Shown one piece after another: positions 1 to 64,000 of a stretch of DNA of 64,000 nt (position 1 is the stretch's first letter; each line of letters begins with the position of its first letter). Source of the stretch: Streptacidiphilus sp. ASG 303 (GTDB lineage: Bacteria; Actinomycetota; Actinomycetes; Streptomycetales; Streptomycetaceae); contig NZ_JAJLRA010000005.1 of the NCBI RefSeq assembly GCF_020991365.1, positions 124,001 to 188,000 on the forward strand, written 5' to 3'. The notes below the pieces were generated by a model. It made no database searches. It saw nothing but the letters and a program-made list of their open reading frames with translations, and was not told where the DNA came from. The position numbers were made by a program, and so were the translations under genes.

Positions 1-1839
1 GCTGCCCATGTTCCAGGACCGGGGCGTGTCCGCCCTGGCCTCGCGGCGGGACCGGGGGACCAGCCAGGACATGGGGACCCGGGCGGTGAAGGTGCACCAG
101 CCCTCGCCGCCGGGGGCGAAGCGCACCGGGGCGTCGTACTGGGCGGCGCCGGCCAGGCTGCGCACCCGCAGGGTGGCGCGTTCGGGGACCTCGGGGGCGA
201 GGAGCACCCCGCGCAGTTCCACGGCGTCCCCGTCGGCGCGGTGCCCGGTGATGCGGCAGCGCACGACCTCGATCCGCAGCTTGAGCCGGCCCTGGACGAA
301 GAGCGGCACGGCCCGGACATTGCGGTCCACATACCGGTACGGCGGGTGGGAGGCGCTCCCGGCGCTCCCGGCGACCATGCCGCGGTAGCGGAACAGGCCG
401 CGGCTGAGGACGCCGGCGGCGACGTCCCAGGTGCCCTCGACCCACTCGTCCCGCTTCTTCAGGCGGGAGACGTCGATCCTGGTCTCGAAACCGGACCAGT
501 CGTAGCAGTAGCGGTTCTGCCCGGAGGACTCGGTGGCCTGCGGGCGGTGGACGGTCCTCGCGGGGACCACGACCAGCCGGCCCTGCCTGCGGTTGCGCAG
601 CGCCACGGCCTTGATCGACATGCGGCGCTTGTGGACGTTGATGAAGCGGATGTACGCGGCCCCGGAGAGGTGGAGCCGGTCCCCCTCCCAGTGGGCGCCG
701 CCGAGCGAGGAGAAGAGCGAGAGGTCCTTCTCCACCCGGTACGCGCTCTTGTCCACGCCCGCCTCGCGGTCGCCGAGGAAGGGGTAGTCGAGGTAGCGGT
801 GCAGCCGGCGGCGGATCGGGGGCGGGCCGCCCTTGCGGGCGAACTCCACGACGGCGAGCAGCTCGTCGAGCTTGCCCTGGCGGACCAGCGACCACTTGAC
901 CCGCATCTCGGCGGGGAGGTCGTCGACGACGGACGGGTGGGCCTCGTCGATGAAGGCGTTGGCCGCCTCCATGAAGTACCGGCGGAACTCCTCGTCCGCG
1001 TCGGGGAGCACGTTCAGGTGGATCATCAGGTCGGACCTGAGGCAGGCCTGGTCGTACCTGCGCTTGTGCTCCAGGTGGGTCCCGCCGCCGAACTCCGCCA
1101 GGAAGCGGCTGACGGAGCGGACCGCGGCCACCCGGTCGCGCAGGCACGGCAGCTCGTGGTGGCGCTGGGTGATGGACGGCGCGGAGCCGCCGTCGCGGCG
1201 GCGCCAGTAGTAGACGACGTCCTGGACGACGTCGACCTTGGCGGCGCGGTAGTGGGCGGTCATGTTGACCCAGGAGTCCTCGTAGAGGACGCCCTCGGGG
1301 AAGGCCAGGCCGTGGCCGTCCCAGAAGGAGCGGCGGAAGAGCTTGTTCCACACGGTGCGGTCGTAGATCAGCGCGTCGAAGCGCGTGATGTGGGTGCCGC
1401 GGCGGCTCTTCCCCAGGGGGGCCCTGTGCAGCGGGGACTGCCAGCGCCGGGTGGAGTCCATCATCTGGACGTTGCCGGAGACGAAGTCGGCGTCGGAGCC
1501 GTCCAGGGTGCGGACCAGCAGCTCGTAGGCGTACTCGGGCACGACGTCGTCGCCGTCCGCGAAGGCGAGGTACTCCGCGCGGGGGTGGGCCGCGCGGATG
1601 CCGGCGTTGCGGGCGGCGCCGGGGCCCTGCGCGGACTGCCGGAGCATCCGGAAGCGGGGGTCGCGGCGGCAGAAGTCCTCGGCGATGCGCGGGGAGGAGT
1701 CGGTGGAGCCGTCGTCCACCAGGAGCACCTCGAAGTCCTCGAAGGTCTGCCCCGCGAGGGACTCCAGGCACTCGGGGAGGTACTCCTCCACGTCCTGGAA
1801 GGGCACGACGATGCTCACACGGGGATGCACGGGCGCCAA
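1..1839 (-). CDS. Glycosyltransferase family 2, probably fused to a CDP-glycerol glycerophosphotransferase (5' part of gene)
   Basis: Only the first 613 codons are in the window; the C-terminus lies beyond base 1. The N-terminal ~230 residues are a GT-A fold family 2 glycosyltransferase: VSIVVPF near residue 8, DDGSTD at 42-47, ARNAG at 76-80 and the ADGDD metal/nucleotide motif at 94-98. The following ~380 residues match no motif I can name, but in streptomycetes this arrangement usually precedes a TagF-like CDP-glycerol:polyglycerophosphate transferase domain, so a role in wall teichoic acid or a similar surface polymer is inferred. I chose the TTG at 1839 because GGAGG sits 5 nt upstream; a GTG at 1830 is the alternative. 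The divergent LCP-family ligase gene supports a cell-wall role. Confidence 0.8.
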   Translation of the reverse strand, partial: MAPVHPRVSIVVPFQDVEEYLPECLESLAGQTFEDFEVLLVDDGSTDSSPRIAEDFCRRDPRFRMLRQSAQGPGAARNAGIRAAHPRAEYLAFADGDDVVPEYAYELLVRTLDGSDADFVSGNVQMMDSTRRWQSPLHRAPLGKSRRGTHITRFDALIYDRTVWNKLFRRSFWDGHGLAFPEGVLYEDSWVNMTAHYRAAKVDVVQDVVYYWRRRDGGSAPSITQRHHELPCLRDRVAAVRSVSRFLAEFGGGTHLEHKRRYDQACLRSDLMIHLNVLPDADEEFRRYFMEAANAFIDEAHPSVVDDLPAEMRVKWSLVRQGKLDELLAVVEFARKGGPPPIRRRLHRYLDYPFLGDREAGVDKSAYRVEKDLSLFSSLGGAHWEGDRLHLSGAAYIRFINVHKRRMSIKAVALRNRRQGRLVVVPARTVHRPQATESSGQNRYCYDWSGFETRIDVSRLKKRDEWVEGTWDVAAGVLSRGLFRYRGMVAGSAGSASHPPYRYVDRNVRAVPLFVQGRLKLRIEVVRCRITGHRADGDAVELRGVLLAPEVPERATLRVRSLAGAAQYDAPVRFAPGGEGWCTFTARVPMSWLVPRSRREARADTPRSWNMGS

Positions 1840-2436
1840 CGGGTCCTCCGGGTCTCTCTCGTCGTGGCGCCCTGCACCGGCCGGCCCACAGCCCTCTCGC
1901 TCGGGGCCGGCGAGCGGCCCCTCCGGTCACGGATGTGTCCCCCGGCCAAAAGAAAGGCAAAGGATTTGTAACCAGTTCGTGAACCATACAACGTGTTTTC
2001 CGCCGGGAGAACTCGATCTTCCGGCGGCACCTCCGTCGGGCCGGCGCCGGAGAGCGGCTTCGACCGGCGGTTTTACATGCGGGGACACCCTCCGGCGGAT
2101 GCGGGCCGCCCGACCGTCCTCGCGAAGAAGATGTGAAGGTCACGCCGTGCACAGCGGCCGTCGGCCCGGCCCCCCGGCGGGCTCCGGCCGCCGCGGACGG
2201 ACCACCCTGCGGCGGAAGGAGGGCATGCCCCTATGCTTCCCGGGGCCGCCCCGCCGCCCCGCCGCCTCCCGGAACCGCACCCGCGGCCCCCGGAGGTCCG
2301 GACCGGCGGAGGGGGCCGGCGGCAGGGGGCAGGGGGGGTCGGCGCAGTCGCCGGCCGGGGCCGCACGCCCGCAGTGCCCCCTCCGCGCCCTCCCGAACGA
2401 CCGGACCACCAGCAGCGCAAGGAGCGTGGAGACGCC
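1840..2436. other. Divergent intergenic region of a wall-polymer gene pair
   Basis: About 600 bases with no convincing gene. The stretch 1950-2010 is clearly AT-richer than its surroundings and contains GTTCGTGAAC (an inverted GTTC/GAAC pair), so it probably carries the promoter of the minus-strand glycosyltransferase. The remainder up to 2436 is very GC-rich and shows no clear -10/-35 pair for the plus-strand gene. Confidence 0.4.
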
Positions 2437-3555
2437 ATGGCACAGAGCGCCCGTGAGCACGCCGCCGAGGAGCAGGCCGCCCCGGCCGGGAACGGCGGCG
2501 CGGAGGCCGCAGGACCGGCGCCTCGGCGCCGCCGCAGGTGGCCGAAGGTCGTCGGCCTGGTCGCGGGCGTGGCCGTGCTCGCCGCCGCCGGGACGGCCTA
2601 CGGCCTGTACCGGCACCTCGACTCCAACATCCACACCGGCGTCGACCTCGGCCGGGAGCTGGGCACCGACCGCCCGGCGAAGGTGGCCGCCGCGGCCAGG
2701 GACATCCTGGTCCTGGGCTCGGACTCCCGGGCCGGCGGCAACCAGGACCTGGGCGGCGGCGACGTCGGCGGCGCCCGCTCGGACACCGCGATGGTGGTGC
2801 ACATACCCGCGGGCGGAGGCCGGGCGACCGTCGTGAGCATCCCCCGCGACACCCTGGTGACCCGCCCCTCCTGCACCGGGCGCAACGGCGCCGCGCTGCC
2901 CGCCGCGAAGCGGGTCATGTTCAACTCCGTCTACAGCCTCGCCGGGCCGGCGTGCGTGGTGAAGACGGTCGAGAAGATGTCCGGCGTGCGCATGGACCAC
3001 TACGTCGAGATCGACTTCGTGGGCTTCAAGGACCTGGTCGACACCATCGGCGGCGTCACCGTCCGTACGACGACCGCCATCGACGACCGGCACAGCGGGC
3101 TGCACCTGGCCCCCGGCACGCACCGGCTGGACGGCACCCAGGCCCTCGCCTTCGTCCGCACCCGGCACGGCATCGGCGACGGCAGCGACCTCGGGCGGAT
3201 CGGGCTGCAGCAGCAGTTCATGACGGCCCTGGTGGCCGAGGTGAAGAAGCAGGACCTGCTGGGCAGCCCGGTCAAGAGCTACAAGATGGCCGACGCCGCC
3301 ACCAAGCTGCTCACCACCGACTCCGACCTGGGGTCGCTGACCGCGCTCGCGGAGTTCGGCCGCAGTGTGAAGGGCGTCGACCCGGACACCATGGAGACGC
3401 TCATGCTGCCGGTCCGGTACGACCGGATCGACCCGAACCGGGTGGTGGCGGCCGAGCCGCAGGCGTCCGCGCTGTGGAAGGCGATCCGCGAGGACTCGCC
3501 CGTCCCGGAGTCCGCGAAGCACTCGCCCGCCGCCGGCGGCGGCGTCTCGGGGTGA
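2437..3555 (+). CDS. LytR-CpsA-Psr (LCP) family wall-polymer ligase
   Basis: A 372-residue membrane-anchored LCP protein. LCP enzymes transfer undecaprenyl-phosphate-linked glycopolymers (teichoic acids, arabinogalactan, capsule) onto peptidoglycan outside the membrane. Residues 1-35 are a basic cytoplasmic tail ending in RRRRRW, 37-58 a membrane segment, and from ~88 comes the LCP domain with DILVLGSDSR (88-97), RSDTAMVVHI, VVSIPRDTLV, the GFKDLVDTIGGV segment and FVRTRHG...DLGRIGLQQ. These carry the conserved Asp and Arg residues that bind the lipid pyrophosphate and Mg2+. The ATG at 2437 follows GGAGA; in-frame codons back to 2233 are proline-rich and were rejected. The divergent glycosyltransferase fits a shared wall-polymer role. 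Confidence 0.9.
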   Translation: MAQSAREHAAEEQAAPAGNGGAEAAGPAPRRRRRWPKVVGLVAGVAVLAAAGTAYGLYRHLDSNIHTGVDLGRELGTDRPAKVAAAARDILVLGSDSRAGGNQDLGGGDVGGARSDTAMVVHIPAGGGRATVVSIPRDTLVTRPSCTGRNGAALPAAKRVMFNSVYSLAGPACVVKTVEKMSGVRMDHYVEIDFVGFKDLVDTIGGVTVRTTTAIDDRHSGLHLAPGTHRLDGTQALAFVRTRHGIGDGSDLGRIGLQQQFMTALVAEVKKQDLLGSPVKSYKMADAATKLLTTDSDLGSLTALAEFGRSVKGVDPDTMETLMLPVRYDRIDPNRVVAAEPQASALWKAIREDSPVPESAKHSPAAGGGVSG

Positions 3556-3624
3556 CCGCCGCGCGGTGACCGCCGCGGGGTGACCGCTGCGGCCGGGCGC
3601 CCCGGACGGAACCGGCGAGGTCCC

Positions 3625-3689
3625 GGTCCGGTGCGGCCCGGGCCGGTCCGGTCCGGTGCGGTGCGGTCCGGTGCGGTCCGGTCCGGTGC
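3625..3689. repeat. GC-rich GGTCCGGTGC-type tandem repeats
   Basis: Between the LCP gene and the ZIP gene lie imperfect tandem copies of GGTCCGGTGC and the half unit GGTGC, filling most of the convergent intergenic space. No protein or RNA function is visible; it may be a slippage product. Confidence 0.6.
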
Positions 3690-3715
3690 AGCCCTGGCCG
3701 GTGAGGCCCGGCGGG

Positions 3716-4540
3716 TCACACGCCGGCGGCGGTCACCACGGCGTCGGTGGCGAAGCCCAGGAAGAGGCCCAGCAGGATCGTCCAGGTGGTGAGCTCCTTC
3801 ATGGCGGCGCGGCGGGCGACGGCCAGGAGCTCGACGACGACGTAGAGGATGGAGCCCGCGGCGAGGCCGAGGAAGGCGATGGAGAGGGTGTCGCTGACCA
3901 CGTGCTGCCCGACGAGCGTGCCGAGGAAGGTGGGCCCGCCGCCGATCAGGCCGAGCAGGGCCAGGGCCCCCCAGGAGGGCCGCTCCCCCGCGGCGGCCAG
4001 CGGGGCGACGATCCCGAAGCCCTCGGTGGCGTTGTGCAGGCCGAAGCCGATGACGAGCAGGACGGCGAGCGAGATCTCGCCCCGGGCGGCGGAGTTGCCG
4101 ATGGCCAGGCCCTCGGCGAAGTTGTGCAGGCCGATGCCGGTGGCGATCATCATGGACAGGCCGGCGGCCCGGGAGCGGACGGGGCGGGCCAGCTCGGTGG
4201 CGGCCGCGGCGCCCGGCCCCTCGGAGAGGGCCGCCGTCCGGCGCCGGGCGATCCAGCGGTCGTAGTGGACCAGGTCGGCCATCCCCGCGGCCAGGCCGGC
4301 GGCCATGACCAGGCCGTCGGTGAGGGCGGTCCCCCAGCGGTGGTCCCCGACGGCGGCGTCGACCGGCGCCCAGGCGGCGCTGAGGACGTCCCAGACCAGG
4401 AAGACCAGGATGCCGACGGCGACCCCGTTGAGGGCGGTCGCGAGGCGCGGCGCGGGGTTGCGCAGGCGTCCGATCGGCAGGCCGAGGTAGATGGTGAGGC
4501 CGGCGACGGCCCCGAGGAGGACGATCTGCGAGGAGGACAC
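3716..4540 (-). CDS. ZIP family metal transporter
   Basis: A 274-residue integral membrane protein with about eight hydrophobic segments. The two ZIP signature motifs are HNFAEG (139-144) and HNATEG (169-174), which form the binuclear metal centre in the fourth and fifth helices; length and order fit the GufA/ZupT-like bacterial group. ZIPs import Zn2+, Fe2+ or Mn2+ into the cytoplasm. The residue 100-120 loop lacks the His-rich stretch of many Zn-specific members. The GTG start at 4540 is preceded by GGAG at 5 nt. An iron-box-like site 46-62 nt upstream suggests control by an IdeR/DmdR-type repressor, so ferrous iron is a plausible substrate, although the family alone does not decide this. 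Confidence 0.9.
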   Translation of the reverse strand: MSSSQIVLLGAVAGLTIYLGLPIGRLRNPAPRLATALNGVAVGILVFLVWDVLSAAWAPVDAAVGDHRWGTALTDGLVMAAGLAAGMADLVHYDRWIARRRTAALSEGPGAAAATELARPVRSRAAGLSMMIATGIGLHNFAEGLAIGNSAARGEISLAVLLVIGFGLHNATEGFGIVAPLAAAGERPSWGALALLGLIGGGPTFLGTLVGQHVVSDTLSIAFLGLAAGSILYVVVELLAVARRAAMKELTTWTILLGLFLGFATDAVVTAAGV

Positions 4541-4585
4541 GGGGGCTCCAGCCGGGTCGGGGGGACGGCCCGCAGACGATAGAAC

Positions 4586-4602
4586 AGATGAGGCTTACCT
4601 AA
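4586..4602 (-). promoter_or_regulatory. Iron-box-like operator (IdeR/DmdR type)
   Basis: AGATGAGGCTTACCTAA matches 14 of 17 positions of the right-hand part of the actinobacterial iron-box consensus TTAGGTTAGGCTAACCTAA. It is placed just upstream of the ZIP transporter, in a rare AT-rich patch. Fe2+-dependent repression is inferred from the match, not shown. Confidence 0.6.
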
Positions 4603-4753
4603 CAAGCTACTGCGGCCGGCCCCCGGACCGGCACCCCGCCCCCTGCCCGGCCGCCTCCGGGCCGGGCCCGCCCGCCGGTGCGCCCGGCCGCCGGTCCGCC
4701 CGCAGCCGCTGTGCCCGCCGCCGGTCAGCCCGGCCGGTCAGCCGGTCAGCCGG

Positions 4754-5527
4754 TCAGCCGATCGGTGACGGCGCGGGCTGCTCCTCGCGCAGCTCCGCCG
4801 CCCGCCGGCGCTGCTGCCGGGCGGAGTGCGCGACCAGGACGGCGAGGACCGAGGCGAGGATCAGGGACGAGCCGACGGTCCCGTACCCGAGGCCGCCCTT
4901 GGCGACCGGCTTGCTGAAGAAGTCGCCCACGGTCGCGCCCAGCGGCCGGGTCAGGACGAACGCGGCCCAGAACAGCGGCGGGACCGGGATGCGGGTGGCG
5001 TACCGGGCGGCGACCACGAGCGCCAGCAGGCCGCAGATCAGCAGCGCCCCGCCCCCGTAGCCGAGGCCCGAGCTGTCGGCCAGGAAGTCGCCCAGGGAGG
5101 TGCCGAGCGTGTTGGAGAGCAGGATGGCGGTCCAGTACAGGAGCTCCCCGCGGAACGTGGCGATCCGTGTGACGTCGAAGGGGAGGCCGGAGGCCTTCCA
5201 GACGGCGAAGACCGCCGCCAGCAGCGTGACGAGGACCAGCGCGCCCCTGGCGTAGCCGAGTCCGGCGGTGCGGTTCATGAAGTCCGACATCGTGGTGCCG
5301 GCGGTGCTCGTGGAGAGGATGACGGTCCAGTACAGGGCCGGGTGCAGCCGGTCGGCCCGCAGCTGCGCGACCAGGCTCGCCAGGAAGAGGGCGACCAGGA
5401 CGACGGAGCTCACGGCGTAGCCGACGGCCAGGGTCTGGGCGAGCAGGTCGCCGCCGGTCTCGCCCAGGGTGGTCGCCGCGATCTTCATGATCCAGAAGGC
5501 CAGGGTGACCTGGGGAAGCTTGTTCAT
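4754..5527 (-). CDS. COG4705-type multi-pass membrane protein (paralogue 1)
   Basis: A 257-residue protein with about eight membrane segments; substrate and role are unknown to me. It has four internal repeats, each with the core T-x-G-[ED]-x-x-x-D-[FL]: TTLGETGGDLL, TAGTTMSDFM, TLGTSLGDFL and PLGATVGDFF. This suggests duplication of a two-helix unit bearing an acidic residue, perhaps a pore or ion-binding lattice. The ATG at 5527 gives MNKLPQVTLAFWIMKI, aligning with the downstream-encoded paralogue; an in-frame extension to 5659 is GC-biased filler. It is followed closely by the ZIP gene on the same strand, and preceded by paralogue 2. A metal-related role is only guilt by association. Confidence 0.75.
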   Translation of the reverse strand: MNKLPQVTLAFWIMKIAATTLGETGGDLLAQTLAVGYAVSSVVLVALFLASLVAQLRADRLHPALYWTVILSTSTAGTTMSDFMNRTAGLGYARGALVLVTLLAAVFAVWKASGLPFDVTRIATFRGELLYWTAILLSNTLGTSLGDFLADSSGLGYGGGALLICGLLALVVAARYATRIPVPPLFWAAFVLTRPLGATVGDFFSKPVAKGGLGYGTVGSSLILASVLAVLVAHSARQQRRRAAELREEQPAPSPIG

Positions 5528-5750
5528 GGGGGCCGATCTCTCGCGGGTCCTCGCACCTCCGCGCCATGCTTCCAGCGGGACCGGCGGGACCGGCCGCGCG
5601 CCGGCCGTGTCGGCCGCGCCGCACCCGATCGGGGGAGGCCGCCCGCCCCGCCCCGCCACCGGAGCGGGCGGGCCGGGGCGGGTGGCGGCAGCGGGAGCGG
5701 GCGGGCGGGCGGGCGGGCGGGCGGCGGGACGGCGGCGGCCCGGCCGTCGG

Positions 5751-6554
5751 CTACGGACGCGCGGCCCGCTCCTCCGGGGCCACGTCGGCGCGGGTGGCCG
5801 CCAGGCAGCCGACCAGGACGGCGATCACCGCCAGCAGGACCAGGCTGACCGGTCCGGTGCCCAGCCCGAGGCCGCCCCGGTCACGGGAGACGCCCATCCA
5901 GTCGGCGAACGAGGCCCCGAGCGGCCGGGTCAGCACGTAGGCGGCCCAGAAGGCGGCGACCCCGTTGAGGACGCGCACGCGGAAGGCGAGGGCCGGGACG
6001 GTGATCAGCGCGGCGAAGGCGATGCCGGAGGGCAGGTAGCCCAGGTGCATGGTCACCGCGGTCAGGTCGCCGGCCGCGGTGCCGAGGGCGAAGGTCGCCA
6101 TGACGGTCGCCCAGTAGAAGGACTCGCGGCGGCGGGTGCGGATGCTGTGGATCGAGAGCGTCCTCTCGCAGGCGTACCAGCCGGCGAACACCGCGGCGAG
6201 GGCGGCGGCGAAGCACACGGTGGAGACGAGGTAGGGAATGCCGAGCCCCACGTGCAGGACGTCGGCGGCCATCGTCCCGAAGACGCTGACCATGACGACG
6301 GCGGTCCAGTAGACCCATGCCGTGTAGCGGCGGGCCCGGAACTGCAGGACGAGGGAGGCGGCCAGGACGACGCCGGCGAGGCCGACGGCGGGCACCGGGC
6401 CGAGGCGGTGGGCGAGGAAGTCGGAGGCCGTCTCGCCCATTCCGGTGGTGAGGACTTTCACCACCCAGAAAAGGGCGGTGACTTCCGGGACCTTGCTCCA
6501 CGCGTGGCGCGCGGGCGCCAGGGGTGCATTCTGCTGGATCTGACCTGTCGTCAT
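5751..6554 (-). CDS. COG4705-type multi-pass membrane protein (paralogue 2)
   Basis: A 267-residue paralogue of the neighbouring 257-residue protein, with the same four-repeat plan: TGMGETASDFL, SVFGTMAADVL, ALGTAAGDLT and PLGASFADWM, and the shared stretch FWAAYVLTRPLGA near the C-terminus. It is longer at the N-terminus by a hydrophilic tail (MTTGQIQQNAPLAPA). No enzyme motif is visible. The gene pair is separated by 223 bases containing a (GGGC)n tract, so the two may be separate transcripts. The start at 6554 is next to an RNA hairpin that would hide the ribosome binding site. I cannot assign a function. Confidence 0.75.
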   Translation of the reverse strand: MTTGQIQQNAPLAPARHAWSKVPEVTALFWVVKVLTTGMGETASDFLAHRLGPVPAVGLAGVVLAASLVLQFRARRYTAWVYWTAVVMVSVFGTMAADVLHVGLGIPYLVSTVCFAAALAAVFAGWYACERTLSIHSIRTRRRESFYWATVMATFALGTAAGDLTAVTMHLGYLPSGIAFAALITVPALAFRVRVLNGVAAFWAAYVLTRPLGASFADWMGVSRDRGGLGLGTGPVSLVLLAVIAVLVGCLAATRADVAPEERAARP

Positions 6555-6557
6555 GGC

Positions 6558-6582
6558 GGAAAGGATGGCACATCCTCTTTCC
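6558..6582 (-). promoter_or_regulatory. Hairpin or operator covering the ribosome binding site of paralogue 2
   Basis: On the minus strand GGAAAGAGGATG pairs with CATCCTTTCC (10 bp, a 2-nt bulge, 3-nt loop), ending 3 nt before the ATG. The AGGA that should bind the ribosome is inside the stem. It could be a translational switch, or simply a DNA palindrome bound by a repressor. Confidence 0.4.
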
Positions 6583-6735
6583 CGCCCCTGACGGGGTCCC
6601 GCCCGCCGTATTTCCGTTTCCGGTACGGGGAATGGCCGCTCCGGCGCGCGGAATTACCGTTTCCGGGAACACCGGTGCCACGGCACGGCGGAGCCCGGGT
6701 CCCGCCGGATGCGGGGGACGACACCGGCACTCTAT

Positions 6736-6755
6736 CGTCTACAACTCTGTAGACG
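6736..6755. promoter_or_regulatory. Perfect inverted repeat CGTCTACA-N4-TGTAGACG
   Basis: Eight-base arms separated by ACTC, in a locally AT-richer patch 180 bases upstream of the membrane-protein gene. The TACA...TGTA core recalls BlaI/MecI/CopY-type operators, but the usual spacer in that family is 2 nt, not 4. No such regulator gene is in the window. Confidence 0.5.
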
Positions 6756-7234
6756 CCAGAGGGCGGGGGCGGCCTTCCACCCCCACCCGTCCACGGCGGC
6801 GGGCCCGGCGAAGCCCCGGGTCGACACGGGGGCCAGGAGCAGCGGGCGAGCGGGCGCCGACGCGACCCCGCCACCAGGGAGAACGCCACCCTGCAGAAGG
6901 ACGCCACCCTGCGGCGGGCCCACCGGCCCACCGTATGCGCCCTCCGCACGGCCGGGCGGCGCCCGTGCGGCATGCGACGGGGGGCGACCCGCCCTATCCG
7001 CCCTGGGCACTCCGGACACCCGCCCGGCAGGCTGCGACCGGAGGAGAACCGCCCCCGCGCGACGACGACCGGAACGAAGGCCCCTCCCCGGCATCCCGGA
7101 GAAGCGGACCCCGGGCCCGCCCTCAGCGGCACACCGCGGCCCCGCGCCCGGCCACGAAGGACGAAAAGGCAAAATCTCCAGCCGACCGGCCTCAAGTGCC
7201 CCCGACGAGCGGAGGGCACCCGAACGACGAACAC

Positions 7235-7253
7235 TTGAAGGTTAAACTTTCAA
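7235..7253 (+). promoter_or_regulatory. TTGAA(N9)TTCAA palindromic operator upstream of the methyltransferase
   Basis: TTGAAGGTTAAACTTTCAA is a 19-base imperfect palindrome, centred about 67 nt before the methyltransferase GTG/ATG region. The spacing places it over the expected promoter. MarR-family regulators of actinomycetes use similar TTGAA/TTCAA operators; the cognate regulator is not adjacent. Confidence 0.55.
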
Positions 7254-7310
7254 AGGGTACCCGAACGGCGCCGTTCGCGCGTCGTCACGACTTCCAGGAC
7301 AGGGGCGGTC

Positions 7311-8363
7311 ATGAGCGAAGAACTCGAAGGCGCGCACAACAAGGCCGAATCGGCGCAGAACGCGATGACGATGCTGGAGATGATCTCCGGGTACTGGGTC
7401 ACGCAGATCCTGCGCGCCACCGCCGAACTGTCCCTCGTGGACCACGTCACCGCCGGGGCGTCGACCGCCGAGGAGATAGCGGCACGGGAGGGAACCGACC
7501 CGGCGACCACCTACCGCCTGCTTCGCGCCGGCGCCTCCATCGGCCTCTTCGGCGACGCCGGGGACCGCCGGTTCCGTGTGACGCCGCTGGGGGGCCTGCT
7601 CCGCAAGGGGGCCCCAGGATCGCTGCGCGAGATGGCGATCGTCCAGGGCTCCCCGCTCCACTGGCAGTCCTGGGGAGTGCTTCCGGACGCCGTGCGCAAG
7701 GGCGGGACGCAGATGCAGGCCGCCCTGGGGCTCGCGGAGGGCGAGACCCAGTTCGACTACTTCGGCCGGAACCCGGAGGAAGGCGCGTACTTCGCCGCCG
7801 CCATGTCCAATGCGACAGGCGTCGTCATCGACGACGTCACCCGCATGCTGGACCTCGAGGGCGTCTCCCTCGCGATTGACGTGGGCGGCTCCACCGGCGC
7901 CCTGGTCCAGTCGCTGATGAAGACCCGTCCGGGGCTCACGGGCATGGTCCTGGACCTGCCCCACGTCATGGACAGCGCCGTCCGGGCAGCAGAGGAAGCA
8001 GGCGTTCTCGACCGGTTCAGCGCGGTTCCGGGAGACTTCTTCAAGGAGGTGCCGGCAGCCGACCTGTACCTCCTCAAGATGGTCCTGCACGACTGGGACG
8101 ACGAGCAGTGCGTGCAGATTCTCCGCAATTGCCGCGCCTCGGCGAAGCCGGGAACCCGAGGCGTCGTCATCGAGGCGGTGGTCGGCAGGATCGGCGAGCC
8201 GAGCTTCGGAGCCCTTCTGGACATGAACATGCTGGCAGGGACGACCGGGCAGGAAAGGGACTTCGACGCCTACGACGCCCTGTACGCGGCCAGTGGATGG
8301 CGGCGGACCTCGACCCTGCAGACCAGCACGCCGTGGTCCGTCCAGGAGATCGTGGCGGTCTGA
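7311..8363 (+). CDS. SAM-dependent O-methyltransferase (hydroxyindole/polyketide type)
   Basis: A 350-residue class I methyltransferase of the dimeric plant/actinomycete O-methyltransferase family used on antibiotic and flavonoid-like phenols. Residues ~20-110 form the winged-helix dimerisation domain (ATAELSLVDHV...TTYRLLRAG). The SAM fold follows: motif I AIDVGGSTGALV near 185, FSAVPGDFF near 245 and LKMVLHDWDDEQC near 265, where the His is the usual catalytic base. The ATG at 7311 lies after AGGGGCGGTC. It stands alone, without other biosynthetic genes, behind a palindromic operator. Its third-position GC is lower than its neighbours, which is compatible with acquisition. A detoxifying or self-protective methylation is one possibility. 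Confidence 0.85.
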   Translation: MSEELEGAHNKAESAQNAMTMLEMISGYWVTQILRATAELSLVDHVTAGASTAEEIAAREGTDPATTYRLLRAGASIGLFGDAGDRRFRVTPLGGLLRKGAPGSLREMAIVQGSPLHWQSWGVLPDAVRKGGTQMQAALGLAEGETQFDYFGRNPEEGAYFAAAMSNATGVVIDDVTRMLDLEGVSLAIDVGGSTGALVQSLMKTRPGLTGMVLDLPHVMDSAVRAAEEAGVLDRFSAVPGDFFKEVPAADLYLLKMVLHDWDDEQCVQILRNCRASAKPGTRGVVIEAVVGRIGEPSFGALLDMNMLAGTTGQERDFDAYDALYAASGWRRTSTLQTSTPWSVQEIVAV

Positions 8364-8581
8364 CCGGGCCGGCGGAGCAGGGCGGCGGGACCCCTCCGAC
8401 CTGCCCGCCGGGCAGGACGGTCGAGGCGGCAGCACGACGAGGCTCCCGGTGGACGGGGTGTCGGCCGAGGTCGGCCGGATCCACCGGGGGCTTCGGTGAC
8501 CGCCCGACGTCCCCGCCGTGCCCGCCGTCCCCTCGGTGGACGGCCACCCGGGCACCTCCTCGGTACGCGGCATCAGCGCCC

Positions 8582-9688
8582 GTGCCCGAGGACCGGCCCG
8601 ACGCCATCGGCGCGGCGGTCGCCCGCCGGCTGGACCGCCACGGCCTGACGGCGGCGGCGTGGGCACCGGGGACGCCCGGGGCACCACAGGCCCCCAGGAG
8701 ATCACGGGAGCCCCGGACGGCCCCGGGGCCCGGGACCGCCCGCGCGCCACCGCGGCCACGGGCCCTCCTGCTCCCGCGGGCCTCCCTGCCGCCGCGGACC
8801 CCGCCGCCCCCTCCCCAACTCCCCACCGTCCCGGGCATCCCGGATGTCACGGACGTCCCGGACGCGGGGAAGGACCTCGTCGCCCGTTCCGTCGCCGGCG
8901 ACGCGGCCGCGCTGGAGGGGGTGGTCCGCCTCCTCCAGGACCCCCTCTACCGGCCGGCCCTGCGCATGGTCTGGCGCCCGGGCGACGCCGAGGACGCCCT
9001 GCAGGAGATCCTGGTGCGGGTCCTCACCCGGCCGGCGACCTGGCGCGCCAAGGCGCAGCTGCTGACGTGGGCGTACCGGATCGGCGTCCACCACCTGCCG
9101 AACCTCCGCCGCAGGACCCCGCAGGAGGCGGCGGAGCTCAGCCTGGAGCAGTTCCGCGAGAATCCGGCCGACGGACTGGCGGCGGAGGACCACGCGGGCC
9201 CGGAGGCGGCGCTCCTGGCCGAGGAGGCCCGGCTCACCTGCTCGCAGGCGGTCCTGCAGTGCCTGGAGCGCGGCGAACGGGTCGCCTTCGTCCTCGGCCA
9301 GGTCTTCGACCTGCCGTCGGACCAGGCGGCGTGGATCCTCGACGTCACCCCGGCCGCGTACCGCAAGCGGCTGGAGCGCGCCCGGCAGCAGGTCCGGGCC
9401 TTCATGCGGTCGACCTGCGGGCTGGTCGACCCGCGGGCGTTCTGCCGCTGCGCGCGGCGGGTGGGGGCGGCCGTCGCGTCCGGCCGGGTCGACCCGCGGC
9501 GTCCGGCCCTGGCCACGCACCCCGTCAGCCCGGGCGGACGGGACGTCGCCGAGGCCGCCGCCCAGCTGCACCGCCTCCACGACGCCGCCGCCGTCCTGGG
9601 CGCCCACCCCGACCACGCCGCCCCGCCCACCCGCGCCGCGGCCGTCCTCACCCTCCTCCGTTCGGGGCGCTTCCCCCTCCTGGAGTGA
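8582..9688 (+). CDS. ECF-type RNA polymerase sigma factor with Cys-containing C-terminal extension
   Basis: Sigma region 2 is recognisable at DLVARSVAGDAAALEGVV, GDAEDALQEILVRV and WRAKAQLLTWAYRI, and region 4 at RVAFVLGQVFDLPSDQAAWILDVTPAAYRKRLERAR. A C-terminal extension with STCGLVDPRAFCRCARRV and a helical tail follows, as in the ECF group that carries its own regulatory C-terminus and has no separate anti-sigma factor. The true start is unclear: GTG at 8582 is a guess, and the ~90 residues before region 2 are Pro/Ala/Arg-rich; a start nearer 8840 would suit the family length but offers no good start codon. No anti-sigma gene is adjacent. Confidence 0.75.
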   Translation: MPEDRPDAIGAAVARRLDRHGLTAAAWAPGTPGAPQAPRRSREPRTAPGPGTARAPPRPRALLLPRASLPPRTPPPPPQLPTVPGIPDVTDVPDAGKDLVARSVAGDAAALEGVVRLLQDPLYRPALRMVWRPGDAEDALQEILVRVLTRPATWRAKAQLLTWAYRIGVHHLPNLRRRTPQEAAELSLEQFRENPADGLAAEDHAGPEAALLAEEARLTCSQAVLQCLERGERVAFVLGQVFDLPSDQAAWILDVTPAAYRKRLERARQQVRAFMRSTCGLVDPRAFCRCARRVGAAVASGRVDPRRPALATHPVSPGGRDVAEAAAQLHRLHDAAAVLGAHPDHAAPPTRAAAVLTLLRSGRFPLLE

Positions 9689-9865
9689 GGACCGCGGCCT
9701 CCGGGACGGGCGGCCCCGCGGGACGGGCGGCACCGGGCGTCCGCCGCAGCCGCCAGGGGCCGACCTGACCGGCCTCCGACCTGCGACGCATCACGGGCCA
9801 CGCCGGCGTGCACCGTGAGTGTCCCTCAGGCCCCGCCCGGTCCGGCACGGCTTCGGCACGCCCGG

Positions 9866-10075
9866 TCAGGCACCGAAGCGCTCGGGGTGGGGGCAGACCT
9901 CCCACGGCTCGTCCGGGCGGTCGCTCCAGCGCCACCAGAGGTGGCGGTCGCTGCACTGCCACACACCTCGGCAGACACGCCTGCCGTCCTCCTCCCGTCG
10001 CGCGAGCACCATCGCCGTACCGGTCATCGACCGGCCGCAGGACGGGCAGCCGGGTGCCGTGCTCGTTGCCTCCAC
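9866..10075 (-). CDS. Small hypothetical protein with zinc-ribbon-like cysteines
   Basis: About 69 residues from a GTG at 10075, with CPSCGRSM near the N-terminus, C..VWQCSDRHLWWRW in the middle and CPHPERFG at the end. The CxxC pair plus later Cys/His residues look like a small zinc ribbon, and the Trp-rich WWRWSD segment is protein-like rather than GC noise. The start could instead be a GTG slightly upstream within the same frame, and I see no strong ribosome binding site. Function unknown. The 250 bases between it and the next upstream gene show no other gene. Confidence 0.5.
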   Translation of the reverse strand: MEATSTAPGCPSCGRSMTGTAMVLARREEDGRRVCRGVWQCSDRHLWWRWSDRPDEPWEVCPHPERFGA

Positions 10076-10328
10076 GGCATGACCGTAGTACCCCGCTCGG
10101 CCGGCCGGCCCGGTCACCTGCCCCAGCACACGGCACGGTGGTCGACGGAAGGTGCCGGACCGTCCGGCACGGCGGGCGCAGCCGTCCGCTGTCGGGGAGA
10201 GCCGGTGCGGCTGCTGCACCTCGCCGTCGGGACTGCACCGGAGCCGCGAGGTTCTGCCTTGCATGTCCGATCGACGGGACCCGCCGCATGCCCTGCCGCA
10301 AGACCCTGGGCACGACGGCAGCTGAGGG

Positions 10329-11012
10329 CTACTGCGCCGGTCGACGGGTTGAAGGCGAGTCGTGGCCGGTCGGCCGGGGCAGCGGTGGTCGCTGCACTCC
10401 GCTGCCGTACAGGTGCCCACTGCTCTCTCGGGCGAACGCACAGAGCGCCCCGACGGCCTCCTGGTAGGCGGCCGGCTCGTGCGCCTTGGCCGGCGGCCCG
10501 GCAGTCCATCGTTCCCAAAGGCCGCCTGGCCCCAGGTACGCCTCCGCCCGTCCGGTCCCGAGGTGAGTGTCGATATGCAGCAGCGCGCCGATCGCCGGCC
10601 CTTGGTCGTAGGACAGTTCGAGTCGCGGCAGGAAGCGGTCCAGATAGGCACAGAGCAGCTCCGCGTCCCCCGCCGTGGCGAACGTGGCGAGCGCCAGGCA
10701 GTAGGCGCCGCCCGCGTAGGGATCCTCGCCGGCCAGCAGCAGGGCTCCGAGACGCGCGCGGTACTCCCTGCGACCGGCCACCGAGATGAGCCATGCCGCG
10801 GTCCTCCGCTCCCGCCAGCCGCCGTCCAGAAGTGCCTGCAGTTCGTCCGCCGTGATGCCGCCTGTGGCTTCGGCGAGCTCACGAGCGAAGGCCTCCCGCT
10901 CTGCCGCACCCATCCGCAGCACGCTCCCGCCGAGCCGCAGGTACCTCCGCCCCGGGGTGACGTAGCGGCGGACCAATTCCAGCAACGAGGGGTCCTCATG
11001 CGGGTACGGCAC
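10329..11012 (-). CDS. DUF6000-like hypothetical protein
   Basis: A 227-residue soluble, helix-rich protein starting MPYPHEDPSLLELVRRYV, followed by GRRYLRLGGSVL, a WRERRTAAWLISV segment, AYCLALATFA and ELSYDQGPAIGALLHID. The pattern of paired helices and conserved Trp/Arg/Tyr residues resembles a small actinobacterial family I recall as DUF6000, whose members look like HEAT-like helical repeats; this family name is from memory and not verified. GTG at 11012 has GGGAGG 8 nt upstream, better than the ATG at 11030. It may form part of the accessory patch between 7 and 12.5 kb. No catalytic residues are evident. Confidence 0.65.
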   Translation of the reverse strand: MPYPHEDPSLLELVRRYVTPGRRYLRLGGSVLRMGAAEREAFARELAEATGGITADELQALLDGGWRERRTAAWLISVAGRREYRARLGALLLAGEDPYAGGAYCLALATFATAGDAELLCAYLDRFLPRLELSYDQGPAIGALLHIDTHLGTGRAEAYLGPGGLWERWTAGPPAKAHEPAAYQEAVGALCAFARESSGHLYGSGVQRPPLPRPTGHDSPSTRRPAQ

Positions 11013-11227
11013 GACGCCATCCTCCCGCATGCCCGTCGGCCCCTGCGCGACGGAGCAGGGAAGCCAGGGCTCGCGCGGCCGGTCCGGAGGACTGCCGTCC
11101 CGGGTCTGCCTCGTACGGCCCGGAGACAGCCCCGGGAGGCGCCGCCCGGCACGCGCGCGGGCCAGTCGCGGCGGCAGGCCGTTTGCGCGTGGACGGGCGG
11201 GTAATCCCCGGCGGTTCCGTCGCGGAC

Positions 11228-11767
11228 TCAACCGGACGGGGTGACCGGGGACCGCATGCCGAGCCACTGCTCGGCGCCCCAGGCCTCGAACCGCTCCACC
11301 TCGGAGAACCCCAGCTTCGCGGCGAGACGCATCGAGCCGACGTTGGCGGTCTGGGTGGTGAGCACCACCGGCTCGCCAGGAAGCGCGCTTGCGAGCCAGC
11401 CGAGTGCCGCCGCGCACGCCTCGGCGGCGTACCCGAATCCCCACGCCCGCGGCAGGAACAGGTAGCCGAGATCGGCCTTCCCCGCGGCAGCCGGGCGACG
11501 GTGCCCCGTTGCTCTCCTGAGCAGGATCTGGCCGATCATGGCCCCATCGAGATCGACGACGAAGCTTCCGGGCCACCGCTCGGGCGTTCCGGGCATCTCA
11601 CGCTCAAGCTCGTCACGCGGCCGGGGGCCGCCGAGATAGGTGTGCACCTCCGGCGAGGTGAGCAGTTCGATGAACACCGCACGGTCCCCGGTCTCGGACT
11701 CACGGAGCACGAGCCTCTCGGTCCTGATCGGCTCGGGCGGCCACACCACGGGTCCCAGATCCTCCAT
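11228..11767 (-). CDS. GNAT family N-acetyltransferase (RimJ/RimL-like)
   Basis: A 179-residue GNAT enzyme, transferring acetyl from acetyl-CoA to an amine. It shows the RimJ/RimL start (IRTERLVLRE), then GSFVVDLDGAMIGQILLRR (motif C/D), ADLGYLFLPRAWGFGYAAEA with the acetyl-CoA pyrophosphate loop (motif A) and NVGSMRLAAKLGFSEVERF (motif B). Substrate cannot be read from the sequence: ribosomal proteins, antibiotics and small amines are all used by the group. ATG at 11767. It is followed on the same strand by the DUF6000-like gene about 200 bases later. Confidence 0.85.
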   Translation of the reverse strand: MEDLGPVVWPPEPIRTERLVLRESETGDRAVFIELLTSPEVHTYLGGPRPRDELEREMPGTPERWPGSFVVDLDGAMIGQILLRRATGHRRPAAAGKADLGYLFLPRAWGFGYAAEACAAALGWLASALPGEPVVLTTQTANVGSMRLAAKLGFSEVERFEAWGAEQWLGMRSPVTPSG

Positions 11768-12118
11768 CCGCGCACGCTAACAGGCGGTCGAGCCGACCCA
11801 ACGGGAAACGCCAAGTCCACCCGGATCCGGGCAACGCGGCTGAGCCTGGTGGTCACCGGTTCCTGCTCAGCTCGGGCAGGCTCGTCGCCTGCCCGCACCC
11901 TGCACGATCGGCCCCCGGTCGTGCAGGGTGCGGGAGTCGTGCTCGACGCGGGTCCCCGACCGGGAAGGCAGCTGAAGATCGTGCCGGCCCCCGCCCTCGG
12001 CCACTGGCCCGCCCGGCCCACTCCTTCCCGCCCTGCGGCGCGGAGCGGGCCGCCGCCGGAACGCGGCGGAGCCAGGAGCGGCAGTGAGCGGCGCCGCGGC
12101 GAGCGCAACGAGCTTTGA
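11768..12118. other. Non-coding gap beside an integrase remnant
   Basis: About 350 bases with a strong hairpin (11892-11934) and no supported gene. The base composition is like the flanks. It is probably the decayed interior edge of the integrative element whose integrase tail follows. Confidence 0.35.
11892..11934. terminator. Perfect 16-bp stem-loop
   Basis: CCCGCACCCTGCACGA is repeated in inverted orientation with an 11-nt loop. It stands alone upstream of the GNAT gene, with no gene ending at it, so it may be a terminator left from a lost neighbour. There is no T tract on either strand. Confidence 0.55.
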
Positions 12119-12340
12119 CGGAGGCACCTCCACGGCCTGCGGCACACCGGGAACCCCCTGGCAGCGTCCGGCGGGGCCAGCCTGCGGGAGCTGATGCAGC
12201 GCATGAGCCACTCGTCGACCCGGGCGGCGCTGGTCTACCAGCACCTCCTGGCCAGCCGTGACGAGGAGATCGCCGCGCACGTCGACGGGCTGATCCGCCG
12301 CCTCGGCGACGGGGGCCGCGGGGCGGCATCTGGCACGTGA
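12119..12340 (+). pseudogene. Tyrosine integrase 3'-end remnant
   Basis: The frame from 12119 to the TGA at 12338 encodes RRHLHGLRHTGNPLAASGG, SLRELMQRMSHSSTRAALVYQH and a helical tail. This is the C-terminal catalytic end of an actinomycete tyrosine recombinase: the H-x-x-R box is LRHTGN and the nucleophile is the Tyr of VYQH. An in-frame TGA at 12116 precedes it, no start codon is available, and the N-terminal and central domains are missing. In the family the first motif is usually LHDLRHT; here Asp is Gly. It points toward tRNA-Val, as integrases of pSAM2-like elements point to their attachment site. I read it as the scar of a lost integrative element. Confidence 0.8.
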
Positions 12341-12383
12341 CTGGCACGACGGCCGCCGACCGCTCGCGGCGTCCGGAACGGCA

Positions 12384-12425
12384 AAGGCCCAGCGCCTCGG
12401 CGAAACCGCCGGCGGCCTGGGCCTT
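12384..12425 (-). terminator. Stem-loop downstream of tRNA-Val
   Basis: AAGGCCCAG and CTGGGCCTT form a perfect 9-bp stem around a GC-rich 24-nt loop, 19 bases after the tRNA 3' end, so it probably terminates tRNA transcription. Confidence 0.6.
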
Positions 12426-12443
12426 CGCCGTGATCGGATCGGG

Positions 12444-12515
12444 TGGGCGCAGACGGTTTCGAACCGCCGACCCCTGCTTTGTAAGAGCAGTGCTCTACCA
12501 CTGAGCTATGCGCCC
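12444..12515 (-). tRNA. tRNA-Val (anticodon UAC)
   Basis: A 72-nt cloverleaf: acceptor GGGCGCA/TGCGCCC with discriminator A, D-arm TAGCTCAGTGGTAGAGC, anticodon stem CTGCT/AGCAG with loop CTTACAA (TAC), and T-loop GTTCGAA. CCA is not encoded. Its 3' end is the likely attachment site used by the element whose integrase remnant lies next to it. Confidence 0.95.
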
Positions 12516-12751
12516 GCGCGGACGTGCGCTCCCGGGAGCGGCACGATCGCAGCGAGAGGTCAGCGTACCTGCTCCGGGGGGTGGAGCGCTGCAGTGCCGG
12601 GCGGGCGGGACGGGGGCGGCGGGCGGGGTTGACGGGGGGCGGCGGGTGGGAGGATGGGTTCGGCGACAATGGGGAGCCGATCAGCGGACCGACGGCCGAA
12701 CTGCCGTACGGGCGGGGGCCGCGCCGGGCGTGGGCGAGCTTGGAGTGCGAT

Positions 12752-14116
12752 GTGACGGCGGGAATCACGCGGGGGCGCCGCAGGTCCGTGCTGGGCGGGC
12801 TGGTCGCGCCGCTGCCCCTGCTGGCGGGGTTCGCCGCGGTGGCGCTGGCGGCCGCGCCGATGTCGCACCCGGGCGGAGGGACGCGTTCGTGGTGGCGGCG
12901 CAACGAGAACATGCGGGCCGATGCGCAGGCCGCCCGCGACGCCGCCGCGCAGGCCTTCTACGAGCTGGACTCGGCGCAGCGCGACGTGCGGATCTCGGTG
13001 GAGACCGTGAAGGCCGTCGACACCTCGCCGCTCGCGCGGCGGGCGGTGGGCGAGTTCGACGACCTGTCGCGGCGGGTGGACGAGGTGAGCAGCGCGTACA
13101 TCGCCGCCCTGGACGCGCACGACCTGGACGCCGACGGCCTGGAGACGGGAGCCGCGGCCCGGGCCCGCCGCGAGCTGGACCAGGCACGGCAGCAGCTGCA
13201 GCGGACGAAGGGCGAGCTGGAGGCGTACCACCGCACGCTGGAGCCGCTGCTGGGCCGGGCCGAGAGCGAGCTGGCGCGGGTGGTCCCGGCGGTGGAGCGG
13301 GCGAAGCAGGCGCTGCTGGCGGCGACGGCGGCCCTGGACGCGGTCCGGGAGGCCGGGCTGCGGGCGGACGACATGGCGGCGCGGCTGGCGGCGCTGGCCC
13401 CGGAGCTGACCCGGCTGAACGAGGGCGCGGGCCGGCACGGCGTGCAGGAGACGCTGCGGCGCGCCGACGACGTGCTGCGCCGGGCGGAGGCGGTGCGGGG
13501 AGAGGCCGAGCACCTGCCGGAGCGGGCGCGTGAGGTCGACCGCCGGGTGGTGAGCCTGCGGACCCGGATGCAGGCGCTGGAGACCAGGGCGGGCACGCTG
13601 GACCCGACGCTCAGCGAGCTGCGGCGCCGGTTCAGCGCGGAGTGCTGGCAGGACCTGCAGCGGGTGCCGCGGCAGACCGCGGAGTCGGTGGCGGCGGCGC
13701 GGGCCAGGGTGGACGAGGCCGCGGTCGCGCGCGACGAGCAGCGGTGGGCGGACGCGACGGCGGCGCTGGCCACAGCCCGGGCGCTGCTCAACACCTCGGA
13801 CGGGGCGGTGGCGGCGGTCGGCGAGCGGCTGCGGCAGCTGACCGAGGTGGAGCGGGACCCGAAGGCGGAGATCGAGCGGACCCGGTTCGCGGTGCGGGAC
13901 GCGCAGCGGCTGGCGATGACGGGCCGCAGCGCCCCGGACCCGCGGCACGCGGCTCCGCTGGACGCGGCGGTGGAGCGGCTGGACCGGGCGGTGGCCGGGC
14001 TCACGGGCCGGCATCCGGACTACTGGCACTTCCTGCAGGAGACGGCGGCGGTGCGGGAGACCGCGGCCCGGGTGGTGCAGCGGATCCGGGAGGACATGGG
14101 CGCCGGCGGCCGCTGA
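12752..14116 (+). CDS. Membrane-anchored coiled-coil protein
   Basis: A 454-residue protein: a short basic start (MTAGITRGRRR), one membrane segment at ~12-36 (VLGGLVAPLPLLAGFAAVAL), then long, charged, Ala/Glu/Arg-rich helices from ~55 to the end with heptad-like patterns (ELDQARQQLQRTKGELEAYH and the ALDAVREAGLRAD region). This predicts extended coiled coils outside the membrane. No catalytic motif is present. GTG at 12752 follows GGAG at 6 nt, which decides the start over the longer open frame. The family seems to be a conserved streptomycete hypothetical; a structural or envelope role is only an inference. Confidence 0.75.
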   Translation: MTAGITRGRRRSVLGGLVAPLPLLAGFAAVALAAAPMSHPGGGTRSWWRRNENMRADAQAARDAAAQAFYELDSAQRDVRISVETVKAVDTSPLARRAVGEFDDLSRRVDEVSSAYIAALDAHDLDADGLETGAAARARRELDQARQQLQRTKGELEAYHRTLEPLLGRAESELARVVPAVERAKQALLAATAALDAVREAGLRADDMAARLAALAPELTRLNEGAGRHGVQETLRRADDVLRRAEAVRGEAEHLPERAREVDRRVVSLRTRMQALETRAGTLDPTLSELRRRFSAECWQDLQRVPRQTAESVAAARARVDEAAVARDEQRWADATAALATARALLNTSDGAVAAVGERLRQLTEVERDPKAEIERTRFAVRDAQRLAMTGRSAPDPRHAAPLDAAVERLDRAVAGLTGRHPDYWHFLQETAAVRETAARVVQRIREDMGAGGR

Positions 14117-14320
14117 CGCGGACCGGTGGCGGGAACGGGAACGGGAACGGGAGCCTGCGGGGTCGGGCGGCGGGCTTTGCGGCGGGCGGCGGAGCAGGAC
14201 CGTGCCGCAGGGGCGAGCTACGGGACCGTGCGGGCTGCGGGCGGGGCCGTGCGGCGGGCGCGGGACGGATCCCGGTGCGGGTCGGGCGGCGGGGCGGGGG
14301 CGTCTGGGTACGCTGTCGCC

Positions 14321-14542
14321 ATGCCTCGCTACGACTTCCGGTGCCGCTCCTGCGGCGCCACCTTCGAGCTCCGCCGTCCCATGTCGCAGTCCGGTGCGCC
14401 GGCCGTCTGCCCCAAAGGGCACGAGGACACGGTGAAGCTGCTCTCCACCGTCGCGGTGACCGGCACGGCCTCCGGCGGCGCGGCCGCCGCCCCGTCCGGG
14501 GGCGGGGGCGGCGGCTGCTGCGGCGGAGGCTGCTGCGGGTGA
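14321..14542 (+). CDS. FmdB family zinc-ribbon protein
   Basis: A 73-residue protein starting MPRYDFRCRSCGATFELRRPM, with a CxxC, then CPKGHED, and a Gly/Cys-rich tail (GGGGGCCGGGCCG). The first ~40 residues are the FmdB-type putative regulatory zinc ribbon. The Gly-Cys tail is a common feature of actinobacterial members. TACGCT ends 6 nt before the ATG, so the mRNA is probably leaderless. Exact role in the cell is unknown; the family name comes from a formamidase-associated gene. Confidence 0.85.
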   Translation: MPRYDFRCRSCGATFELRRPMSQSGAPAVCPKGHEDTVKLLSTVAVTGTASGGAAAAPSGGGGGGCCGGGCCG

Positions 14543-14954
14543 CGCGCTCCTCGGACTGAGGAGCGGCCGTCCCGCCCGTGACTGGGGCCGACCCGGGGGG
14601 CTTCCCGTCCCGCCGGGGCCGGCCGGGGCGGCCTCCGGCCCTGCGGTCCGTGCGCGGGTGGCTCCGTGTGCAGCTGGTCCCGCGTGCGGGTGTCCCGTAC
14701 GCGAGTGGTCCCATGCGTGGGTGGTCCCATGCGCGGCTGCTGCACGCCTCCGCCCGTTCGGCGGCCGCCGGGCCGAGCCGCGGCCCTGACGGCCCAAGCC
14801 GGCTTACGGTGCCCTCACGGCCCCTGCGCACCCGCTCGGCGACCGGCCTTCGGCGCAGCGCGGCAAGCGCCCGGCGCTGCGTGCTCCCGGGAGCCGGGGC
14901 CGCGCTTCCCGGCCGGACGGTGGACGGTGAACGGTGGGCGGATCCGGGCGGCGT
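14543..14954. other. Non-coding gap with short direct repeats
   Basis: About 410 bases; no gene on either strand. It includes two direct copies of GGTGGTCCCATGCG-like sequence around 14703-14735 and further GTCCC/GTGCG motifs. It separates the FmdB gene from the convergent Ter-type operon; no clear terminator stem was found. Confidence 0.35.
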
Positions 14955-15734
14955 TCAGCGCGACACGTCGGCGGACGGCAGGGGGACGGCGGCCGGGCCG
15001 TGGGCACGGCCGGTGGCCGCAGGGCGGCCCGGGGCGGCGAGCCAGTCGTGCCAGCCGCCCGTGAGGACGAGGTCGGCCAGGCGGTCGTAGCCCCGCTCGC
15101 CCGGGTGGGCTCCGTCGCCGGCCGCCGCCTCGGCCTGCCAGTCCGGGTCCCCGGCGAGCAGCCGGGCCACGGGGATCCACGGCACGCCGGCCCGGTCGCA
15201 GACGTCGCGGAGCCGCTCCTCCAGGTCGAGGAGCCGCCGCAGGTGCGCGGCGCCGCGGTCGTGGACGGGCGGCGGGCCGACGACGAGGACGTCCGTGCCG
15301 CGGTCGGCGGCCCCGGCGAGCAGCCGGCCGAGGTGGCCGGCGGTGTCGGCGGGCCGGACACGTGGTGCGCCGCCTTCTTCCACCGCGTCGTTGCTGCCGA
15401 AGGAGACGACGAGCCGGTGGTCGGCACCGGGTGCGGTGCGGCGGCCGGCCTCGTCCCAGCAGCGGGCGAGGACGTCGGCCGAGGTGTCGCGGCGGACGCC
15501 CAGGTTGAAGCCCGTGACGTCGCGGGCGGGATCCGCGGCGGCGGTGGCGGCGAGCACCCGGCCCACCCAGCCGCGGTACTGGGGGTCGCCGACGCCCTGG
15601 ACGAAGGAGTCGCCGAGGAAGCAGATCCGCAGGGGCCCGCCGCCCGGGACCGGCGTCCCGGCGGCGGCCCGCGCCGGTGCGGCGGCCCGCGCCCCGGCGG
15701 CGGCGTGCGCCCCGGCGGCGGAAGGAGCGGTCAC
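14955..15734 (-). CDS. SGNH/GDSL hydrolase, last gene of the Ter-type operon
   Basis: A 259-residue hydrolase starting at the GTG (15734) whose first bases overlap the stop codon of the HAD gene (GTGA), so translation is coupled. After a ~35-residue Ala/Pro linker comes ICFLGDSFVQGVGD (block I, catalytic Ser), FNLGVRRDTS (block II Gly), VVSFGSNDA (block III Asn) and DGAHPGERGYDRLADLVL (block V, D-x-x-H). All SGNH residues are therefore present. These enzymes deacylate esters; position in the operon suggests trimming or releasing an acyl or sugar ester of the pathway product. No signal peptide is visible, so it is probably cytoplasmic. Confidence 0.85.
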   Translation of the reverse strand: MTAPSAAGAHAAAGARAAAPARAAAGTPVPGGGPLRICFLGDSFVQGVGDPQYRGWVGRVLAATAAADPARDVTGFNLGVRRDTSADVLARCWDEAGRRTAPGADHRLVVSFGSNDAVEEGGAPRVRPADTAGHLGRLLAGAADRGTDVLVVGPPPVHDRGAAHLRRLLDLEERLRDVCDRAGVPWIPVARLLAGDPDWQAEAAAGDGAHPGERGYDRLADLVLTGGWHDWLAAPGRPAATGRAHGPAAVPLPSADVSR

Positions 15735-16621
15735 CGGCGCCCGGCGGCCGGGGCGAGGCCGCCGTCGCGGACGGGCACGCCCTCCCGCACGTGCTCCAGC
15801 AGGCGGCGGACGATCTCCTCGCCGGCCGCGGCGCCCACCTGCGGGAGCGCGGTGACGCCGGGGCCGGTCCAGCCGGTCTCGGCGAGTTCGCCGTGGCCGG
15901 GCCGGTAGCCGGCGTCGGCGGCGAGGAGGAGTTCGGCGTCGAGGAGGGAGTCGCCGGCGGTGAGGACGGTGGCGGCGCCGGTACGGCGCTCCACCTCGGC
16001 GAGGGCCGCGCTCTTGGTGAGCGGTGCGGGGACGGCGTAGACCTTGCGCCCCTGGAGGGAGACGGTCCAGCCGCGTTCGGCGGCCCAGGCGGTGAGTTCG
16101 CCCAGCCAGTGCTCGGGGAGCTGCTCGCGCTCGACGACGAGGTAGGCGAAGAGGTCCTCGGCGACGCGGCGCTTGAGGGTCCACTCGGGGTCGGCGGTGA
16201 GGGCCAGGTGGTGGACGACCTCCTCCAGCGGGGCGGAGGCGTCGGCGAGGCGGCCGCGCATGTCGGCGTGCCAGTCGTGGTCGGTCTCGCCGTCGACGAG
16301 GAGGTGGCCGCCGTTGGCGCAGATCGCGTAGCGGGGGGTCCAGCCGGGGTGCGGGCCGGGCAGGTTGATCCGCCCGTACTGGGCGCGGGTGCGGGTGGTC
16401 GCGGGGACGAAGACGCAGGAGCGGGCCAGCTCGACGAGGAGTTCCGCGGCGTGCTCGGTCATGAAGGAGAGCGGCCTGCCGTTGTGGACCTCGACGGCGA
16501 GCAGCCGGGGGGCCTCCTCGTCGGGGACGCCGAGGGCTAGGGCGCGCGGCGAGTAGACGAGGGTGCGGTCGAGGTCGCTGGCGACCAGGAAGCGGGCGGC
16601 GGACTGGCGGGGGGCGGTCAC
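15731..16621 (-). CDS. HAD superfamily hydrolase (Cof/sucrose-phosphatase-like) of the Ter operon
   Basis: A 296-residue HAD phosphatase: motif I SDLDRTLVYS (nucleophile Asp plus acid-base Asp) near 15, motif II near PATTRTRAQY, motif III Lys in PLTKSAALAEV and motif IV TAGDSLLDAELL. A C2-type cap with the YAICANGGHLLVDGE signature fits phosphatases acting on sugar or nucleotide phosphates. GTG at 16621 overlaps the stop of a preceding 58-codon frame by GTGA, and its own stop overlaps the SGNH gene by the same four bases. In published analyses of Ter systems a HAD phosphatase accompanies PRTases and a C-C lyase, presumably to dephosphorylate a nucleoside-like intermediate. Confidence 0.85.
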   Translation of the reverse strand: MTAPRQSAARFLVASDLDRTLVYSPRALALGVPDEEAPRLLAVEVHNGRPLSFMTEHAAELLVELARSCVFVPATTRTRAQYGRINLPGPHPGWTPRYAICANGGHLLVDGETDHDWHADMRGRLADASAPLEEVVHHLALTADPEWTLKRRVAEDLFAYLVVEREQLPEHWLGELTAWAAERGWTVSLQGRKVYAVPAPLTKSAALAEVERRTGAATVLTAGDSLLDAELLLAADAGYRPGHGELAETGWTGPGVTALPQVGAAAGEEIVRRLLEHVREGVPVRDGGLAPAAGRR

Positions 16622-16794
16622 CGGGCGGCGCCTTCCGGGGTGGGGCGGACGGCGGCCGGGGGTGCGGGGGTCGCCCCCCGGGACGGCGCCGCGGCGGGGG
16701 TGCGGTCGGGGCCGCCGGCGGACGGCGGGCGGGCGGCCGGGAGGCGGGCGCCGGGGAAGCGGGCGGTGGGGCGCCGGCGGGCTGGGGCGGTCAC
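16618..16794 (-). CDS. Candidate 58-residue translational relay ORF
   Basis: A GTG at 16794 overlaps the stop of the StiP-like gene (GTGA), and its TGA at 16618-16620 overlaps the HAD gene GTG in the same way. The product would be Pro/Ala/Arg-rich (begins VTAPARRRPTARFPGA) with no domain. It may only keep ribosomes moving across a 170-base gap, or be chance in GC-rich DNA. Not evidence of a functional peptide. Confidence 0.35.
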   Translation of the reverse strand: MTAPARRRPTARFPGARLPAARPPSAGGPDRTPAAAPSRGATPAPPAAVRPTPEGAAR

Positions 16795-18071
16795 CGGGCG
16801 TCACCTGCCGGGGCCGGGGCGGGCAGGGCGGTGGCGGTGGCGGTGGCGCCGGCGGTGGCGGTGGCGGTGGCGGCGGTGCCGTCGTCGCCGGTGGCGCCGC
16901 GGGTGTACCGGGGGTGGATGAGGCCGACGCAGGAGTACGGCAGGTCGTCGACCTCCTCGACCGGGACGCCGCGCTGGGCGGCGAGCAGGCGCACGTGGTC
17001 GAGGTCGGACCCGGCTCCGCGGCGGGCGAGGACCCGCCAGGGCACCCGGCGCAGCAGGACGCGGGTGGTCTCGCCGACGCCGGGCTTGACCAGGTTGACG
17101 CTGCCGATGCCGTACTCCTCGCTGATCCGCTCGACGGCGGCCCAGCCCTCCCAGGTGGGGGCCCGGTCGGCGGGGTCGGCCTCGACGAGGTCGGCGGCGT
17201 CGCGGACGGCGTCGTCGCGGACGGCCGGGAAGTGGTCGGCGACGGTGTCGAGGAAGGCGCGGGAGACGTCGGCGGCGGCGAGTTCGCGGTAGTACTTGGC
17301 GCCGTGGAAGTCGTCGGGCCCGATGAGGTCGGTGCGCAGCACGGTGCGGGAGACCAGGCCGGAGACGGTGGAGTTGAGGCAGGCGGAGGGGATGAGGAAG
17401 TCCTCGCGGGTGCCGTAGGTGGAGACGCAGCGGCCGGGGTCGGCGAGGACGGCGAGGCCGGGGTCGAAGCCGGTGCCGTCGAGGGCGTCGTGGAGTTCGC
17501 GGGTGATGGCGCCCTTGCCGGTCCAGCCGTCGACGAAGACGACGTCGAGCGGGTCGTGGTGGGCGGCGAGGTAGCGCAGGGCGACGGGGTCGATGCCGCG
17601 GCCGCGGACGATGGAGACCGCGTAGTGGGGCAGGTCGACCCCGTGGGCGTAGGCGGCCCAGCGCCGCATGAGGACGCCGACCGGGGTGCCCGCGCGGGCG
17701 AGCGAGGCGAGGACGACGCCGCCGCTGTCGGAGCGGGTGCCGCGCTCGGCGAGGAGCGTCTCGGTGACGGCGCCGACGGCGCGGGCGATGCGGGGCGCGG
17801 AGGCGCGCAGCGCTTGGTGGAAGAGCTCCTGGTAGTCGGGGCTCGGCTGGTACTCCACCGGCAGCATCTCGGCGTAGTGGGCGCCGCCGGACTGGATGGC
17901 CTCCTCCCGTTCCTCGGTGGGGGCCTCCAGGGGCACGTCGGAGAGGTCGGTGAGCAGCCAGGAGACCTCGTGGGCGGCGTAGGAGGAGAACTGGGGCCCG
18001 TGCAGGGGCCCGGGCAGCACTCCCGCGGCCCGGGGCTGGGCCGGGACGGCGGTGCTCGGCATCGTGGTCAT
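16791..18071 (-). CDS. StiP-family (PRTase_1) protein with C-terminal PELOTA-like domain, Ter operon
   Basis: A 426-residue protein of the family annotated as cysteine protease StiP, which comparative studies instead class as a phosphoribosyltransferase-like enzyme. Seen here: an N-terminal SSYAAHEVSWLLTDLSDVPL (30-48), VVLASLARAGTPVG (119-132), the PRPP-loop-like VVFVDGWTGKGAIT (177-190) and HGAKYYRELA (256-265). A C-terminal L7Ae/PELOTA-like part runs ~305-390 (VNLVKPGVGETTRVLLRR, VRLLAAQRGVPVEEVDDLPYS). The final ~30 residues are Ala/Thr low complexity from GGTGGC repeats. ATG at 18071 follows GAAGG. It probably builds or transfers a ribosyl unit together with the PRTase-TRSP protein. Confidence 0.85.
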   Translation of the reverse strand: MTTMPSTAVPAQPRAAGVLPGPLHGPQFSSYAAHEVSWLLTDLSDVPLEAPTEEREEAIQSGGAHYAEMLPVEYQPSPDYQELFHQALRASAPRIARAVGAVTETLLAERGTRSDSGGVVLASLARAGTPVGVLMRRWAAYAHGVDLPHYAVSIVRGRGIDPVALRYLAAHHDPLDVVFVDGWTGKGAITRELHDALDGTGFDPGLAVLADPGRCVSTYGTREDFLIPSACLNSTVSGLVSRTVLRTDLIGPDDFHGAKYYRELAAADVSRAFLDTVADHFPAVRDDAVRDAADLVEADPADRAPTWEGWAAVERISEEYGIGSVNLVKPGVGETTRVLLRRVPWRVLARRGAGSDLDHVRLLAAQRGVPVEEVDDLPYSCVGLIHPRYTRGATGDDGTAATATATAGATATATALPAPAPAGDAR

Positions 18072-18145
18072 GCTCGCCTTCGGTGTGGGCGCCGAATGGT
18101 TCGGGCGGGTGGCCGGGGTCGCTGCCGCCGGTGCGTGCGGGGTCG

Positions 18146-18206
18146 GTGGGCCGGAGGTCGGGGGCCGGAGGTCGGGGGCCGGAGGTCGGGGGCCGGAGGT
18201 CGGGGG
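18146..18206. repeat. 14-bp tandem repeat inside the Ter operon
   Basis: About four head-to-tail copies of GGGGGCCGGAGGTC (first copy truncated by two bases) fill the 153-base space between the PRTase and StiP genes. Adjacent bases 18233-18265 carry a second, 13-bp repeat (CGGGCCCGGTACG) that encodes the end of the PRTase protein. Confidence 0.85.
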
Positions 18207-18224
18207 CGGAGGGGGCCCGGCGGG

Positions 18225-19637
18225 TCAGGTGCCGGCGGGCCCGGTACGGGCGGGCCCGGTACGGAGGGGCTCGGGGCCCGGGTGGGTTCGGTGTGTTCCA
18301 ACGTCCCGGGGGGCCGTTCCGGTTCCCCGCGGGGTGCGGGGGCCGGGCAGGCGGGAGGGGACGACGGCCAGGACGACCTGGTCGGTGACCTGCGCGAGGA
18401 GGGCGGCGAGGCCGTCGCCGGAGCGGTGGAGCTCGGGCGTGTCGGCGGTGTCGTCGACGACGAGGACGACGGCGTCGAAGCGCCGGGAGGGGTCGGCGCC
18501 GGGCGCCACGTTGTAGGCGTAGCGGGTACCGGGGCCGTCGGCGGGGCGGTCGTGGGCGGGGAACGCCAGCCGGGTGCGGATGGCGTAGCCGGGGTCGTCG
18601 ACGGCGAGGACGGGCGAGCGCGTGGTGGTGGAGAAGCGGACCTCGGCGCGGTCGCCGAGGGCGTGGCCGAGGGCCTCGGCGAGGCGCAGCGGGACGTACA
18701 TCAGCTCCTCGGAGCCGAGGACGAGGACGCGGCGCGGAGTGCCGGTGAGGGCGGCGGCGAGGCGGCGGCCGAGGCCGGGCAGGGCGGCCTCCAGGCGGCG
18801 GCGGTGCTCGGGGGTGAAGCCGTGGCGGCCGCCGTCGGGGAGGCCGGCGGGCCAGTCGAGGCCGGCGCGGACGAGGGGGGCGGGACCGGTGCCGGCGGCG
18901 GCCCCGCCGTGGGCCCCGCCGTGGGCCTCGTCGTGCGCCTCGACCAGCGCCTGGGCGCGGGGCAGGACGTCGGCGGGCAGGTGGACGGTGCCGGAGGCCG
19001 CGGCGACCAGGTCGAGGCGGGCGCCGAGTGCGGCGGCGGCCTCGGCGAGGTGCCCGCGCTGCCCGGGGTCGCGCATGTCGACGAGGGACACGACGACGTA
19101 GCGGTCGCGGGGGTGCGCGGCGTGCAGGGCGCGGATGGTGTTGAGGACGGTCCGGCCGGTGGAGAACTCGTCGTCGACCAGCACCAGCGGCCCGCCGCCG
19201 GAGAGGAGGTGCGGGTCCTCGGGGAGCAGCAGGTGGGAGGTGGCGTGGGAGTGCTCCTCCTCGAACCCGCCCACCGGTTCGACGCCGGCCACGGGCCGGC
19301 GGGTGGAGTGCAGGTAGGGCGCGCTGCCGAGGCCGTCGGCGACGCTGTGGCCGAGGGCGGTGGCCGTCTCGGCGTAGCCGAGGACGACGGCGCGGCGGGC
19401 CTCGTCCGGTCCGAGGAGGTCGCGGACGCGGGCGCCGAGGGCCAGGCCGGCGCCGTGGACGGCGGCGGGGAGCTGGGGGACGTGCTTGCCGAGGACGGTG
19501 GAGACCAGGAGGTGGGCGCGGCGGGGGTTGCGGCGCAGGGCGAGGCCGAGGAGGCCGCGCAGGGCGGGGTCGCCGTCCACGCGCACGCCGAGGCGGTCGG
19601 CCACCCACTGGCCGGTCCAGGTGTCCTGGTGGGTCAA
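18225..19637 (-). CDS. Phosphoribosyltransferase with TRSP domain (PRTase_2-TRSP), Ter operon
   Basis: A 470-residue two-domain protein. The PRTase part shows VVLGYAETATALGHSVAD (84-101) and the canonical PRPP loop LVLVDDEFSTGRT (151-163). The C-terminal part carries RVLVLGSEELMYVPLRLAEAL (303-323) and the TTRSPV signature (338-343) that names the TRSP domain. Such proteins occur only in Ter-type stress operons and are predicted to attach phosphoribose to a base-like precursor; the reaction is not known experimentally to me. The last ~35 residues are Pro/Arg/Thr/Gly-rich. The TTG start at 19637 has AGGGA just upstream. Confidence 0.85.
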   Translation of the reverse strand: MTHQDTWTGQWVADRLGVRVDGDPALRGLLGLALRRNPRRAHLLVSTVLGKHVPQLPAAVHGAGLALGARVRDLLGPDEARRAVVLGYAETATALGHSVADGLGSAPYLHSTRRPVAGVEPVGGFEEEHSHATSHLLLPEDPHLLSGGGPLVLVDDEFSTGRTVLNTIRALHAAHPRDRYVVVSLVDMRDPGQRGHLAEAAAALGARLDLVAAASGTVHLPADVLPRAQALVEAHDEAHGGAHGGAAAGTGPAPLVRAGLDWPAGLPDGGRHGFTPEHRRRLEAALPGLGRRLAAALTGTPRRVLVLGSEELMYVPLRLAEALGHALGDRAEVRFSTTTRSPVLAVDDPGYAIRTRLAFPAHDRPADGPGTRYAYNVAPGADPSRRFDAVVLVVDDTADTPELHRSGDGLAALLAQVTDQVVLAVVPSRLPGPRTPRGTGTAPRDVGTHRTHPGPEPLRTGPARTGPAGT

Positions 19638-19991
19638 GGTCCCTGCTCTCTGTCGTCTCTGTCGTCTCTGCGGTCTCTGTCGTCCCTGCCGTCCGCGGTT
19701 CCCCGTCGTCCGCGGCGGGGCGCCGTCCGCGGCGGCGGGGGTGTCCGGCGGTGCGTCCCGGGGTCCGTCCGGGGCCGGGCGGCCCCGCGGGGCGCACGCC
19801 GGCCGCGGGCGGCCGGCCGGGAACGCCCGTACGACGGTACGTGCCCCGCCGCGGGGACCGTCACCGAGGTCGGGGCCCAGGTGACCATGCGGCGGTGACG
19901 GCGGGGTGTCGCCGGGCCGTCCGGCGGGTGTCCGGAGCGGTGGCGGCCCGGGGGCGTGCGGGCGGGGGCGCCCGGCGCGCGGGCGGGGCGT
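19638..19991. other. Operon-internal spacer between lyase and PRTase genes
   Basis: About 350 bases without a gene, unusual inside an otherwise tightly coupled operon. It contains the 9-bp repeat (19647-19691) and GTCCGCGG-rich copies (19690-19730). A second promoter for the four downstream genes could be here; no clear hexamers are visible. Confidence 0.35.
19647..19691. repeat. Five-copy 9-bp tandem repeat before the PRTase start
   Basis: Units TCTCTGTCG, TCTCTGTCG, TCTCTGCGG, TCTCTGTCG, TCCCTGCCG in a row, ending 9 bases from the PRTase start codon. On the transcript they give CGACAGAGA repeats, purine-rich and placed where a ribosome standby site or promoter would be. Confidence 0.85.
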
Positions 19992-21233
19992 TCAGGAGCA
20001 CAGGCACGCGGAGAGGAGCTCGGCGAAGGTGACGTCCTCGCGGGCGACGCCGAAGGCGGAGGCGCGCAGCATGACGCGCTGCGCCCAGGCGCGGTGCGGC
20101 TTCACCTCGTTCATCTTGTTGGTGTACGCGGACCTCAGGACGCCGCCGCCGGACCGGTCCTCGTGGAGGATGTCGGCGGCGTCGGAGAACTCCTCGTGGG
20201 TGACCACGGAGAGGGCGTGCACGGCGGGCACGTGGCTGGGGTGGATGCAGGTCTTGCCGAGCAGGCCGTTGGCGCGGTCGAGCTCGATCTCGCGGATGAG
20301 GCCGTCGAGGTCGTGCTCGATGATCCTGCGGCGGACCGCCTCGCCGGGCGGGTCGGTCTGCTGGAGGAAGGGCGAGCGGCGCAGCTGCGGCTTGAACATC
20401 CGCTCGTGGACGGGGAAGTACTCCCACACCGGGCCGGTGACGGTGAACCCGGTGCCGTCGGCGCGGCCGAGGACGTTGACCACGTCGCCGATCACGGAGG
20501 CGACGAGGGCGACGTCGTAGGCGGTGAGGTCCGGGGAGCGGCGCAGGCCGTAGGCGGAGCACAGGTCGGTGACGCCGAGGCGCACGGCGAGGACCCGGTC
20601 GCGGTACTTCTCCAGGACGCGGGCGACGCCGGTCAGCACGTCGCGGCGGGTCTCCAGGTGGGCGAGCTCGGGGGACTCCAGGACCGGCATGGCGAGGAGG
20701 CGGTGGCCGGAGGCGGCCTCGGCGGCGGCGAGCGCCTCCAGGAAGGCCGCACCGGAGTCCTCGGTGAACTTCGGCAGCACGAAGCCGGAGAGCACCCGCA
20801 GGGCGGGGCCGAGGCGGCGGGTGAGGTCGCCTATCTGCTCGGGGGTGCGGACCCGTATGAAGAGCAGCGGCCAGTCGCCGTCGTCCTCGGGGGTGGCGTC
20901 CGCCGGGCCGCCGTGGTGCGGGGTGCCGTCCGCCGGGCCGCCGTGCTCCGCGGCGTCGGCGAGCGCGCGGAGCTGGGCGACGAGGTTGGCCTCGCCGGCG
21001 GGGACGTCGCGGTCGTCGATGGCGTCCTCCAGGCAGAGCACCATCGAGACGACGCCGCGGGCGGCCTGCCTGCGGACGTCCTCCAGGAGGCGGGGGCGGG
21101 TGGCGGGGCTGTAGAGGGTGGCGCCGAGGGCGGTGGCGAGGACGGCGGGATCGGCGCCGCGGGTGAAGTGCTCGGGTTCGCGGTGGAAGAGCCTCTGCCG
21201 GACGTCGTCGTCCAGGTGCCCGAAGTGGCGCAT
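19992..21233 (-). CDS. HpcH/HpaI aldolase / citrate lyase-like C-C bond lyase, first gene of the Ter operon
   Basis: A 413-residue TIM-barrel lyase of the CitE/HpcH superfamily, in the branch found with Ter genes. Visible: MRHFGHLDDDVRQRLFHR start, VVSMVLCLEDAIDD (61-74, metal-binding Glu/Asp), LLFIRVRTPEQ, VLPKFTED, MPVLESPELAHL, RLGVTDLCSAYGLRR and GKTCIHPSHV. A poorly conserved insert at ~90-115 contains a duplicated GGPAD(G/A)TP coded by a direct repeat. The ATG at 21233 follows GGGGAGAG. It likely splits or forms a C-C bond in the proposed nucleoside-like metabolite, with divalent metal. It is divergent from the plus-strand terD gene. Confidence 0.88.
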   Translation of the reverse strand: MRHFGHLDDDVRQRLFHREPEHFTRGADPAVLATALGATLYSPATRPRLLEDVRRQAARGVVSMVLCLEDAIDDRDVPAGEANLVAQLRALADAAEHGGPADGTPHHGGPADATPEDDGDWPLLFIRVRTPEQIGDLTRRLGPALRVLSGFVLPKFTEDSGAAFLEALAAAEAASGHRLLAMPVLESPELAHLETRRDVLTGVARVLEKYRDRVLAVRLGVTDLCSAYGLRRSPDLTAYDVALVASVIGDVVNVLGRADGTGFTVTGPVWEYFPVHERMFKPQLRRSPFLQQTDPPGEAVRRRIIEHDLDGLIREIELDRANGLLGKTCIHPSHVPAVHALSVVTHEEFSDAADILHEDRSGGGVLRSAYTNKMNEVKPHRAWAQRVMLRASAFGVAREDVTFAELLSACLCS

Positions 21234-21696
21234 GTGCTCTCCCCTGGTGGTCCGTCCCGCGGGTCGCGGGGGTGGTGGCCGGTGGCGGTCGGTCGGTGTG
21301 CGGGCGTGCGTCGGTGCGGACGAGCGGAGGGGTGGGACCCGGCGGCCGGGACGGGGCAGGGCGGCTGCGGCGGCGCCCTGCGGTGTGCACCACGACGACG
21401 GCCGCGACCGCACGACTCCCCCGCTACCCCGTGGCAGCCGTTCCATGGGTCCGCCGTCCGCCGTGCGCCCTGCGGGCCGGAGGCCGTTGGCCGACCATCG
21501 TACGTACCCCGGGTCCGGAATCCAGACCCGCAACATCGAATTATCGGAGCATTGCCTTCCGGTTCACAGGCGGAGCCGTCCCCCGGCCGCCGCGCGGCGT
21601 CCCGGGGGCCGCCGGGAGGCCCCTCGGGACGGGGAGGGCGCGCCGACGGGAGGGCGCGTTGTCCGCGGGGCCCCGCACCGGGCAGGATGGTGCGCC
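21234..21696. promoter_or_regulatory. Divergent promoter region of the Ter locus
   Basis: About 460 bases between the lyase gene (minus) and terD (plus). Bases 21490-21560 are AT-richer, with CGTACGTAC and CATCGAATTATCGGAGC, and CAGGAT lies 9 nt before the terD ATG, suggesting a leaderless transcript. The lyase side has no obvious -10. Confidence 0.4.
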
Positions 21697-22593
21697 ATGA
21701 CGCAGGTCATGGTGAAGGGTTCCAACATCCCGCTGTCCGCCGCCGCGGTGCGCGCGGTGCTGCGCTGGGGCGCGGCGTCCGGCGCGCCCGACGTGGACGC
21801 CTCCGCGCTGCTCCTGGGGGCCGACGGCAGCGTCCGCTCCGACGAGGACTTCGTCTTCTACAACCAGCCGCACCACCCGTCGGGCCTGGTGCGCCACCGC
21901 GCCAAGCAGCGGGTCGGCGACGCGGTCGCCGACACCGTCGAGGTGGACCTGGCGCAGCTCCCGGCGGACGTGGACCGGGTGGTGCTCGCCGGCTCCGCCG
22001 AGGAGGGCCCCTTCGGCGCCGTGCCGGACCTGCAGGTGCTGCTGTACGACGCCGCGGCGCCCGAGGACGGCGAGCCCCTGGCGCGGTTCGACATCGCGGA
22101 CGCCGGCGAGGAGACCGCGCTGCTCTGCGCCGAGCTCTACCGGAGGGGCGACGGCTGGAAGTTCCGGGCCATCGGCCAGGGCTACGCCAGCGGACTGGCG
22201 GGGCTCGCGACGGACTTCGGGATCGCGGTGGAGGAGGACGGGCCGGTACCGGCGGGGGCGGCCGAGGGCGCCCCCGCGCAGGCGGCCACCGCGCCGGCGC
22301 CGCCCGGGCCCGCGCCGGCACCGCCCTCGGAGCGGGAGGACCCGGCGGCCCGGCCGCAGCAGCGCGCCGCGGCCGCGTCCCCCGACGGACCCTCAGCGCC
22401 CGCCTGGGAGCCGCCCCGGCCGGATCCGGCCACGGCGTACCCTCCCCCGCCGCCGCGGGCGCCGTCCGCACCCCCGCAGCAGCCGCTCCAGCCCCTCCAG
22501 CCCCAGGCGCTGCAGCCGCAGCCGCAGCCGTCGCAGCCCGACCCGGCGGTGTTCACGCTGCCGCCGCAGGGCCCCCAGTTCCAGCCGCGCTGA
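21697..22593 (+). CDS. TerD family protein with Pro/Gln-rich C-terminal tail
   Basis: A 298-residue protein. Residues 1-~180 are a TerD domain (Ca2+-binding beta-sandwich of tellurite/stress systems): DVDASALLLGADG, DEDFVFYNQPHHPSG, VEVDLAQLPADVDRVVLAGS and the family end [23 protein letters not shown]. The remaining ~115 residues are Pro/Ala/Gln-rich with PQQPLQPLQPQALQPQPQ, probably disordered and apt to bind partners. The N-terminal first strand (MTQVMVKGSNIPL) lacks the LxKGGNVSL pattern of canonical TerD, so calcium ligands may differ. It faces the TerA-like gene tail to tail, 60 bases apart. Confidence 0.88.
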   Translation: MTQVMVKGSNIPLSAAAVRAVLRWGAASGAPDVDASALLLGADGSVRSDEDFVFYNQPHHPSGLVRHRAKQRVGDAVADTVEVDLAQLPADVDRVVLAGSAEEGPFGAVPDLQVLLYDAAAPEDGEPLARFDIADAGEETALLCAELYRRGDGWKFRAIGQGYASGLAGLATDFGIAVEEDGPVPAGAAEGAPAQAATAPAPPGPAPAPPSEREDPAARPQQRAAAASPDGPSAPAWEPPRPDPATAYPPPPPRAPSAPPQQPLQPLQPQALQPQPQPSQPDPAVFTLPPQGPQFQPR

Positions 22594-22653
22594 GCGGGTC
22601 CGGCCGGCCCGGCGGCACCGGGCGGCCGCCCCGGGACGGCCGGGGCGGCTCCC

Positions 22654-23382
22654 TCACTCGGGTGTGCCCTGCGGCGTCTTGTAGCCCCGCTGCCACTGCA
22701 TGCCGAAGCCGTACAGCCGGTCCAGTTCGGCCTGGAACCCGTAGACGTAGCGCACCTCGCGGCGGACCGTCAGGTTGCCGTCCTTGTTCTCGATCATGAC
22801 GACCGCGCACGAGCGCGCCTGGGGGGCGCGCTCGTCGAGCGCCACCTCGATCCGCGGCCCGACGTAGGGGAAGAGCGTCACGACCGCGTGGGTGCGGTCG
22901 AAGGCGGGCGTGCCGTCGTAGATGTACACGAAGACCAGCAGGCGCTTGAAGCTGTCCCGCTTGTCCAGGTTGATGTACATGGTCTCGCCGGACGGGGCGC
23001 CGTACCGGTCGTCGCCGCTGATCTTGATGTACGGGGGCCGCTGGAGGTCGCCGAGGAGGTTGCCCAGCGGCTGGACCACCCCCCGGCTGCCGTCGGCCAG
23101 TTCGTACATGCAGGCCAGGTCGAGGTCGACGTTGACCATCGGCCGGGTGGAGACCTGGGGCTGCGTCGGGCGGAAGAGCCCGGGCCGCAGCAGGCCGCCG
23201 CGCTGCTGCACCAGGTCGGCCTGACGCATCGTCCAGTGCAGGTTGATCTGCAGGTGTCCGGTGACCGCCCCCTGGTCCGTCAGCGAGACCAGGGGCGACG
23301 CCTTCGTCAGCGTCACCTTGTGCAGGCCGGCCGCCTCCACGGCCTGCCGAGACCGCCGCAGGTAGTCCCACAGCGCAGTCAC
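22654..23382 (-). CDS. TerA/TerD-fold tellurium resistance protein
   Basis: A 242-residue protein of the Ter superfamily. VSLTDQGAVTGHLQINLHW, VNVDLDLACMYELADGSRG, IKISGDDRYG and GETMYINLDKRDSFKRLLVF are TerD-fold signatures with acidic calcium-type loops, and the C-terminus (GNLTVRREVRYVYGFQAEL) fits the TerA-like branch. Stress-induced Ter proteins are thought to assemble at the membrane with TerC. GTG at 23382 is chosen since GGGGGG lies ~10 nt upstream; GTGs at 23391 and 23400 are alternatives. Not part of the minus-strand lyase operon, since terD lies between. Confidence 0.8.
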   Translation of the reverse strand: MTALWDYLRRSRQAVEAAGLHKVTLTKASPLVSLTDQGAVTGHLQINLHWTMRQADLVQQRGGLLRPGLFRPTQPQVSTRPMVNVDLDLACMYELADGSRGVVQPLGNLLGDLQRPPYIKISGDDRYGAPSGETMYINLDKRDSFKRLLVFVYIYDGTPAFDRTHAVVTLFPYVGPRIEVALDERAPQARSCAVVMIENKDGNLTVRREVRYVYGFQAELDRLYGFGMQWQRGYKTPQGTPE

Positions 23383-23706
23383 CGATGCCACCCCCCACAC
23401 CCGTAAGCCCGTACAGCCGTCGTCCGTACACGTCGCACCCGCCCCGCCCTGCGGCGGGCCGGCGGTGCGCCGCCACCCAGGGACTACCCGCGGGACGTGC
23501 CCGGGGCACCAGCTTTCCGTACTCGGCCGGAAAACGCCCGACCGCCCCCGCCGCCCTCCGCCTCACCGCTTACTATGCGGCCCCCCGGACGCGATATCGT
23601 CATGCCGCACAGGTGTCCCCCGCCGCCCCAGGCGGCGCGACCGCACGTCAGGACACCCTCCTCACCTGCCCGTTGCACGGCCGGAAAGCCGAGGCTCACT
23701 CCGCAC
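23383..23706. other. Divergent intergenic region
   Basis: About 320 bases between the TerA-like gene and the DUF2637 gene. TACTAT at about 23572 and GATATC at 23592 are the AT-rich spots and plausible promoter elements for the plus-strand gene; CGTACAGCCGTCGTCCGTACA near 23411 is a short imperfect repeat. Confidence 0.35.
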
Positions 23707-24777
23707 ATGACTCTCTCCTCCATACAGCTGGTCTGGGCCGTCGTCGGCGGCGCCGCGCTGCTCTTCACGGCCATCCTCCTCGTCATGCTCCGCACCAAGC
23801 GGACTCCCGCCGAGGCGCAGAACCAGGACTCCTGGGAGCGCAGCGAGGAGCGCCGCCGCCGCAAGGAGATGGTGTACGGCATCGCCTCCTACGTGCTGCT
23901 GTTCTGCTGTGCGGCGGTGGCCGCGGCGCTCTCCTTCCACGGGCTGGTCGGCTTCGGACGGGAGAACCTCAACCTGTCCGGCGGCTGGGAGTACCTGGTG
24001 CCGTTCGGGCTGGACGGCGCCGCGATGTTCTGCTCGGTGCTGGCGGTCCGCGAGGCCAGCCACGGCGACGCCGCCCTGGGCTCCCGGCTGCTGGTGTGGC
24101 TCTTCGCCTTCGCCTCGGCCTGGTTCAACTGGGTCCACGCCCCGCGCGGCGGCGGCCACGACGGCGCCCCCCAGTTCTTCTCCGGCATGTCCATCTCGGC
24201 CGCGATCCTCTTCGACCGCGCCCTGAAGCAGACCCGCAAGGCCGCCCTGCGCGAGCAGGGCCTGGTGCCGCGCCCGCTCCCCCAGATCCGCATGGTCCGC
24301 TGGCTGCGGGCCCCCCGCGAGACCTACGCCGCCTGGTCGCTGATGCTCCTGGAGGGCGTGCGCAGCCTGGACGAGGCCGTCGAGGAGGTCCGCGACGAGC
24401 GGCAGCAGAAGCTGGACTCCAAGGTCCGGGCCCGGGCCGCGGACCGGCGCGAGCGCGCCGAGCTCAAGGCCATCGCCCGCCAGGGCCGGGTGTGGAGCGG
24501 CCGCCGCGGCGGGCGCCAGGTTCCGGCGCTGACCGCCGCCGGGGAGCAGCAGCCCGTTACGGAGCCTGCCCCAGGAGCGGCGGAGAGCGCGGTCGGCGCG
24601 GCCGCCCTGGAGCCGGCCTCGGTGACCGGGCGGCGGGCCGTCACGGCCGCCCCCGAGTCGGCGGCGCTGCCGGCGGGCCGCACGGTGGACCTCACCGCCG
24701 ACGACGACACCCTGGCGATGCCGCGGCTGGACTCCCTGGAGCGCAAGCTGCGGGCGATCGAGCAGACCCTGGGCTGA
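23707..24777 (+). CDS. DUF2637 domain (SpdB-like) membrane protein
   Basis: A 356-residue protein with four membrane segments in the first ~165 residues (IQLVWAVVGGAALLFTAILL, YGIASYVLLFCCAAVAAAL, YLVPFGLDGAAMFCSVLAV, LLVWLFAFASAWFNWVHAP). A cytoplasmic, charged helical region follows (VRDERQQKLDSKVRARAADR) and an acidic tail ending in a helix (DSLERKLRAIEQTLG). DUF2637 proteins include plasmid spread proteins, but chromosomal copies such as this are common in streptomycetes and have no known function. The start ATG at 23707 has only a distant GAGG. No sign of adjacent plasmid transfer genes. Confidence 0.8.
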   Translation: MTLSSIQLVWAVVGGAALLFTAILLVMLRTKRTPAEAQNQDSWERSEERRRRKEMVYGIASYVLLFCCAAVAAALSFHGLVGFGRENLNLSGGWEYLVPFGLDGAAMFCSVLAVREASHGDAALGSRLLVWLFAFASAWFNWVHAPRGGGHDGAPQFFSGMSISAAILFDRALKQTRKAALREQGLVPRPLPQIRMVRWLRAPRETYAAWSLMLLEGVRSLDEAVEEVRDERQQKLDSKVRARAADRRERAELKAIARQGRVWSGRRGGRQVPALTAAGEQQPVTEPAPGAAESAVGAAALEPASVTGRRAVTAAPESAALPAGRTVDLTADDDTLAMPRLDSLERKLRAIEQTLG

Positions 24778-24824
24778 CGGACGGCCCGGGGCTCCCGGCC
24801 CCGGCTCCTCCGCGCACGCCCCTC

Positions 24825-24876
24825 CGCCCCCGGGGCGGCCGCGCCCGGCACACGCCGGTCGGCCGCCCCGGGGGCG
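24825..24876 (+). terminator. 17-bp stem-loop terminator after the DUF2637 gene
   Basis: CGCCCCCGGGGCGGCCG pairs perfectly with its inverted copy at 24860-24876 and is followed by TTTC, 48 bases after the stop codon. Confidence 0.75.
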
Positions 24877-24973
24877 TTTCCGGGGCTCTCCCGGGGGCCT
24901 GCGGGGGCTGCCCGCGTCCGCGGGGGACCCGGGCCGGCTGCGGGGGCGCGCCGGGCGGGCCGCCCCGGACACG

Positions 24974-25012
24974 GCACCGCCCCGCCGCCCGGTTCGGGCG
25001 GCGGGGCGGTGC
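24974..25012. terminator. 17-bp stem-loop between convergent genes
   Basis: GCACCGCCCCGCCGCCC, loop GGTTC, and the exact inverted copy; serves the minus-strand DUF475 gene (stop at 25080) and backs up the plus-strand terminator. Confidence 0.75.
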
Positions 25013-25079
25013 GCAGGGCGCGGGCGGTGCTCGGGGAGCGGGCGGCGGTCCGGCTTCCGCCGGGCCGCCGGTGCACGCG

Positions 25080-26213
25080 TCAGACCTCGGAGGTCACCCT
25101 CTCGGGCTCCGACGGCCCCCCTGCCGACTCCAGGCGGCGGTTGCGCAGGATCGAGGAGGCCAGCGACGCCAGGATGAAGGCGACGCCGATCAGGCCGGTG
25201 ACGATCTCCGGGATCTCGTGCTTGATGGAGACCATCAGGATGATCGCCAGGGCGCCGATCGCGTAGTGCGCGCCGTGCTCCAGGTAGACGTAGTCGTCCA
25301 GGGTGCCCTTGCGGACCAGGTACACGGTCAGCGACCGGATGTACATGGCGCCGATGCCGAGGCCGAGCGCGATCTGGAAGATGTCGCTGGTGATGGCGAA
25401 GGCGCCGACGACGCCGTCGAAGGAGAAGGACGCGTCCAGGACCTCGAGGTAGAGGAAGAGGAAGAAGGCGGCCTTGCCGACCACGCCCGCGACGGACGCG
25501 TTGGCGCCCGCGGACGCGGGGGCCTTCTCCGCCGCCTCGCCCTCCTCGGCCTCGTCCTCGTCGCCGTCCTCCAGGGTGCCCTCGAAGACGTTGGCGAGGC
25601 CGTTGACCGCGAGGTAGGTGACGAGGCCGAGGAGGCCGGCCAGCAGCACCGTCTCGGCGTGGCCGTCGCCGAAGAAGTTGGCCGACAGGGCCAGCACCAC
25701 CATGGCGATGAGCACGGAGAGCTGGTCGAGCTTGCCGATCTTCTCCAGGGGGCGCTCGATCCAGCGCAGCCACTGGTAGTCCTTGTCCTCGAAGATGAAG
25801 TCGAGGAAGATCATCAGGAGGAACATCCCGCCGAAGGCCGCGATGGCCGGGTGGGCCTCCTGGAGGTGCTGCGCGTAGGTGAGGCCGTCGTAGGTCTTGT
25901 CCGAGTGGAGCGCGAGGTCGATCACGGTCCCCGGGCCGATGTGCGCGGTGAGCCCCACCACCAGCAGCGGGAAGACCAGCCTCATGCCGAAGACGGCGAT
26001 GAGCACGCCGACGGTGAGGAAGATCTTCTGCCAGAAGGGGCTCATCCGCTTGAGCACCGAGGCGTTGACGACCGCGTTGTCGAACGACAGCGAGATCTCG
26101 AGGACGGACAGGATCGCCACGACGCCGAACCCGGTGGGGCCCCATACGAGGCCGGCCACGACGAGTCCGACGACCGTGATGGCGAAGGACCATCCGAAAG
26201 TGCGGAAGAACAC
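25080..26213 (-). CDS. DUF475 (TerC-like) integral membrane protein
   Basis: A 377-residue protein with about nine membrane segments. The TerC-type core is clear: AILSVLEISLSFDNAVVNASV near 34-54 and, in the second half, LEVLDASFSFDGVVGAFAI, each with the SFDN/SFDG acidic motif inside a helix that TerC relatives use for metal ions. FLDFIFEDKDYQWLRWIERP is typical of DUF475. A cytoplasmic acidic loop (GDEDEAEEGEAAEK) splits the halves. TerC relatives export Mn2+ or assist metalation of secreted enzymes; for DUF475 this is extrapolation. The GTG start at 26213 is 73 bases after the terD stop, so it is cotranscribed with the two terD genes. Confidence 0.88.
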   Translation of the reverse strand: MFFRTFGWSFAITVVGLVVAGLVWGPTGFGVVAILSVLEISLSFDNAVVNASVLKRMSPFWQKIFLTVGVLIAVFGMRLVFPLLVVGLTAHIGPGTVIDLALHSDKTYDGLTYAQHLQEAHPAIAAFGGMFLLMIFLDFIFEDKDYQWLRWIERPLEKIGKLDQLSVLIAMVVLALSANFFGDGHAETVLLAGLLGLVTYLAVNGLANVFEGTLEDGDEDEAEEGEAAEKAPASAGANASVAGVVGKAAFFLFLYLEVLDASFSFDGVVGAFAITSDIFQIALGLGIGAMYIRSLTVYLVRKGTLDDYVYLEHGAHYAIGALAIILMVSIKHEIPEIVTGLIGVAFILASLASSILRNRRLESAGGPSEPERVTSEV

Positions 26214-26286
26214 GGGAGTACGTCTACCTTTCGTCGGTGGTCAGGCCAGCGACAGGTCGTCTTTCCCCCGCACTGCCCGCAGTTTT

Positions 26287-26862
26287 TTACTGAACGTTGA
26301 CTCCGAAGTCTAGGGCGATACCCCGCAGCCCCGACGCGTACCCCTGTCCGACCGCCCGGAACTTCCACTCGCCCTGGTAGCGGTAGAGCTCGCCGAAGAT
26401 CATCGCGGTCTCGCTGGAGGCGTCCTCGGTGAGGTCGTAGCGGGCCAGCTCGCTGCCGTCCGCCAGGTTCACGACCCGGATGTAGGCGTTGCGGACGTGG
26501 CCGAAGGACTGCATGCGCGCCTCGGCCTCGTAGATCGACACCGGGAACACGATCTTGTCGACCTGCTGCGGCACCAGGTCGAGGTTGACGACGACGACCT
26601 CGTCGTCGCCCTCCCCCTCGCCGGTGAGGTTGTCGCCCTGGTGCTCCACCGAGCCCTCGGGGCTCTTGAGGTTGTTGTAGAAGACGAAGTACTCGTCGCC
26701 GAGCACCCGGCCGTTGGCGCACAGCAGGGCGCTGGCGTCCAGGTCGAAGGGCGCGCCGGTGGTCGAGCGCGCGTCCCAGCCCAGGCCGATCTGGACCTGG
26801 GTGAGGTTGGGTGCGGCCTTGGTGAGGGAGACATTGCCCCCCTTGGCGAGCGTGACGCCCAT
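26287..26862 (-). CDS. terD: TerD family stress protein (copy 1)
   Basis: A 191-residue canonical Ter[23 protein letters not shown], then [35 protein letters not shown] and the closing [20 protein letters not shown]. The D-rich loops coordinate Ca2+ in solved TerD structures. Expressed during oxidative and tellurite stress in streptomycetes, where terD copies also affect development. ATG at 26862 follows GGAGGA at 9 nt. About two thirds identical by eye to the gene immediately upstream, so a tandem duplication. Cotranscription with DUF475 downstream is likely. Confidence 0.93.
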
Positions 26863-27114
26863 GTGGTTCTTCCTCCCGTGTCCCGCGCGGCGGCGGGATC
26901 TCCCGTGCACACCGGACCGGCTCCTCCGCGCCGCCGCCGCACGGGCGCGCAGGACCACTGCGCCCCCGCCGGCCCGGACGGCTGGTGCCCGGCCCGCTGG
27001 ACTTGCCGGACTCGCCGGCCGGCCGCCGCTCCGCACGGGTGTGGGTCCCGCATGGGGCGCGGGGCCGCCGGACCGTTCGCCCGGCGGCCCCGCCGCGGCC
27101 GTGGTGCGCCGGAC

Positions 27115-27690
27115 TCAGACGTTGACGCCGAAGTCCTGCGCGATGCCGCGCAGGCCCGAGGCGTAGCCCTGGCCGATGGCCCGGAACTTCCACTCGGCGC
27201 CGTTGCGGTAGAGCTCGCCGAAGACCATGGCGGTCTCGGTCGAGGCGTCCTCGGACAGGTCGTAGCGGGCGATCTCCGCACCGCCCGCCTGGTTCACCAC
27301 GCGGATGAAGGCGTTGCGGACCTGGCCGAAGTTCTGCTGGCGGTTCTCGGCGTCGTAGATGGACACCGGGAACACGATCTTGGCGACGTCGGCGGGGACC
27401 GCGGCCAGGTTGACCTTGATCTGCTCGTCGTCGCCCTCGCCCTCACCGGTGAGGTTGTCGCCGGTGTGCTCGACGGAGCCGTCGGGGCTCTTGAGGTTGT
27501 TGAAGAAGACGAAATTGCCGTCCGCCCCGACCTTGCCGGCCTCGTTGACCAGGAGGGCGCTGGCGTCCAGGTCGAAGTCGGTCCCGGTGGTCGTACGGAC
27601 GTCCCAGCCCAGGCCGACGATGACGGCGGTCAGGCCGGGCGCCTCCTTGGTGAGCGAGACGTTGCCGCCCTTGCTGAGGCTGACACCCAC
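27115..27690 (-). CDS. terD: TerD family stress protein (copy 2)
   Basis: A 191-residue TerD protein, paralogous to the next gene: [56 protein letters not shown] and [23 protein letters not shown] at 27690 has GGAGG only 4 nt upstream, a compact but strong site. The tail DFGVNV is shared by both copies. The 250-base gap between the two copies has no terminator-like stem, so a single transcript is likely. Function as in the family: calcium-binding, membrane-associated stress protein; molecular activity unproven. Confidence 0.93.
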
Positions 27691-27961
27691 GAGTCCTCCA
27701 ATGGTCGGGGAGCACGCCGGTGCCCCCGCGGTGCGGTCTGCCCCGGCCGGTGCGTCCGAAACGGCCGGGGGTCTGTCCGGCCAACGGCCCGATCGTAGTG
27801 CCGGGTTCCCCCGGCGGGGATCAGGCGCGGCAGACCGGGAACGGGACGGTCCGGGAGCCCTCGGACCGGGAGCCCCCGGCCCGCGGGCGCTCCGGACCGC
27901 GGGTGCCGCGGGCCCCGGACGGGGCGGGCCCGCGGCGCGGCGGCCTCGGGGTGCGGCCGGG

Positions 27962-28420
27962 TCAGAGCGAGGCGAGCACCTTGAGGTACTCCTGCTCGTC
28001 GCGCGCGTCGGGCAGCCCGTTGACGACGGACCAGCGGACCACGCCCTCCTTGTCGATGACGAAGGTGCCGCGGACCGCGCAGCCCTTCTCGTCGTCGAAG
28101 ACGCCGTAGGCGGTGGCGACGCCGCCGTGCGGCCAGAAGTCGGAGAGCAGCGGGTACTCCAGGCCCTCGCGCTCGCCGAAGACGCGCAGGGTGAAGGGCG
28201 AGTCCACGGAGACGGCGAGGATCTGCACGTCGTCGTTCTGCAGGCGGGGCAGCTCCTCCTTGATCGCGCAGAGCTCGCCGGTGCAGACGCCGGTGAACGC
28301 GAACGGGTAGAAGACCAGGACGACGCTCTTGGCACCGCGGTAGTCGGAGAGCCTGACCGGCTCGCCGTGCTGGTTCTTCAGCTCGAAGTCCGGGGCCTTG
28401 CTGCCGACCTCGATCGCCAT
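27962..28420 (-). CDS. ahpE: AhpE-type peroxiredoxin
   Basis: A 152-residue thiol peroxidase reducing H2O2, organic peroxides or peroxynitrite. [18 protein letters not shown] (near residues 34-51) holds the P-x-x-x-T-x-x-C active site; [20 protein letters not shown] and GTFVIDKEG mark the AhpE branch known from mycobacteria (a 1-Cys enzyme). This copy has a second cysteine (GELC) four residues after the peroxidatic Cys and another at EKGCAVRG, which could change the mechanism. ATG at 28420 follows GGAGG at 10 nt. Lies between the Ter genes and DUF3052/aceE, all conserved together in streptomycetes as far as I recall. Confidence 0.9.
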
Positions 28421-28751
28421 GGGTGCGACCCTCCTGTTCGACTGCGCCGTCCCGGGCGGGGCGGCCGGGTCACATCCTTGCACTTCGGGCCGGAGTCCGG
28501 GGGCCGGGCTCTGCACCCCGGGGCTCCTCGTGCAGCCGCGTTCGCCAAGGGTGAACGACGGGCGGATAGGCGGACGGTCCGGCGGGCGGGCGGGCGGACG
28601 GACGGACGGGCGGGTGCGCGGCCGGCGGAAACGACGGCCGGCGGGCGGGAGCACCGGCGGTCCGCCGGCACACGGCGGCGGGCCCCGCCGGAGAGGTCTC
28701 CGGCGGGGCCCGCGGTGCGGCCGGGGAACCGGCCTGCAGATCGGGGTCCGC
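28421..28751. other. Spacer with simple repeats and a terminator
   Basis: About 330 bases between DUF3052 and ahpE. Bases ~28565-28612 are a (GGGC)/(GGAC) tetranucleotide tract on the plus strand; the DUF3052 terminator (28678-28713) occupies the right part. The ahpE promoter should lie between the two; no clear hexamers. Confidence 0.4.
28678..28713 (-). terminator. 17-bp palindromic terminator after the DUF3052 gene
   Basis: GCGGGCCCCGCCGGAGA and its exact inverted copy, centre GG, starting 39 bases after the DUF3052 stop codon. Confidence 0.8.
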
Positions 28752-29192
28752 TCAGCGCTTGGCCGGGCGGGCGGCCTTGGGGGTCGCCAGACGGGTGCCG
28801 GCCCAGTCCTTGGCCACCGTCACCGAGCTGGTCTGCGAGAGACCGGCGGTGCGGGCGGCGTCGGCGATGTCGCTGGCCTCCACGTGGCCGTCGCGGCCGG
28901 TCTTCGGGGTCAGCAGCCACACCAGGCCGCCGTCCGCGAGGTACTCCTGCGCATCGACCAGGGCGTCGGTGAGATCACCGTCCTCCTCGCGGAACCACAG
29001 CAGCACGGCGTCGGCGACGTCGTCGTAGTCCTCGTCGACGAGATCGGTGCCGGTCAGGCCCTCGATCCCCTCGCGGAGCTCCTGGTCGCAGTCGTCGTCG
29101 TACCCGAGCTCCTGGACCACCTGTCCGGGCTCGAAGCCCAACCGGAGTGCCGGGTTGGACCTGTCCTCCGCGGGGTCCGCGGTCGCGCTCAC
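28752..29192 (-). CDS. DUF3052 domain protein
   Basis: A 146-residue acidic cytoplasmic protein: LRLGFEPGQVVQELGYDDDC, then DDVADAVLLWFREEDGDLTD, GGLVWLLTPKTGRDGHVEAS and WAGTRLATPK. This is the actinobacterial DUF3052 family, found beside aceE. The order of an alpha/beta domain with WxLTPK suggests a small-molecule or nucleotide binding fold, but no enzymatic role is known to me. GTG at 29192 follows GGAGG at 9 nt. Divergent from aceE, with a 630-base shared upstream region. Confidence 0.88.
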   Translation of the reverse strand: MSATADPAEDRSNPALRLGFEPGQVVQELGYDDDCDQELREGIEGLTGTDLVDEDYDDVADAVLLWFREEDGDLTDALVDAQEYLADGGLVWLLTPKTGRDGHVEASDIADAARTAGLSQTSSVTVAKDWAGTRLATPKAARPAKR

Positions 29193-29820
29193 GGGAATGA
29201 CCTCCTGTATCCGGCCCGGCGTCGGTGCCGGGCTTGTGGCCGTAGTCCACACGGGCGGGGCGGTTCGCGCAAGTACCCGGCGCCCGTTCCCGCCCGAACG
29301 TTGACGTGTCGCAGCAAGCCTCGCTGTCGATTGTGGGGCCTGTGCCCCGGTTTTGTCCTGATCCGAACGGGCGTGGCGGAGCCGGATGGCGGCCCGCCGG
29401 ACACCGCTCGGTCGCCGTCCGCCTACCCGCGGTACATCCGGTGCACGCGCGACGGTGAGGACGCGCGCCGTCCGGCGGCGGTTCGCGACGGCGCCCGGCC
29501 CCCTTCGGGGGCGCCCGGGACGGGCGCCGTTCGAAGGCACCGCGCGACGCGGCGTAGAGTCTCCTGTTGGCCCTCACACCAGCCCTCACGGGCACAGGTC
29601 GGGCCACCTCGTCGTAACAACCGGCACCGGAGCGGTGCGGGCGCCGAGGGTGCGGGCAGCGCGGCCCGTCACCGGGTGCGGCCGCCGCTGCGGCGCCCGA
29701 CCGGCCCGCCCCGGTGGCGGAACCGGTTACCCATCGGTAGAGATGACGGATCTCCGAGCGCGGTACACGATGGAGGCGGCGCGACACCACCTCAGTTACG
29801 ACCGACAGTGAAGGAACAGC
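29193..29820. promoter_or_regulatory. Divergent regulatory region of DUF3052 and aceE
   Basis: About 630 bases with no gene. The palindrome-like GGAACCGGTTACC at 29719-29731 lies ~90 nt before aceE and could be an operator or overlap a promoter. CGAACGTTGACGTGTCG near 29296 is a further AT-richer spot. No riboswitch fold recognised. Confidence 0.4.
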
Positions 29821-32571
29821 GTGGCTTCCGGATCCGATCGCAACCCGATCATCATTGGCGGCCTTCCCAGCCAGGTCCCGGACTTCGATCCGGAGGAGAC
29901 CGCGGAGTGGCTGGAGTCGCTCGACGCGGCCGTGGACGAGCGCGGCCGCGAGCGCGCCCGTTACCTCATGCTGCGGCTGATCGAGCGCGCCCGCGAGAAG
30001 CGTGTCGCCGTGCCCGAGATGCGCAGCACGGACTACATCAACACCATCGCGACCAAGAACGAGCCGTTCTTCCCCGGCAACGAGGAGATCGAGCGCAAGG
30101 TCCTCAACGCGACCCGCTGGAACGCGGCCGTGATGGTCTCCCGCGCGCAGCGCCCGGGCATCGGCGTCGGCGGCCACATCGCCACCTTCGCCTCCTCCGC
30201 GTCGCTGTACGACGTGGGCTTCAACTACTTCTTCCGCGGCAAGGACGCCGAGGGCGCCTCCGGCGACCAGATCTTCTTCCAGGGCCACGCCTCCCCCGGC
30301 ATCTACGCCCGCGCCTTCCTGCTGGACCGGCTCTCCGAGCAGCAGCTGGACTCCTTCCGCCAGGAGAAGTCCAAGGCGCCGTACGGCCTGTCCAGCTACC
30401 CGCACCCGCGCTCCATGCCGGACTTCTGGGAGTTCCCGACCGTGTCGATGGGCCTGGGCCCGCTCGGCGCGATCTTCCAGGCCCGGATGAACCGCTACAT
30501 CACCGCCCGCGGGATCAAGGACGTCTCGGACTCGCACGTCTGGGCGTTCCTCGGCGACGGCGAGATGGACGAGCCGGAGTCGCTGGGCCAGCTGAGCCTG
30601 GCCGCGCGCGAGGGCCTGGACAACCTCACCTTCGTCGTGAACTGCAACCTGCAGCGCCTGGACGGCCCGGTCCGCGGCAACGGCAAGATCATCCAGGAGC
30701 TGGAGTCGGTCTTCCGCGGCGCCGGCTGGAACGTGATCAAGCTGATCTGGGACCGCACCTGGGACCCGCTGCTCGCCCAGGACCGCGACGGCGTCCTGGT
30801 CGACAAGCTGAACACCACCCCGGACGGCCAGTTCCAGACCTACGCGACCGAGACCGGCGCGTACATCCGGGAGCACTTCTTCGGCAGCGACCTGCGGCTG
30901 CGCAAGATGGTCGAGTCGATGACCGACCAGCAGATCCAGCACCTGGGCCGTGGCGGCCACGACCACCGGAAGGTCTACGCCGCCTTCAAGGCCGCCCGCG
31001 AGCACACGGGCCAGCCGACGGTGATCCTGGCGCAGACGGTCAAGGGCTGGACGCTCGGCCCGAACTTCGAGGGCCGCAACGCCACGCACCAGATGAAGAA
31101 GCTCACGGTCGAGGACCTCAAGCGCTTCCGCGACCGGCTGCACCTCCCGATCACGGACAAGGAGCTGGAGTCCGGCGCCCCGCCGTACTACCACCCCGGC
31201 CGGGACTCCGAGGAGATCCAGTACATGCACGACCGCCGGCGCGAGCTCGGCGGCTACGTGCCGACCCGCAAGGTGCGGCCCACGAAGCTGCAGCTGCCCG
31301 GGGACGACACCTACAAGGCCATGAAGAAGGGCTCGGGCAACCAGTCCATCGCCACCACGATGGCCTTCGTCCGGCTGCTCAAGGACCTCATGCGGGACAA
31401 GGGCATCGGCAACCGCTTCGTGCCGATCGCCCCGGACGAGTACCGCACCTTCGGCATGGACTCGCTCTTCCCCTCGGCGAAGATCTACAACCCGCTGGGG
31501 CAGACCTACGAGTCGGTCGACCGCGAGCTGCTGCTGGCGTACAAGGAGTCGCCGACCGGCCAGATGCTGCACGACGGCATCTCCGAGGCCGGCTGCACCG
31601 CCTCGCTGATCGCGGCGGGCTCCTCGTACGCGACCCACGGCGAGCACCTCATCCCGGTGTACGTCTTCTACTCGATGTTCGGCTTCCAGCGGACCGGCGA
31701 CCAGTTCTGGCAGATGGCGGACCAGCTGTCGCGCGGCTTCGTGCTCGGCGCCACCGCGGGCCGCACCACGCTGACCGGCGAGGGCCTGCAGCACGCCGAC
31801 GGCCACTCGCAGCTGCTGGCCTCGACCAACCCGGCCGTGGTCGCCTACGACCCGGCGTACGGCTTCGAGATCGCCCACATCGTCAAGGACGGCATCCGGC
31901 GGATGTTCGGCTCCGACGAGGCGCACCCGAACGGCGAGGACGTCTTCTACTACCTCACCGTCTACAACGAGCCGATCCAGATGCCGGCCGAGCCCGCCGA
32001 CGTGGACGTCGACGGCATCCTCAAGGGCCTGCACCGGTACCGGGCCGGCGACGCCGGCCAGATCCCGGCGCAGATCCTCGCCTCGGGCGTGGCCGTGCCG
32101 TGGGCGCTGGAGGCGCAGCGGATCCTCGCCGAGGAGTGGAACGTCAAGGCCGACGTCTGGTCCGCCACCTCGTGGAACGAGCTGCGCCGCGAGGCGGTGG
32201 AGTGCGAGGAGCACAACCTGCTCCACCCCGAGGAGGAGCAGCGCGTCCCGTACGTGACGCGGAAGCTCGCCGGCGCCGAGGGGCCGTTCGTCGCGGTCTC
32301 GGACTGGATGCGGGCCGTGCCGGACCAGATCTCCCGCTGGGTGCCGGGCACCTGGCAGTCGCTGGGTGCGGACGGCTTCGGCTTCGCCGACACCCGGGGG
32401 GCGGCGCGCCGCTTCTTCCACATCGACGCGCAGTCCGTCGTGCTGGGGGTGCTGACCGAGCTCGCCAAGGAGGGCAAGGTCGACCGCAGCGTGCTGAAGG
32501 CGGCCATCGACCGCTACCAGCTGCTGGACGTGTCCGCGGCCGACCCGGGCGCGGCGGGCGGCGACGCCTGA
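29821..32571 (+). CDS. aceE: Pyruvate dehydrogenase E1 component, homodimeric type
   Basis: A 916-residue thiamine-diphosphate enzyme that decarboxylates pyruvate and passes the acetyl group to the E2 lipoyl domain, feeding acetyl-CoA to the citric acid cycle and fatty-acid synthesis. It has the single-chain AceE layout: [20 protein letters not shown] near 120, the TPP/Mg motif [10 protein letters not shown]...VVNCN near 240-275, HQMKKL and, in the central domain, [17 protein letters not shown] and [15 protein letters not shown] at 29821 follows AAGGA at 4 nt. Monocistronic, with its own terminator. Divergent DUF3052 is a conserved neighbour. Confidence 0.97.
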
Positions 32572-32590
32572 CCGTCCCGGTACGCCTCCT

Positions 32591-32631
32591 CCGCAGGGGC
32601 CGGATCCCTCCCCGGGGTCCGGCCCCTGCGG
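32591..32631 (+). terminator. 14-bp stem-loop terminator of aceE
   Basis: CCGCAGGGGCCGGA and its exact inverted copy around a 13-nt loop, 20 bases after the stop codon. Confidence 0.8.
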
Positions 32632-32784
32632 CGTCCCCCGGCCGGGCCGGCCGGGCCCGGCGGCGCCGACGGCGGACCCGGCGCCGTCGACCCCCGCGTG
32701 GGGCGGGTCGCTGGAAGCACGCGCCCCCGACGCGCGACGGAGCGCCTCCTCCGGACCATCCGCATGTGAGCAAGCCGTAAAAAC

Positions 32785-32802
32785 CGCCTCCCCAAGGAGG
32801 CG
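32785..32802. terminator. Short hairpin with flanking A and T tracts
   Basis: CGCCTCC-CCAA-GGAGGCG preceded by AAAAAC and followed by CTTTGCGCATTTT, a bidirectional intrinsic terminator shape in the 435-base space between aceE and the hydrolase gene. The rest of that space (32803-33006) has no gene and presumably the hydrolase promoter. Confidence 0.65.
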
Positions 32803-33006
32803 CTTTGCGCATTTTCATCCTGGTTCGCTGGGCCGTCCGTGGTCGGGAGGGGTGCCCGCGTCCGCTTAGGGTGGGCCCGGAACTCGGCACTGCGGGCGGC
32901 GCACGGCACCACGTGCGGAAAGACGCCGCCGCAGACGGCACACGGCACAGCAGGACCTCCGGGCACGACCGGCTCGACGGTCGGCGTACCAGGGGGGAAC
33001 CCATCC

Positions 33007-34209
33007 ATGCGGATCGAACTCAGGCGCCTGGGCGTGGCCGTCCTCGCCGCCGTCGCCGTCCTCGCCGACACGGGCGCCGCGGCCGGAGGCGCGGTCGCCG
33101 CGGGCGAGCAGGTGCCCGTCACCGCTCCCCCGGCCGGGAGCGACGCCTGGAACCGGCAGCTGTTCGGCGGGCAGGCGCCGCCGGACCCCGCCGACGCGTC
33201 ACCGGCCTCGGTGGCCGCCTTCTTCGCCCGCCTGACCCCGGTCGAGCGGCAGCTGCTCACGGCCCGCTACCCGCTGGTCGTCGGCAACCTCGACGGGGCG
33301 CCGCCCGCCCTGCGCTACCGCGCCAACGCGCTCGCCCTGGCCGCCGAGCGGTCCGCCGCCCGGCGCACGGCGGCCGACCCCGCCCGCCCCGCCGCCGAAC
33401 GCTCCGCCGCCGCGGACCGCGCCGCCGTCTGCGACCGGCTCCTGCGGCCGGGCCGCCGCATCCTCGCCTTCGACCCGCGCGGACGCGGCCTGGTCGCCGA
33501 GGTCTACGGGGACCTCGCCTCCGCCCGGCGGGTCTCGGTGCTGGTGCCCGGGGCCGACACCGACCTCGGCCGCTTCGACCGCGAGCCCGCACCCGGACAG
33601 GACGCGGCGCACTCCGCGGCCGGCATGGGCCGGGCCCTCCACGCCGAGCAGCGGCGGCTGGCGCCGGACGTCCGCACCGCGGTGGTCGCCTGGGCCGGGT
33701 ACACCACCCCCGTCGGCCTCGGCCCCGACACCGCCACCGACCGCCTCGCCCGCGCCGGGGCGCCGAGGCTGCGGCGCCTGCTCGCCGGGCTCGCCGCGAC
33801 CGCGCCGGACGCGGGGGTGCCGTCCCTGTTCTGCCACTCCTACGGCTCCGTCGTGTGCGGCGCGGCCGCGCCGGGCATCCGGGCCGGCCGGCGCACCGCG
33901 GACGACCCGGCCGGTGTCACCGACATGGTCGTCTTCGGCAGCCCGGGCATGGGCGTCGACCACGCCCGCCAGCTGGGCGACGGGGTGCGGCTGTGGGCGG
34001 CGCGCGACGCCACGGACTGGATCGGCGACGTCCCGTACGTGGAGATCGCCGGCATCGGCCACGGCGCCGACCCCACCGGGCCGGCCTTCGGCGCCCGGGT
34101 GGTCTCCGCCGCAGGCGCCGCCGGCCACACCGGCTACCTCTCGCCGGGCACCGCCAGCCTGCACAACTTCGCCGCCATCGCCCTCGGCCGCTACGGCGAC
34201 GTGCGCTGA
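33007..34209 (+). CDS. Secreted alpha/beta hydrolase (DUF1023 type)
   Basis: A 400-residue protein with a signal peptide-like start (MRIELRRLGVAVLAAVAVLA...AAAGGAVAAG), then a helical region with WNRQLFGGQAPPDP, ERQLLTARYPLVVGNLDG (typical of the DUF1023 N-part), VSVLVPGADTDL and the nucleophile elbow SLFCHSYGSVVCG, where the G-x-S-x-G position is HSYGS. The catalytic His is probably in the C-terminal GTASLHNFAAIALGRY. Family members are secreted or surface hydrolases of unknown substrate. ATG at 33007; the GGGGGG upstream is a weak ribosome site. Its neighbour at 34309 is a separate, probably leaderless transcript. Confidence 0.82.
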   Translation: MRIELRRLGVAVLAAVAVLADTGAAAGGAVAAGEQVPVTAPPAGSDAWNRQLFGGQAPPDPADASPASVAAFFARLTPVERQLLTARYPLVVGNLDGAPPALRYRANALALAAERSAARRTAADPARPAAERSAAADRAAVCDRLLRPGRRILAFDPRGRGLVAEVYGDLASARRVSVLVPGADTDLGRFDREPAPGQDAAHSAAGMGRALHAEQRRLAPDVRTAVVAWAGYTTPVGLGPDTATDRLARAGAPRLRRLLAGLAATAPDAGVPSLFCHSYGSVVCGAAAPGIRAGRRTADDPAGVTDMVVFGSPGMGVDHARQLGDGVRLWAARDATDWIGDVPYVEIAGIGHGADPTGPAFGARVVSAAGAAGHTGYLSPGTASLHNFAAIALGRYGDVR

Positions 34210-34308
34210 GGCCGCGGACGCACGCGCCGGGCGCCCGGGGGCGGAGGGGCGGCCCGGCCGCGGCGCGGGGGCGGGCCGGTTGTCGGACACGGCCCCTAGC
34301 CTGGGCGC

Positions 34309-34659
34309 GTGGTGACGTTCGAGGAGTTCAGGGCCATGGGGCTCGCCCTGCCGCGGGCCGTGGAGCGGCTGACCTGGGAGACGCAGGTGACGCTCAGGGT
34401 CGGGGAGCGGATCTTCGCCATGGGCGCGGAGGACGACGGGGCCGTCTCGGTGAAGGCGTCCCGGGAGGAGCAGGCGGAGCTGGTCGCGGAGGATCCGGAG
34501 GTCTTCTCGCCCGCGCCGTACACCGGCCGCTTCGGGTGGGTGCGGGTGGAGCTGGGCCGGGTCGACCCCGACGAGCTGCGCGACCTGCTGGCGGAGGCGT
34601 GGCGGCGCACCGCGCCGAGGCGGCTGGTCCGGGAGTCCGACGCGGCCGGTCGCGGCTGA
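34309..34659 (+). CDS. MmcQ/YjbR family protein
   Basis: A 116-residue CyaY-like/YjbR fold protein: VTFEEFRAMGLALPRAVERLTW, LRVGERIFAMGA, VSVKASREEQAELVAEDPEVF and FGWVRVELGRVDPDELRDLLAEAWR follow the family exactly. Labelled DNA-binding in databases, yet no biochemical role is well established. GTG at 34309; TAGCCT ends 6 nt before it, so the transcript is probably leaderless. The 3' side is closed by a strong terminator. Confidence 0.88.
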   Translation: MVTFEEFRAMGLALPRAVERLTWETQVTLRVGERIFAMGAEDDGAVSVKASREEQAELVAEDPEVFSPAPYTGRFGWVRVELGRVDPDELRDLLAEAWRRTAPRRLVRESDAAGRG

Positions 34660-34697
34660 GCCCGGGGCGGCCGGCGGGGGGGCCGGCCGCCCCGGGC
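34660..34697. terminator. 16-bp stem-loop between convergent genes
   Basis: GCCCGGGGCGGCCGGC and its exact inverted copy, 6-nt loop, immediately after the YjbR stop and 33 bases from the aldo/keto reductase stop. Confidence 0.8.
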
Positions 34698-34729
34698 GGG
34701 GGGCTGCCCGTGGGGCCGTTCCCGGGCGG

Positions 34730-35737
34730 TCACTCCCGGGCGGCCGAGGTGGAGCTCATGTCCGGGTAGCGGTCGCCGGCGACGCGGCCGGCGATCGGCT
34801 CCAGCGCGGCCAGCTCCGCCTCGGTGAGGTGCAGCGCGGCCGCGGCGGTGTTCTCCTCCAGGCGGCTGCGGCGTCGGGTGCCGGGGATGGGCACGACGGA
34901 CAGGCCGTGGACCTCCGCCCGCTGGTGCACCCAGGCGAGCGCGATCTGGGCGGGGGTGGCGCCGCGGTCGGCGGCGATCTTGCGGACCGGCTCGACCAGC
35001 GCGGCGTTGGCGCGGGCGTTGTCGCCGCTGAACCGGGGCTGGTGCCGGCGGAAGTCGTCCTCGCCCAGCTCCTCGGCGGAGGCGAACGCACCGGTCAGGA
35101 AGCCGCGGCCGAGCGGCGAGTACGGGACGAGGGCGACACCGAGCTCGGCGGCGGCCGGCACGGCGGAGCGCTCGGTGTCGCGGGAGAAGAGCGACCACTC
35201 CGACTGCAGCGCGGCGATCGGGTGCACGGCGTGCGCCTCGCGCAGCTCGGCACCGGTGACCTCGGACAGGCCGAGGTGGCGGACCTTGCCGGCCTGCACC
35301 AGTTCGGCCATGGCGCCGACCGACTCGGCGAGCGGCACGGCGGGGTCGCGGCGGTGCATGTAGTACAGGTCGATGACGTCCACCCCGAGGCGGCGCAGCG
35401 AGGCGTCGACGGCCGAGCGGATGTAGGCGGGGCTGTTGTTGACGGCCCGGTACGCCGGGTCGTCGGCGCGCCGCTCGATGGCGAACTTGGTGGCCAGGAC
35501 CACCCGGTCGCGGTTGGCCCGCACGAAGGGCCCGATCAGCTCCTCGTTGTGGCCGGAGCCGTAGATGTCGGCGGTGTCGAAGAGGGTGACGCCGAGCTCC
35601 AGGGCCCGGTCGAGGGTGGCGAGCGCCTCGGTGGTGTCGGTGGGGCCGTAGAACTCGCTCATGCCCATGCAGCCGAGGCCCTGCACGCCGACGACGGGGC
35701 CGCCGGTGCCGAGGGTGGTGGTGGGGAGGGTGTTCAT
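34730..35737 (-). CDS. Aldo/keto reductase
   Basis: A 335-residue NADPH-dependent reductase with the (beta/alpha)8 AKR fold. GLGCMGMSEFYG at the start, LFDTADIYGSGHNEELIG near 52-69 (catalytic Asp and Tyr), VVLATKF (Lys), DLYYMHRRDP (His) and the cofactor-binding VPIPGTRRRSRLEEN near 285-300. Members of this AKR13-like subfamily reduce aldehydes and quinone-like toxins. The ATG overlaps the stop of the MerR-type regulator by ATGA, so it is coupled to its own regulator. Control is by the MerR-type promoter 550 bases upstream. Confidence 0.93.
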   Translation of the reverse strand: MNTLPTTTLGTGGPVVGVQGLGCMGMSEFYGPTDTTEALATLDRALELGVTLFDTADIYGSGHNEELIGPFVRANRDRVVLATKFAIERRADDPAYRAVNNSPAYIRSAVDASLRRLGVDVIDLYYMHRRDPAVPLAESVGAMAELVQAGKVRHLGLSEVTGAELREAHAVHPIAALQSEWSLFSRDTERSAVPAAAELGVALVPYSPLGRGFLTGAFASAEELGEDDFRRHQPRFSGDNARANAALVEPVRKIAADRGATPAQIALAWVHQRAEVHGLSVVPIPGTRRRSRLEENTAAAALHLTEAELAALEPIAGRVAGDRYPDMSSTSAARE

Positions 35738-36237
35738 GCGGTGCGGTTCCCTTCCGCCGCGCGTGCGGCGTCCGAGTAGAGGTCGATCTTGTGGTCGAGG
35801 ACGGCGAGGGTGGCCTGCAGGTCGGAGATGCGCTGCCGGACCTCCTCGCGGTGGGCGCGCAGCAGGTCGAGCCGCTCACCGGAGGTGTGGCTCCCGGCGC
35901 GGACGAGCTCCGCGTAGCGGACCATGTCGGCGACGGGCATGCCGGTGAGGCGCAGCTTGCCGAGGAAGGCCAGCCAGCCCAGGTCCCGGTCGCTGTAGCG
36001 GCGCTGCCCCGAGTAGGAGCGGTCGATGGGGTCCAGCAGGCCGATCCGCTCGTACCAGCGCAGGGTGTGCACGCTGAGGCCGCTGCGGGCGGCCGCCTCG
36101 CCGATGGTGTGGCGGGGGGTGTCGTCGGGCTCGGCCGGTGCCGGGGGCGGGGTGCGGGCCTCCGCCGCGGCGGAGGCCCGGGGCGCGGCGGCAGGGGCGG
36201 TCGGCGTGATCGGCGTGATCGGACGGGCGACGGCCAT
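35734..36237 (-). CDS. MerR family transcriptional regulator
   Basis: A 167-residue regulator. After a 40-residue Ala/Pro-rich N-tail comes the MerR winged helix HTIGEAAARSGLSVHTLRWYERIGLLDP (about 42-69), SYSGQRRYSDRDLGWLAFLGKLRLTGMP, and the dimerisation coiled coil (LDLLRAHREEVRQRISDLQATL). No cysteine is present at metal-binding positions, so it senses a non-metal signal, perhaps an electrophile via another mechanism; related regulators flank aldo/keto reductases. Start ATG at 36237. It twists its 19-bp-spacer promoter and controls itself and the reductase. Confidence 0.92.
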   Translation of the reverse strand: MAVARPITPITPTAPAAAPRASAAAEARTPPPAPAEPDDTPRHTIGEAAARSGLSVHTLRWYERIGLLDPIDRSYSGQRRYSDRDLGWLAFLGKLRLTGMPVADMVRYAELVRAGSHTSGERLDLLRAHREEVRQRISDLQATLAVLDHKIDLYSDAARAAEGNRTA

Positions 36238-36286
36238 GGCGGTACCCCTGGTTCCCTGCGGTTCGGTGCGAGGTGCGACGTCCTCG

Positions 36287-36317
36287 ACGCTAGCGAGTTG
36301 GAGTGCACTCCAGGCAA
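36287..36317 (-). promoter_or_regulatory. MerR-type promoter with 19-bp spacer and operator dyad
   Basis: On the minus strand -35 TTGCCT and -10 TAGCGT are separated by exactly 19 bases, and the spacer contains the perfect 14-bp dyad TGGAGTGCACTCCA (36299-36312). That geometry is diagnostic of activation by MerR proteins, and the start of the MerR gene is ~50 nt downstream. Confidence 0.85.
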
Positions 36318-36462
36318 GCACGTCAGGCTGCTCCCCCGGATCCGGCCCCGCATGCCGGTCCACGGCCCAGGTCCACCGCCCAGCTCCACGGCCCGGATCC
36401 ACCGTCCTGGTCCACCGCCCCGGCGCCGGGGCCGTCCGGGGCGGGCCCGTAGAGTCGGGGCC

Positions 36463-37296
36463 ATGGAGAGTCTGCGGGTGATCGGGCAGTGGCCGGTGCC
36501 GACGGCGGCGGCCGCCGTGGTGCGGGGCCGGGACGGAGCGGTGCTGGGGTCGTACGGGCCGCAGGAGCACGCGTTCCCGCTGGCGTCGGTGACGAAGCCG
36601 CTGAGCGCGTACGCCGCGCTGGTCGCGGTGGAGGAGGGGGTCTTCGAGCTGGACGACCCGGCGGGCCCGGAGGGCTCCACCGTGCGGCACCTGCTCGCCC
36701 ACACCTCGGGCCTGGCCTTCGACGAGCACCGCTCGATGGCGGCGCCCGGGACGCGGCGGCTGTACTCGAACGCCGGTTTCGACGTGCTGGCGGAGGCGCT
36801 GGAGAAGGCGTCGGGGATCCCCTTCGCGCAGTACGCGGCGGAGGCCGTGTTCCAGCCGCTCGGCATGACCGCCACCAGGATCGACGCCGACCACCGGAGC
36901 CCGGCGGGCGCGGGCGGGGTGTCGACCGCGGCCGACCTGGCGCGCTTCGCGGCCGAGTTGCAGGCCCCGCGGCTGCTGGACCCCTCCACGGTGGAGGCGG
37001 CCACCCGGACGGTGGCGTACCCGGGGCTGAGCGGGGTGCTGCCGGGCTTCGGGCACCAGCGGCCCAACGACTGGGGGCTGGGCTTCGAGATCCGCGGCGG
37101 GAAGTCCCCGCACTGGACCGGCGCACACAGCTCGCCGCAGACCTTCGGCCACTTCGGCCAGACCGGCACCTTCCTGTGGGTCGACCCGGCGGCGGGCGCG
37201 GCCTGCGTCTGCCTGACGGACCGGGCCTTCGGCCACTGGTCCGCCGAGGCATGGCCGCCCTTCACCGACGGCGTCCTCGCCGAACTGGCGCGGTAG
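36463..37296 (+). CDS. Serine hydrolase, beta-lactamase/esterase class C fold
   Basis: A 277-residue protein with the penicillin-recognising-enzyme signatures: S-x-x-K as SVTK (LASVTKPLSAYAAL, ~44), YxN as YSN (RLYSNAGFD, ~105) and an H-x-G-type third box HFGQTG near 232. There is no signal peptide, so a cytoplasmic esterase or amidase rather than a true beta-lactamase is likely. ATG at 36463; TAGAGT ends 7 nt before it, so leaderless. Adjacent to the MerR operon but divergent. Confidence 0.88.
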   Translation: MESLRVIGQWPVPTAAAAVVRGRDGAVLGSYGPQEHAFPLASVTKPLSAYAALVAVEEGVFELDDPAGPEGSTVRHLLAHTSGLAFDEHRSMAAPGTRRLYSNAGFDVLAEALEKASGIPFAQYAAEAVFQPLGMTATRIDADHRSPAGAGGVSTAADLARFAAELQAPRLLDPSTVEAATRTVAYPGLSGVLPGFGHQRPNDWGLGFEIRGGKSPHWTGAHSSPQTFGHFGQTGTFLWVDPAAGAACVCLTDRAFGHWSAEAWPPFTDGVLAELAR

Positions 37297-37323
37297 CCGA
37301 ACCGGCGCGGCAGTCGGGGCGAC

Positions 37324-37379
37324 GGGCCGGTCGGGCCGTGGCAGCCCCGCCGGGCCGGTCGGGCCGTGGCAGCCCCGCC
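37324..37379. repeat. 28-bp tandem duplication between convergent genes
   Basis: Two perfect head-to-tail copies of a 28-base unit that begins GGGCCGGTCGGGCCGTGGCA, plus a few bases of a third, between the serine hydrolase and pirin stop codons. No stem-loop function apparent. Confidence 0.9.
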
Positions 37380-37388
37380 GGGCCGGGT

Positions 37389-38162
37389 TCAGCCCACCAG
37401 CAGGCCCGAGTGCATCTCCCACACCAGCAGCTCGGCGCCGTCCTCCCCGGCCGCGGGGGCGACGAGCGCCGGGCCGGTGATCCGGGCGGTGTCGCCGGGA
37501 CGCAGGTCGCGCCCGGTGCCGTGGGGCCCGGCGGCGGTGCGGAAGCCCAGCGAGCCGCGCAGCAGGTGGAGGTGGAGGAAGGGCGCCTGCGGCAGTCCGG
37601 CCGGCGGCTCCCAGGGGCCCGCCGCGACGTGGTGGAGGGCGGCGTCGGCGCGGCGCAGCCGCAGGGCGTCGCGGCCGGCGTCGCGCGGCATGCCGGAGGC
37701 CAGCAGGGTGGTCCCGCCGGTCCCGGGCTCCGGGCGGCGCAGCCCGTAGACGGGCTCGGCGCCGAAGCGGTCGGGCTGGAGCCACATCTGCACGAACCGC
37801 ACCGGCCCGGAGGCGCCCCCGGCGTTGCGCTCGGTGTGGACGGCGCCGGAGCCGGCCCCCAGGTACTGGACCATGCCCGGCCGGACCACCCCGGCGTGGC
37901 CGCGGTCGTCGCGGTGGGCGAGCGCCCCCTCCAGGACCCAGGTGAGGATCTCGACGTCGCGGTGGCGGTGCTCGTCGAAGCCCGCGCCGGGGGCGAGCAG
38001 CTCCTCGTTGCAGGCCAGCAGCGCCCCGAAGTGGGTGTTGCGCGGGTCGTAGTGGCCGGAGAAGGAGAAGGAGTGCCGGGTCTCGACACCCTCGGCCGGG
38101 GTGGAGCGGTAGCGCTCGGCGGCGCGGCGCACCTCCGCGCGCGGGCGGGGCTGGTCGGTCAC
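37389..38162 (-). CDS. Pirin family protein
   Basis: A 257-residue bicupin. The pirin N-terminal signature HSFSFSGHYDPRNTHFGALL is followed by FDEHRHRDVEILTWVLEGAL (metal-binding His residues), VQYLGAGSGAVHTERN and FVQMWLQPD; the C-terminal cupin is HLHLLRGSLGF. Bacterial pirins bind Fe/Mn and some have quercetinase activity, while others act on metabolic enzymes; which applies here is not visible. GTG at 38162 follows GGAAGGGA at ~9 nt. Divergent from fasR. Confidence 0.92.
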   Translation of the reverse strand: MTDQPRPRAEVRRAAERYRSTPAEGVETRHSFSFSGHYDPRNTHFGALLACNEELLAPGAGFDEHRHRDVEILTWVLEGALAHRDDRGHAGVVRPGMVQYLGAGSGAVHTERNAGGASGPVRFVQMWLQPDRFGAEPVYGLRRPEPGTGGTTLLASGMPRDAGRDALRLRRADAALHHVAAGPWEPPAGLPQAPFLHLHLLRGSLGFRTAAGPHGTGRDLRPGDTARITGPALVAPAAGEDGAELLVWEMHSGLLVG

Positions 38163-38325
38163 GGCACGGTCCCTTCCGGTGGGCTGCCGGGCGGGGACCC
38201 GGCACCGGGAAGATATCGGGAATTGCCCCGGCAACCGGATCGACCTGCGGATATGTGACCGTTGCCACCGCTTTCGGACGGGAGGGCGTGCACGAGCACC
38301 GCAATGCGTGAGGCACGCTAGTGCT

Positions 38326-39777
38326 GTGCCAGCCGCCTCAGCGAAGAACGCAGCGACCGATCCGGTGACCGACGTGGCCCCCGCCGCTGCGCGGAGAGCC
38401 GCCCCGCCCGCCGCCCGGTCCCGCGCCACCGTCCGCTCGCAGCCCGTCCGCCCCCGGGCCGGCGCGGGGGACGGCACGGCCGACGGCTCCGCCGCGGGGA
38501 CGGAGGACGCCGCCGCCGGCCCCGGCGCCGGCCCCGGTACGGCCGACGGCGCGGACACCGCCGTCTCCGCGGACCGCGGCTCGCGGCGCGGCACCGCACT
38601 GGAGCGCAGGCTCGCCGCCGAGCGGCACGCCGAGACGCTCCGCCGCCTGGAGAAGGCCTCGGGCCGGCTCGCCAGCAACGCGATCCAGCGGATGGACGAG
38701 ACGCTCTCCTGGTACCGGCGCATGCCGCCGGAGCACCGCTCCTGGATCGGCCTGGTCGCACAGGCCGGCATCGCCGCCTTCACCGAGTGGTTCCGCCACC
38801 CGGAGGCGCCGCAGGCGATGTCCACCGACGTGTTCGGGACCGCCCCGCGCGAGCTGACCCGGGCGGTGACGCTGCGTCAGACGGTGGAGATGATCCGGAT
38901 CAGCATCGAGGTGGTCGAGGAGGCCATCGACGAGGTGGCCGCCCCCGGCGACGAGGCGGGGCTGCGCGAGGCGGTGCTGGTGTACGCGCGGGAGCTGGCG
39001 TTCGCCACGGCGCAGGTGTACGCGCAGGCCGCCGAGGCCCGCGGCGCGTGGGACGCGCGGCTGGAGGCCCTGGTGGTCAACTCGCTGCTGTCCGGCGACG
39101 CCGACGAGGGGGTGCTGTCGCGGGCCGCGGCCCTGGGCTGGGGCTCCCCCGACCAGGTGATGGTGGTGATGGGCAGCGCGCCGGAGGGCGACAGCGAGCT
39201 GGTGGTGGAGGCGATCCGGCGGGCCGCCCGCCGGGCCCGGCTGCACGTGCTGACCGGTGTGCTGGGCGACCGCCTGGTGGTGGTGGTCGGCGGCTCGATG
39301 GATCCGATGCACGCCGCGCGGGCGCTGATCGGCCAGTTCGCGCCCGGCCCGGTGGTGGTGGGCCCGACGGTGGGCGACCTGCTGTCGGCGACCCGGTCGG
39401 CGCAGGCCGCGTCGGGGGCGCTGCGGGCCTGCGGCGCGTGGCCGGACGCGCCGCGGCCGGTGCTGGCGGACGACCTGCTGCCGGAACGGGCGCTGGCGGG
39501 TGATCCCGCGGCGCGCCGCCAGCTGGTGGAGGAGATCTACATCCCGCTGGAGGAGGCCGGCTCCGCGCTGCTGGAGACGCTCTCGGTCTACCTGGAGCAG
39601 GCGTCGTCGCTGGAGGGCGCGGCGCGGATGCTCTTCGTCCATCCCAACACCGTCCGCTACCGGCTGCGACGTGTGACCGACGTCACGGGCTACACGCCCT
39701 CGGACGTCCGTTCGGCCTTCACGCTGCGGATCGCCCTCGCGCTGGGCCGCCTCGACGCGCCGGAAGGCCGACGCTGA
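38326..39777 (+). CDS. fasR: FasR, PucR-type activator of fatty-acid synthesis genes
   Basis: A 483-residue transcription factor. After a ~100-residue Ala/Pro-rich N-terminal tail, helical segments (LERRLAAERHAETLRRLEK, ELTRAVTLRQTVEMIRISIE) lead to a GGDEF-like/regulatory region and the C-terminal PucR helix-turn-helix LEGAARMLFVHPNTVRYRLR. Position directly before fabD matches FasR of Streptomyces coelicolor (SCO2386), which activates the fabDHPF operon. GTG at 38326 is preceded by TAGTGC, so possibly leaderless. The N-tail is likely variable. Start at a later codon cannot be excluded. Confidence 0.9.
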   Translation: MPAASAKNAATDPVTDVAPAAARRAAPPAARSRATVRSQPVRPRAGAGDGTADGSAAGTEDAAAGPGAGPGTADGADTAVSADRGSRRGTALERRLAAERHAETLRRLEKASGRLASNAIQRMDETLSWYRRMPPEHRSWIGLVAQAGIAAFTEWFRHPEAPQAMSTDVFGTAPRELTRAVTLRQTVEMIRISIEVVEEAIDEVAAPGDEAGLREAVLVYARELAFATAQVYAQAAEARGAWDARLEALVVNSLLSGDADEGVLSRAAALGWGSPDQVMVVMGSAPEGDSELVVEAIRRAARRARLHVLTGVLGDRLVVVVGGSMDPMHAARALIGQFAPGPVVVGPTVGDLLSATRSAQAASGALRACGAWPDAPRPVLADDLLPERALAGDPAARRQLVEEIYIPLEEAGSALLETLSVYLEQASSLEGAARMLFVHPNTVRYRLRRVTDVTGYTPSDVRSAFTLRIALALGRLDAPEGRR

Positions 39778-39868
39778 GGCCGCTGTAGGGAATCCACAAA
39801 CCGCGTGTAGTTTCTTGGTGACCGCCGTCTACCCGTGCCGGAGTGCCCGGCAGGAGAGGGTTGATTCC

Positions 39869-40831
39869 GTGCTCGTACTCGTCGCTCCCGGACAGGGCGC
39901 CCAGACGCCCGGCTTCCTCGCCCCCTGGCTCGAGGTGGACGGTGTGGCCGACCGGCTGCACTGGTGGTCCGCCGTCGCCGGCCTCGACCTCGTCCGCCAC
40001 GGCACCGAGGCGTCGGCCGACGAGATCAGGGACACCGCGGTCGCGCAGCCCCTGCTGGTCGCCGCCGGCCTCGCCGCCGTCCACGCCCTGCTGCCCGACG
40101 CCGCCGCCCTCGGGCAGGTCGGCGCGGTGGCCGGGCACAGCGTGGGCGAGATCACCGCGGCCGCCGCCGCGGGCGTGCTGAGCGACGAGTCGGCGATGGC
40201 CTTCGTCCGGCAGCGCGGCCTGGCCATGGCCGGCGCCGCCGCCACGACCGCCACCGGCATGACCGTCGTCCTCGGCGGGGACGCCGCCGAGGTGGCCGCG
40301 AAGCTGGAGGCGCACGGCCTGACCGCGGCGAACAACAACGGCGGCGGCCAGCTCGTCGCCGCCGGGACCCTGGAGCAGCTGGACGCGCTCAAGGCGGACC
40401 CGCCGGCAGGCGCCCGGCTGATGCCGCTGAGCGTCGCGGGCGCCTTCCACACGCACCACATGGCCCCCGGCGTCGAGGCCCTGGCCCGGATCGCCCCCGG
40501 CATCACGGCCGCCGACCCGCGCCCCGCCTACGTCTCCAACCGGGACGGCGGCGTGGTGGCCTCCGGCGCCGAGGTCCTGGCCCGCCTCGTCTCGCAGGTC
40601 TCCAGCCCGGTGCGCTGGGACCTGTGCATGGAGGCCCTGGAGCGGCTCGGCGCCACCTGCGTCATCGAGGTGCCGCCCGCAGGCACCCTCACCAACCTGG
40701 TCAAGCGCAACCTCAAGGGCGTCGAGACCCTGGCCCTCAAGACCCCCGCCGACCTGGACAGGGCCCGCGGGCTGGTCGCCGAGCACGGCGAGGCCACCCG
40801 GCCGACCGCCACGGAAGGCGTGAACGCATGA
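39869..40831 (+). CDS. fabD: Malonyl-CoA:ACP transacylase
   Basis: A 320-residue enzyme that loads malonate onto AcpP. Visible: LVAPGQGAQTPGFL, the nucleophile box AGHSVGEITAAAAAG (Ser in GHSVG), QRGLAMAGAA (conserved Arg), and AFHTHHMAP with the catalytic His. GTG at 39869 has AGGAGAGGG upstream. The promoter probably lies in the 91-base gap after fasR, where TAGTTT (39808) is a candidate -10. The stop overlaps the fabH start (ATGA). The gene is expected to be essential, and can also supply malonyl units to polyketide synthases. Confidence 0.97.
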   Translation: MLVLVAPGQGAQTPGFLAPWLEVDGVADRLHWWSAVAGLDLVRHGTEASADEIRDTAVAQPLLVAAGLAAVHALLPDAAALGQVGAVAGHSVGEITAAAAAGVLSDESAMAFVRQRGLAMAGAAATTATGMTVVLGGDAAEVAAKLEAHGLTAANNNGGGQLVAAGTLEQLDALKADPPAGARLMPLSVAGAFHTHHMAPGVEALARIAPGITAADPRPAYVSNRDGGVVASGAEVLARLVSQVSSPVRWDLCMEALERLGATCVIEVPPAGTLTNLVKRNLKGVETLALKTPADLDRARGLVAEHGEATRPTATEGVNA

Positions 40832-41874
40832 CCGACACCACCGGCGCGGCCCCGCGCATCCGCCCCAGCAGCGGCGCGGCCTTCTCGCGGATCCACGGCG
40901 TGGGCGGCTACCGCCCCGTCCGGGTGATCCCGAACGAGGAGGTCCTGGGGTGGATCGACTCCTCCGACGAGTGGATCCGCACCCGCAGCGGCATCACCGA
41001 GCGCCGCTGGGCGGGCCCGGAGGAGAGCGTCTCCGAGATGTCGGTGCAGGCGGCCGGCAAGGCGATCGCCCAGGCCGGCATCGCCCCGGAGCAGATCGGC
41101 GCGGTGGTGGTCTCCACCGTCTCGCACTTCAAGCAGACGCCGGCGATCGCCACCGAGATCGCGCACCGGCTGGGCTGCGGCACCGCCGCCGCCTTCGACA
41201 TCTCCGCCGCCTGCGCCGGCTTCGGCTACGGCCTGGGCCTGGCGGACGGCATGGTCCGCGCCGGCAGCGCCGAGTACGTGCTGGTGATCGGCGTGGAGCG
41301 GCTGAGCGACCTCACCGACACCTCGGACCGCTCGACCGCCTTCATCTTCGGCGACGGCGCGGGCGCGGCCGTGGTCGGCCCGTCCGACGAGCCCGGCATC
41401 GGCAAGGTGATCTGGGGGTCGGACGGCTCCCAGGCCGACGTCATCTCGCAGACCCAGGCGTGGGACACCGCGTTCGCCAAGCAGGACGCGGTCAACGGCG
41501 CCGGTGACGAGGTGAGGTGGCCGGCGCTGCGCATGGAGGGCCAGACGGTCTTCCGCTGGGCGGTGTGGGAGATGGCGAAGGTCGCCCAGCAGGCGCTGGA
41601 CGCCGCCGGGGTGAGGGCCGACCAGCTCGGCGCGTTCATCCCCCACCAGGCCAACATGCGCATCACCGACGCCATGATCAAGGCGCTCAGGCTGCCGGCG
41701 TCCGTGCCGGTGGCCCGCGACATCGCCGAGACGGGCAACACCTCAGCGGCGTCCATCCCGCTCGCCATGGAGCGGATGCTCGCCTCCGGCGAGGCGAGGA
41801 GCGGCGACCTGGCCCTGGTGATCGGCTTCGGCGCCGGGCTCGTCTACGCCGCCTCGGTCGTCACCCTCCCGTAG
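40828..41874 (+). CDS. fabH: 3-oxoacyl-ACP synthase III
   Basis: A 348-residue condensing enzyme starting fatty-acid synthesis from acyl-CoA (branched starters in streptomycetes) and malonyl-ACP. Active-site Cys in FDISAACAGFGYGL (~130), His in FIPHQANMRI and Asn in AETGNTSAASIPL. VSTVSHFKQTPAIA and SDEWIRTRSGITER are classic FabH. ATG at 40828 overlaps the fabD stop by four bases. Shorter N-terminal start codons are not plausible. Confidence 0.97.
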   Translation: MTDTTGAAPRIRPSSGAAFSRIHGVGGYRPVRVIPNEEVLGWIDSSDEWIRTRSGITERRWAGPEESVSEMSVQAAGKAIAQAGIAPEQIGAVVVSTVSHFKQTPAIATEIAHRLGCGTAAAFDISAACAGFGYGLGLADGMVRAGSAEYVLVIGVERLSDLTDTSDRSTAFIFGDGAGAAVVGPSDEPGIGKVIWGSDGSQADVISQTQAWDTAFAKQDAVNGAGDEVRWPALRMEGQTVFRWAVWEMAKVAQQALDAAGVRADQLGAFIPHQANMRITDAMIKALRLPASVPVARDIAETGNTSAASIPLAMERMLASGEARSGDLALVIGFGAGLVYAASVVTLP

Positions 41875-41983
41875 GGCGCGGCCCCGGCACCGGGGCCTGC
41901 CGCCCCTTTCCGCAGACAGCCGTCCGCACCCGCCCGGGACGGACCGGCCCCACAGAGAACACACCCCGAATAGGAGCGCCGCA

Positions 41984-42226
41984 ATGGCTACCAAGGACGA
42001 GGTCCTGGAAGGTCTCGCCGAGATCGTCAACGAGATCGCCGGCATCCCCACGGAGGACGTCGAGCTGGGCAAGTCCTTCACGGACGACCTGGACGTCGAC
42101 TCGCTCTCCATGGTCGAGGTCGTCGTCGCCGCCGAGGAGCGCTTCGACGTCAAGATCCCGGACGACGAGGTGAAGAACCTCCGCACCGTCGGCGACGCCG
42201 TCGACTACATCCTCGCCAACAGCTGA
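41984..42226 (+). CDS. acpP: Acyl carrier protein (fatty-acid synthase)
   Basis: An 80-residue acidic four-helix protein, with the phosphopantetheine serine in LDVDSLSMVE (~residue 40). It shuttles the growing acyl chain between Fab enzymes. ATG at 41984 with AGGAG 8 nt upstream. Third gene of the fabD-H-acpP-F operon; followed by a stem-loop that probably raises its yield over fabF. Confidence 0.97.
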   Translation: MATKDEVLEGLAEIVNEIAGIPTEDVELGKSFTDDLDVDSLSMVEVVVAAEERFDVKIPDDEVKNLRTVGDAVDYILANS

Positions 42227-42237
42227 CCAACAGCACC

Positions 42238-42261
42238 GGGGGCGGCCGCAGGGCCGCCCCC
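42238..42261 (+). terminator. Intercistronic stem-loop after acpP
   Basis: GGGGGCGGCC-GCAG-GGCCGCCCCC, 11 nt past the acpP stop, with no T tract. Likely an attenuator or mRNA 3'-end stabiliser that leaves fabF less abundant. Confidence 0.65.
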
Positions 42262-42368
42262 ACCGTCCACGGGGCCGCCTGAGCACCGCTCGGGCCGACG
42301 CGCACCTGCCGGCGTCCCCTCGGCACCAGCGCCGCCTCGCACGCTGAACACGTGGGAGTAAGAGACCA

Positions 42369-43637
42369 GTGACCACTGACAACCGCACCACCGTGGTCGT
42401 CACGGGTGTCGGCGCCTTCACGCCGCTGGGCGGCGACGCCGCGTCGACCTGGGAGGCACTCCTCGCCGGACGCTCCGGCGTGGACGTCCTCACGGAGGAG
42501 TGGGCCGCCGAGCTGCCCGTGCGGATCGCCGCACGCGCCGCCGTCGACCCCGGCGAGGTCCTGCCGCGCCCGGTGGCGCGGAAGCTGGACCGCTCGGCGC
42601 AGTTCGCGCTGATCGCCGCCAAGGAGGCCTGGGCCGACGCGGGCTTCGACGCCCCGGCGACCGACGCCTCCTCCAAGGTCGACCCGGACCGCCTGGGCAC
42701 CGTCGTCGCCTCCGGCATCGGCGGTGTCACCACCCTGCTCGACCAGTACGACGTGCTGAAGGAGAAGGGCGTCCGCCGCGTCTCCCCGCACACCGTGCCC
42801 ATGCTCATGCCGAACAGCCCGGCGGCCAACGTCGGCCTGGAGATCGGCGCCCGCGCCGGCGTGCACACCCCGGTGAGCGCCTGCGCGTCCGGCGCGGAGG
42901 CCATCGGCTACGCCATCGAGATGATCCGCAGCGGCCGCGCCGACATCGTGGTGGCCGGCGGCACCGAGGCGGCCATCCACCCGCTGCCGATCGTGGCCTT
43001 CGCCAACATGATGGCGATGTCCAAGAACAACGACGAGCCGCAGCGCGCCTCGCGCCCCTACGACAAGGCCCGGGACGGCTTCGTGCTGGGCGAGGGCGCC
43101 GGCGTGGTGGTCCTGGAGTCGGCGGAGCACGCGGCGGCCCGTGGCGCCCGCGTGTACTGCGAGGCGGTCGGCCAGGGCCTGTCCGCGGACAGCCACCACA
43201 TCGCCCAGCCGGAGCCCTCCGGCCGCGGCGTGGCGGCCGCGCTGACGAACCTGTTCGAGTCCACCGGGCTCGACAGGGCCTCCGTCGTGCACGTGAACGC
43301 CCACGCGACCTCCACCCCGCAGGGCGACGTCGCCGAGGTGAAGGCGCTGCGCAAGGTGCTGGGCGACGACCTCGACCACATCGCGGTCTCCGCCACCAAG
43401 TCGATGACCGGCCACCTGCTGGGCGGCGCCGGCGGCATCGAGACCGTCGCCACCGTGCTGGCCCTGCACCACCGCACGGCACCGCCGACGGTCAACCTCG
43501 ACGACCTGGACGACGAGGTGGACGCGGACATCGTCCGCGGCGAGCCCAGGAGCCTGCCGGAGGGGCCGATCGCGGCCCTCAACAACTCCTTCGGCTTCGG
43601 CGGTCACAACGTGGTGCTGGCCTTCCGCCGCGACTGA
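42369..43637 (+). CDS. fabF: 3-oxoacyl-ACP synthase II
   Basis: A 422-residue elongating ketosynthase. C-H-H triad: Cys in PVSACASGAEAIG (~170), His in VNAHATSTPQGD (~310) and His in MTGHLLGGAGGIE (~345); the N-terminal VVVTGVGAFTPLG and C-terminal NNSFGFGGHN complete the KAS II fold. GTG at 42369 follows GGGAG at ~10 nt. Last gene of the fab operon; a perfect 18-bp terminator follows. Confidence 0.97.
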   Translation: MTTDNRTTVVVTGVGAFTPLGGDAASTWEALLAGRSGVDVLTEEWAAELPVRIAARAAVDPGEVLPRPVARKLDRSAQFALIAAKEAWADAGFDAPATDASSKVDPDRLGTVVASGIGGVTTLLDQYDVLKEKGVRRVSPHTVPMLMPNSPAANVGLEIGARAGVHTPVSACASGAEAIGYAIEMIRSGRADIVVAGGTEAAIHPLPIVAFANMMAMSKNNDEPQRASRPYDKARDGFVLGEGAGVVVLESAEHAAARGARVYCEAVGQGLSADSHHIAQPEPSGRGVAAALTNLFESTGLDRASVVHVNAHATSTPQGDVAEVKALRKVLGDDLDHIAVSATKSMTGHLLGGAGGIETVATVLALHHRTAPPTVNLDDLDDEVDADIVRGEPRSLPEGPIAALNNSFGFGGHNVVLAFRRD

Positions 43638-43665
43638 TCACGCGACCGCTCCCGACGACCCGTCA

Positions 43666-43703
43666 GCGAGGACCCCGCCCGGACATCCGGGCGGGGTCCT
43701 CGC
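43666..43703 (+). terminator. 18-bp stem-loop terminator of the fab operon
   Basis: GCGAGGACCCCGCCCGGA, loop CA, and its exact inverted copy, 29 bases after the fabF stop. Confidence 0.88.
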
Positions 43704-43916
43704 CGTCTGCGGGCACCCCGCCCGACGTGCTCGAACACCCGCGTTCGAGGCGTCTGAGGGACCGTCGGTTCGGCCGAAAGAATCATCATCTCACCCGATT
43801 GCGACTGTCGGCTGGCGCCGGGGACTCCGGTGACGGACGGTGAGCGAGGTGCCTCCGCGATTCCCCTGAGTTGACTTCCTGTCACCGATCGTAGGAGGCG
43901 CTGGAAGGTCAACGCC

Positions 43917-44609
43917 ATGCGTGCACGCACGTTCGTCGCCGGCGCCGCACTGAGCGCCGCCGCCCTCGCCCTCGCCGCCCCGGCCGCGCACGCGGACTCC
44001 TGGGACCCCGGCAAGTCCGCCGTGCAGGGCAAGGACGACCACGGCAAGGACTGGGGCGGCAAGGACTGGGGCGGCAAGGACGACAAGGACTGGGGCAAGG
44101 ACTCCGGCCGCGACTGGGGCAAGGACTGGGGCAACAAGGACGACAACCGCGGCGACGACCACGGCCGGGACGAGGGCCGCGGCGACGACCACGGCAAGGA
44201 CTGGGGCAACAAGGACGACAACCGCGGCGACGACCACGGCGGCGGCTACGGCGGCGGCTACGGCCGCGGGGGCGACCACGGCGGCGGCTACGGCCGCGGC
44301 CGCGACAAGGACTGCGACCGCGGCCGCGGCTGGGACAAGGGCTGGGACAAGGGCTGGGGCAAGGACGACAACCGCGACTGCTGCCACAACAACGGCGGCG
44401 GCTACGGCGGCGGCTACGGCCGCGACAACGGTGGCGACTACGGCCGCGGGGAGGGCTACGGCCGCAGGCCCCACGGCGGCGTCCACACCGGCGGTGGCGG
44501 CATGGCCTCGACCGGCGGGCTCGCCGCCGGCGGCGTCCTGCTCGCGGGCGGCCTCGGCGCCGGCGCCTGGAGCCTGCGCCGCCGCGGCGGCGTGGGCCGC
44601 GCCATCTGA
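43917..44609 (+). CDS. Secreted, Asp/Lys/Gly/Trp-repeat surface protein with sortase-like C-terminus
   Basis: A 230-residue protein: a signal peptide (MRARTFVAGAALSAAALALA...AAHADS), then many short repeats of GKDWG, KDDNRGDDHG and GGGYGRG to ~175 with three Cys (KDCDRG and RDCCHNN), then GGGMASTGGLAAGG, a hydrophobic stretch and an RRRGG tail. The MASTGG plus membrane segment and basic end has the form of a cell-wall sorting signal, with MASTG in place of LPxTG/LAxTG. The next gene is a sortase, so covalent attachment to the wall is likely. The alternating acidic/basic composition suggests an extended hydrophilic or metal-binding polymer. TTGACT at 43871 is a candidate -35. Confidence 0.78.
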   Translation: MRARTFVAGAALSAAALALAAPAAHADSWDPGKSAVQGKDDHGKDWGGKDWGGKDDKDWGKDSGRDWGKDWGNKDDNRGDDHGRDEGRGDDHGKDWGNKDDNRGDDHGGGYGGGYGRGGDHGGGYGRGRDKDCDRGRGWDKGWDKGWGKDDNRDCCHNNGGGYGGGYGRDNGGDYGRGEGYGRRPHGGVHTGGGGMASTGGLAAGGVLLAGGLGAGAWSLRRRGGVGRAI

Positions 44610-44670
44610 CACGGCCGGGAACCGCCGGACGGCTCGGTCCCCCCGGACGGTCCGGTCCTGCTGAACAACC

Positions 44671-44709
44671 CGGTGTGGCCACCGCCGACTCCCGGCGGTG
44701 GCCACACCG
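44671..44709 (+). terminator. 16-bp stem-loop between surface protein and sortase genes
   Basis: CGGTGTGGCCACCGCC and its exact inverted copy with a 7-nt loop, 62 bases after the surface-protein stop and 26 bases before the sortase start. Without a T run it could attenuate rather than end transcription. Confidence 0.8.
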
Positions 44710-44734
44710 CCGCTAACGGAAGGCGGTTGCCAGG

Positions 44735-45478
44735 ATGGGCATCAAGGAACAGCCGAGCAGCGCCGCGGCACCGTCCGCCGGAGGCCGCGACGCCGGCGCC
44801 GGCCGGCTGCGGCTGGCCGGCGCCGCGGTGCTGCTCGGCCTCTTCATGATCCACAGCTCGCTGGACGGCGCCACCTCACCGCCGGCCCCGGCCCCGGCCG
44901 CCGCGCCCGCGCCGGCCTCCGGCACCCCGGGCACCCCCGCGGCGTCGGCGCGCACCCAGGCCGTCCCGCCGTCGGCCCCGGCCGCCGCCCCCGCGCCGCA
45001 GGGACCGGCCATGCCGGCCTCCGCCCCCGTCAGGCTCTCCATCCCCCGCATCGGGGTGAACGCGCCCTTCACCAGGTTGACGCTGGACAAGAAGGGCGTG
45101 CTGCAGCCGCCGCCCAACACCGACAGCAACCTGGTCGGCTGGTACGGGGACGGCGCGACGCCGGGCGAGCGGGGCACCGCGCTGGTGCTCGGCCACGTGG
45201 ACACCAAGCTGGGCCCGGCCGTCTTCTGGGGCCTGGGCGCCCTGAAGAAGGGCAACAAGGCCGAGATCACCCGGGCGGACGGCTCCACCGCCGTCTTCAC
45301 GGTCGACTCGGTGGAGGTCTTCCGGAAGGACGACTTCCCGGACGAGCGGGTCTACGCGGACACCCCGAGCGCCCAGCTGCGCCTGATCACCTGCGGCGGC
45401 TCGTACGACCACAAGCGGCGGGACTACACGGCCAACGTCGTGGTCTTCGCCCACCTGGACTCCTACCGCCGGCACTGA
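44735..45478 (+). CDS. Class F sortase
   Basis: A 247-residue membrane-anchored transpeptidase: one N-terminal membrane segment (LAGAAVLLGLFMIH), an Ala/Pro linker, then the sortase barrel with LSIPRIGVNAPF, ALVLGHVDTKLG (catalytic His), LRLITCGGSYDHK (catalytic Cys) and KRRDYTANVVVFA (Arg). TLDKKGVLQPPPNTDSNLVGWY is typical of class F. It probably anchors the preceding gene product. ATG at 44735. Confidence 0.92.
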   Translation: MGIKEQPSSAAAPSAGGRDAGAGRLRLAGAAVLLGLFMIHSSLDGATSPPAPAPAAAPAPASGTPGTPAASARTQAVPPSAPAAAPAPQGPAMPASAPVRLSIPRIGVNAPFTRLTLDKKGVLQPPPNTDSNLVGWYGDGATPGERGTALVLGHVDTKLGPAVFWGLGALKKGNKAEITRADGSTAVFTVDSVEVFRKDDFPDERVYADTPSAQLRLITCGGSYDHKRRDYTANVVVFAHLDSYRRH

Positions 45479-45540
45479 CCCGGGGGCGCGGCCGGGCCGC
45501 GCCCCCGCCCCGGACGCCCGGCCCGGGACCCACGCAGAAG

Positions 45541-45573
45541 CGCCGCACCCGACGTCCCCCGTCGGGTGCGGCG
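45541..45573. terminator. 14-bp stem-loop between convergent genes
   Basis: CGCCGCACCCGACG, loop TCCCC, and its inverted copy, between the sortase stop and the DUF3145 stop. Confidence 0.8.
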
Positions 45574-45626
45574 CGTTCCGTTCGCGGCGGCGGTCCGGCC
45601 GGTGGCGTCCGGCCGGACCGGGCGGC

Positions 45627-46121
45627 TCAGACGACCTGGTGGAGCCAGCGGACCGGGGCGCCCTCGCCGGCGTAGCGGAAGGGCTCCAGCTCGTCGTCCC
45701 AGGGCTTGCCCAGCAGGCGGGAGACCTCGGCCTCGAGGTCGGCCTCGCCGGTGCGGGCGCGGGCCATGGCGGCACGCAGGCGGTCCTCGGGGATGAGGAT
45801 GTCGCCGTGGATGCCGGTGACGGCGTGGAAGATGCCGAGTTCGGGCGTGCTGCTGTAGCGCTCGCCCTCGGCCGTGGCACAGGGCTCAGCGGTCACCTCG
45901 AAGCGCAGCAGGTGCCAGCCGCGCAGGGCGGAGGCGAGCCGCGAGGCGGTACCGGGCTCCCCCTGCCAGGAGAACTCGGCACGCCAGGTGCCCGGCGCGG
46001 CGGGCTGGCGGATCCAGTCGAGGTTGACGCGCACGCCGAGCACGCCCGCGACCGCCCACTCGACGTGCGGGCAGAGCGCGCGCGGCGCGGAGTGGACGTA
46101 CAGAACTCCACGTGTCGTCAC
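45627..46121 (-). CDS. DUF3145 protein
   Basis: A 164-residue cytoplasmic protein starting MTTRGVLYVHSAPRALCPHVEW, with GTWRAEFSWQGEPGTASRLAS and ERYSSTPELGIFHAVTGIHGD. This actinobacterial family is a near-constant neighbour of the fab cluster, hinting at lipid metabolism or division, with no known activity. GTG at 46121 is 5 nt after GGAGG. No membrane segment. Confidence 0.88.
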   Translation of the reverse strand: MTTRGVLYVHSAPRALCPHVEWAVAGVLGVRVNLDWIRQPAAPGTWRAEFSWQGEPGTASRLASALRGWHLLRFEVTAEPCATAEGERYSSTPELGIFHAVTGIHGDILIPEDRLRAAMARARTGEADLEAEVSRLLGKPWDDELEPFRYAGEGAPVRWLHQVV

Positions 46122-46534
46122 CGGGACCTCCAGGCTGTGGACGAGGGTCGCCTTCCCCAGCGTCCTCGTGCCCCTTGCCCGTGCTTCCAGTCCGGCACCG
46201 TCATTCTGCACCAACTGCCACTACTGCACCACTACCCGGCGTGACTTTCGGTAAACGCTATCCGATCACTAAATCCACCAAAGCGGACAGATTGTCACCC
46301 CAGGTGATCGGATCCAGAGCTGAGTACCCCTCAGCGGCACCGCACCGCTCCACGGGGCCGCTGCTGGAGCACACGTTATCGCGGGGCGGACCGTCGCGGG
46401 TGACGGTCGATCGGACCCGGCCGGAATCAGCCACCGCCGGAGGCGCCCGCAGCACCCCTCCCGGCGGTGGCGCCGCCGACGGCGGGTGGCAGCATGGGCG
46501 GCCGGACGGCCGGACGGCCCGAGGAGGAGGCGCC
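46122..46534. other. Divergent region with an AT-rich inverted repeat
   Basis: About 410 bases upstream of DUF3145 and the 93-residue gene. The only AT-rich section (46250-46320) contains the 10-bp arms described separately; no small gene supported. Confidence 0.4.
46260..46313. promoter_or_regulatory. Inverted repeat ATCCGATCAC / GTGATCGGAT
   Basis: Perfect 10-bp arms (46260-46269, 46304-46313) 34 bases apart, in a low-GC patch holding the likely DUF3145 promoter. May be two operator half sites, or a cruciform/attenuator. Confidence 0.5.
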
Positions 46535-46816
46535 GTGGACGGCGGGTGGCACGTGATGGTGGAGGAGACCGAGCCGGGCTACGGGTCGGGGGTCGCCCTG
46601 CGCACTCCCTTCTTCCTGCCGGGCGGCCGCGACCGGCAGGAGGCGTGCCGCCTCGCGGAGCAGGTGGCCCGTACCCACCGGCCCCAGCACCCCTCGCGCC
46701 CGCAGGCCCGCCAGGCGTTCCGCCAGGACGACGGCGTCTGGCACGTGCACGTCCGGGGCGCCACCCGGGTCTTCTGGTTCCGGGTGACCGTGGTGGAGTG
46801 GCTCGTGGACGGGTGA
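46535..46816 (+). CDS. Conserved hypothetical protein, 93 residues
   Basis: Begins MDGGWHVMVEETEPGYGSG and has VALRTPFFLPGGRDRQEACRL, a basic middle (QARQAFRQDDGVWHVHVRGATR) and VFWFRVTVVEWLVDG at the end. The pattern of beta strands with Trp and Val suggests a small soluble fold. GTG at 46535 has GAGGAGGAGG upstream, a strong ribosome site. I recognise it as streptomycete hypothetical, without known activity. Confidence 0.72.
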   Translation: MDGGWHVMVEETEPGYGSGVALRTPFFLPGGRDRQEACRLAEQVARTHRPQHPSRPQARQAFRQDDGVWHVHVRGATRVFWFRVTVVEWLVDG

Positions 46817-46986
46817 CGGCCCCTCCGGCCTCCGGGCGGGGCCCCGGGTACGGCCCGCCGGCTGCGGGCCGCCGGACGCACATCCGGCGTACGGCGCGGT
46901 CTCACGCACACGACGGCCGGCGTTCACCCGGACCGCCCAGCATCGGCCTCGCACCCGTACGGCATCCCGGCGAGCGAGGAGTCCCC

Positions 46987-47064
46987 ATGGGGCACCGACA
47001 GTCCACCCCGGCCACCACCGGCACCCCCTGCGGCACCGCCGCGGCCCGGCCCCGGCCGGCATGA
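46987..47064 (+). CDS. 25-codon leader ORF coupled to the next gene
   Basis: ATG at 46987 has GAGGAG spaced 5 nt before it, and the frame (MGHRQSTPATTGTPCG...) ends in TGA at 47062, overlapping the ATG at 47061 (ATGA). The downstream gene itself has no ribosome site, so translation of the leader may load ribosomes onto it. It contains one Cys and many Pro/Thr codons; whether the peptide matters is unknown. Confidence 0.5.
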   Translation: MGHRQSTPATTGTPCGTAAARPRPA

Positions 47065-47708
47065 CGGCGCCCGCGCCCGCTCCCGCGGTCCGGGCCGCCG
47101 CTCCGCGGTCCGTGCTGGGCCTGGACACCGGCACCGCCGACCTGCCCGCCGCCGACGCGCTCCTGCACGCCCTGGCCGGGCTGCCCGCGGACACGGTGGC
47201 CTGCACGCACCGGATCCTGGGCGAGCACCCGCACGTGGCCGTCACCGTGGAGGTGTCCGCCGCCGACGCCCCGTCGGTCTGGCCCCTGCTGCGGGCCGCC
47301 GCGGACGCCGTGCCCGGCGGCGGCGCGTCCTGGGGGCACCGGCGGCACGGCGCCGCCCCGGCCGCAGAGGCGGCGAACGCCGCGGCGGCGTCCCACGCCC
47401 TGGGCCGCGGCCGGGCCGTCCGCTACCCCGGCGCGGCGTCGCTCACCGGGACCCTCGCCGTGGGGGAGCTGCTGGACCGGTCGGCGATCGAGCGGGTGTC
47501 CCTCCGGGGCGGGGGGACCGCCGGCGCCGCCGACCGGGTGGCCACCCGCGGCCATGTGCGGCCCGAGCGGCGGGGCGGGGCGCTGGTCCTGCTCGTGGCG
47601 GCGGACGCCGGGGGGCGCCTCGCACCGCTGGAGGAGCCCCCCGCGGGGCCCCGCGGCGCCGCCGTGCCGCCTCCCCGGGACGGGAACGCGGCGGACGGCG
47701 GTTCCTGA
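47061..47708 (+). CDS. Conserved hypothetical protein, 215 residues
   Basis: No known domain recognised. SVLGLDTGTADLPAADALLHAL, THRILGEHPHVAVTVEVSA and RAVRYPGAASLTGTLAVGELLDRSAIERVSL are ordered segments; GHVRPERRGGALVLLVAA resembles the C-terminus of a streptomycete family I can only call hypothetical. The start has no ribosome site of its own, consistent with coupling to the preceding 25-codon ORF. A Pro/Gly-rich tail follows residue 185. Confidence 0.6.
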   Translation: MTAPAPAPAVRAAAPRSVLGLDTGTADLPAADALLHALAGLPADTVACTHRILGEHPHVAVTVEVSAADAPSVWPLLRAAADAVPGGGASWGHRRHGAAPAAEAANAAAASHALGRGRAVRYPGAASLTGTLAVGELLDRSAIERVSLRGGGTAGAADRVATRGHVRPERRGGALVLLVAADAGGRLAPLEEPPAGPRGAAVPPPRDGNAADGGS

Positions 47709-47772
47709 CGGCCTCTCGGCAGGCCGGAGGCCGCCCCCGGGCGGGGACGGCCTCCGGTCCGTGCGGGGCGGG

Positions 47773-48798
47773 TCACCCGGCCAGGCGGACGACCATCTTG
47801 CCGGTGTTGGCGCCGCGCAGCATGCCGAGGAAGGCGTCGACGGCGCCGTCGATCCCGTCCACGACGGTCTCGTCGTAGCGGAGGCGGCCGTCGCGCAGCC
47901 AGCCGGCGACCTCCTCGGTGAACTGCTGCTGCAGTCCGGCGTGGTCGGCGACCAGCATGCCCTGCAGGCGCAGCCGCTTGCCGATCACCTGGACCAGGTT
48001 GCGCGGGGCGGCGGGCGGCTCGGTGTCGTTGTACTGGGCGATGGCGCCGCAGAGGACGGCGCGGCCGTGCACGTTCATCGCGCCGATGGCGGCCTCCAGG
48101 TGCTCGCCGCCGACGTTGTCGAAGTAGACGTCGACGCCGTCGGGGGCGGCCTTGGCGAGCTGCTCGGCGACCGGGCCGTCCTTGTAGTTGAAGGCGTCGT
48201 CGAAGCCGTACTCGTCGACCAGCTTCGCGACCTTCTCCGCGGAGCCGGCGCTGCCGACGACCCGCGAGGCGCCCTTGAGGCGGGCGATCTGGCCGACCAG
48301 GCCGCCGACCGCGCCGGCCGCGCCGGAGACGAAGACGGCGTCGCCCTCCTTGAAGGAGCCGACCTCCAGCAGGCCCGCGTAGGCGGTGAGGCCCGGCATG
48401 CCGAGCACGCCGAGGAAGTACGAGAGCGGCGCCGCGTCGGCGTCCACCTTCACCGCGCGCTCGGCGTCGAGGAGGGCGTACTCCCGCCAGCCGAGCCCGT
48501 GGAGGACGGCGTCGCCGACGGCGAAGCCCTCGGCCTGCGAGGCCACCACGCGGCCGACGGCGCCGCCGTCCATGGGCCGGTCCAGCTGGAACGGGGGGAC
48601 GTAGGACTTGACGTCGTTCATCCTTCCGCGCATGTAGGGGTCGACCGACATGTACGCGTTGCGCACCAGGATCTGGCCGGGTCCGGGCTGCTGCACGGGG
48701 GCCTCGCGGAGTGCGAAGTCCTCCGGGGTCGGCCAGCCCTGGGGCCGGGCGGTCAGGTGCCACTCGCGGCCGGTGGCGGGGATTGCCTGGTCTGCCAT
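47773..48798 (-). CDS. NADP-dependent MDR family oxidoreductase (leukotriene-B4/curcumin reductase-like)
   Basis: A 341-residue zinc-free medium-chain reductase acting on alpha,beta-unsaturated carbonyls. REWHLTARPQGWPTPEDF at the start, VDPYMRGRMNDVKSYVPPF, the cofactor motif VFVSGAAGAVGGLVGQIARL (~155) and VDVYFDNVGGEHLEAAI are diagnostic. ATG at 48798 follows GGAAGGGA. The divergent MarR gene and overlapping promoters suggest induction by electrophiles or phenolics. Confidence 0.93.
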   Translation of the reverse strand: MADQAIPATGREWHLTARPQGWPTPEDFALREAPVQQPGPGQILVRNAYMSVDPYMRGRMNDVKSYVPPFQLDRPMDGGAVGRVVASQAEGFAVGDAVLHGLGWREYALLDAERAVKVDADAAPLSYFLGVLGMPGLTAYAGLLEVGSFKEGDAVFVSGAAGAVGGLVGQIARLKGASRVVGSAGSAEKVAKLVDEYGFDDAFNYKDGPVAEQLAKAAPDGVDVYFDNVGGEHLEAAIGAMNVHGRAVLCGAIAQYNDTEPPAAPRNLVQVIGKRLRLQGMLVADHAGLQQQFTEEVAGWLRDGRLRYDETVVDGIDGAVDAFLGMLRGANTGKMVVRLAG

Positions 48799-48890
48799 GG
48801 TGTCGCGTCCCTTCCGAAAAGATCGAGGTACTGAAGCAACCATGGGGATGAAAAGTTCACCTTGTCAAATATTCAGCTAGGCTGTGTCGC
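48799..48890. promoter_or_regulatory. Overlapping divergent promoters of the MDR and MarR genes
   Basis: Plus strand: TTCACC (48856) and TAGGCT (48878) spaced 16, with TAGGCT ending 7 nt before the MarR ATG (leaderless). Minus strand: a perfect -35 TTGACA (48868-48863) lies within the MarR spacer. AATATT at the centre is flanked by weakly symmetric bases, a candidate MarR operator. Confidence 0.6.
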
Positions 48891-49322
48891 ATGTCGCGAC
48901 AGTCGGATCCCCTCACCCTCGAGGTCGTCGACCTCATGGCGAAGCTGGTCTCCCTCTTCCACAAGGAGTACGAGGAGGCGGCCGCCGCCCGCTCGCTGAC
49001 CGGCGCCCAGGCCAAGGTGCTGGCGCTGCTGCGCCGGGGCCCGATGCCGATGCGGCACATAGCGCAGACGCTGAGCTGCGAGCCCTCCAACATCACCGGC
49101 ATCGTCGACCGGCTGGAGGCACGGGGGTTCGTCACCCGGGAGGCCGACCCCCAGGACCGCCGGGTGAAGCTGGTCGCGGTCACCGACTCCGGACGGAGCG
49201 CCTCCGAGGAGCTGCGCGAGTCGCTCAACTTCGCCCGCGAGCCGCTCGCCGCCCTCTCCGGTGACGAGCGCACCGTGCTGCGCGACCTGCTGCGCCGCAT
49301 GCTGGACGGCGCCGGCTCCTGA
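48891..49322 (+). CDS. MarR family transcriptional regulator
   Basis: A 143-residue winged-helix protein. LTGAQAKVLALLRRGPMPMRHIA and LSCEPSNITGIVDRLEARGFVTR form the DNA-binding fold, with READPQDRRVKLVAVTDSG in the wing. No Cys of the OhrR type at the N-terminus; the only Cys is LSCEP in helix H4. It probably represses itself and the MDR gene until a ligand binds. ATG at 48891, probably leaderless. Confidence 0.93.
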   Translation: MSRQSDPLTLEVVDLMAKLVSLFHKEYEEAAAARSLTGAQAKVLALLRRGPMPMRHIAQTLSCEPSNITGIVDRLEARGFVTREADPQDRRVKLVAVTDSGRSASEELRESLNFAREPLAALSGDERTVLRDLLRRMLDGAGS

Positions 49323-49393
49323 CGCCCGCGGGCGCCGGGGCGGGCGCGGGACGCGGGGTCGCGGGGTCGCGGGGTCGCGAGGACGGCGCGGGT

Positions 49394-50236
49394 TCAGGCC
49401 CCGGGGACCTGCGGCAGGTGGCCGTACGGGTCCGCCGGCTCGGCGCCGGGGGCCTCCCCGTCCTGATCGGCGTCCGGGACCGGCCCGCCCGGGACGGGGG
49501 CGTCCGGCACCAGGTCGCGGACCATCAGCGTGGCGCCCGCCACCGCGCCCGGCATCGCGAACACGGCGACCAGCGGCAGCAGGAAGAGCAGCACCAGCGG
49601 CACCCCGAAGCCCAGCGCCAGCATCCTGCGTCCGCGGAGCAGCGCCAGCCGCTCGCGCACCGGCACGGCACGGCGCTGCATCGCCACCCCGGTCAGCTCC
49701 ACGGCGAGGAAGAAGCCGGAGACGCAGAAGCCCAGCACGGGCACCACCGTCTGGCCGAGCACCGGGACGAAGCCCAGGACGAAGAGCAGCAGGCCCAGGC
49801 CCACCGCGCGCACCAGGACGTACAGGCTGTCGCGGGCGGAGTTCCACAGCGCGCGCCACAGCGGCAGGTCGGGCCCCTCCGGGCAGCCGCCCTCGGACTC
49901 CTCCACCCGCTCCGACAGCGCCTCGTAGAACGGGTCGCCCACCAGGAGCGTCACCGCCGTGAAGGTCACCACGGCCAGCAGCAGGCCGGCGCCGAAGAGC
50001 AGCGCGGTGAAGAGGCCGCGCAGGAGCGACCGCAGGGCCGGGGCCCACCCGTCCGCGAACGGGGTCGCCCACGCCGCCAGGTCGCCGCCCCAGACGCCGA
50101 GCGCCGCCAGCGCCCCGGCGTACAGCACCAGCGTGACGAGCGCGGGCAGCAGGCCGAAGCCCCACCAGCGGCCGTGCCGCCCCACCCAGCGCTGGCCCTC
50201 GCCCAGATACCGCAGCCCCGCCGCAAGATCACGCAT
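49394..50236 (-). CDS. EI24 domain membrane protein
   Basis: A 280-residue protein with about five or six membrane segments; GLRYLGEGQRWVGRHGRWWGFGL at the start, LLVGDPFYEALSERVEESEGG and FVPVLGQTVVPVLGFCVSGFFL are EI24/CysZ-like hallmarks. CysZ is a sulfate channel in gammaproteobacteria, but actinobacterial members are uncharacterised. A Pro/Asp-rich C-terminal tail of ~40 residues is cytoplasmic. TAGGCT ends 6 nt before the ATG, so the mRNA is leaderless. Confidence 0.85.
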   Translation of the reverse strand: MRDLAAGLRYLGEGQRWVGRHGRWWGFGLLPALVTLVLYAGALAALGVWGGDLAAWATPFADGWAPALRSLLRGLFTALLFGAGLLLAVVTFTAVTLLVGDPFYEALSERVEESEGGCPEGPDLPLWRALWNSARDSLYVLVRAVGLGLLLFVLGFVPVLGQTVVPVLGFCVSGFFLAVELTGVAMQRRAVPVRERLALLRGRRMLALGFGVPLVLLFLLPLVAVFAMPGAVAGATLMVRDLVPDAPVPGGPVPDADQDGEAPGAEPADPYGHLPQVPGA

Positions 50237-50530
50237 GGCCCCAGCCTAGAGGCACCGCCCCGCGGACGGCAGGGGCCCGTCCCCGCCCGCCGCGGGGCGG
50301 TCCGGGGCTCCGGACGGGCCCCCGGCGGGACGCACGGTCGGGACGCACGGCGGGGACGCCTGCTCGGGACACCGCGGGGGTCGTGCGGGCGGCAGCGACA
50401 GCGACGACGGTGCGCACGAGGCGGAACGAGGGGGCGGGGCGCCCTCCACGGGCGCGGGAGCGTCCGCGCGCCCTCCCCGGCGCCTCCCCGAACGGGTGAA
50501 ACCCGCAGGGCGCACCCCGGGAAAAGCAGA

Positions 50531-50565
50531 AGCAGGCCCTACCGTATCGACTGGTAGTGCCTGCT
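50531..50565 (-). terminator. Intrinsic terminator of tRNA(CAU)
   Basis: AGCAGGC/GCCTGCT with inner CTACC/GGTAG on the minus strand, followed by TTCTGCTTTTC, 10 bases after the tRNA 3' end. The 338-base gap to EI24 otherwise has no gene. Confidence 0.8.
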
Positions 50566-50574
50566 TTGCCAGGG

Positions 50575-50648
<74 letters not shown>

Positions 50649-50752
50649 GTGCCGGCAGGACGCCCCCCCAGCACGAGCGGCCCGCGTCGGGCCGCCTGCC
50701 GCAGCATAGCTGCTCAGCCGCCCCCTCCGCGCGCCGGGTCCCGGCACGGCGA

Positions 50753-50778
50753 AGGCCCCCCGGATCACCGGGGGGCCT
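50753..50778 (-). terminator. 11-bp stem-loop after the tRNA-Asn pair
   Basis: AGGCCCCCCGG-ATCA-CCGGGGGGCCT, 12 bases from the 3' end of the nearer tRNA-Asn. Confidence 0.75.
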
Positions 50779-50789
50779 CCACTGCGACG

Positions 50790-50862
50790 CTCCCGCCATT
50801 GGACTCGAACCAATAACCTGCCGGTTAACAGCCGGCTGCTCTGCCAATTGAGCTAGGCGGGA
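50790..50862 (-). tRNA. tRNA-Asn (anticodon GUU), copy 1
   Basis: A 73-nt cloverleaf: TCCCGCC/GGCGGGA acceptor, discriminator G, anticodon stem GCCGG/CCGGC with loop CTGTTAA, T-loop GTTCGAG. Identical across its length to the copy 120 bases upstream. Confidence 0.95.
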
Positions 50863-50909
50863 CCGGTGCGATCACGCACGGCGCTGCAGGGCGTCGCGGC
50901 CCTGCACAG

Positions 50910-50982
50910 CTCCCGCCATTGGACTCGAACCAATAACCTGCCGGTTAACAGCCGGCTGCTCTGCCAATTGAGCTAGGCGGGA
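50910..50982 (-). tRNA. tRNA-Asn (anticodon GUU), copy 2
   Basis: Identical to copy 1, including the D-loop TAGCTCAATTGGCAGAGC. The 47-base spacer between copies contains GTGCAGGGC/GCCCTGCAGC, a stem that may act in processing. Both read as one minus-strand transcript. Confidence 0.95.
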
Positions 50983-51302
50983 TTGCTCTCGGATCGCCTC
51001 CGGCCCCGGTCGTCCGGGTCCTCGGCGGTCGCTGCGGGACATACATTAGCGCACGTAGGGGGGTGCTCCGCCAATCCGCGGCGGACGGCACGGCCGTGAC
51101 CCGCGCGCCGCGTCCGGCGCGCGGGCGGACGGGCGCCCGGCGATGCTGGTGGGGGCGGCCGTACGGTGCCCCGCCCGCGGGCGGCCCGCCGCCGGACACC
51201 GGTGGTTCACGGACGGGTACCGGGGGTAGGGGCGTGCCGACAGGCACGGGCACCGACGGAGAGCGAGCGCGGGCGGGCCCGCGCGGAGGAGTGGAGCCGA
51301 AG
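50983..51302. other. Promoter region of the tRNA-Asn cluster and of a small membrane protein gene
   Basis: About 320 bases with no gene. TAATGT (minus strand, 51048-51043) is a good -10 for the tRNA transcript. Nothing else recognised; the plus-strand end has GGAGGAGTGGAG before 51303. Confidence 0.45.
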
Positions 51303-51584
51303 ATGGGGAAACTGACGTTCCTCGCAGGACTGGCAACCGGCTACGTACTGGGGGCCAAGGCCGGCCGTGAGCGCTACGAGCAGATCACCAAGTCCGCACG
51401 CGGCGTGACGCAGAACCCGAAGTTCCAGGACGCGGCCCGGCAGGCCAAGGAGACGGCGGGCAAGGTCGGCGGGAAGGCGGCCGGCAAGGTGGGCGACAGG
51501 CTTCCGCCGTCGGTCACCGACCGGGTCCCCTACCTGCGCGACAAGGCCGCGGGCGAGGACGGCTGGGGTACCGGCCGTCCCTGA
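51303..51584 (+). CDS. YtxH-like small membrane-associated protein
   Basis: 93 residues: MGKLTFLAGLATGYVLGAKAG is a short Gly-rich membrane segment, then ERYEQITKSARGVTQNPKFQ, a Lys/Ala/Gly-rich helix with GKVGGKAAGKVGDRLP, and a polar tail. Similar to YtxH-type general stress proteins of Gram-positive bacteria. ATG at 51303; GGAG lies upstream. Function unknown. Confidence 0.75.
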   Translation: MGKLTFLAGLATGYVLGAKAGRERYEQITKSARGVTQNPKFQDAARQAKETAGKVGGKAAGKVGDRLPPSVTDRVPYLRDKAAGEDGWGTGRP

Positions 51585-51704
51585 CCGCTCCGGACGGCTC
51601 CGCCCGACGGGCGGACCGGCCGGGCCACCGGGACCGGGATCGGGCCCGGTGAAGCAGGCACACATCGGACCGGGCGCGGCAGAGCGGGCGCCCGTCCGTA
51701 CCCG

Positions 51705-51741
51705 CCGCGGCGGCGGCCCCCCGGCGGGGCCGCCGCCGCGG
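51705..51741 (+). terminator. 16-bp stem-loop
   Basis: CCGCGGCGGCGGCCCC, loop CCGGC, and its inverted copy, ~120 bases after the small gene and 74 bases before the FGGY kinase start. Confidence 0.7.
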
Positions 51742-51814
51742 TTCGGTACCGGATGGGCAACGGCTGCCGCGCCCGGCGCACCGCGTCACCGCACCGTGGG
51801 GCATGATCTCGACC

Positions 51815-53251
51815 ATGGCCATTGTCGCCGGCATTGACTGCTCGACCCGGTACACGAAGATCGTCGCCTGCGACGCCGCCAGCGGCGCCGTCCTGCGCGA
51901 CAACCGCGCCAAGCACCCCGTGACCGCTCCCCCGGAGGACTCCCCCGGGGCCACCGAGATCGACCCGCAGGTGTGGTTGCACTCCCTGGGCGCGGCCGCC
52001 TCCGGCGGCGTGCTGGAGGGCGTGCGCGCCATCGGCGTCTCCGCCCAGCAGCACGGCATGGTCGGTCTCGACGCCGGCGGGGTGCTGGTGCGCCCGGCCC
52101 TGCTCTGGAACGACCCGCGGGCCTCCGGGGCCGCCGCCTCGCTGGTGGAGGCGCTGGGCGGCCCGGGCCCCTGGGCGGAGGCCATCGGGGCGGTGCCCGC
52201 CGCCACCTACACCATCGCCAAGCTGCGCTGGCTCGCCGAGTTCGAGCCCGCCTCGGCGAACCGGGTCGCCGAGGTGCTGCTCCCCCACGACTGGCTGGTG
52301 TGGCAGCTGCTGGGGCACCCCCGGCGCCGGACCACCGACCGCGGCGACGCCTCGGGCACCGGCTACTGGTCGCCGGTCACCGAGAGCTACCGGCAGGACC
52401 TGGTGGAGCTGGCCCTCGGCCACGAGCTGCGGCTGCCCGAGGTGCTCGGCCCGGCGGAGGCGGCCGGGGAGACCCCCGAGGGCCTGCTGATCTCGGCCGG
52501 CACCGGGGACAACATGGCGGCCGCCCTCGGACTGGGCGCGGGCCCCGGCGACGCCGTGGTCTCGCTCGGCACCAGCGGGACCGTCTTCGCCGTCCACGAC
52601 GAGCCGCTGGTGGACACCTCCGGCACCGTCTCCTCCTTCGCCGACGCGACCGGCCGCCACCTGCCCCTGGTCGGCACCCTCAACGCGGTCCAGGTGCTGC
52701 GCCGCACGGCCGCCCTGCTCGGCGTCGACCTGGAGGGCCTGAGCGAACTGGCCCTCCAGTCCTCGCCCGGCTCCTACGGGCTGGTGCTGCTCCCCTACCT
52801 GGAGGGCGAGCGCACCCCGTACCTGCCGCACGCCGCGGGCACCCTGGCGGGCCTGCGCGCGGAGTCGATGCGGCGGGAGCACGTGGCGCGGGCCGCGGTG
52901 GAGGGCATGCTCTGCGGCATCGCGGACGCGCTGGACGTGCTGCGGGGGCGCGGGGTCAGGGTGCGCCGCGTCTTCCTGGTCGGCTCCGCCGGCCGGCTGG
53001 CGGCCGTCCAGCACATCGCGCCGCTGGTGCTGGGCGTGCCCGTGGTGATCCCCCCGCCGGGCGACTACGCGGCCCGGGGCGCCGCGCGGCAGGCGGCCTG
53101 GGCCCTGTCCGGCGGCGCCGAGCCGCCGCCGTGGGAGCTCGCCGACGCGGTGGAGGTGGAGCCCGGGGAGGACGTGGAGTTCGGCCGGGCGGTGCGGCAG
53201 CAGTACGCGTCCGTGCGGGAGCAGATGCACCCGGAGACGCGGGGGAGCTGA
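51815..53251 (+). CDS. FGGY family carbohydrate kinase (xylulokinase-like)
   Basis: A 478-residue ATP-dependent sugar kinase. AIVAGIDCSTRYTKIVACDA is phosphate-1; the usual D-x-G-T is D-C-S-T here. GVSAQQHGMVGLD, LLWNDPRASGAAA, VLLPHDWLVWQLLG, GTGDNMAAALGLG and SLGTSGTVFAV follow the FGGY order, with LVGSAGRLAAVQHIAPLVLG as the C-terminal adenosine site. Closest to XylB; no pentose catabolic genes adjoin, so the substrate is uncertain. ATG at 51815; CATGAT ends 7 nt earlier, so likely leaderless. Confidence 0.9.
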   Translation: MAIVAGIDCSTRYTKIVACDAASGAVLRDNRAKHPVTAPPEDSPGATEIDPQVWLHSLGAAASGGVLEGVRAIGVSAQQHGMVGLDAGGVLVRPALLWNDPRASGAAASLVEALGGPGPWAEAIGAVPAATYTIAKLRWLAEFEPASANRVAEVLLPHDWLVWQLLGHPRRRTTDRGDASGTGYWSPVTESYRQDLVELALGHELRLPEVLGPAEAAGETPEGLLISAGTGDNMAAALGLGAGPGDAVVSLGTSGTVFAVHDEPLVDTSGTVSSFADATGRHLPLVGTLNAVQVLRRTAALLGVDLEGLSELALQSSPGSYGLVLLPYLEGERTPYLPHAAGTLAGLRAESMRREHVARAAVEGMLCGIADALDVLRGRGVRVRRVFLVGSAGRLAAVQHIAPLVLGVPVVIPPPGDYAARGAARQAAWALSGGAEPPPWELADAVEVEPGEDVEFGRAVRQQYASVREQMHPETRGS

Positions 53252-53354
53252 GCGCGGCGGCGGGACCGGGCCGCGGGGGCCGGACGGCGCGGGTGCACGG
53301 CCTGTCCGGTGCGCGCCCGCGCCCGGCGGGGACGGGCGCCGCCGGGCCGCCCGC

Positions 53355-54785
53355 TCAGTCCAGGTACCCGCGGAGCTGGTCGGCGAAGGCGTGGTCGCGG
53401 AGCTTGGCGAGGGTCTTGGACTCGATCTGCCGGATGCGCTCGCGGGTCACGCCGAAGAGGCGGCCGATCTCCTCCAGGGTGCGCGGCCGCCCGTCCGCGA
53501 GGCCGTAGCGCAGCTGGACCACCCGGCGCTCGCGCTCCCCGAGGGTGGAGAGGACCGCCTCCAGGTGCTCGCGGAGCAGGAGGAAGGCGGCGGACTCGAC
53601 CGGCGACGCGGCGTCGGCGTCCTCGATGAGGTCGCCGAGGGCCACGTCGTCCTCCTCGCCGACCGGCGCGTGCAGCGAGACGGGCTCCTGGGCGAGCCGC
53701 ATCACCTCGGTCACGCGCTCCTCCGGGATCTCCAGGACCGCGGCGACCTCGGCGGCGGAGGGCTCACGGCCGTGCTCCTGGAGGAGCCTGCGCTGGACGC
53801 GCACGACGCGGTTGATCAGCTCCACCACGTGCACCGGGACGCGGATGGTGCGCGCCTGGTCGGCCAGCGCCCGGCTCATCGCCTGGCGGATCCACCAGGT
53901 GGCGTAGGTGGAGAACTTGTACCCGCGGGCGTAGTCGAACTTCTCGACGGCGCGGATCAGGCCGAGGTTGCCCTCCTGGACGAGGTCCAGCATGCCCAGG
54001 CCGCGGCCGACGTAGCGCTTGGCCACCGAGACCACCAGGCGCAGGTTGGCCTCGATGAGGCGGCGCTTGGCGATCCGGCCGAGGAGCACCAGCCGGTCGA
54101 GGTCGTCGGCGAGCCGGTCGTCGTCGGGGGACTCTGCCGCGGACTCGGCGCCGGACCCGGCCGACTCGGCGGCGTCGCGGGGTCCGGTGCGGCCGGCGGG
54201 TTCGGCGACGCCGCCGGGTCCCGCAGCGGCCCCTCCGCCCGGGAGCCGTCCGGCGGCGCCGCGCGTCAGGTGCTCGGCCAGGCGCTGCTCCGCGAAGAGG
54301 CCCGCCTCGACCTGGCGGGCCAGTTCGACCTCCTCGGCGGCGGTGAGCAGCGGGACGCGGCCGATCTCGCGCAGGTACTGGCGGAAGAGGTCGGCGGAGG
54401 GGCCGCCCGTGTCGTCGAGGGCCGGGGCCTGCTCCTCCGGGGCGGCCGCGGGGACCTCGTCGGGCGGCTCGCCGGCCAGGTCCGCGTCGCTGGGCCCGGC
54501 GTCCCCGGGCCCGGTGTCGCCGGGGTCGGCGGCGGTGCCGTCCGTGCCCGCGCCGCCGTCGGGCGGGTCGTCCTCCAGGGCCTCCCCGCCGCCGGCCGGG
54601 CCCCCGCCGGCCGCCCCCTCGGAGGGTGGCCGCTCCCCGGCGCGGCGGCGCCTGCGGGCCCCGGCCCGGCCGGGCGGTCCGGAGGCGCGCGGGTCCTCGA
54701 GGGGTCCGTCGTGGCGGACGGCGTCGGCCGTCCCGGCGGAGCCGCGGTGCGGCGGTGCGGGCTGGGCCGTGAGGGCGAGGTCCAC
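53355..54785 (-). CDS. hrdA: Principal-like RNA polymerase sigma factor (HrdA type)
   Basis: A 476-residue group 1/2 sigma-70 protein. Regions: 1.2 [20 protein letters not shown], 2.1-2.4 [18 protein letters not shown]...[19 protein letters not shown] and [18 protein letters not shown], 3 [20 protein letters not shown], 4.2 [20 protein letters not shown] and [14 protein letters not shown]. The N-terminal ~170 residues are acidic, Gly/Pro/Asp-rich, with an extra insertion between 1.2 and 2. GTG at 54785 has AGGAAGGGA 6 nt upstream; GTG at 55019 or 55040 would add about 80 residues. Adjacent dnaG supports HrdA, which in streptomycetes is non-essential. Confidence 0.88.
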
Positions 54786-55141
54786 GTCGTTCCCTTCCTG
54801 CGCGGAGGGCTCGATGAGTGAGGGGGGCTCGGCGGGTGCGGGGGGTCCGATCGGTGCGCGGGGCACGGAGGGCCCGGGAACCTGCGGGGCGGGGGGCCGC
54901 ACGGCCGGCTCCGGGGCGTGCCCCTCCGGGGCGGCGGGCGCGGCGCCGCCCTCCGTCCGGAGGACCGTGGGCGGGACGACGGCTGCCGCGCCCGTCCCGC
55001 GCTGGGATGACTGGGGCACCGCTTCCAGTGTGGGGTACACCGCGCGTCGGGGCCGATACTCGTGCGGGGCTTTTTTGGGCGCGGGGGACGGCCGGGGCCG
55101 CACGGGGGGCCGGGCGGGCCCGCGGGCGGGGCCGGAGGGGC
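54786..55141. other. Upstream region of the sigma gene, still open in frame
   Basis: About 355 bases between dnaG and the chosen sigma start. The frame stays open, so part may be translated if a GTG at 55019/55040 is used. A run of six T at 55074-55079 (six A on the transcript strand) with GAGTAT nearby is the probable promoter area. Confidence 0.4.
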
Positions 55142-57058
55142 CTACAGCGCCGCCGCGCCCAGGGTCCGCAGGCTGTTGCGGTACTGCTCCAGCGCCCACA
55201 GCTCGTGCTGGACGGCGGCCATGTCCTCGGGGGCCGCGCGGTTGCCGAGCCGCTGGAGGTGGGAATGGGCCTCGCGCATCCGGGCGTCCACCGCCTGCAG
55301 GCGCAGCTTGACCAGGAACTCGCCGGCGTAGAGCGCGTCCGGGGCGCGGCGGGTGCGGATGGGCTCCACGGTGAGCTCGGTGACCAGGGAGCGGACCGCG
55401 TCGTCGGGCGCGGCGTCGCGGACCAGGGCGGGGAAGTCCGGCAGCGAGGCCCCCCGGGCGGCGCCCCCGGCGGCGGCGACGGCACGGCGCACAGCGGTGT
55501 AGGGGGCGGTGGGGAACTCGTCCTCGCCGAAGTTGTCGAAGGCGGGGCTGACGAGGGCGGGGTGCTGGAGGGCGAGTTTGAGCAGCTCGCGCTCGACGAA
55601 CTGCGCCGGGTCGCGCGGGTTGAGGCGCGGCGCGGGCGGCCGCGCGGGCGCGGGCGCCGGTGCGGCCGCCTCCGTACGGCGCGCGGCGGGGCCGCCCGCC
55701 CCCCGGCCGTTCTCGCGCTCCCGCTGCCAGCGGGCGATCTGGGCGACCCGGCGGACCACGAACTGCTCGTCGAGGATGCCGAGCATGCCGCCGAGCTGCA
55801 CCGCGTACTGGTGCTGGATGGACCGGTCCTTGATGCGGGCGACGATCGGCGCGGCCTCCTCCAGCGCCGCGGCCCGCCCCTCGGCCGTGTCCACCCGGTG
55901 CCGGGAGACGGTGCTGCGGATGGCGAACTCGAAGAGCGGCACCGGGTTGTCGACCAGCTTGCGGACGGCCGCGTCGCCCTCGGCGATCCGCAGTTCGCAG
56001 GGGTCCATGCCGCCGGGGCTGACCGCGATGGAGGTGCGGGCGGCGAACTTCTGGTCGTCCTCGAAGGCGCGCAGCGCGGCCTTCTGCCCGGCCGCGTCGC
56101 CGTCGAAGGTGAAGACGGTCTCGCCGCGGTAGGCGGAGGTGTCCATCAGCAGGCGGCGGATGATCTTGATGTGGTCCTCGCCGAAGGCGGTGCCGCAGGT
56201 GGCGACGGCCGTGGTCACCCCGGCCAGGTGGCAGGCCATCACGTCGGTGTAGCCCTCGACGACCACCGCCCGGCCCGACTTGGCGATGTCCTTCTTCGCC
56301 AGGTCGATGCCGTAGAGCACGTGCGACTTCTTGTAGATCGGGGTCTCGGGCGTGTTGAGGTACTTGGGACCGTTGTCGTCCTCGCGCAGCCGCCGCGCGC
56401 CGAAGCCGACCACCTCGCCGGTGATGTCGCGGATCGGCCACACCAGCCGTCCCCGGAAGCGGTCGATGAGGCCGCCGCGCTGCCCCTGCGAGGCGAGGCC
56501 GCCCGCCAGGATCTCCCGGTCGGTGAAGCCCTTGCCGCGCAGGTACCGGACCAGGTGCTCCCAGCCGACCGGCGCGTAGCCCACGCCGAAGTGCGCGGCC
56601 GCGGCGGCGTCGAAGCCCCGCTCGGCGAGGAAGCGGCGGCCGATCTCCGCCTCGGGGCCGCCCAGCTGCTCGGCGAACCAGGCGGCGGCCACCTTGTGGG
56701 CCTCCACCAGCCGGGTCCGCTCGCCCTTCTGCCGGCCGGGGGTGTAGCCGCCCTCCTCGTAGCGCAGGGTGATGCCCGCCTGGGCGGCGAGGCGCTCGAC
56801 CGCCTCGGTGAAGGAGAGGTGCTCGACCTTCATCACGAAGGCGAGGGTGTCGCCGCCCTCGCCGCAGCCGAAGCAGTGGTAGACGCCCTTGGCGGGGTTG
56901 ACGTAGAAGGAGGCGGACTTCTCGTCGTGGAAGGGGCAGACGCCCTTGAGCTGCGCCCCGCCGCCGCTGACCAGCTGGACGTAGTCGGAGACGACCGCGT
57001 CGATGGGCAGCGCGCTGCGCACCGCCTGCACGTCCTCGTCCCTGATCCTGCCTGCCAC
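55142..57058 (-). CDS. dnaG: DNA primase
   Basis: A 638-residue primase laying RNA primers at the replication fork. Zinc-binding domain: [13 protein letters not shown] and [11 protein letters not shown] (Cys/His near 41-65). TOPRIM core: [27 protein letters not shown] (~270), [17 protein letters not shown]-terminal helicase-interaction domain from ~470 after a Pro/Ala linker. GTG at 57058; TAGACT ends 6 nt before it, so leaderless. Same strand as hrdA, ~350 bases upstream of it. Confidence 0.97.
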
Positions 57059-57116
57059 GCAGGAAGTCTACGGGGGCCGGACGACAGCGGCCGCCGGACG
57101 CGGGGCGGCCCCGGCC

Positions 57117-57158
57117 GCGGCGGGTCAGCCCAGGACCGCGGCGGGTCAGCCCAGGACC
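57117..57158. repeat. 21-bp tandem duplication across a stop codon
   Basis: Two perfect copies of a 21-base unit (GCGGCGGGTCAGCCCAGGAC plus C). The right copy contains the last codons and stop of the reductase gene; the left copy repeats that end downstream of it. Confidence 0.92.
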
Positions 57159-58411
57159 GCGTCCAGCGGCACCGCGGGGTCGGCGAGCCGCTCCGGGTCG
57201 ACCGGCCGCCGGGAGCGGACCAGCCGCTGGACGGACTCGGCGACGTCCCAGACGTTGGCGTTCATCCCGGCGAGCACCCGGTCCTCCGCGTCCAGCCAGA
57301 ACGCCAGGAACTCGCGCTTGCCCGCGTCCCCGCGCACCACCACCTGGGCGTACTCCCCCGGCGCGGCGAAGCCGGAGTACTCCATGCCCAGCTCGTACTG
57401 GTCGCTGAAGAAGTAGGGGATCCGGTCGTAGGAGACCTCCTGCCCCAGCATCGCGCGGGCCGCCGCCGGACCGCCGTTGAGGGCGTTCGCCCAGTGCTCG
57501 ACCCGCAGCCGCCGCCCGAGGACGGGGTGCCAGGCGGAGGCCACGTCGCCGGCGGCGAAGACGTCGGGGTCGGAGGTGCGCAGCGAGGCGTCCACGGCGA
57601 CGCCGCCGCCCTCCCCGCGGGGGGCGACGTCCAGCCCGGCGGCCTCGGCGAGGGCGGTGTCGGGGGTGGCGCCGATGCCGACGACCACGGCGTGGGCCGG
57701 CAGCTCCTCCCCGGTGTCGGTGAGCGCGGCGAGCACCATGCCGTCCTGCCCGACGACCTCGGTCACCGAGGCGCCGAGCTGGAAGGAGACGCCGTGCTCG
57801 CGGTGCAGGTCCGCGAAGAAGGCGCCCAGCTCCGGGCCGAGGACGCCGTGCAGCGGGGTCGGCTGCGGCTCGACGACGGTGACCTCGGCGCCGTAGCCGC
57901 GCGCGGCCGCCGCCACCTCCAGGCCGATCCAGCCGGCGCCGACGACGAGCAGCTGCCCGTTCTCCCGCCCCAGGGTCCGCAGGACCGACCGCAGCCGCTC
58001 GGCGTGCGGCAGCCGCCGCAGCACGTGGACCCCCGCGAGGTCGGCGCCCGGCACCTGCAGCGGGCGCGGCGAGGAGCCGGTGGCGAGCAGCAGCCGGTCG
58101 TACCGCAGGGCGCTGCCGTCGCCGAGCCGCACCTCCTTCGCGGCGCGGTCCAGGGCGGTGGCCGGCTGCCCGAGGTGCAGCTCCACCTCGTGGGCCGCGT
58201 ACCAGGCGGGCTCGTGCACCCGCAGCGCGTCGCGCTCCTCCGCGCCGGTGAGGAACCCCTTGGAGAGGCCGGGCCGCTCGTAGGGCTCCTCCCGCTCGTC
58301 GCCGAGCAGGATCACCCGGCCCGTGAAGCCCTCGGCGCGGAGCGTCTCCGCCGCCTTGGCCCCGGCGAGGCCGGCGCCCACGATGACGAAGGTCCCGTTG
58401 GTGTCCACCAC
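57146..58411 (-). CDS. FAD-dependent ferredoxin-type reductase
   Basis: A 421-residue pyridine nucleotide-disulfide oxidoreductase of the ferredoxin/rubredoxin reductase group. FAD site [45 protein letters not shown] site [21 protein letters not shown]; second FAD motif [14 protein letters not shown]. The C-terminal domain ([34 protein letters not shown]) is of the BphA4/CamA kind. It passes electrons from NADH to a ferredoxin that would serve a P450 or oxygenase; none adjoins. GTG at 58411 follows GGGGAG at ~7 nt. Confidence 0.93.
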
Positions 58412-58591
58412 GTCCGCTCTCCCCTGTTCCGCCCTGTTCCGCGGCAGGCCGCACGGAGTCCGGCCACACACGGTGACTGCCAGGTTACGCCCGTCCGGAC
58501 CGGGGGCCGGTCCGGACGGGCTGCCCCTGCGGACGAGGATCCCCCCGGCGTCCGCCCGGGTGAAGAGCCGGACGGCCCCCGCACCGGATCG

Positions 58592-59911
58592 TCACCGCTC
58601 CTGCACCAGTGTGCGGTGCAGGGCCAGCGCGGAGGCGTCGGTGAGCGAGGCGATCTGGTCGACCACGGCCCGCAGCCGGGACCGGTCGTCCCCGGCCTCC
58701 TCGAACATGGCCAGGAAGACCGGGTCCAGCCCGTGCGGCGCGTCCCGCAGCAGCACCTCGGCCAGCTCGGCGATCACCACCCGCTGCCGGGAGCGCAGCT
58801 CGGCCTGGTCGGCGCGCTGCATCACGTACCGGACGGCGACCGCCTTGAGCACGGCGCACTCCAGCCGGACGCCGTACGGCACCACCAGCTCGGCCCGGTA
58901 CCGGGTCAGCCGCCCCGGACCGTGGCGCTCGCGGGTGGCCCGCTCGGCGGCCAGGCAGAAGCGGCCGATGAGCTGGCTGGTGGTGTCCTTCAGCCGGGCC
59001 CGGTCGCGGGCCGAGCCGTCGTAGGAGCGCGGCCACCACTCCTGTGCCTGGAGGCGGTCCAGCGCCTCGCCGAACTCGTCGGCGGAGGCGCCGGGCGCGT
59101 ACCGGGCGGCGACGGCGAACAGCTCCGCCCGCTCGGCCGGGCCGGTGAGCGCGGCCGGGTCGACGTGGCCGGCGTGCAGGCCGTCCTCCAGGTCGTGGAC
59201 GGAGTAGGCGACGTCGTCGGACCAGTCCATGACGGTCGCCTCGAAGCAGCGCCGCCCCGGCGGCACGGCGGCCCGCACCCAGCGGAAGACCGGCAGGTCC
59301 TCGGCGTAGACGCCGTACTTGGACGAGCGGGGCTCGGTGGGGTGGCCGCCCCGCGTCCAGGGGTACTTGGTGGCGGCGTCGAGGGCGGCGCGGGTGAGGT
59401 TCAGGCCCACGCTGCGACCGGGCCACGGCGCCAGCCGGGTCGGCGGCCCGCCGGGCGGGGCGAAGCGCTTGGGCTCCAGGCGGGTGAGGATCCGCAGCGA
59501 CTGCGCGTTGCCCTCGAAGCCGCCGCACGCGGCGGCGGCCACGTCCAGGGCCTCCTCGCCGGTGTGGCCGAAGGGCGGGTGGCCGAGGTCGTGGGCGAGG
59601 CAGGCGGCCTCCACCAGGTCCGGGTCGCAGCCGAGCGCGGCGCCCAGCTCCCGGCCGACCTGGGCGCACTCCAGCGAGTGGGTGAGCCGGGTGCGGGGGA
59701 AGTCGCTGAGCATGGGCGCCACCACCTGCGTGGTCCCGGCCAGGCGGCGCAGCGCGGCGGAGTGCAGCACCCGGGCGCGGTCGCGCTGGAACGCGGTGCG
59801 CCCCGGCCGCTTGTCCGGCTCGGGCACCCAGCGCGCCTCGGCGGCGACGTCGTACGGTGCCGTCCCGTCGGCGCCGGTCCGGACGGCGGTGGCCTGCTCG
59901 GTGTCGTCCAT
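58592..59911 (-). CDS. dgt: Deoxyguanosinetriphosphate triphosphohydrolase-like protein
   Basis: A 439-residue HD-domain enzyme. [60 protein letters not shown] (HD pair and the second His) and [18 protein letters not shown] (final Asp) make the metal centre. Hydrolyses dNTPs to nucleosides and triphosphate, affecting pool balance; lies near dnaG, which may be functionally apt. ATG at 59911; TACGGT ends 9 nt before it, close to leaderless. Confidence 0.93.
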
Positions 59912-60048
59912 ATACCGGCCACCGTACGCCCGGCGTGCGGCATCCCGGCCCCGCCGCGCGGACGGCGGCGCCGGGGGCGGCGCCGGCGGGCCCGCCGCGC
60001 CCCGCGGCTCCGGCGGCGTACGGGCGGGAGTGCCCGGGTCCGGCCGGC

Positions 60049-60501
60049 TCAGCGCGGCCCCTCCCCGAGAGCCCCTCCGGCAGCGCGGTCGCGCACCTCC
60101 CCGCCGCCGTGCCGCCGGCCGGGGCGGGCGGTGGCGAGCCACCGCCAGCGGGGCTGCTCCAGGACCAGGCAGGCTGCGGCGAGGACGGTGACGGCGACGG
60201 CCGCGGGGCGGGGCCAGGCGAACCAGGCGCCGGCGACGGCGGCGTCGAGCTGGAGCAGGACCAGGACGATGGTGACCGGGCCCGGGACGGGCACCAGGGT
60301 GCTCTTCTTGTCGCCGGGGGTGGAGAGGAGGGCCGGCAGGCCGATGAGGAGCACGTCGGCGAGGACGGCCAGGACGACGGAGTGCCGGGCGAGGGCCCAG
60401 GGGGCGGCGGTCCAGGCGGTGAGCTCGGTGGCGACGCGGAGGAGGGCGGCGGGTCTGCTGTCCGGAGCGGTGCTCGCACGGGTGTCCACGCGCGGCAGCA
60501 T
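60049..60501 (-). CDS. Small multi-pass membrane protein
   Basis: 150 residues: after a polar start come [40 protein letters not shown], a [13 protein letters not shown] loop, [21 protein letters not shown] and [20 protein letters not shown], i.e. about four membrane segments; the tail is basic and Gly-rich. It recalls the DUF2568/YrdB group but I am not sure. Start ATG 60501 or GTG 60489; neither has a ribosome site. Confidence 0.6.
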
Positions 60502-60536
60502 GCCACGGGCGCGGGCGCGGCGGGGCCGCTTCCGGG

Positions 60537-61511
60537 TCAGCCGGCCGCGAGGGCCCTGCGGCGGGCGGGCGCGGCGGTACGGGCGGCGGCACCCGGCTCC
60601 GCGGTGCGGACGGCGGCTGCGGCTGCGGCTGCGGCTGCGGCTGCGGCTGCGGCTGCGGCTGCGCGGTCGTAGCGGGCGAGGACGAGGCGGGCCAGGGCGG
60701 GGTGGGCGCCCAGCGGCGCCGAGGCGGGCCCGGGGGACGCCGCGGCGGCCCGGCGGGCGAAGTCGCCGGGCGCGGTGAAGTACCCGGCGACGGCGATCCG
60801 GCGGTGGCCCCGGGCGGCGAGGGCGGCCACGGCCTCGGCGACCGTGGGCGGGCCAGCGGCGACGCAGCCGGGGAGGACCGGCACGCCGAGGCGGGCGGCG
60901 AGGAGGCGGGCCTGGGCCCCGGTGTCGGCGGCGGAGTCGGGGTCGCGGGAGCCGGCGGCGGCCAGGACGACGGCGTCGCCGGCGCGCGGGAGCGGGCCCG
61001 CCTCGGCGAGGCGGTCGTGCAGGGCGTCGGTGAGCAGCGGGTGCGGGCCCAGCGGCGGGGCGACGGCGGCGGCCAGGTGCGGGGCCGCGGCGAGGGCCTG
61101 CGGGATGTCCGCCCTGACGTGGTACCCGCGGCCGAGCAGCAGCGGGACGAGCACCGCCTCCCCGGCGAGCCCCGCGAGGACGTCGGGCAGCAGCGGCTCG
61201 TCCAGGCCGAGGTGGGCGAGGTGGACCGGGAGGCCGGGGCGCAGGGCGCGCACCCGGTCCAGCAGCCGGCGGACCTCGGCGCCGGCGGCCGGGTCGCGGG
61301 AGCCGTGCGCGACGGCGACGAGGGCCGGGCGGCGGCGCCCGCGTCCGGGGCCGGCCGGGCCGGGGGCGGCGCCGGAGGAGACGGCCGGGTGCAGTGCCGG
61401 TCCGGGGCGGGCCGCCGGGTGCGCGTGCCGGACGGCGAGCCCGGAGGAGAACCGGGCGGCGATCTCGGACATGAGCTCCGAGGCGCTGGAGTCCCACAGG
61501 GGCTGCGTCAT
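60537..61511 (-). CDS. Sirohydrochlorin chelatase (CbiX-like)
   Basis: A 324-residue enzyme inserting Fe2+ (or Co2+) into sirohydrochlorin to make siroheme, the nitrite/sulfite reductase cofactor. [21 protein letters not shown] holds the metal-binding His, with [16 protein letters not shown] the second His, and the same pattern in the C-terminal half ([26 protein letters not shown]). The second-half site lacks the His, as in long two-lobe CbiX. It has a ~18-residue polyalanine tract near the C-terminus from a hexanucleotide repeat. ATG at 61511. Divergent from nitrate reductase and next to a GlnR-box array. Confidence 0.88.
60615..60662. repeat. Hexanucleotide microsatellite (GGCTGC)8
   Basis: Eight perfect copies in the chelatase gene, encoding alternating Ala codons of a polyalanine run. 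In-frame length changes would be tolerated by reading frame; each copy adds two Ala. Confidence 0.97.
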
Positions 61512-61533
61512 GCGTCCAGCGTCCCCCCGGGGT

Positions 61534-61570
61534 GTTTCCCGGCGGTTGCACGGCCGTCACGGGTGGTTTC
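61534..61570. promoter_or_regulatory. GlnR-box array between chelatase and nitrate reductase
   Basis: Plus strand: GTTTC-n6-GTTGC-n6-GTCAC-n5-GTTTC. This is the repeated 11-base spacing of the actinomycete GlnR consensus (gTnAc-n6-GaAAc), read from either strand. It sits 23 bases from the chelatase start and ~157 from the nitrate reductase start. Nitrogen-dependent activation is inferred. Confidence 0.75.
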
Positions 61571-61726
61571 CCGGGCCTCACGGCGGCGGGACGCGGGGCG
61601 GGAGGGGCCCGCACGCCCCGCGGGGCCCGGCCTCACAGCCGCCCCGGACCGCCGCTGAGGGCACCGTACCGGCCGCGTAACGCCCGGGCCGCGGCCGCGA
61701 AACAGCCCCGCCGCACGCTGCTCGGC

Positions 61727-63883
61727 ATGAGCGAAGCCGCCGCACCGACCCCCGCCGCCGCCCGGCCCGCCGTCGACACCCACTGCCCGTACTGCGCGCT
61801 GCAGTGCGGCATGGGGCTGAGGCCGGCGGCCGGGCCCGGATCCGGATCCGGCTCCGGCTCCGGCGGGAGCAGCGGCGGCGCGGTGCCGGTCGAGGTCGTG
61901 GAGCGGCCCGCGTTCCCGGTGAACCGGGGCGCGCTGTGCGGCAAGGGCGCGAACGCGGCGGCGCTGCTCGCCCCCGGCGCCCGGCTGACGGTGCCCCTGG
62001 TGCGGCCCCGGCGCGGCGCGCCGCTGGAGCCCGCGACGTGGGACGAGGCGCTGGACCGGGTCGCCGCCGGCCTGTCCCGCACAGCGGAGGCCCACGGCCG
62101 TGACGCGGTCGGCGTGTTCGGCGGCGGCGGGCTGACCAACGAGAAGGCCTACCTGCTGGGGAAGTTCGCCCGCGTGGTGCTGCGGACCGCGACGGTCGAC
62201 TACAACGGCCGGTTCTGCATGTCGTCGGCGGCGGCCGCGCAGAACAGGGCGTTCGGCCTGGACCGGGGGCTGCCGTTCCCGCTGGAGGACATCCCCCGGA
62301 CCGGCTGCCTGGTCCTGGTGGGCGGCAACCCGGCGGAGACCATGCCGCCCTTCGTCCGGTACCTGCGGGAGTTGAGGGAGAACGGCGGCCGGCTGGTCGT
62401 GGTCGATCCGCGCCGCACCCGCACCGCCGGGCTGGCGGACCTGCACCTGGCGCCGCGCCCCGGCACCGACCTGGCGCTGGCGCTGGGCCTGCTGCACCTG
62501 GTGGTGGCGGAGGGGCGCACCGACGAGGCCTTCGTCGCGGAGCGCACCACGGGGTGGCCGGAGGCGCGGGCGGCGGCGATGGCGCACTGGCCGGAGCTGG
62601 TGGAGTCGGTCACCGGCGTGCCGGTGCCGCAGCTGCGCGAGACGGTGCGGCTGTTCTGCGACGCGGAGGCGTCGATGGTGCTGACCGCCCGCGGGCCGGA
62701 GCAGCAGTCCAAGGGCACCGACACGGTGAGCGCCTGGATCAACCTCTGCCTGGCGACCGGCCGGGCCGGCCGCCCGCACTCGGGGTACGGCTGCCTCACC
62801 GGGCAGGGCAACGGGCAGGGCGGCCGCGAGCACGGGCAGAAGGCGGACCAGCTGCCCGGCTACCGCAGGCTGGACGACCCCGCGGCGCGCGCCCACGTCG
62901 CCGCCGTGTGGGGCGTGGACCCGGAGTCGCTGCCAGGCCCCGGCCGCAGCGCGTACGAACTGCTGGACTCCCTCGGCCGGGACGTGCGCGCCCTGCTGGT
63001 GGCGGGCTCCAACCCGGTGGTCTCGGCCCCGCACGCCGCGCACGTCGCCGAGCGGCTCGCCGCCCTGGACCTCCTGGCCGTCAGCGACGTGGTGCTCTCC
63101 GAGACCGCGGCCCTGGCCGACGTGGTGCTGCCGGTCGCCCAGTGGGCCGAGGAGACCGGCACCATGACCACCCTGGAGGGCCGGGTCGTCCTGCGCCGCA
63201 GGGCGGTGGACCCGCCGCCGGGGGTGCGCAGCGACCTGGAGGTGCTGCACGGGCTGGCGGCCCGGCTGGGCCACGGCGAGGGCTTCCCGGTGGAGCCGGA
63301 GAAGGCCTTCGACGAGCTGCGGCGGGCGTCGGCGGGCGGGCCGGCGGACTACGCGGGCATCGGCTACGGGCGGATCGCGGCCGAGGACGGCGTCTTCTGG
63401 CCCTGCCCGTCGGCGGACCACCCCGGCACGCCGCGCCTCTTCCTGGACCGCTTCGCCACCCCGGACGGCCGGGCCCGCTTCGCCGCCGTCCAGCACCGCC
63501 CGGCCGCCGAGGAGCCGGACGCCGAGTACCCGCTGCGGCTGACGACGGGCCGGGTGCTGGCGCAGTACCAGTCCGGGGCCCAGACCCGCCGGGTGGCCGC
63601 CCTGGCGGCGGCCGCGCCGGGCCCGTTCGTGGAGCTGCACCCCCGGCTCGCCGAGCGGCTGGGGATCGGCGAGGGCGCCCCGGTCGCCGTGGTGAGCCGC
63701 CGCGGCCGCGCCGTCGCCCCGGCCCGGCTCACGGACGCGATCCGTCCGGACACCGTCTTCATGCCGTTCCACTGGCCGGGCGCGGGGCGGGCCAATACCG
63801 TCACCAACCCGGTGCTGGACCCGGTCTCGCGGATGCCGGAGTTCAAGGTCTGCGCGGTGCGGCTGGAGCCGGCGGGCGGGTGA
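61727..63883 (+). CDS. Assimilatory nitrate reductase, molybdopterin catalytic subunit
   Basis: A 718-residue DMSO-reductase family enzyme (NasC/NasA type). HCPYCALQCGMG and GALCGKG give the [4Fe-4S] cysteines; VDYNGRFCMSSAAAAQNRAF and GRPHSGYGCLTGQGNGQGG are molybdopterin-guanine dinucleotide contacts, and VLSETAALADVVLPVAQWAE and LRLTTGRVLAQYQSGAQTRR close the family. A Gly/Ser repeat (GSGSGSGSGG) interrupts the N-terminal cluster region. It reduces nitrate to nitrite in the cytoplasm. ATG at 61727. Nitrite reductase would need siroheme, matching the divergent chelatase and the GlnR box. Confidence 0.93.
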   Translation: MSEAAAPTPAAARPAVDTHCPYCALQCGMGLRPAAGPGSGSGSGSGGSSGGAVPVEVVERPAFPVNRGALCGKGANAAALLAPGARLTVPLVRPRRGAPLEPATWDEALDRVAAGLSRTAEAHGRDAVGVFGGGGLTNEKAYLLGKFARVVLRTATVDYNGRFCMSSAAAAQNRAFGLDRGLPFPLEDIPRTGCLVLVGGNPAETMPPFVRYLRELRENGGRLVVVDPRRTRTAGLADLHLAPRPGTDLALALGLLHLVVAEGRTDEAFVAERTTGWPEARAAAMAHWPELVESVTGVPVPQLRETVRLFCDAEASMVLTARGPEQQSKGTDTVSAWINLCLATGRAGRPHSGYGCLTGQGNGQGGREHGQKADQLPGYRRLDDPAARAHVAAVWGVDPESLPGPGRSAYELLDSLGRDVRALLVAGSNPVVSAPHAAHVAERLAALDLLAVSDVVLSETAALADVVLPVAQWAEETGTMTTLEGRVVLRRRAVDPPPGVRSDLEVLHGLAARLGHGEGFPVEPEKAFDELRRASAGGPADYAGIGYGRIAAEDGVFWPCPSADHPGTPRLFLDRFATPDGRARFAAVQHRPAAEEPDAEYPLRLTTGRVLAQYQSGAQTRRVAALAAAAPGPFVELHPRLAERLGIGEGAPVAVVSRRGRAVAPARLTDAIRPDTVFMPFHWPGAGRANTVTNPVLDPVSRMPEFKVCAVRLEPAGG

Positions 63884-63910
63884 CGGCGGGACCGGGAGGC
63901 CGGCGGACCG

Positions 63911-64000
63911 TCAGCTCTCGGCGGTGAGCAGGACCTGCACCGTGACCGGGGCGCCGCCGGTGGACACCTCGGCCCGCAGCGGGCCGCCGGAGGCGGGGAC
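63911..64000 (-). CDS. C-terminal end of an unidentified minus-strand gene
   Basis: The last 29 codons before TGA (63911-63913) read VPASGGPLRAEVSTGGAPVT then VQVLLTAES; the gene continues past the right edge. The beta-strand-like sequence and absence of stops support a real frame; no function can be given. Confidence 0.4.
   Translation of the reverse strand, partial: VPASGGPLRAEVSTGGAPVTVQVLLTAES

Follow-up and report, generated by a model that had tools for sequence, protein, structure and literature searches.

A 2012 study of tellurium-resistance-type (Ter) systems reportedly proposed a nucleoside-like metabolite as their product. In the portions of later papers available to us, this Ter metabolite is still spoken of as a prediction (among PMC7824862, PMC12054061, PMC8115787, PMC6790187, PMC6838324, PMC11046441, and PMC7549927). 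The module of Enterobacterales and Pseudomonas comprises an ATP-grasp enzyme, PRTase_2-TRSP, a HAD phosphatase, StiP-PELOTA, and a C-C lyase. A second point of reference is Bcs3 of the Hib capsule machine, in which, according to the part of the source available to us, CriT transfers ribofuranose-5-P from PRPP, followed by the action of the HAD phosphatase CrpP (PMC10299916).

Here, we analyzed 64,000 nucleotides of Streptacidiphilus sp. ASG 303 (the window) and found that its Ter-linked operon, which encodes a widespread set of stress-linked enzymes, has the form usual for streptomycetes. With reasonable confidence, we read the module as the standard actinobacterial form (lyase, PRTase_2-TRSP, StiP-PELOTA, and HAD), with ATP-grasp as an optional outer step, an SGNH gene as a chance insertion, and a proposed PRPP-dependent ribosylation as its working.

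Gene layout of the locus

The preliminary description placed five minus-strand ORFs at 14955-21233, and these were confirmed, with families assigned by Pfam for four of them and by residues and modelled fold for the HAD. Family comparisons below draw on 62 other loci, fetched from 61 genomes. The features of the locus, in window coordinates, are as follows:

12524..14116, plus strand: coiled-coil protein, convergent with the module; a common border gene (55/62 family loci)
14321..14542, plus strand: small ORF, read from sequence, that we take to be an FmdB-like zinc ribbon; common to same-genus genome G001
14955..15734, minus strand: SGNH/GDSL hydrolase, catalytic blocks look intact; PF13472, E 2.4e-22; outside the conserved module
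15731..16621, minus strand: HAD phosphatase, trehalose-6-phosphate/sucrose-phosphate phosphatase type; a GTG at 16804 could serve as the start instead
16791..18071, minus strand: StiP (PRTase-like fold) plus PELOTA_1 (L7Ae-like fold); PF11202, E 4.5e-104; PF15608, E 6.9e-35
18225..18227, minus strand: in-frame TGA, sole separator of PRTase_2-TRSP from StiP; same frame, linker otherwise open
18225..19637, minus strand: PRTase_2 plus TRSP; PF15609, E 9.3e-68; PF12500, E 1e-39
19992..21233, minus strand: C-C_Bond_Lyase, CitE/HpcH-like with a TIM-barrel fold; opens the module from an ATG at 21233; PF15617, E 7.7e-122
21697..22593, plus strand: TerD-domain protein ending in a proline-rich tail, transcribed away from the module; PF02342, E 4.7e-46; start taken from translation
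22654..23382, minus strand: TerA-like protein; tblastn, 36-43% identity to TerA-region genes of loci L037-L039
25080..26213, minus strand: TerC-like membrane protein (TerC/DUF475); PF04332, E 1.2e-128; PF03741, E 3.9e-18
26287..26862, minus strand: TerD; PF02342, E 1.7e-81

The PRTase_2-TRSP, StiP-PELOTA, and HAD genes thus adjoin TerD/TerC genes, with the C-C_Bond_Lyase in the same operon, and the earlier identification of a Ter-associated biosynthetic module flanked by Ter genes stands: TerD and TerC/DUF475 were recognized by Pfam, and the TerA-like gene, for which there was no Pfam match, by tblastn only. Matches in the window to DNA_pol_B_N, DUF459, and EzrA fell under the Pfam cut-off and were disregarded. 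The run had also been described as having GTGA overlaps, which is true of the HAD/SGNH junction (15731-15734) but of no other. The lyase and PRTase_2 genes are separated by 354 bp and PRTase_2-TRSP and StiP by 153 bp. The StiP-HAD junction depends on the HAD start codon: a 14-nt overlap with GTG at 16804, a 169-bp gap with GTG at 16621.

Although no significant Pfam match was obtained for the HAD, its model is a capped HAD fold (Foldseek E 2.1e-16) with the DxD, T/S, K, and GDxxxD motifs in place; D17, D19, T76, R78, K204, D225, and D229 (numbered on window 15731-16624) are invariant in 37 aligned homologues. The PDB matches of the lyase were weak and to acyl-CoA lyase beta chains. The PRTase_2-TRSP protein contains VLVDDEFSTGRT, presumably a PRPP-loop-like stretch, and StiP carries what we take to be its own PRPP-loop motif. 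PRTase_2-TRSP and StiP form a single ORF in 43/68 actinobacterial loci; no description of this fusion was found in the titles and abstract openings of the literature searched, which was covered in part.

Probable core and optional genes across genomes

StiP is encoded in 190/200 Streptomycetaceae genomes. All four genes (lyase, PRTase, StiP, and HAD) occur together in 60/62 family loci, with per-gene counts of 61/62 for HAD, 61/62 for PRTase, and 60/62 for the lyase; neither ATP-grasp nor SGNH was detected at any (0/62 each). The same order, with no ATP-grasp found, recurs in four same-class loci (L067-L070) and in Tsukamurella. An O-methyltransferase downstream of the HAD was considered as a further member and rejected, as just 19/62 loci had a homologue that was both co-oriented and no more than 3 kb away. 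In Tsukamurella, a homologue of the coiled-coil border gene precedes the lyase gene.

A second scan took 80 loci in order of their similarity to a Pseudomonas StiP, and the share found for each layer should therefore not be read as a census. PRTase_2 and HAD were each found in all 80 loci, the lyase in 78, and ATP-grasp in 61, every one of which also contained the lyase; absence of ATP-grasp was scored as no tblastn match with three queries at E <= 1e-4. Three of the 19 loci from which it was absent (L118, L141, and L190) end at a contig edge. The core occurs without lyase or ATP-grasp at L071 (from a distant actinobacterial lineage), at two Rhizobium loci, and in phage ME3. This distribution suggests a core of PRTase_2, StiP, and HAD, to which first the lyase and then ATP-grasp are optional additions. 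No common replacement gene emerged among the upstream ORFs of at least 80 aa in the 19 ATP-grasp-less loci, which were read rather than profile-searched. Similar small membrane-protein ORFs precede the PRTase gene in L160, L177, and, on the opposite strand, L125.

The absence of ATP-grasp at the present locus, by comparison with those 61 Pseudomonas-ranked loci, had been correctly noted, and the distant ATP-grasp_Ter gene that was to be looked for was not found when the whole genome (99.5% complete) was searched. Candidate hidden copies proved to be L-amino-acid-ligase types (L001 and L061), CarB (L002), and biotin carboxylase (L197); one generic ATP-grasp protein scored just above the PF15632 cut-off, with other ATP-grasp families matching it better. 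The suggestion that this absence marks a variant pathway did not survive: because no ATP-grasp was detected next to StiP throughout the family loci, in L067-L070 and Tsukamurella, and in 19/80 scan loci, the locus follows the family norm and is not a special variant.

Proposed chemistry and rival readings

The enzyme set probably attaches, and then trims, ribose on a small molecule. In such a scheme, PRTase_2-TRSP and StiP, often one polypeptide in relatives, would act as one physical unit that uses PRPP to add a ribosyl-5-phosphate to an acceptor, a step suggested by folds of the PRTase type and by stretches that resemble a PRPP loop. The HAD would then remove the phosphate, and the TIM-barrel lyase might, more tentatively, make or trim a side chain. 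In ATP-grasp lineages, a further carboxylate ligation may follow, since ATP-grasp was found at no locus without the lyase. In the literature's account, sensing the product, or responding to it, would fall to the TerD/TerA/TerC proteins.

For StiP, modelling points to a PRTase fold with a PRPP-loop-like stretch, at modest scores. Its Foldseek matches were PyrR/HPRT-type PRTases (best E 1.2e-3, none at E <= 0.001), and the top VIA-align row among those listed was 8a0c 639-947 (Z 11.2 over 198 residues at 7% identity), i.e., the CriT region, or ribosyltransferase part, of Bcs3. PyrR/HPRT rows came next at Z 9 to 10; with CriT only ~1.5 above them and at such low identity, the comparison does not settle O- versus N-ribosylation. 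The PELOTA_1 part yielded L7Ae profile matches.

A true nucleoside-like metabolite, with a nucleobase acceptor and the HAD performing a 5'-nucleotidase-like step, is possible, though we incline against it. The module does contain two PRTase-type proteins, PyrR and HPRT figure in both structural comparisons of StiP, and the nucleoside proposal is repeated in later papers, as far as the portions available to us go. However, CriT tops the StiP alignment. The 50 Foldseek matches listed for the HAD were trehalose-, sucrose-, and mannosylglycerate-phosphate phosphatases, phosphomannomutases, and unnamed HADs, and nothing among them was named a nucleotidase. Moreover, a solved protein deposited as "trehalose phosphatase" (6cj0/6d3v/6d3w) shares ~93% identity with the HAD that a P. 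aeruginosa plasmid carries in its Ter module; the window HAD is related to this protein more distantly (phmmer E 2.8e-11 to 6cj0/6d3v; ~25% identity). The P. aeruginosa enzyme is said to act on T6P, reportedly by its PDB entry titles and by Cross et al. in FASEB J in 2018. No link between trehalose phosphatase and Ter was found in the titles and abstract openings of the literature searched, with partial coverage.

A more specific version of the ribosylation scheme, which we regard as rather doubtful, would cast the core as a CriT/CrpP-like apparatus for PRPP-dependent ribofuranosylation, in which PRTase_2-TRSP and StiP are followed by a T6PP-type HAD. The Ter signal would then be a ribosylated, glycoside-like molecule and not a nucleoside, with lyase and ATP-grasp as successive optional decorations and the ATP-grasp provided from elsewhere in the genome in roughly half of the Streptomycetaceae.

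That the ATP-grasp step is present in streptomycetes and simply encoded in trans is, taken by itself, unlikely. PF15632 genes occur in 101/200 family genomes and in 0/10 StiP-less ones (Fisher p 7e-4, kinship ignored); the StiP-less genomes may represent few lineages, and relatedness was not controlled, so that on these sequence comparisons the co-occurrence is suggestive. Within genus g3, a subgroup picked after the data were seen, the split is 8/9 versus 0/5, and 20 sampled unlinked copies form a sister clade of the Ter-operon ATP-grasps. Against this, no such gene was identified in the window's genome, and 89/190 StiP-bearing genomes lack one; the copy in same-genus G001 belongs to another clade, that in G089 is incomplete and sits where its contig begins, and no Ter gene lies near the unlinked copy in the two loci with genes listed (L062 and L063).

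The preliminary description favoured a variant pathway with an undescribed product; that an SGNH esterase takes the place of the ATP-grasp step and yields a new product we consider very improbable. The protein does match the GDSL profile and PDB 1vjg (E 3.7e-37) and has GDS, GxND, and DxxH blocks, which we take to be the SGNH catalytic blocks; its reported joining to the HAD by overlap is real, and a 4-nt GTGA overlap can couple translation. The pathway role is what fails, given its absence from the family loci. The gene lies in ~1.16 kb that G001 lacks (window 14539-15777 versus 82 bp) and is absent at both same-genus loci, L041 and L042 (the latter ending ~0.6 kb past the HAD), with no homologue at E <= 1e-10 anywhere in those two genomes. 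Homologues in 32 other genomes of the 200 show no linkage to StiP: three of these genomes are StiP-less, in 16 the two genes share a contig at least 491 kb apart, and in 13 they are on different contigs. Because it is locally inserted and its linkage to the module is not conserved, SGNH does not define a pathway, was rejected as a member, and looks, from gene neighborhoods, like a chance neighbour and not a new step.

Finally, that StiP is the cysteine protease of its Pfam and RefSeq name and that the module processes proteins is scarcely credible, as no Cys is invariant or reaches 90% of a column in 32 StiP sequences, the FVDGWTGKG stretch is nearly invariant in them, and the model resembles PRTases plus an L7Ae-like domain.

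Comparison with described systems

Our analysis points to a division of the Ter module into core and optional genes, shows its two PRTase-type proteins to be often one polypeptide, and connects its phosphatase with a structure that had been solved under a different name. These results provide concrete substrates and assays for the long-open question of the Ter metabolite, with harmless streptomycetes as the organisms to work in. They also caution that the neighbouring SGNH gene should not be taken for a step of the pathway.

Relative to the Enterobacterales/Pseudomonas module, the same four core families lie beside Ter genes here; however, there is no ATP-grasp, the lyase is first and the HAD last, and PRTase_2-TRSP and StiP are often fused in relatives. 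The likeness to Bcs3 CriT/CrpP lies in a PRTase-fold enzyme paired with a HAD, whereas StiP and CriT share little sequence, CrpP does not figure among the 50 Foldseek matches listed for the HAD, no CroT-like or capsule gene was seen in the window, and no polymer would be expected. The solved P. aeruginosa phosphatase is a distant homologue of the window HAD. In the Ter operon of Acinetobacter phage ME3, there was no lyase or ATP-grasp match and TRSP was not reached at E 1e-5, yet TerD, PRTase_2, HAD, and StiP lie close together, as they do here.

The window locus and its counterparts

The module occupies high-GC DNA, surrounded by genes for TerD, TerA-like and TerC proteins and by a coiled-coil gene that converges on it, and the following features were delimited:

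19992-21233, minus strand, C-C_Bond_Lyase
18225-19637, minus strand, PRTase_2-TRSP
16791-18071, minus strand, StiP-PELOTA
15731-16621 (or with its start at 16804), minus strand, HAD phosphatase
14955-15734, minus strand, SGNH hydrolase

The preliminary description saw a five-gene run with GTGA overlaps; this holds at the HAD/SGNH junction and not at the remaining ones, with gaps of 354 and 153 bp at other junctions and an ambiguous StiP/HAD junction at which the HAD start is uncertain. The HAD start region (16560-16810) contains an apparent duplication, with two similar GGTGACCGCCCC stretches: the first coincides with the StiP stop and the second, ~170 bp away, with GTG 16621. A plus-strand membrane protein is encoded at 23497-24777, between the TerA-like and TerC genes; its equivalent occupies the same position in, e.g., L041, L044, L049 and L054, and not in L045 or L053.

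StiP was found in 190/200 Streptomycetaceae genomes and in 19/396 genomes of the phylum sample, 12 of these 19 being from the window's family. Across 62 fetched family loci (61 genomes, G190 being represented twice; six loci on short contigs or contig edges), we detected StiP in 62, PRTase_2-TRSP and HAD in 61 each, and the lyase in 60, with neither an ATP-grasp nor an SGNH gene in any of the 62. As all four core genes occur together, ATP-grasp-less, in 60 of these loci, the variant pathway initially suggested was not upheld; the window locus is a typical actinobacterial version of a known but unsolved module. L060 (G014) carries PRTase_2, StiP and HAD with no lyase match, and L074 (G005) retains StiP alone as a partial match (profile positions 40-244) between TerD and a DUF4383-like gene, with no lyase, PRTase or HAD match, i.e., an apparently decayed module. 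The same core without ATP-grasp is present in L067-L070, from another family of the class, and on a Tsukamurella plasmid. In L071-L073 (family f18, a distant lineage of the phylum), TerD and TerA-like genes adjoin a divergent StiP; L071, for which the whole locus was read, has the order TerD, PRTase_2, StiP, HAD, with lyase and ATP-grasp absent and the TRSP and PELOTA parts short of E 1e-5.

Downstream of HAD, at most 3 kb away and in the same orientation, 19/62 family loci (L045, L046, L051, L053, L056, L058-L060, L077, L081, L084-L086, L092, L095, L097, L098, L100, L104) have a homologue of the L051 O-methyltransferase (PF01596), with a uridine-kinase-like gene between the two in 9 loci.

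The SGNH esterase had been proposed as a member of the operon, in which no ATP-grasp gene was seen. The interval between the FmdB-like ORF and HAD is 1,239 bp in the window versus 82 bp in same-genus G001, and no SGNH homologue (E <= 1e-10) was found in G001 or in G002, also of this genus. Homologues at that threshold occur in 33/200 family genomes; among the 32 besides the window's, 3 lack StiP, 13 carry both genes on different contigs and 16 on one contig, the nearest pair being ~491 kb apart (G125). Judged from these sequence comparisons, the SGNH gene is an insertion and not part of the conserved module. Its best PDB match is 1vjg, a solved GDSL-family protein (E 3.7e-37).

ATP-grasp as an outer layer and an unlinked candidate

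That ATP-grasp is missing from the operon was borne out, and the genome search advised in the preliminary description likewise gave no ATP-grasp_Ter in the window's genome (6,985,763 bases, 200 contigs, 99.5% complete). There, searches with PF15632, with a two-sequence profile built on Ter ATP-grasps and with an ATP-grasp query from a streptomycete recovered generic ATP-grasp proteins only, rejected as L-amino-acid-ligase types, CarB and biotin carboxylase. Absence of ATP-grasp from the StiP locus is the normal state for the window's family.

Outside this lineage, ATP-grasp is an outer layer of the module. A named-genome scan used a StiP alignment whose lead sequence came from Pseudomonas, and the best 80 of 574 relatives were kept by likeness to the Pseudomonas protein, such that their percentages are no census: PRTase_2-TRSP and HAD occur in 80/80, the lyase in 78 and ATP-grasp in 61, all 61 with the lyase. 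Some ATP-grasp ORFs may be broken, given their short lengths in L117 (171 aa), L151 (75 aa) and L168 (260 aa). Three of the 19 ATP-grasp-less loci (L118, L141, L190) are cut by the end of a contig. For the Xenorhabdus, Photobacterium and Granulosicoccus loci the nearest upstream ORF of at least 80 aa is a divergent Ter gene, and thus no gene substitutes for ATP-grasp there. The core without lyase or ATP-grasp was seen in two Rhizobium loci of these 80, in L071 and in phage ME3, for which a published account likewise describes PRTases and HAD enzymes (PMC7824862).

With at most five candidates scored per genome, the two-sequence profile matched in 9/396 phylum genomes (E <= 1e-10), seven of them in the window's family. 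PF15632 genes (E <= 1e-15) occur in 101/200 family genomes, beside StiP in 0/62 family loci, and in 0/10 StiP-less genomes (p 6.9e-4, kinship of genomes uncorrected); within genus g3 the figures are 8/9 versus 0/5 (p 0.003, kinship and choice of subgroup uncorrected). The streptomycete query gave strong matches (E below 1e-100) in 7/40 chosen genomes, all StiP-bearing, against 0/10 of those lacking StiP. In a tree for which the program warned of several long branches, 20 sampled unlinked copies form one clade (99/93), sister to 42 Ter-operon ATP-grasps (94/81); these 62 are united at 99/96, apart from six other PF15632 proteins that include the sole copy of G001. Loci with ATP-grasp_Ter-type genes away from StiP include:

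L062-L066, L202-L203, L206-L215, L217-L219

Co-occurrence with StiP and the sister-clade placement thus give Streptomycetaceae a candidate in-trans partner for the module, one without a counterpart in the window's species and missing from 89/190 StiP-bearing genomes.

PRTase fusion, folds and proposed working

In 43/68 actinobacterial loci (e.g., L044, L053, L077, L112), PRTase_2-TRSP and StiP-PELOTA share one frame with no intervening stop, constituting strong evidence, at the sequence level, that they act together. The unfused loci comprise 21 with the two parts in different frames and 4 that keep a common frame; the window is one of these 4, with a single in-frame TGA (18225-18227) in a low-complexity linker. 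These 68 count G002 and G190 twice each; L071-L074 were unclassed, with no PRTase match in that search.

The module HAD of P. aeruginosa plasmid pPUV-17 (L039:13208-13963) matches PDB 6d3v/6d3w (E 5.3e-161) and 6cj0 (E 1e-160), P. aeruginosa entries titled 'Trehalose phosphatase', with 233/251 residues identical as counted from the alignment; the window HAD matches these chains at E 2.8e-11. The window HAD model (pLDDT 93) has the same chains as top Foldseek matches (E 2.1e-16, TM 0.66 on query), the next matches listed being sucrose-phosphate, other trehalose-phosphate and mannosyl-3-phosphoglycerate phosphatases, phosphomannomutases and unnamed HADs. Catalytic residues showed no variation in 37 aligned sequences. 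By homology and predicted fold, the Ter-module HAD belongs to the 6cj0/6d3v 'trehalose phosphatase' family, the solved P. aeruginosa member of which reportedly hydrolyses T6P (Cross and colleagues, 2018).

Across 32 StiP sequences, no cysteine was conserved at >=90%, and an FVDGWTGKG stretch is nearly invariant. The StiP model (pLDDT 88) led Foldseek to PyrR and HPRT (best E 1.2e-3, probability 1.0), and a sequence profile linked its C-terminal domain to L7Ae chains (E 8.6e-4); StiP is, on its predicted fold, a PRTase-like protein.

Overall, the preliminary description was largely right in observation and mostly not in interpretation, and the by-products, among them the fusion, the solved HAD relative and the unlinked ATP-grasp, add interest beyond that of the locus alone. 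Beyond the observed gene content, fusion, folds and conserved catalytic residues, we propose that the fused or paired PRTase proteins would ribosylate a putative acceptor with PRPP as donor, and that HAD would remove the 5-phosphate from the ribosylated product. The lyase and, where present, ATP-grasp would modify a side chain; since all 61 ATP-grasp loci also have the lyase, ATP-grasp presumably depends on what the lyase makes. The glycosidic bond formed could be of O- or N-type. There is a precedent among the aminoglycosides, where ribostamycin is made by the successive action of a PRTase and a phosphatase.

VIA-align placed the StiP model on residues 639-947 of 8a0c (Z 11.2, rmsd 3.6, 198 residues), ahead of 8a0m (Z 9.9) and of PyrR/HPRT chains (Z 9.7 and below), a structural likeness of the predicted model to CriT of Bcs3, the Hib capsule machine. 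In the published account of Bcs3, residues 655-715 and 796-903 form the CriT catalytic domain, O-linked ribofuranose-5-phosphate is transferred from PRPP by CriT, and CrpP, a HAD, then takes off the phosphate (PMC10299916).
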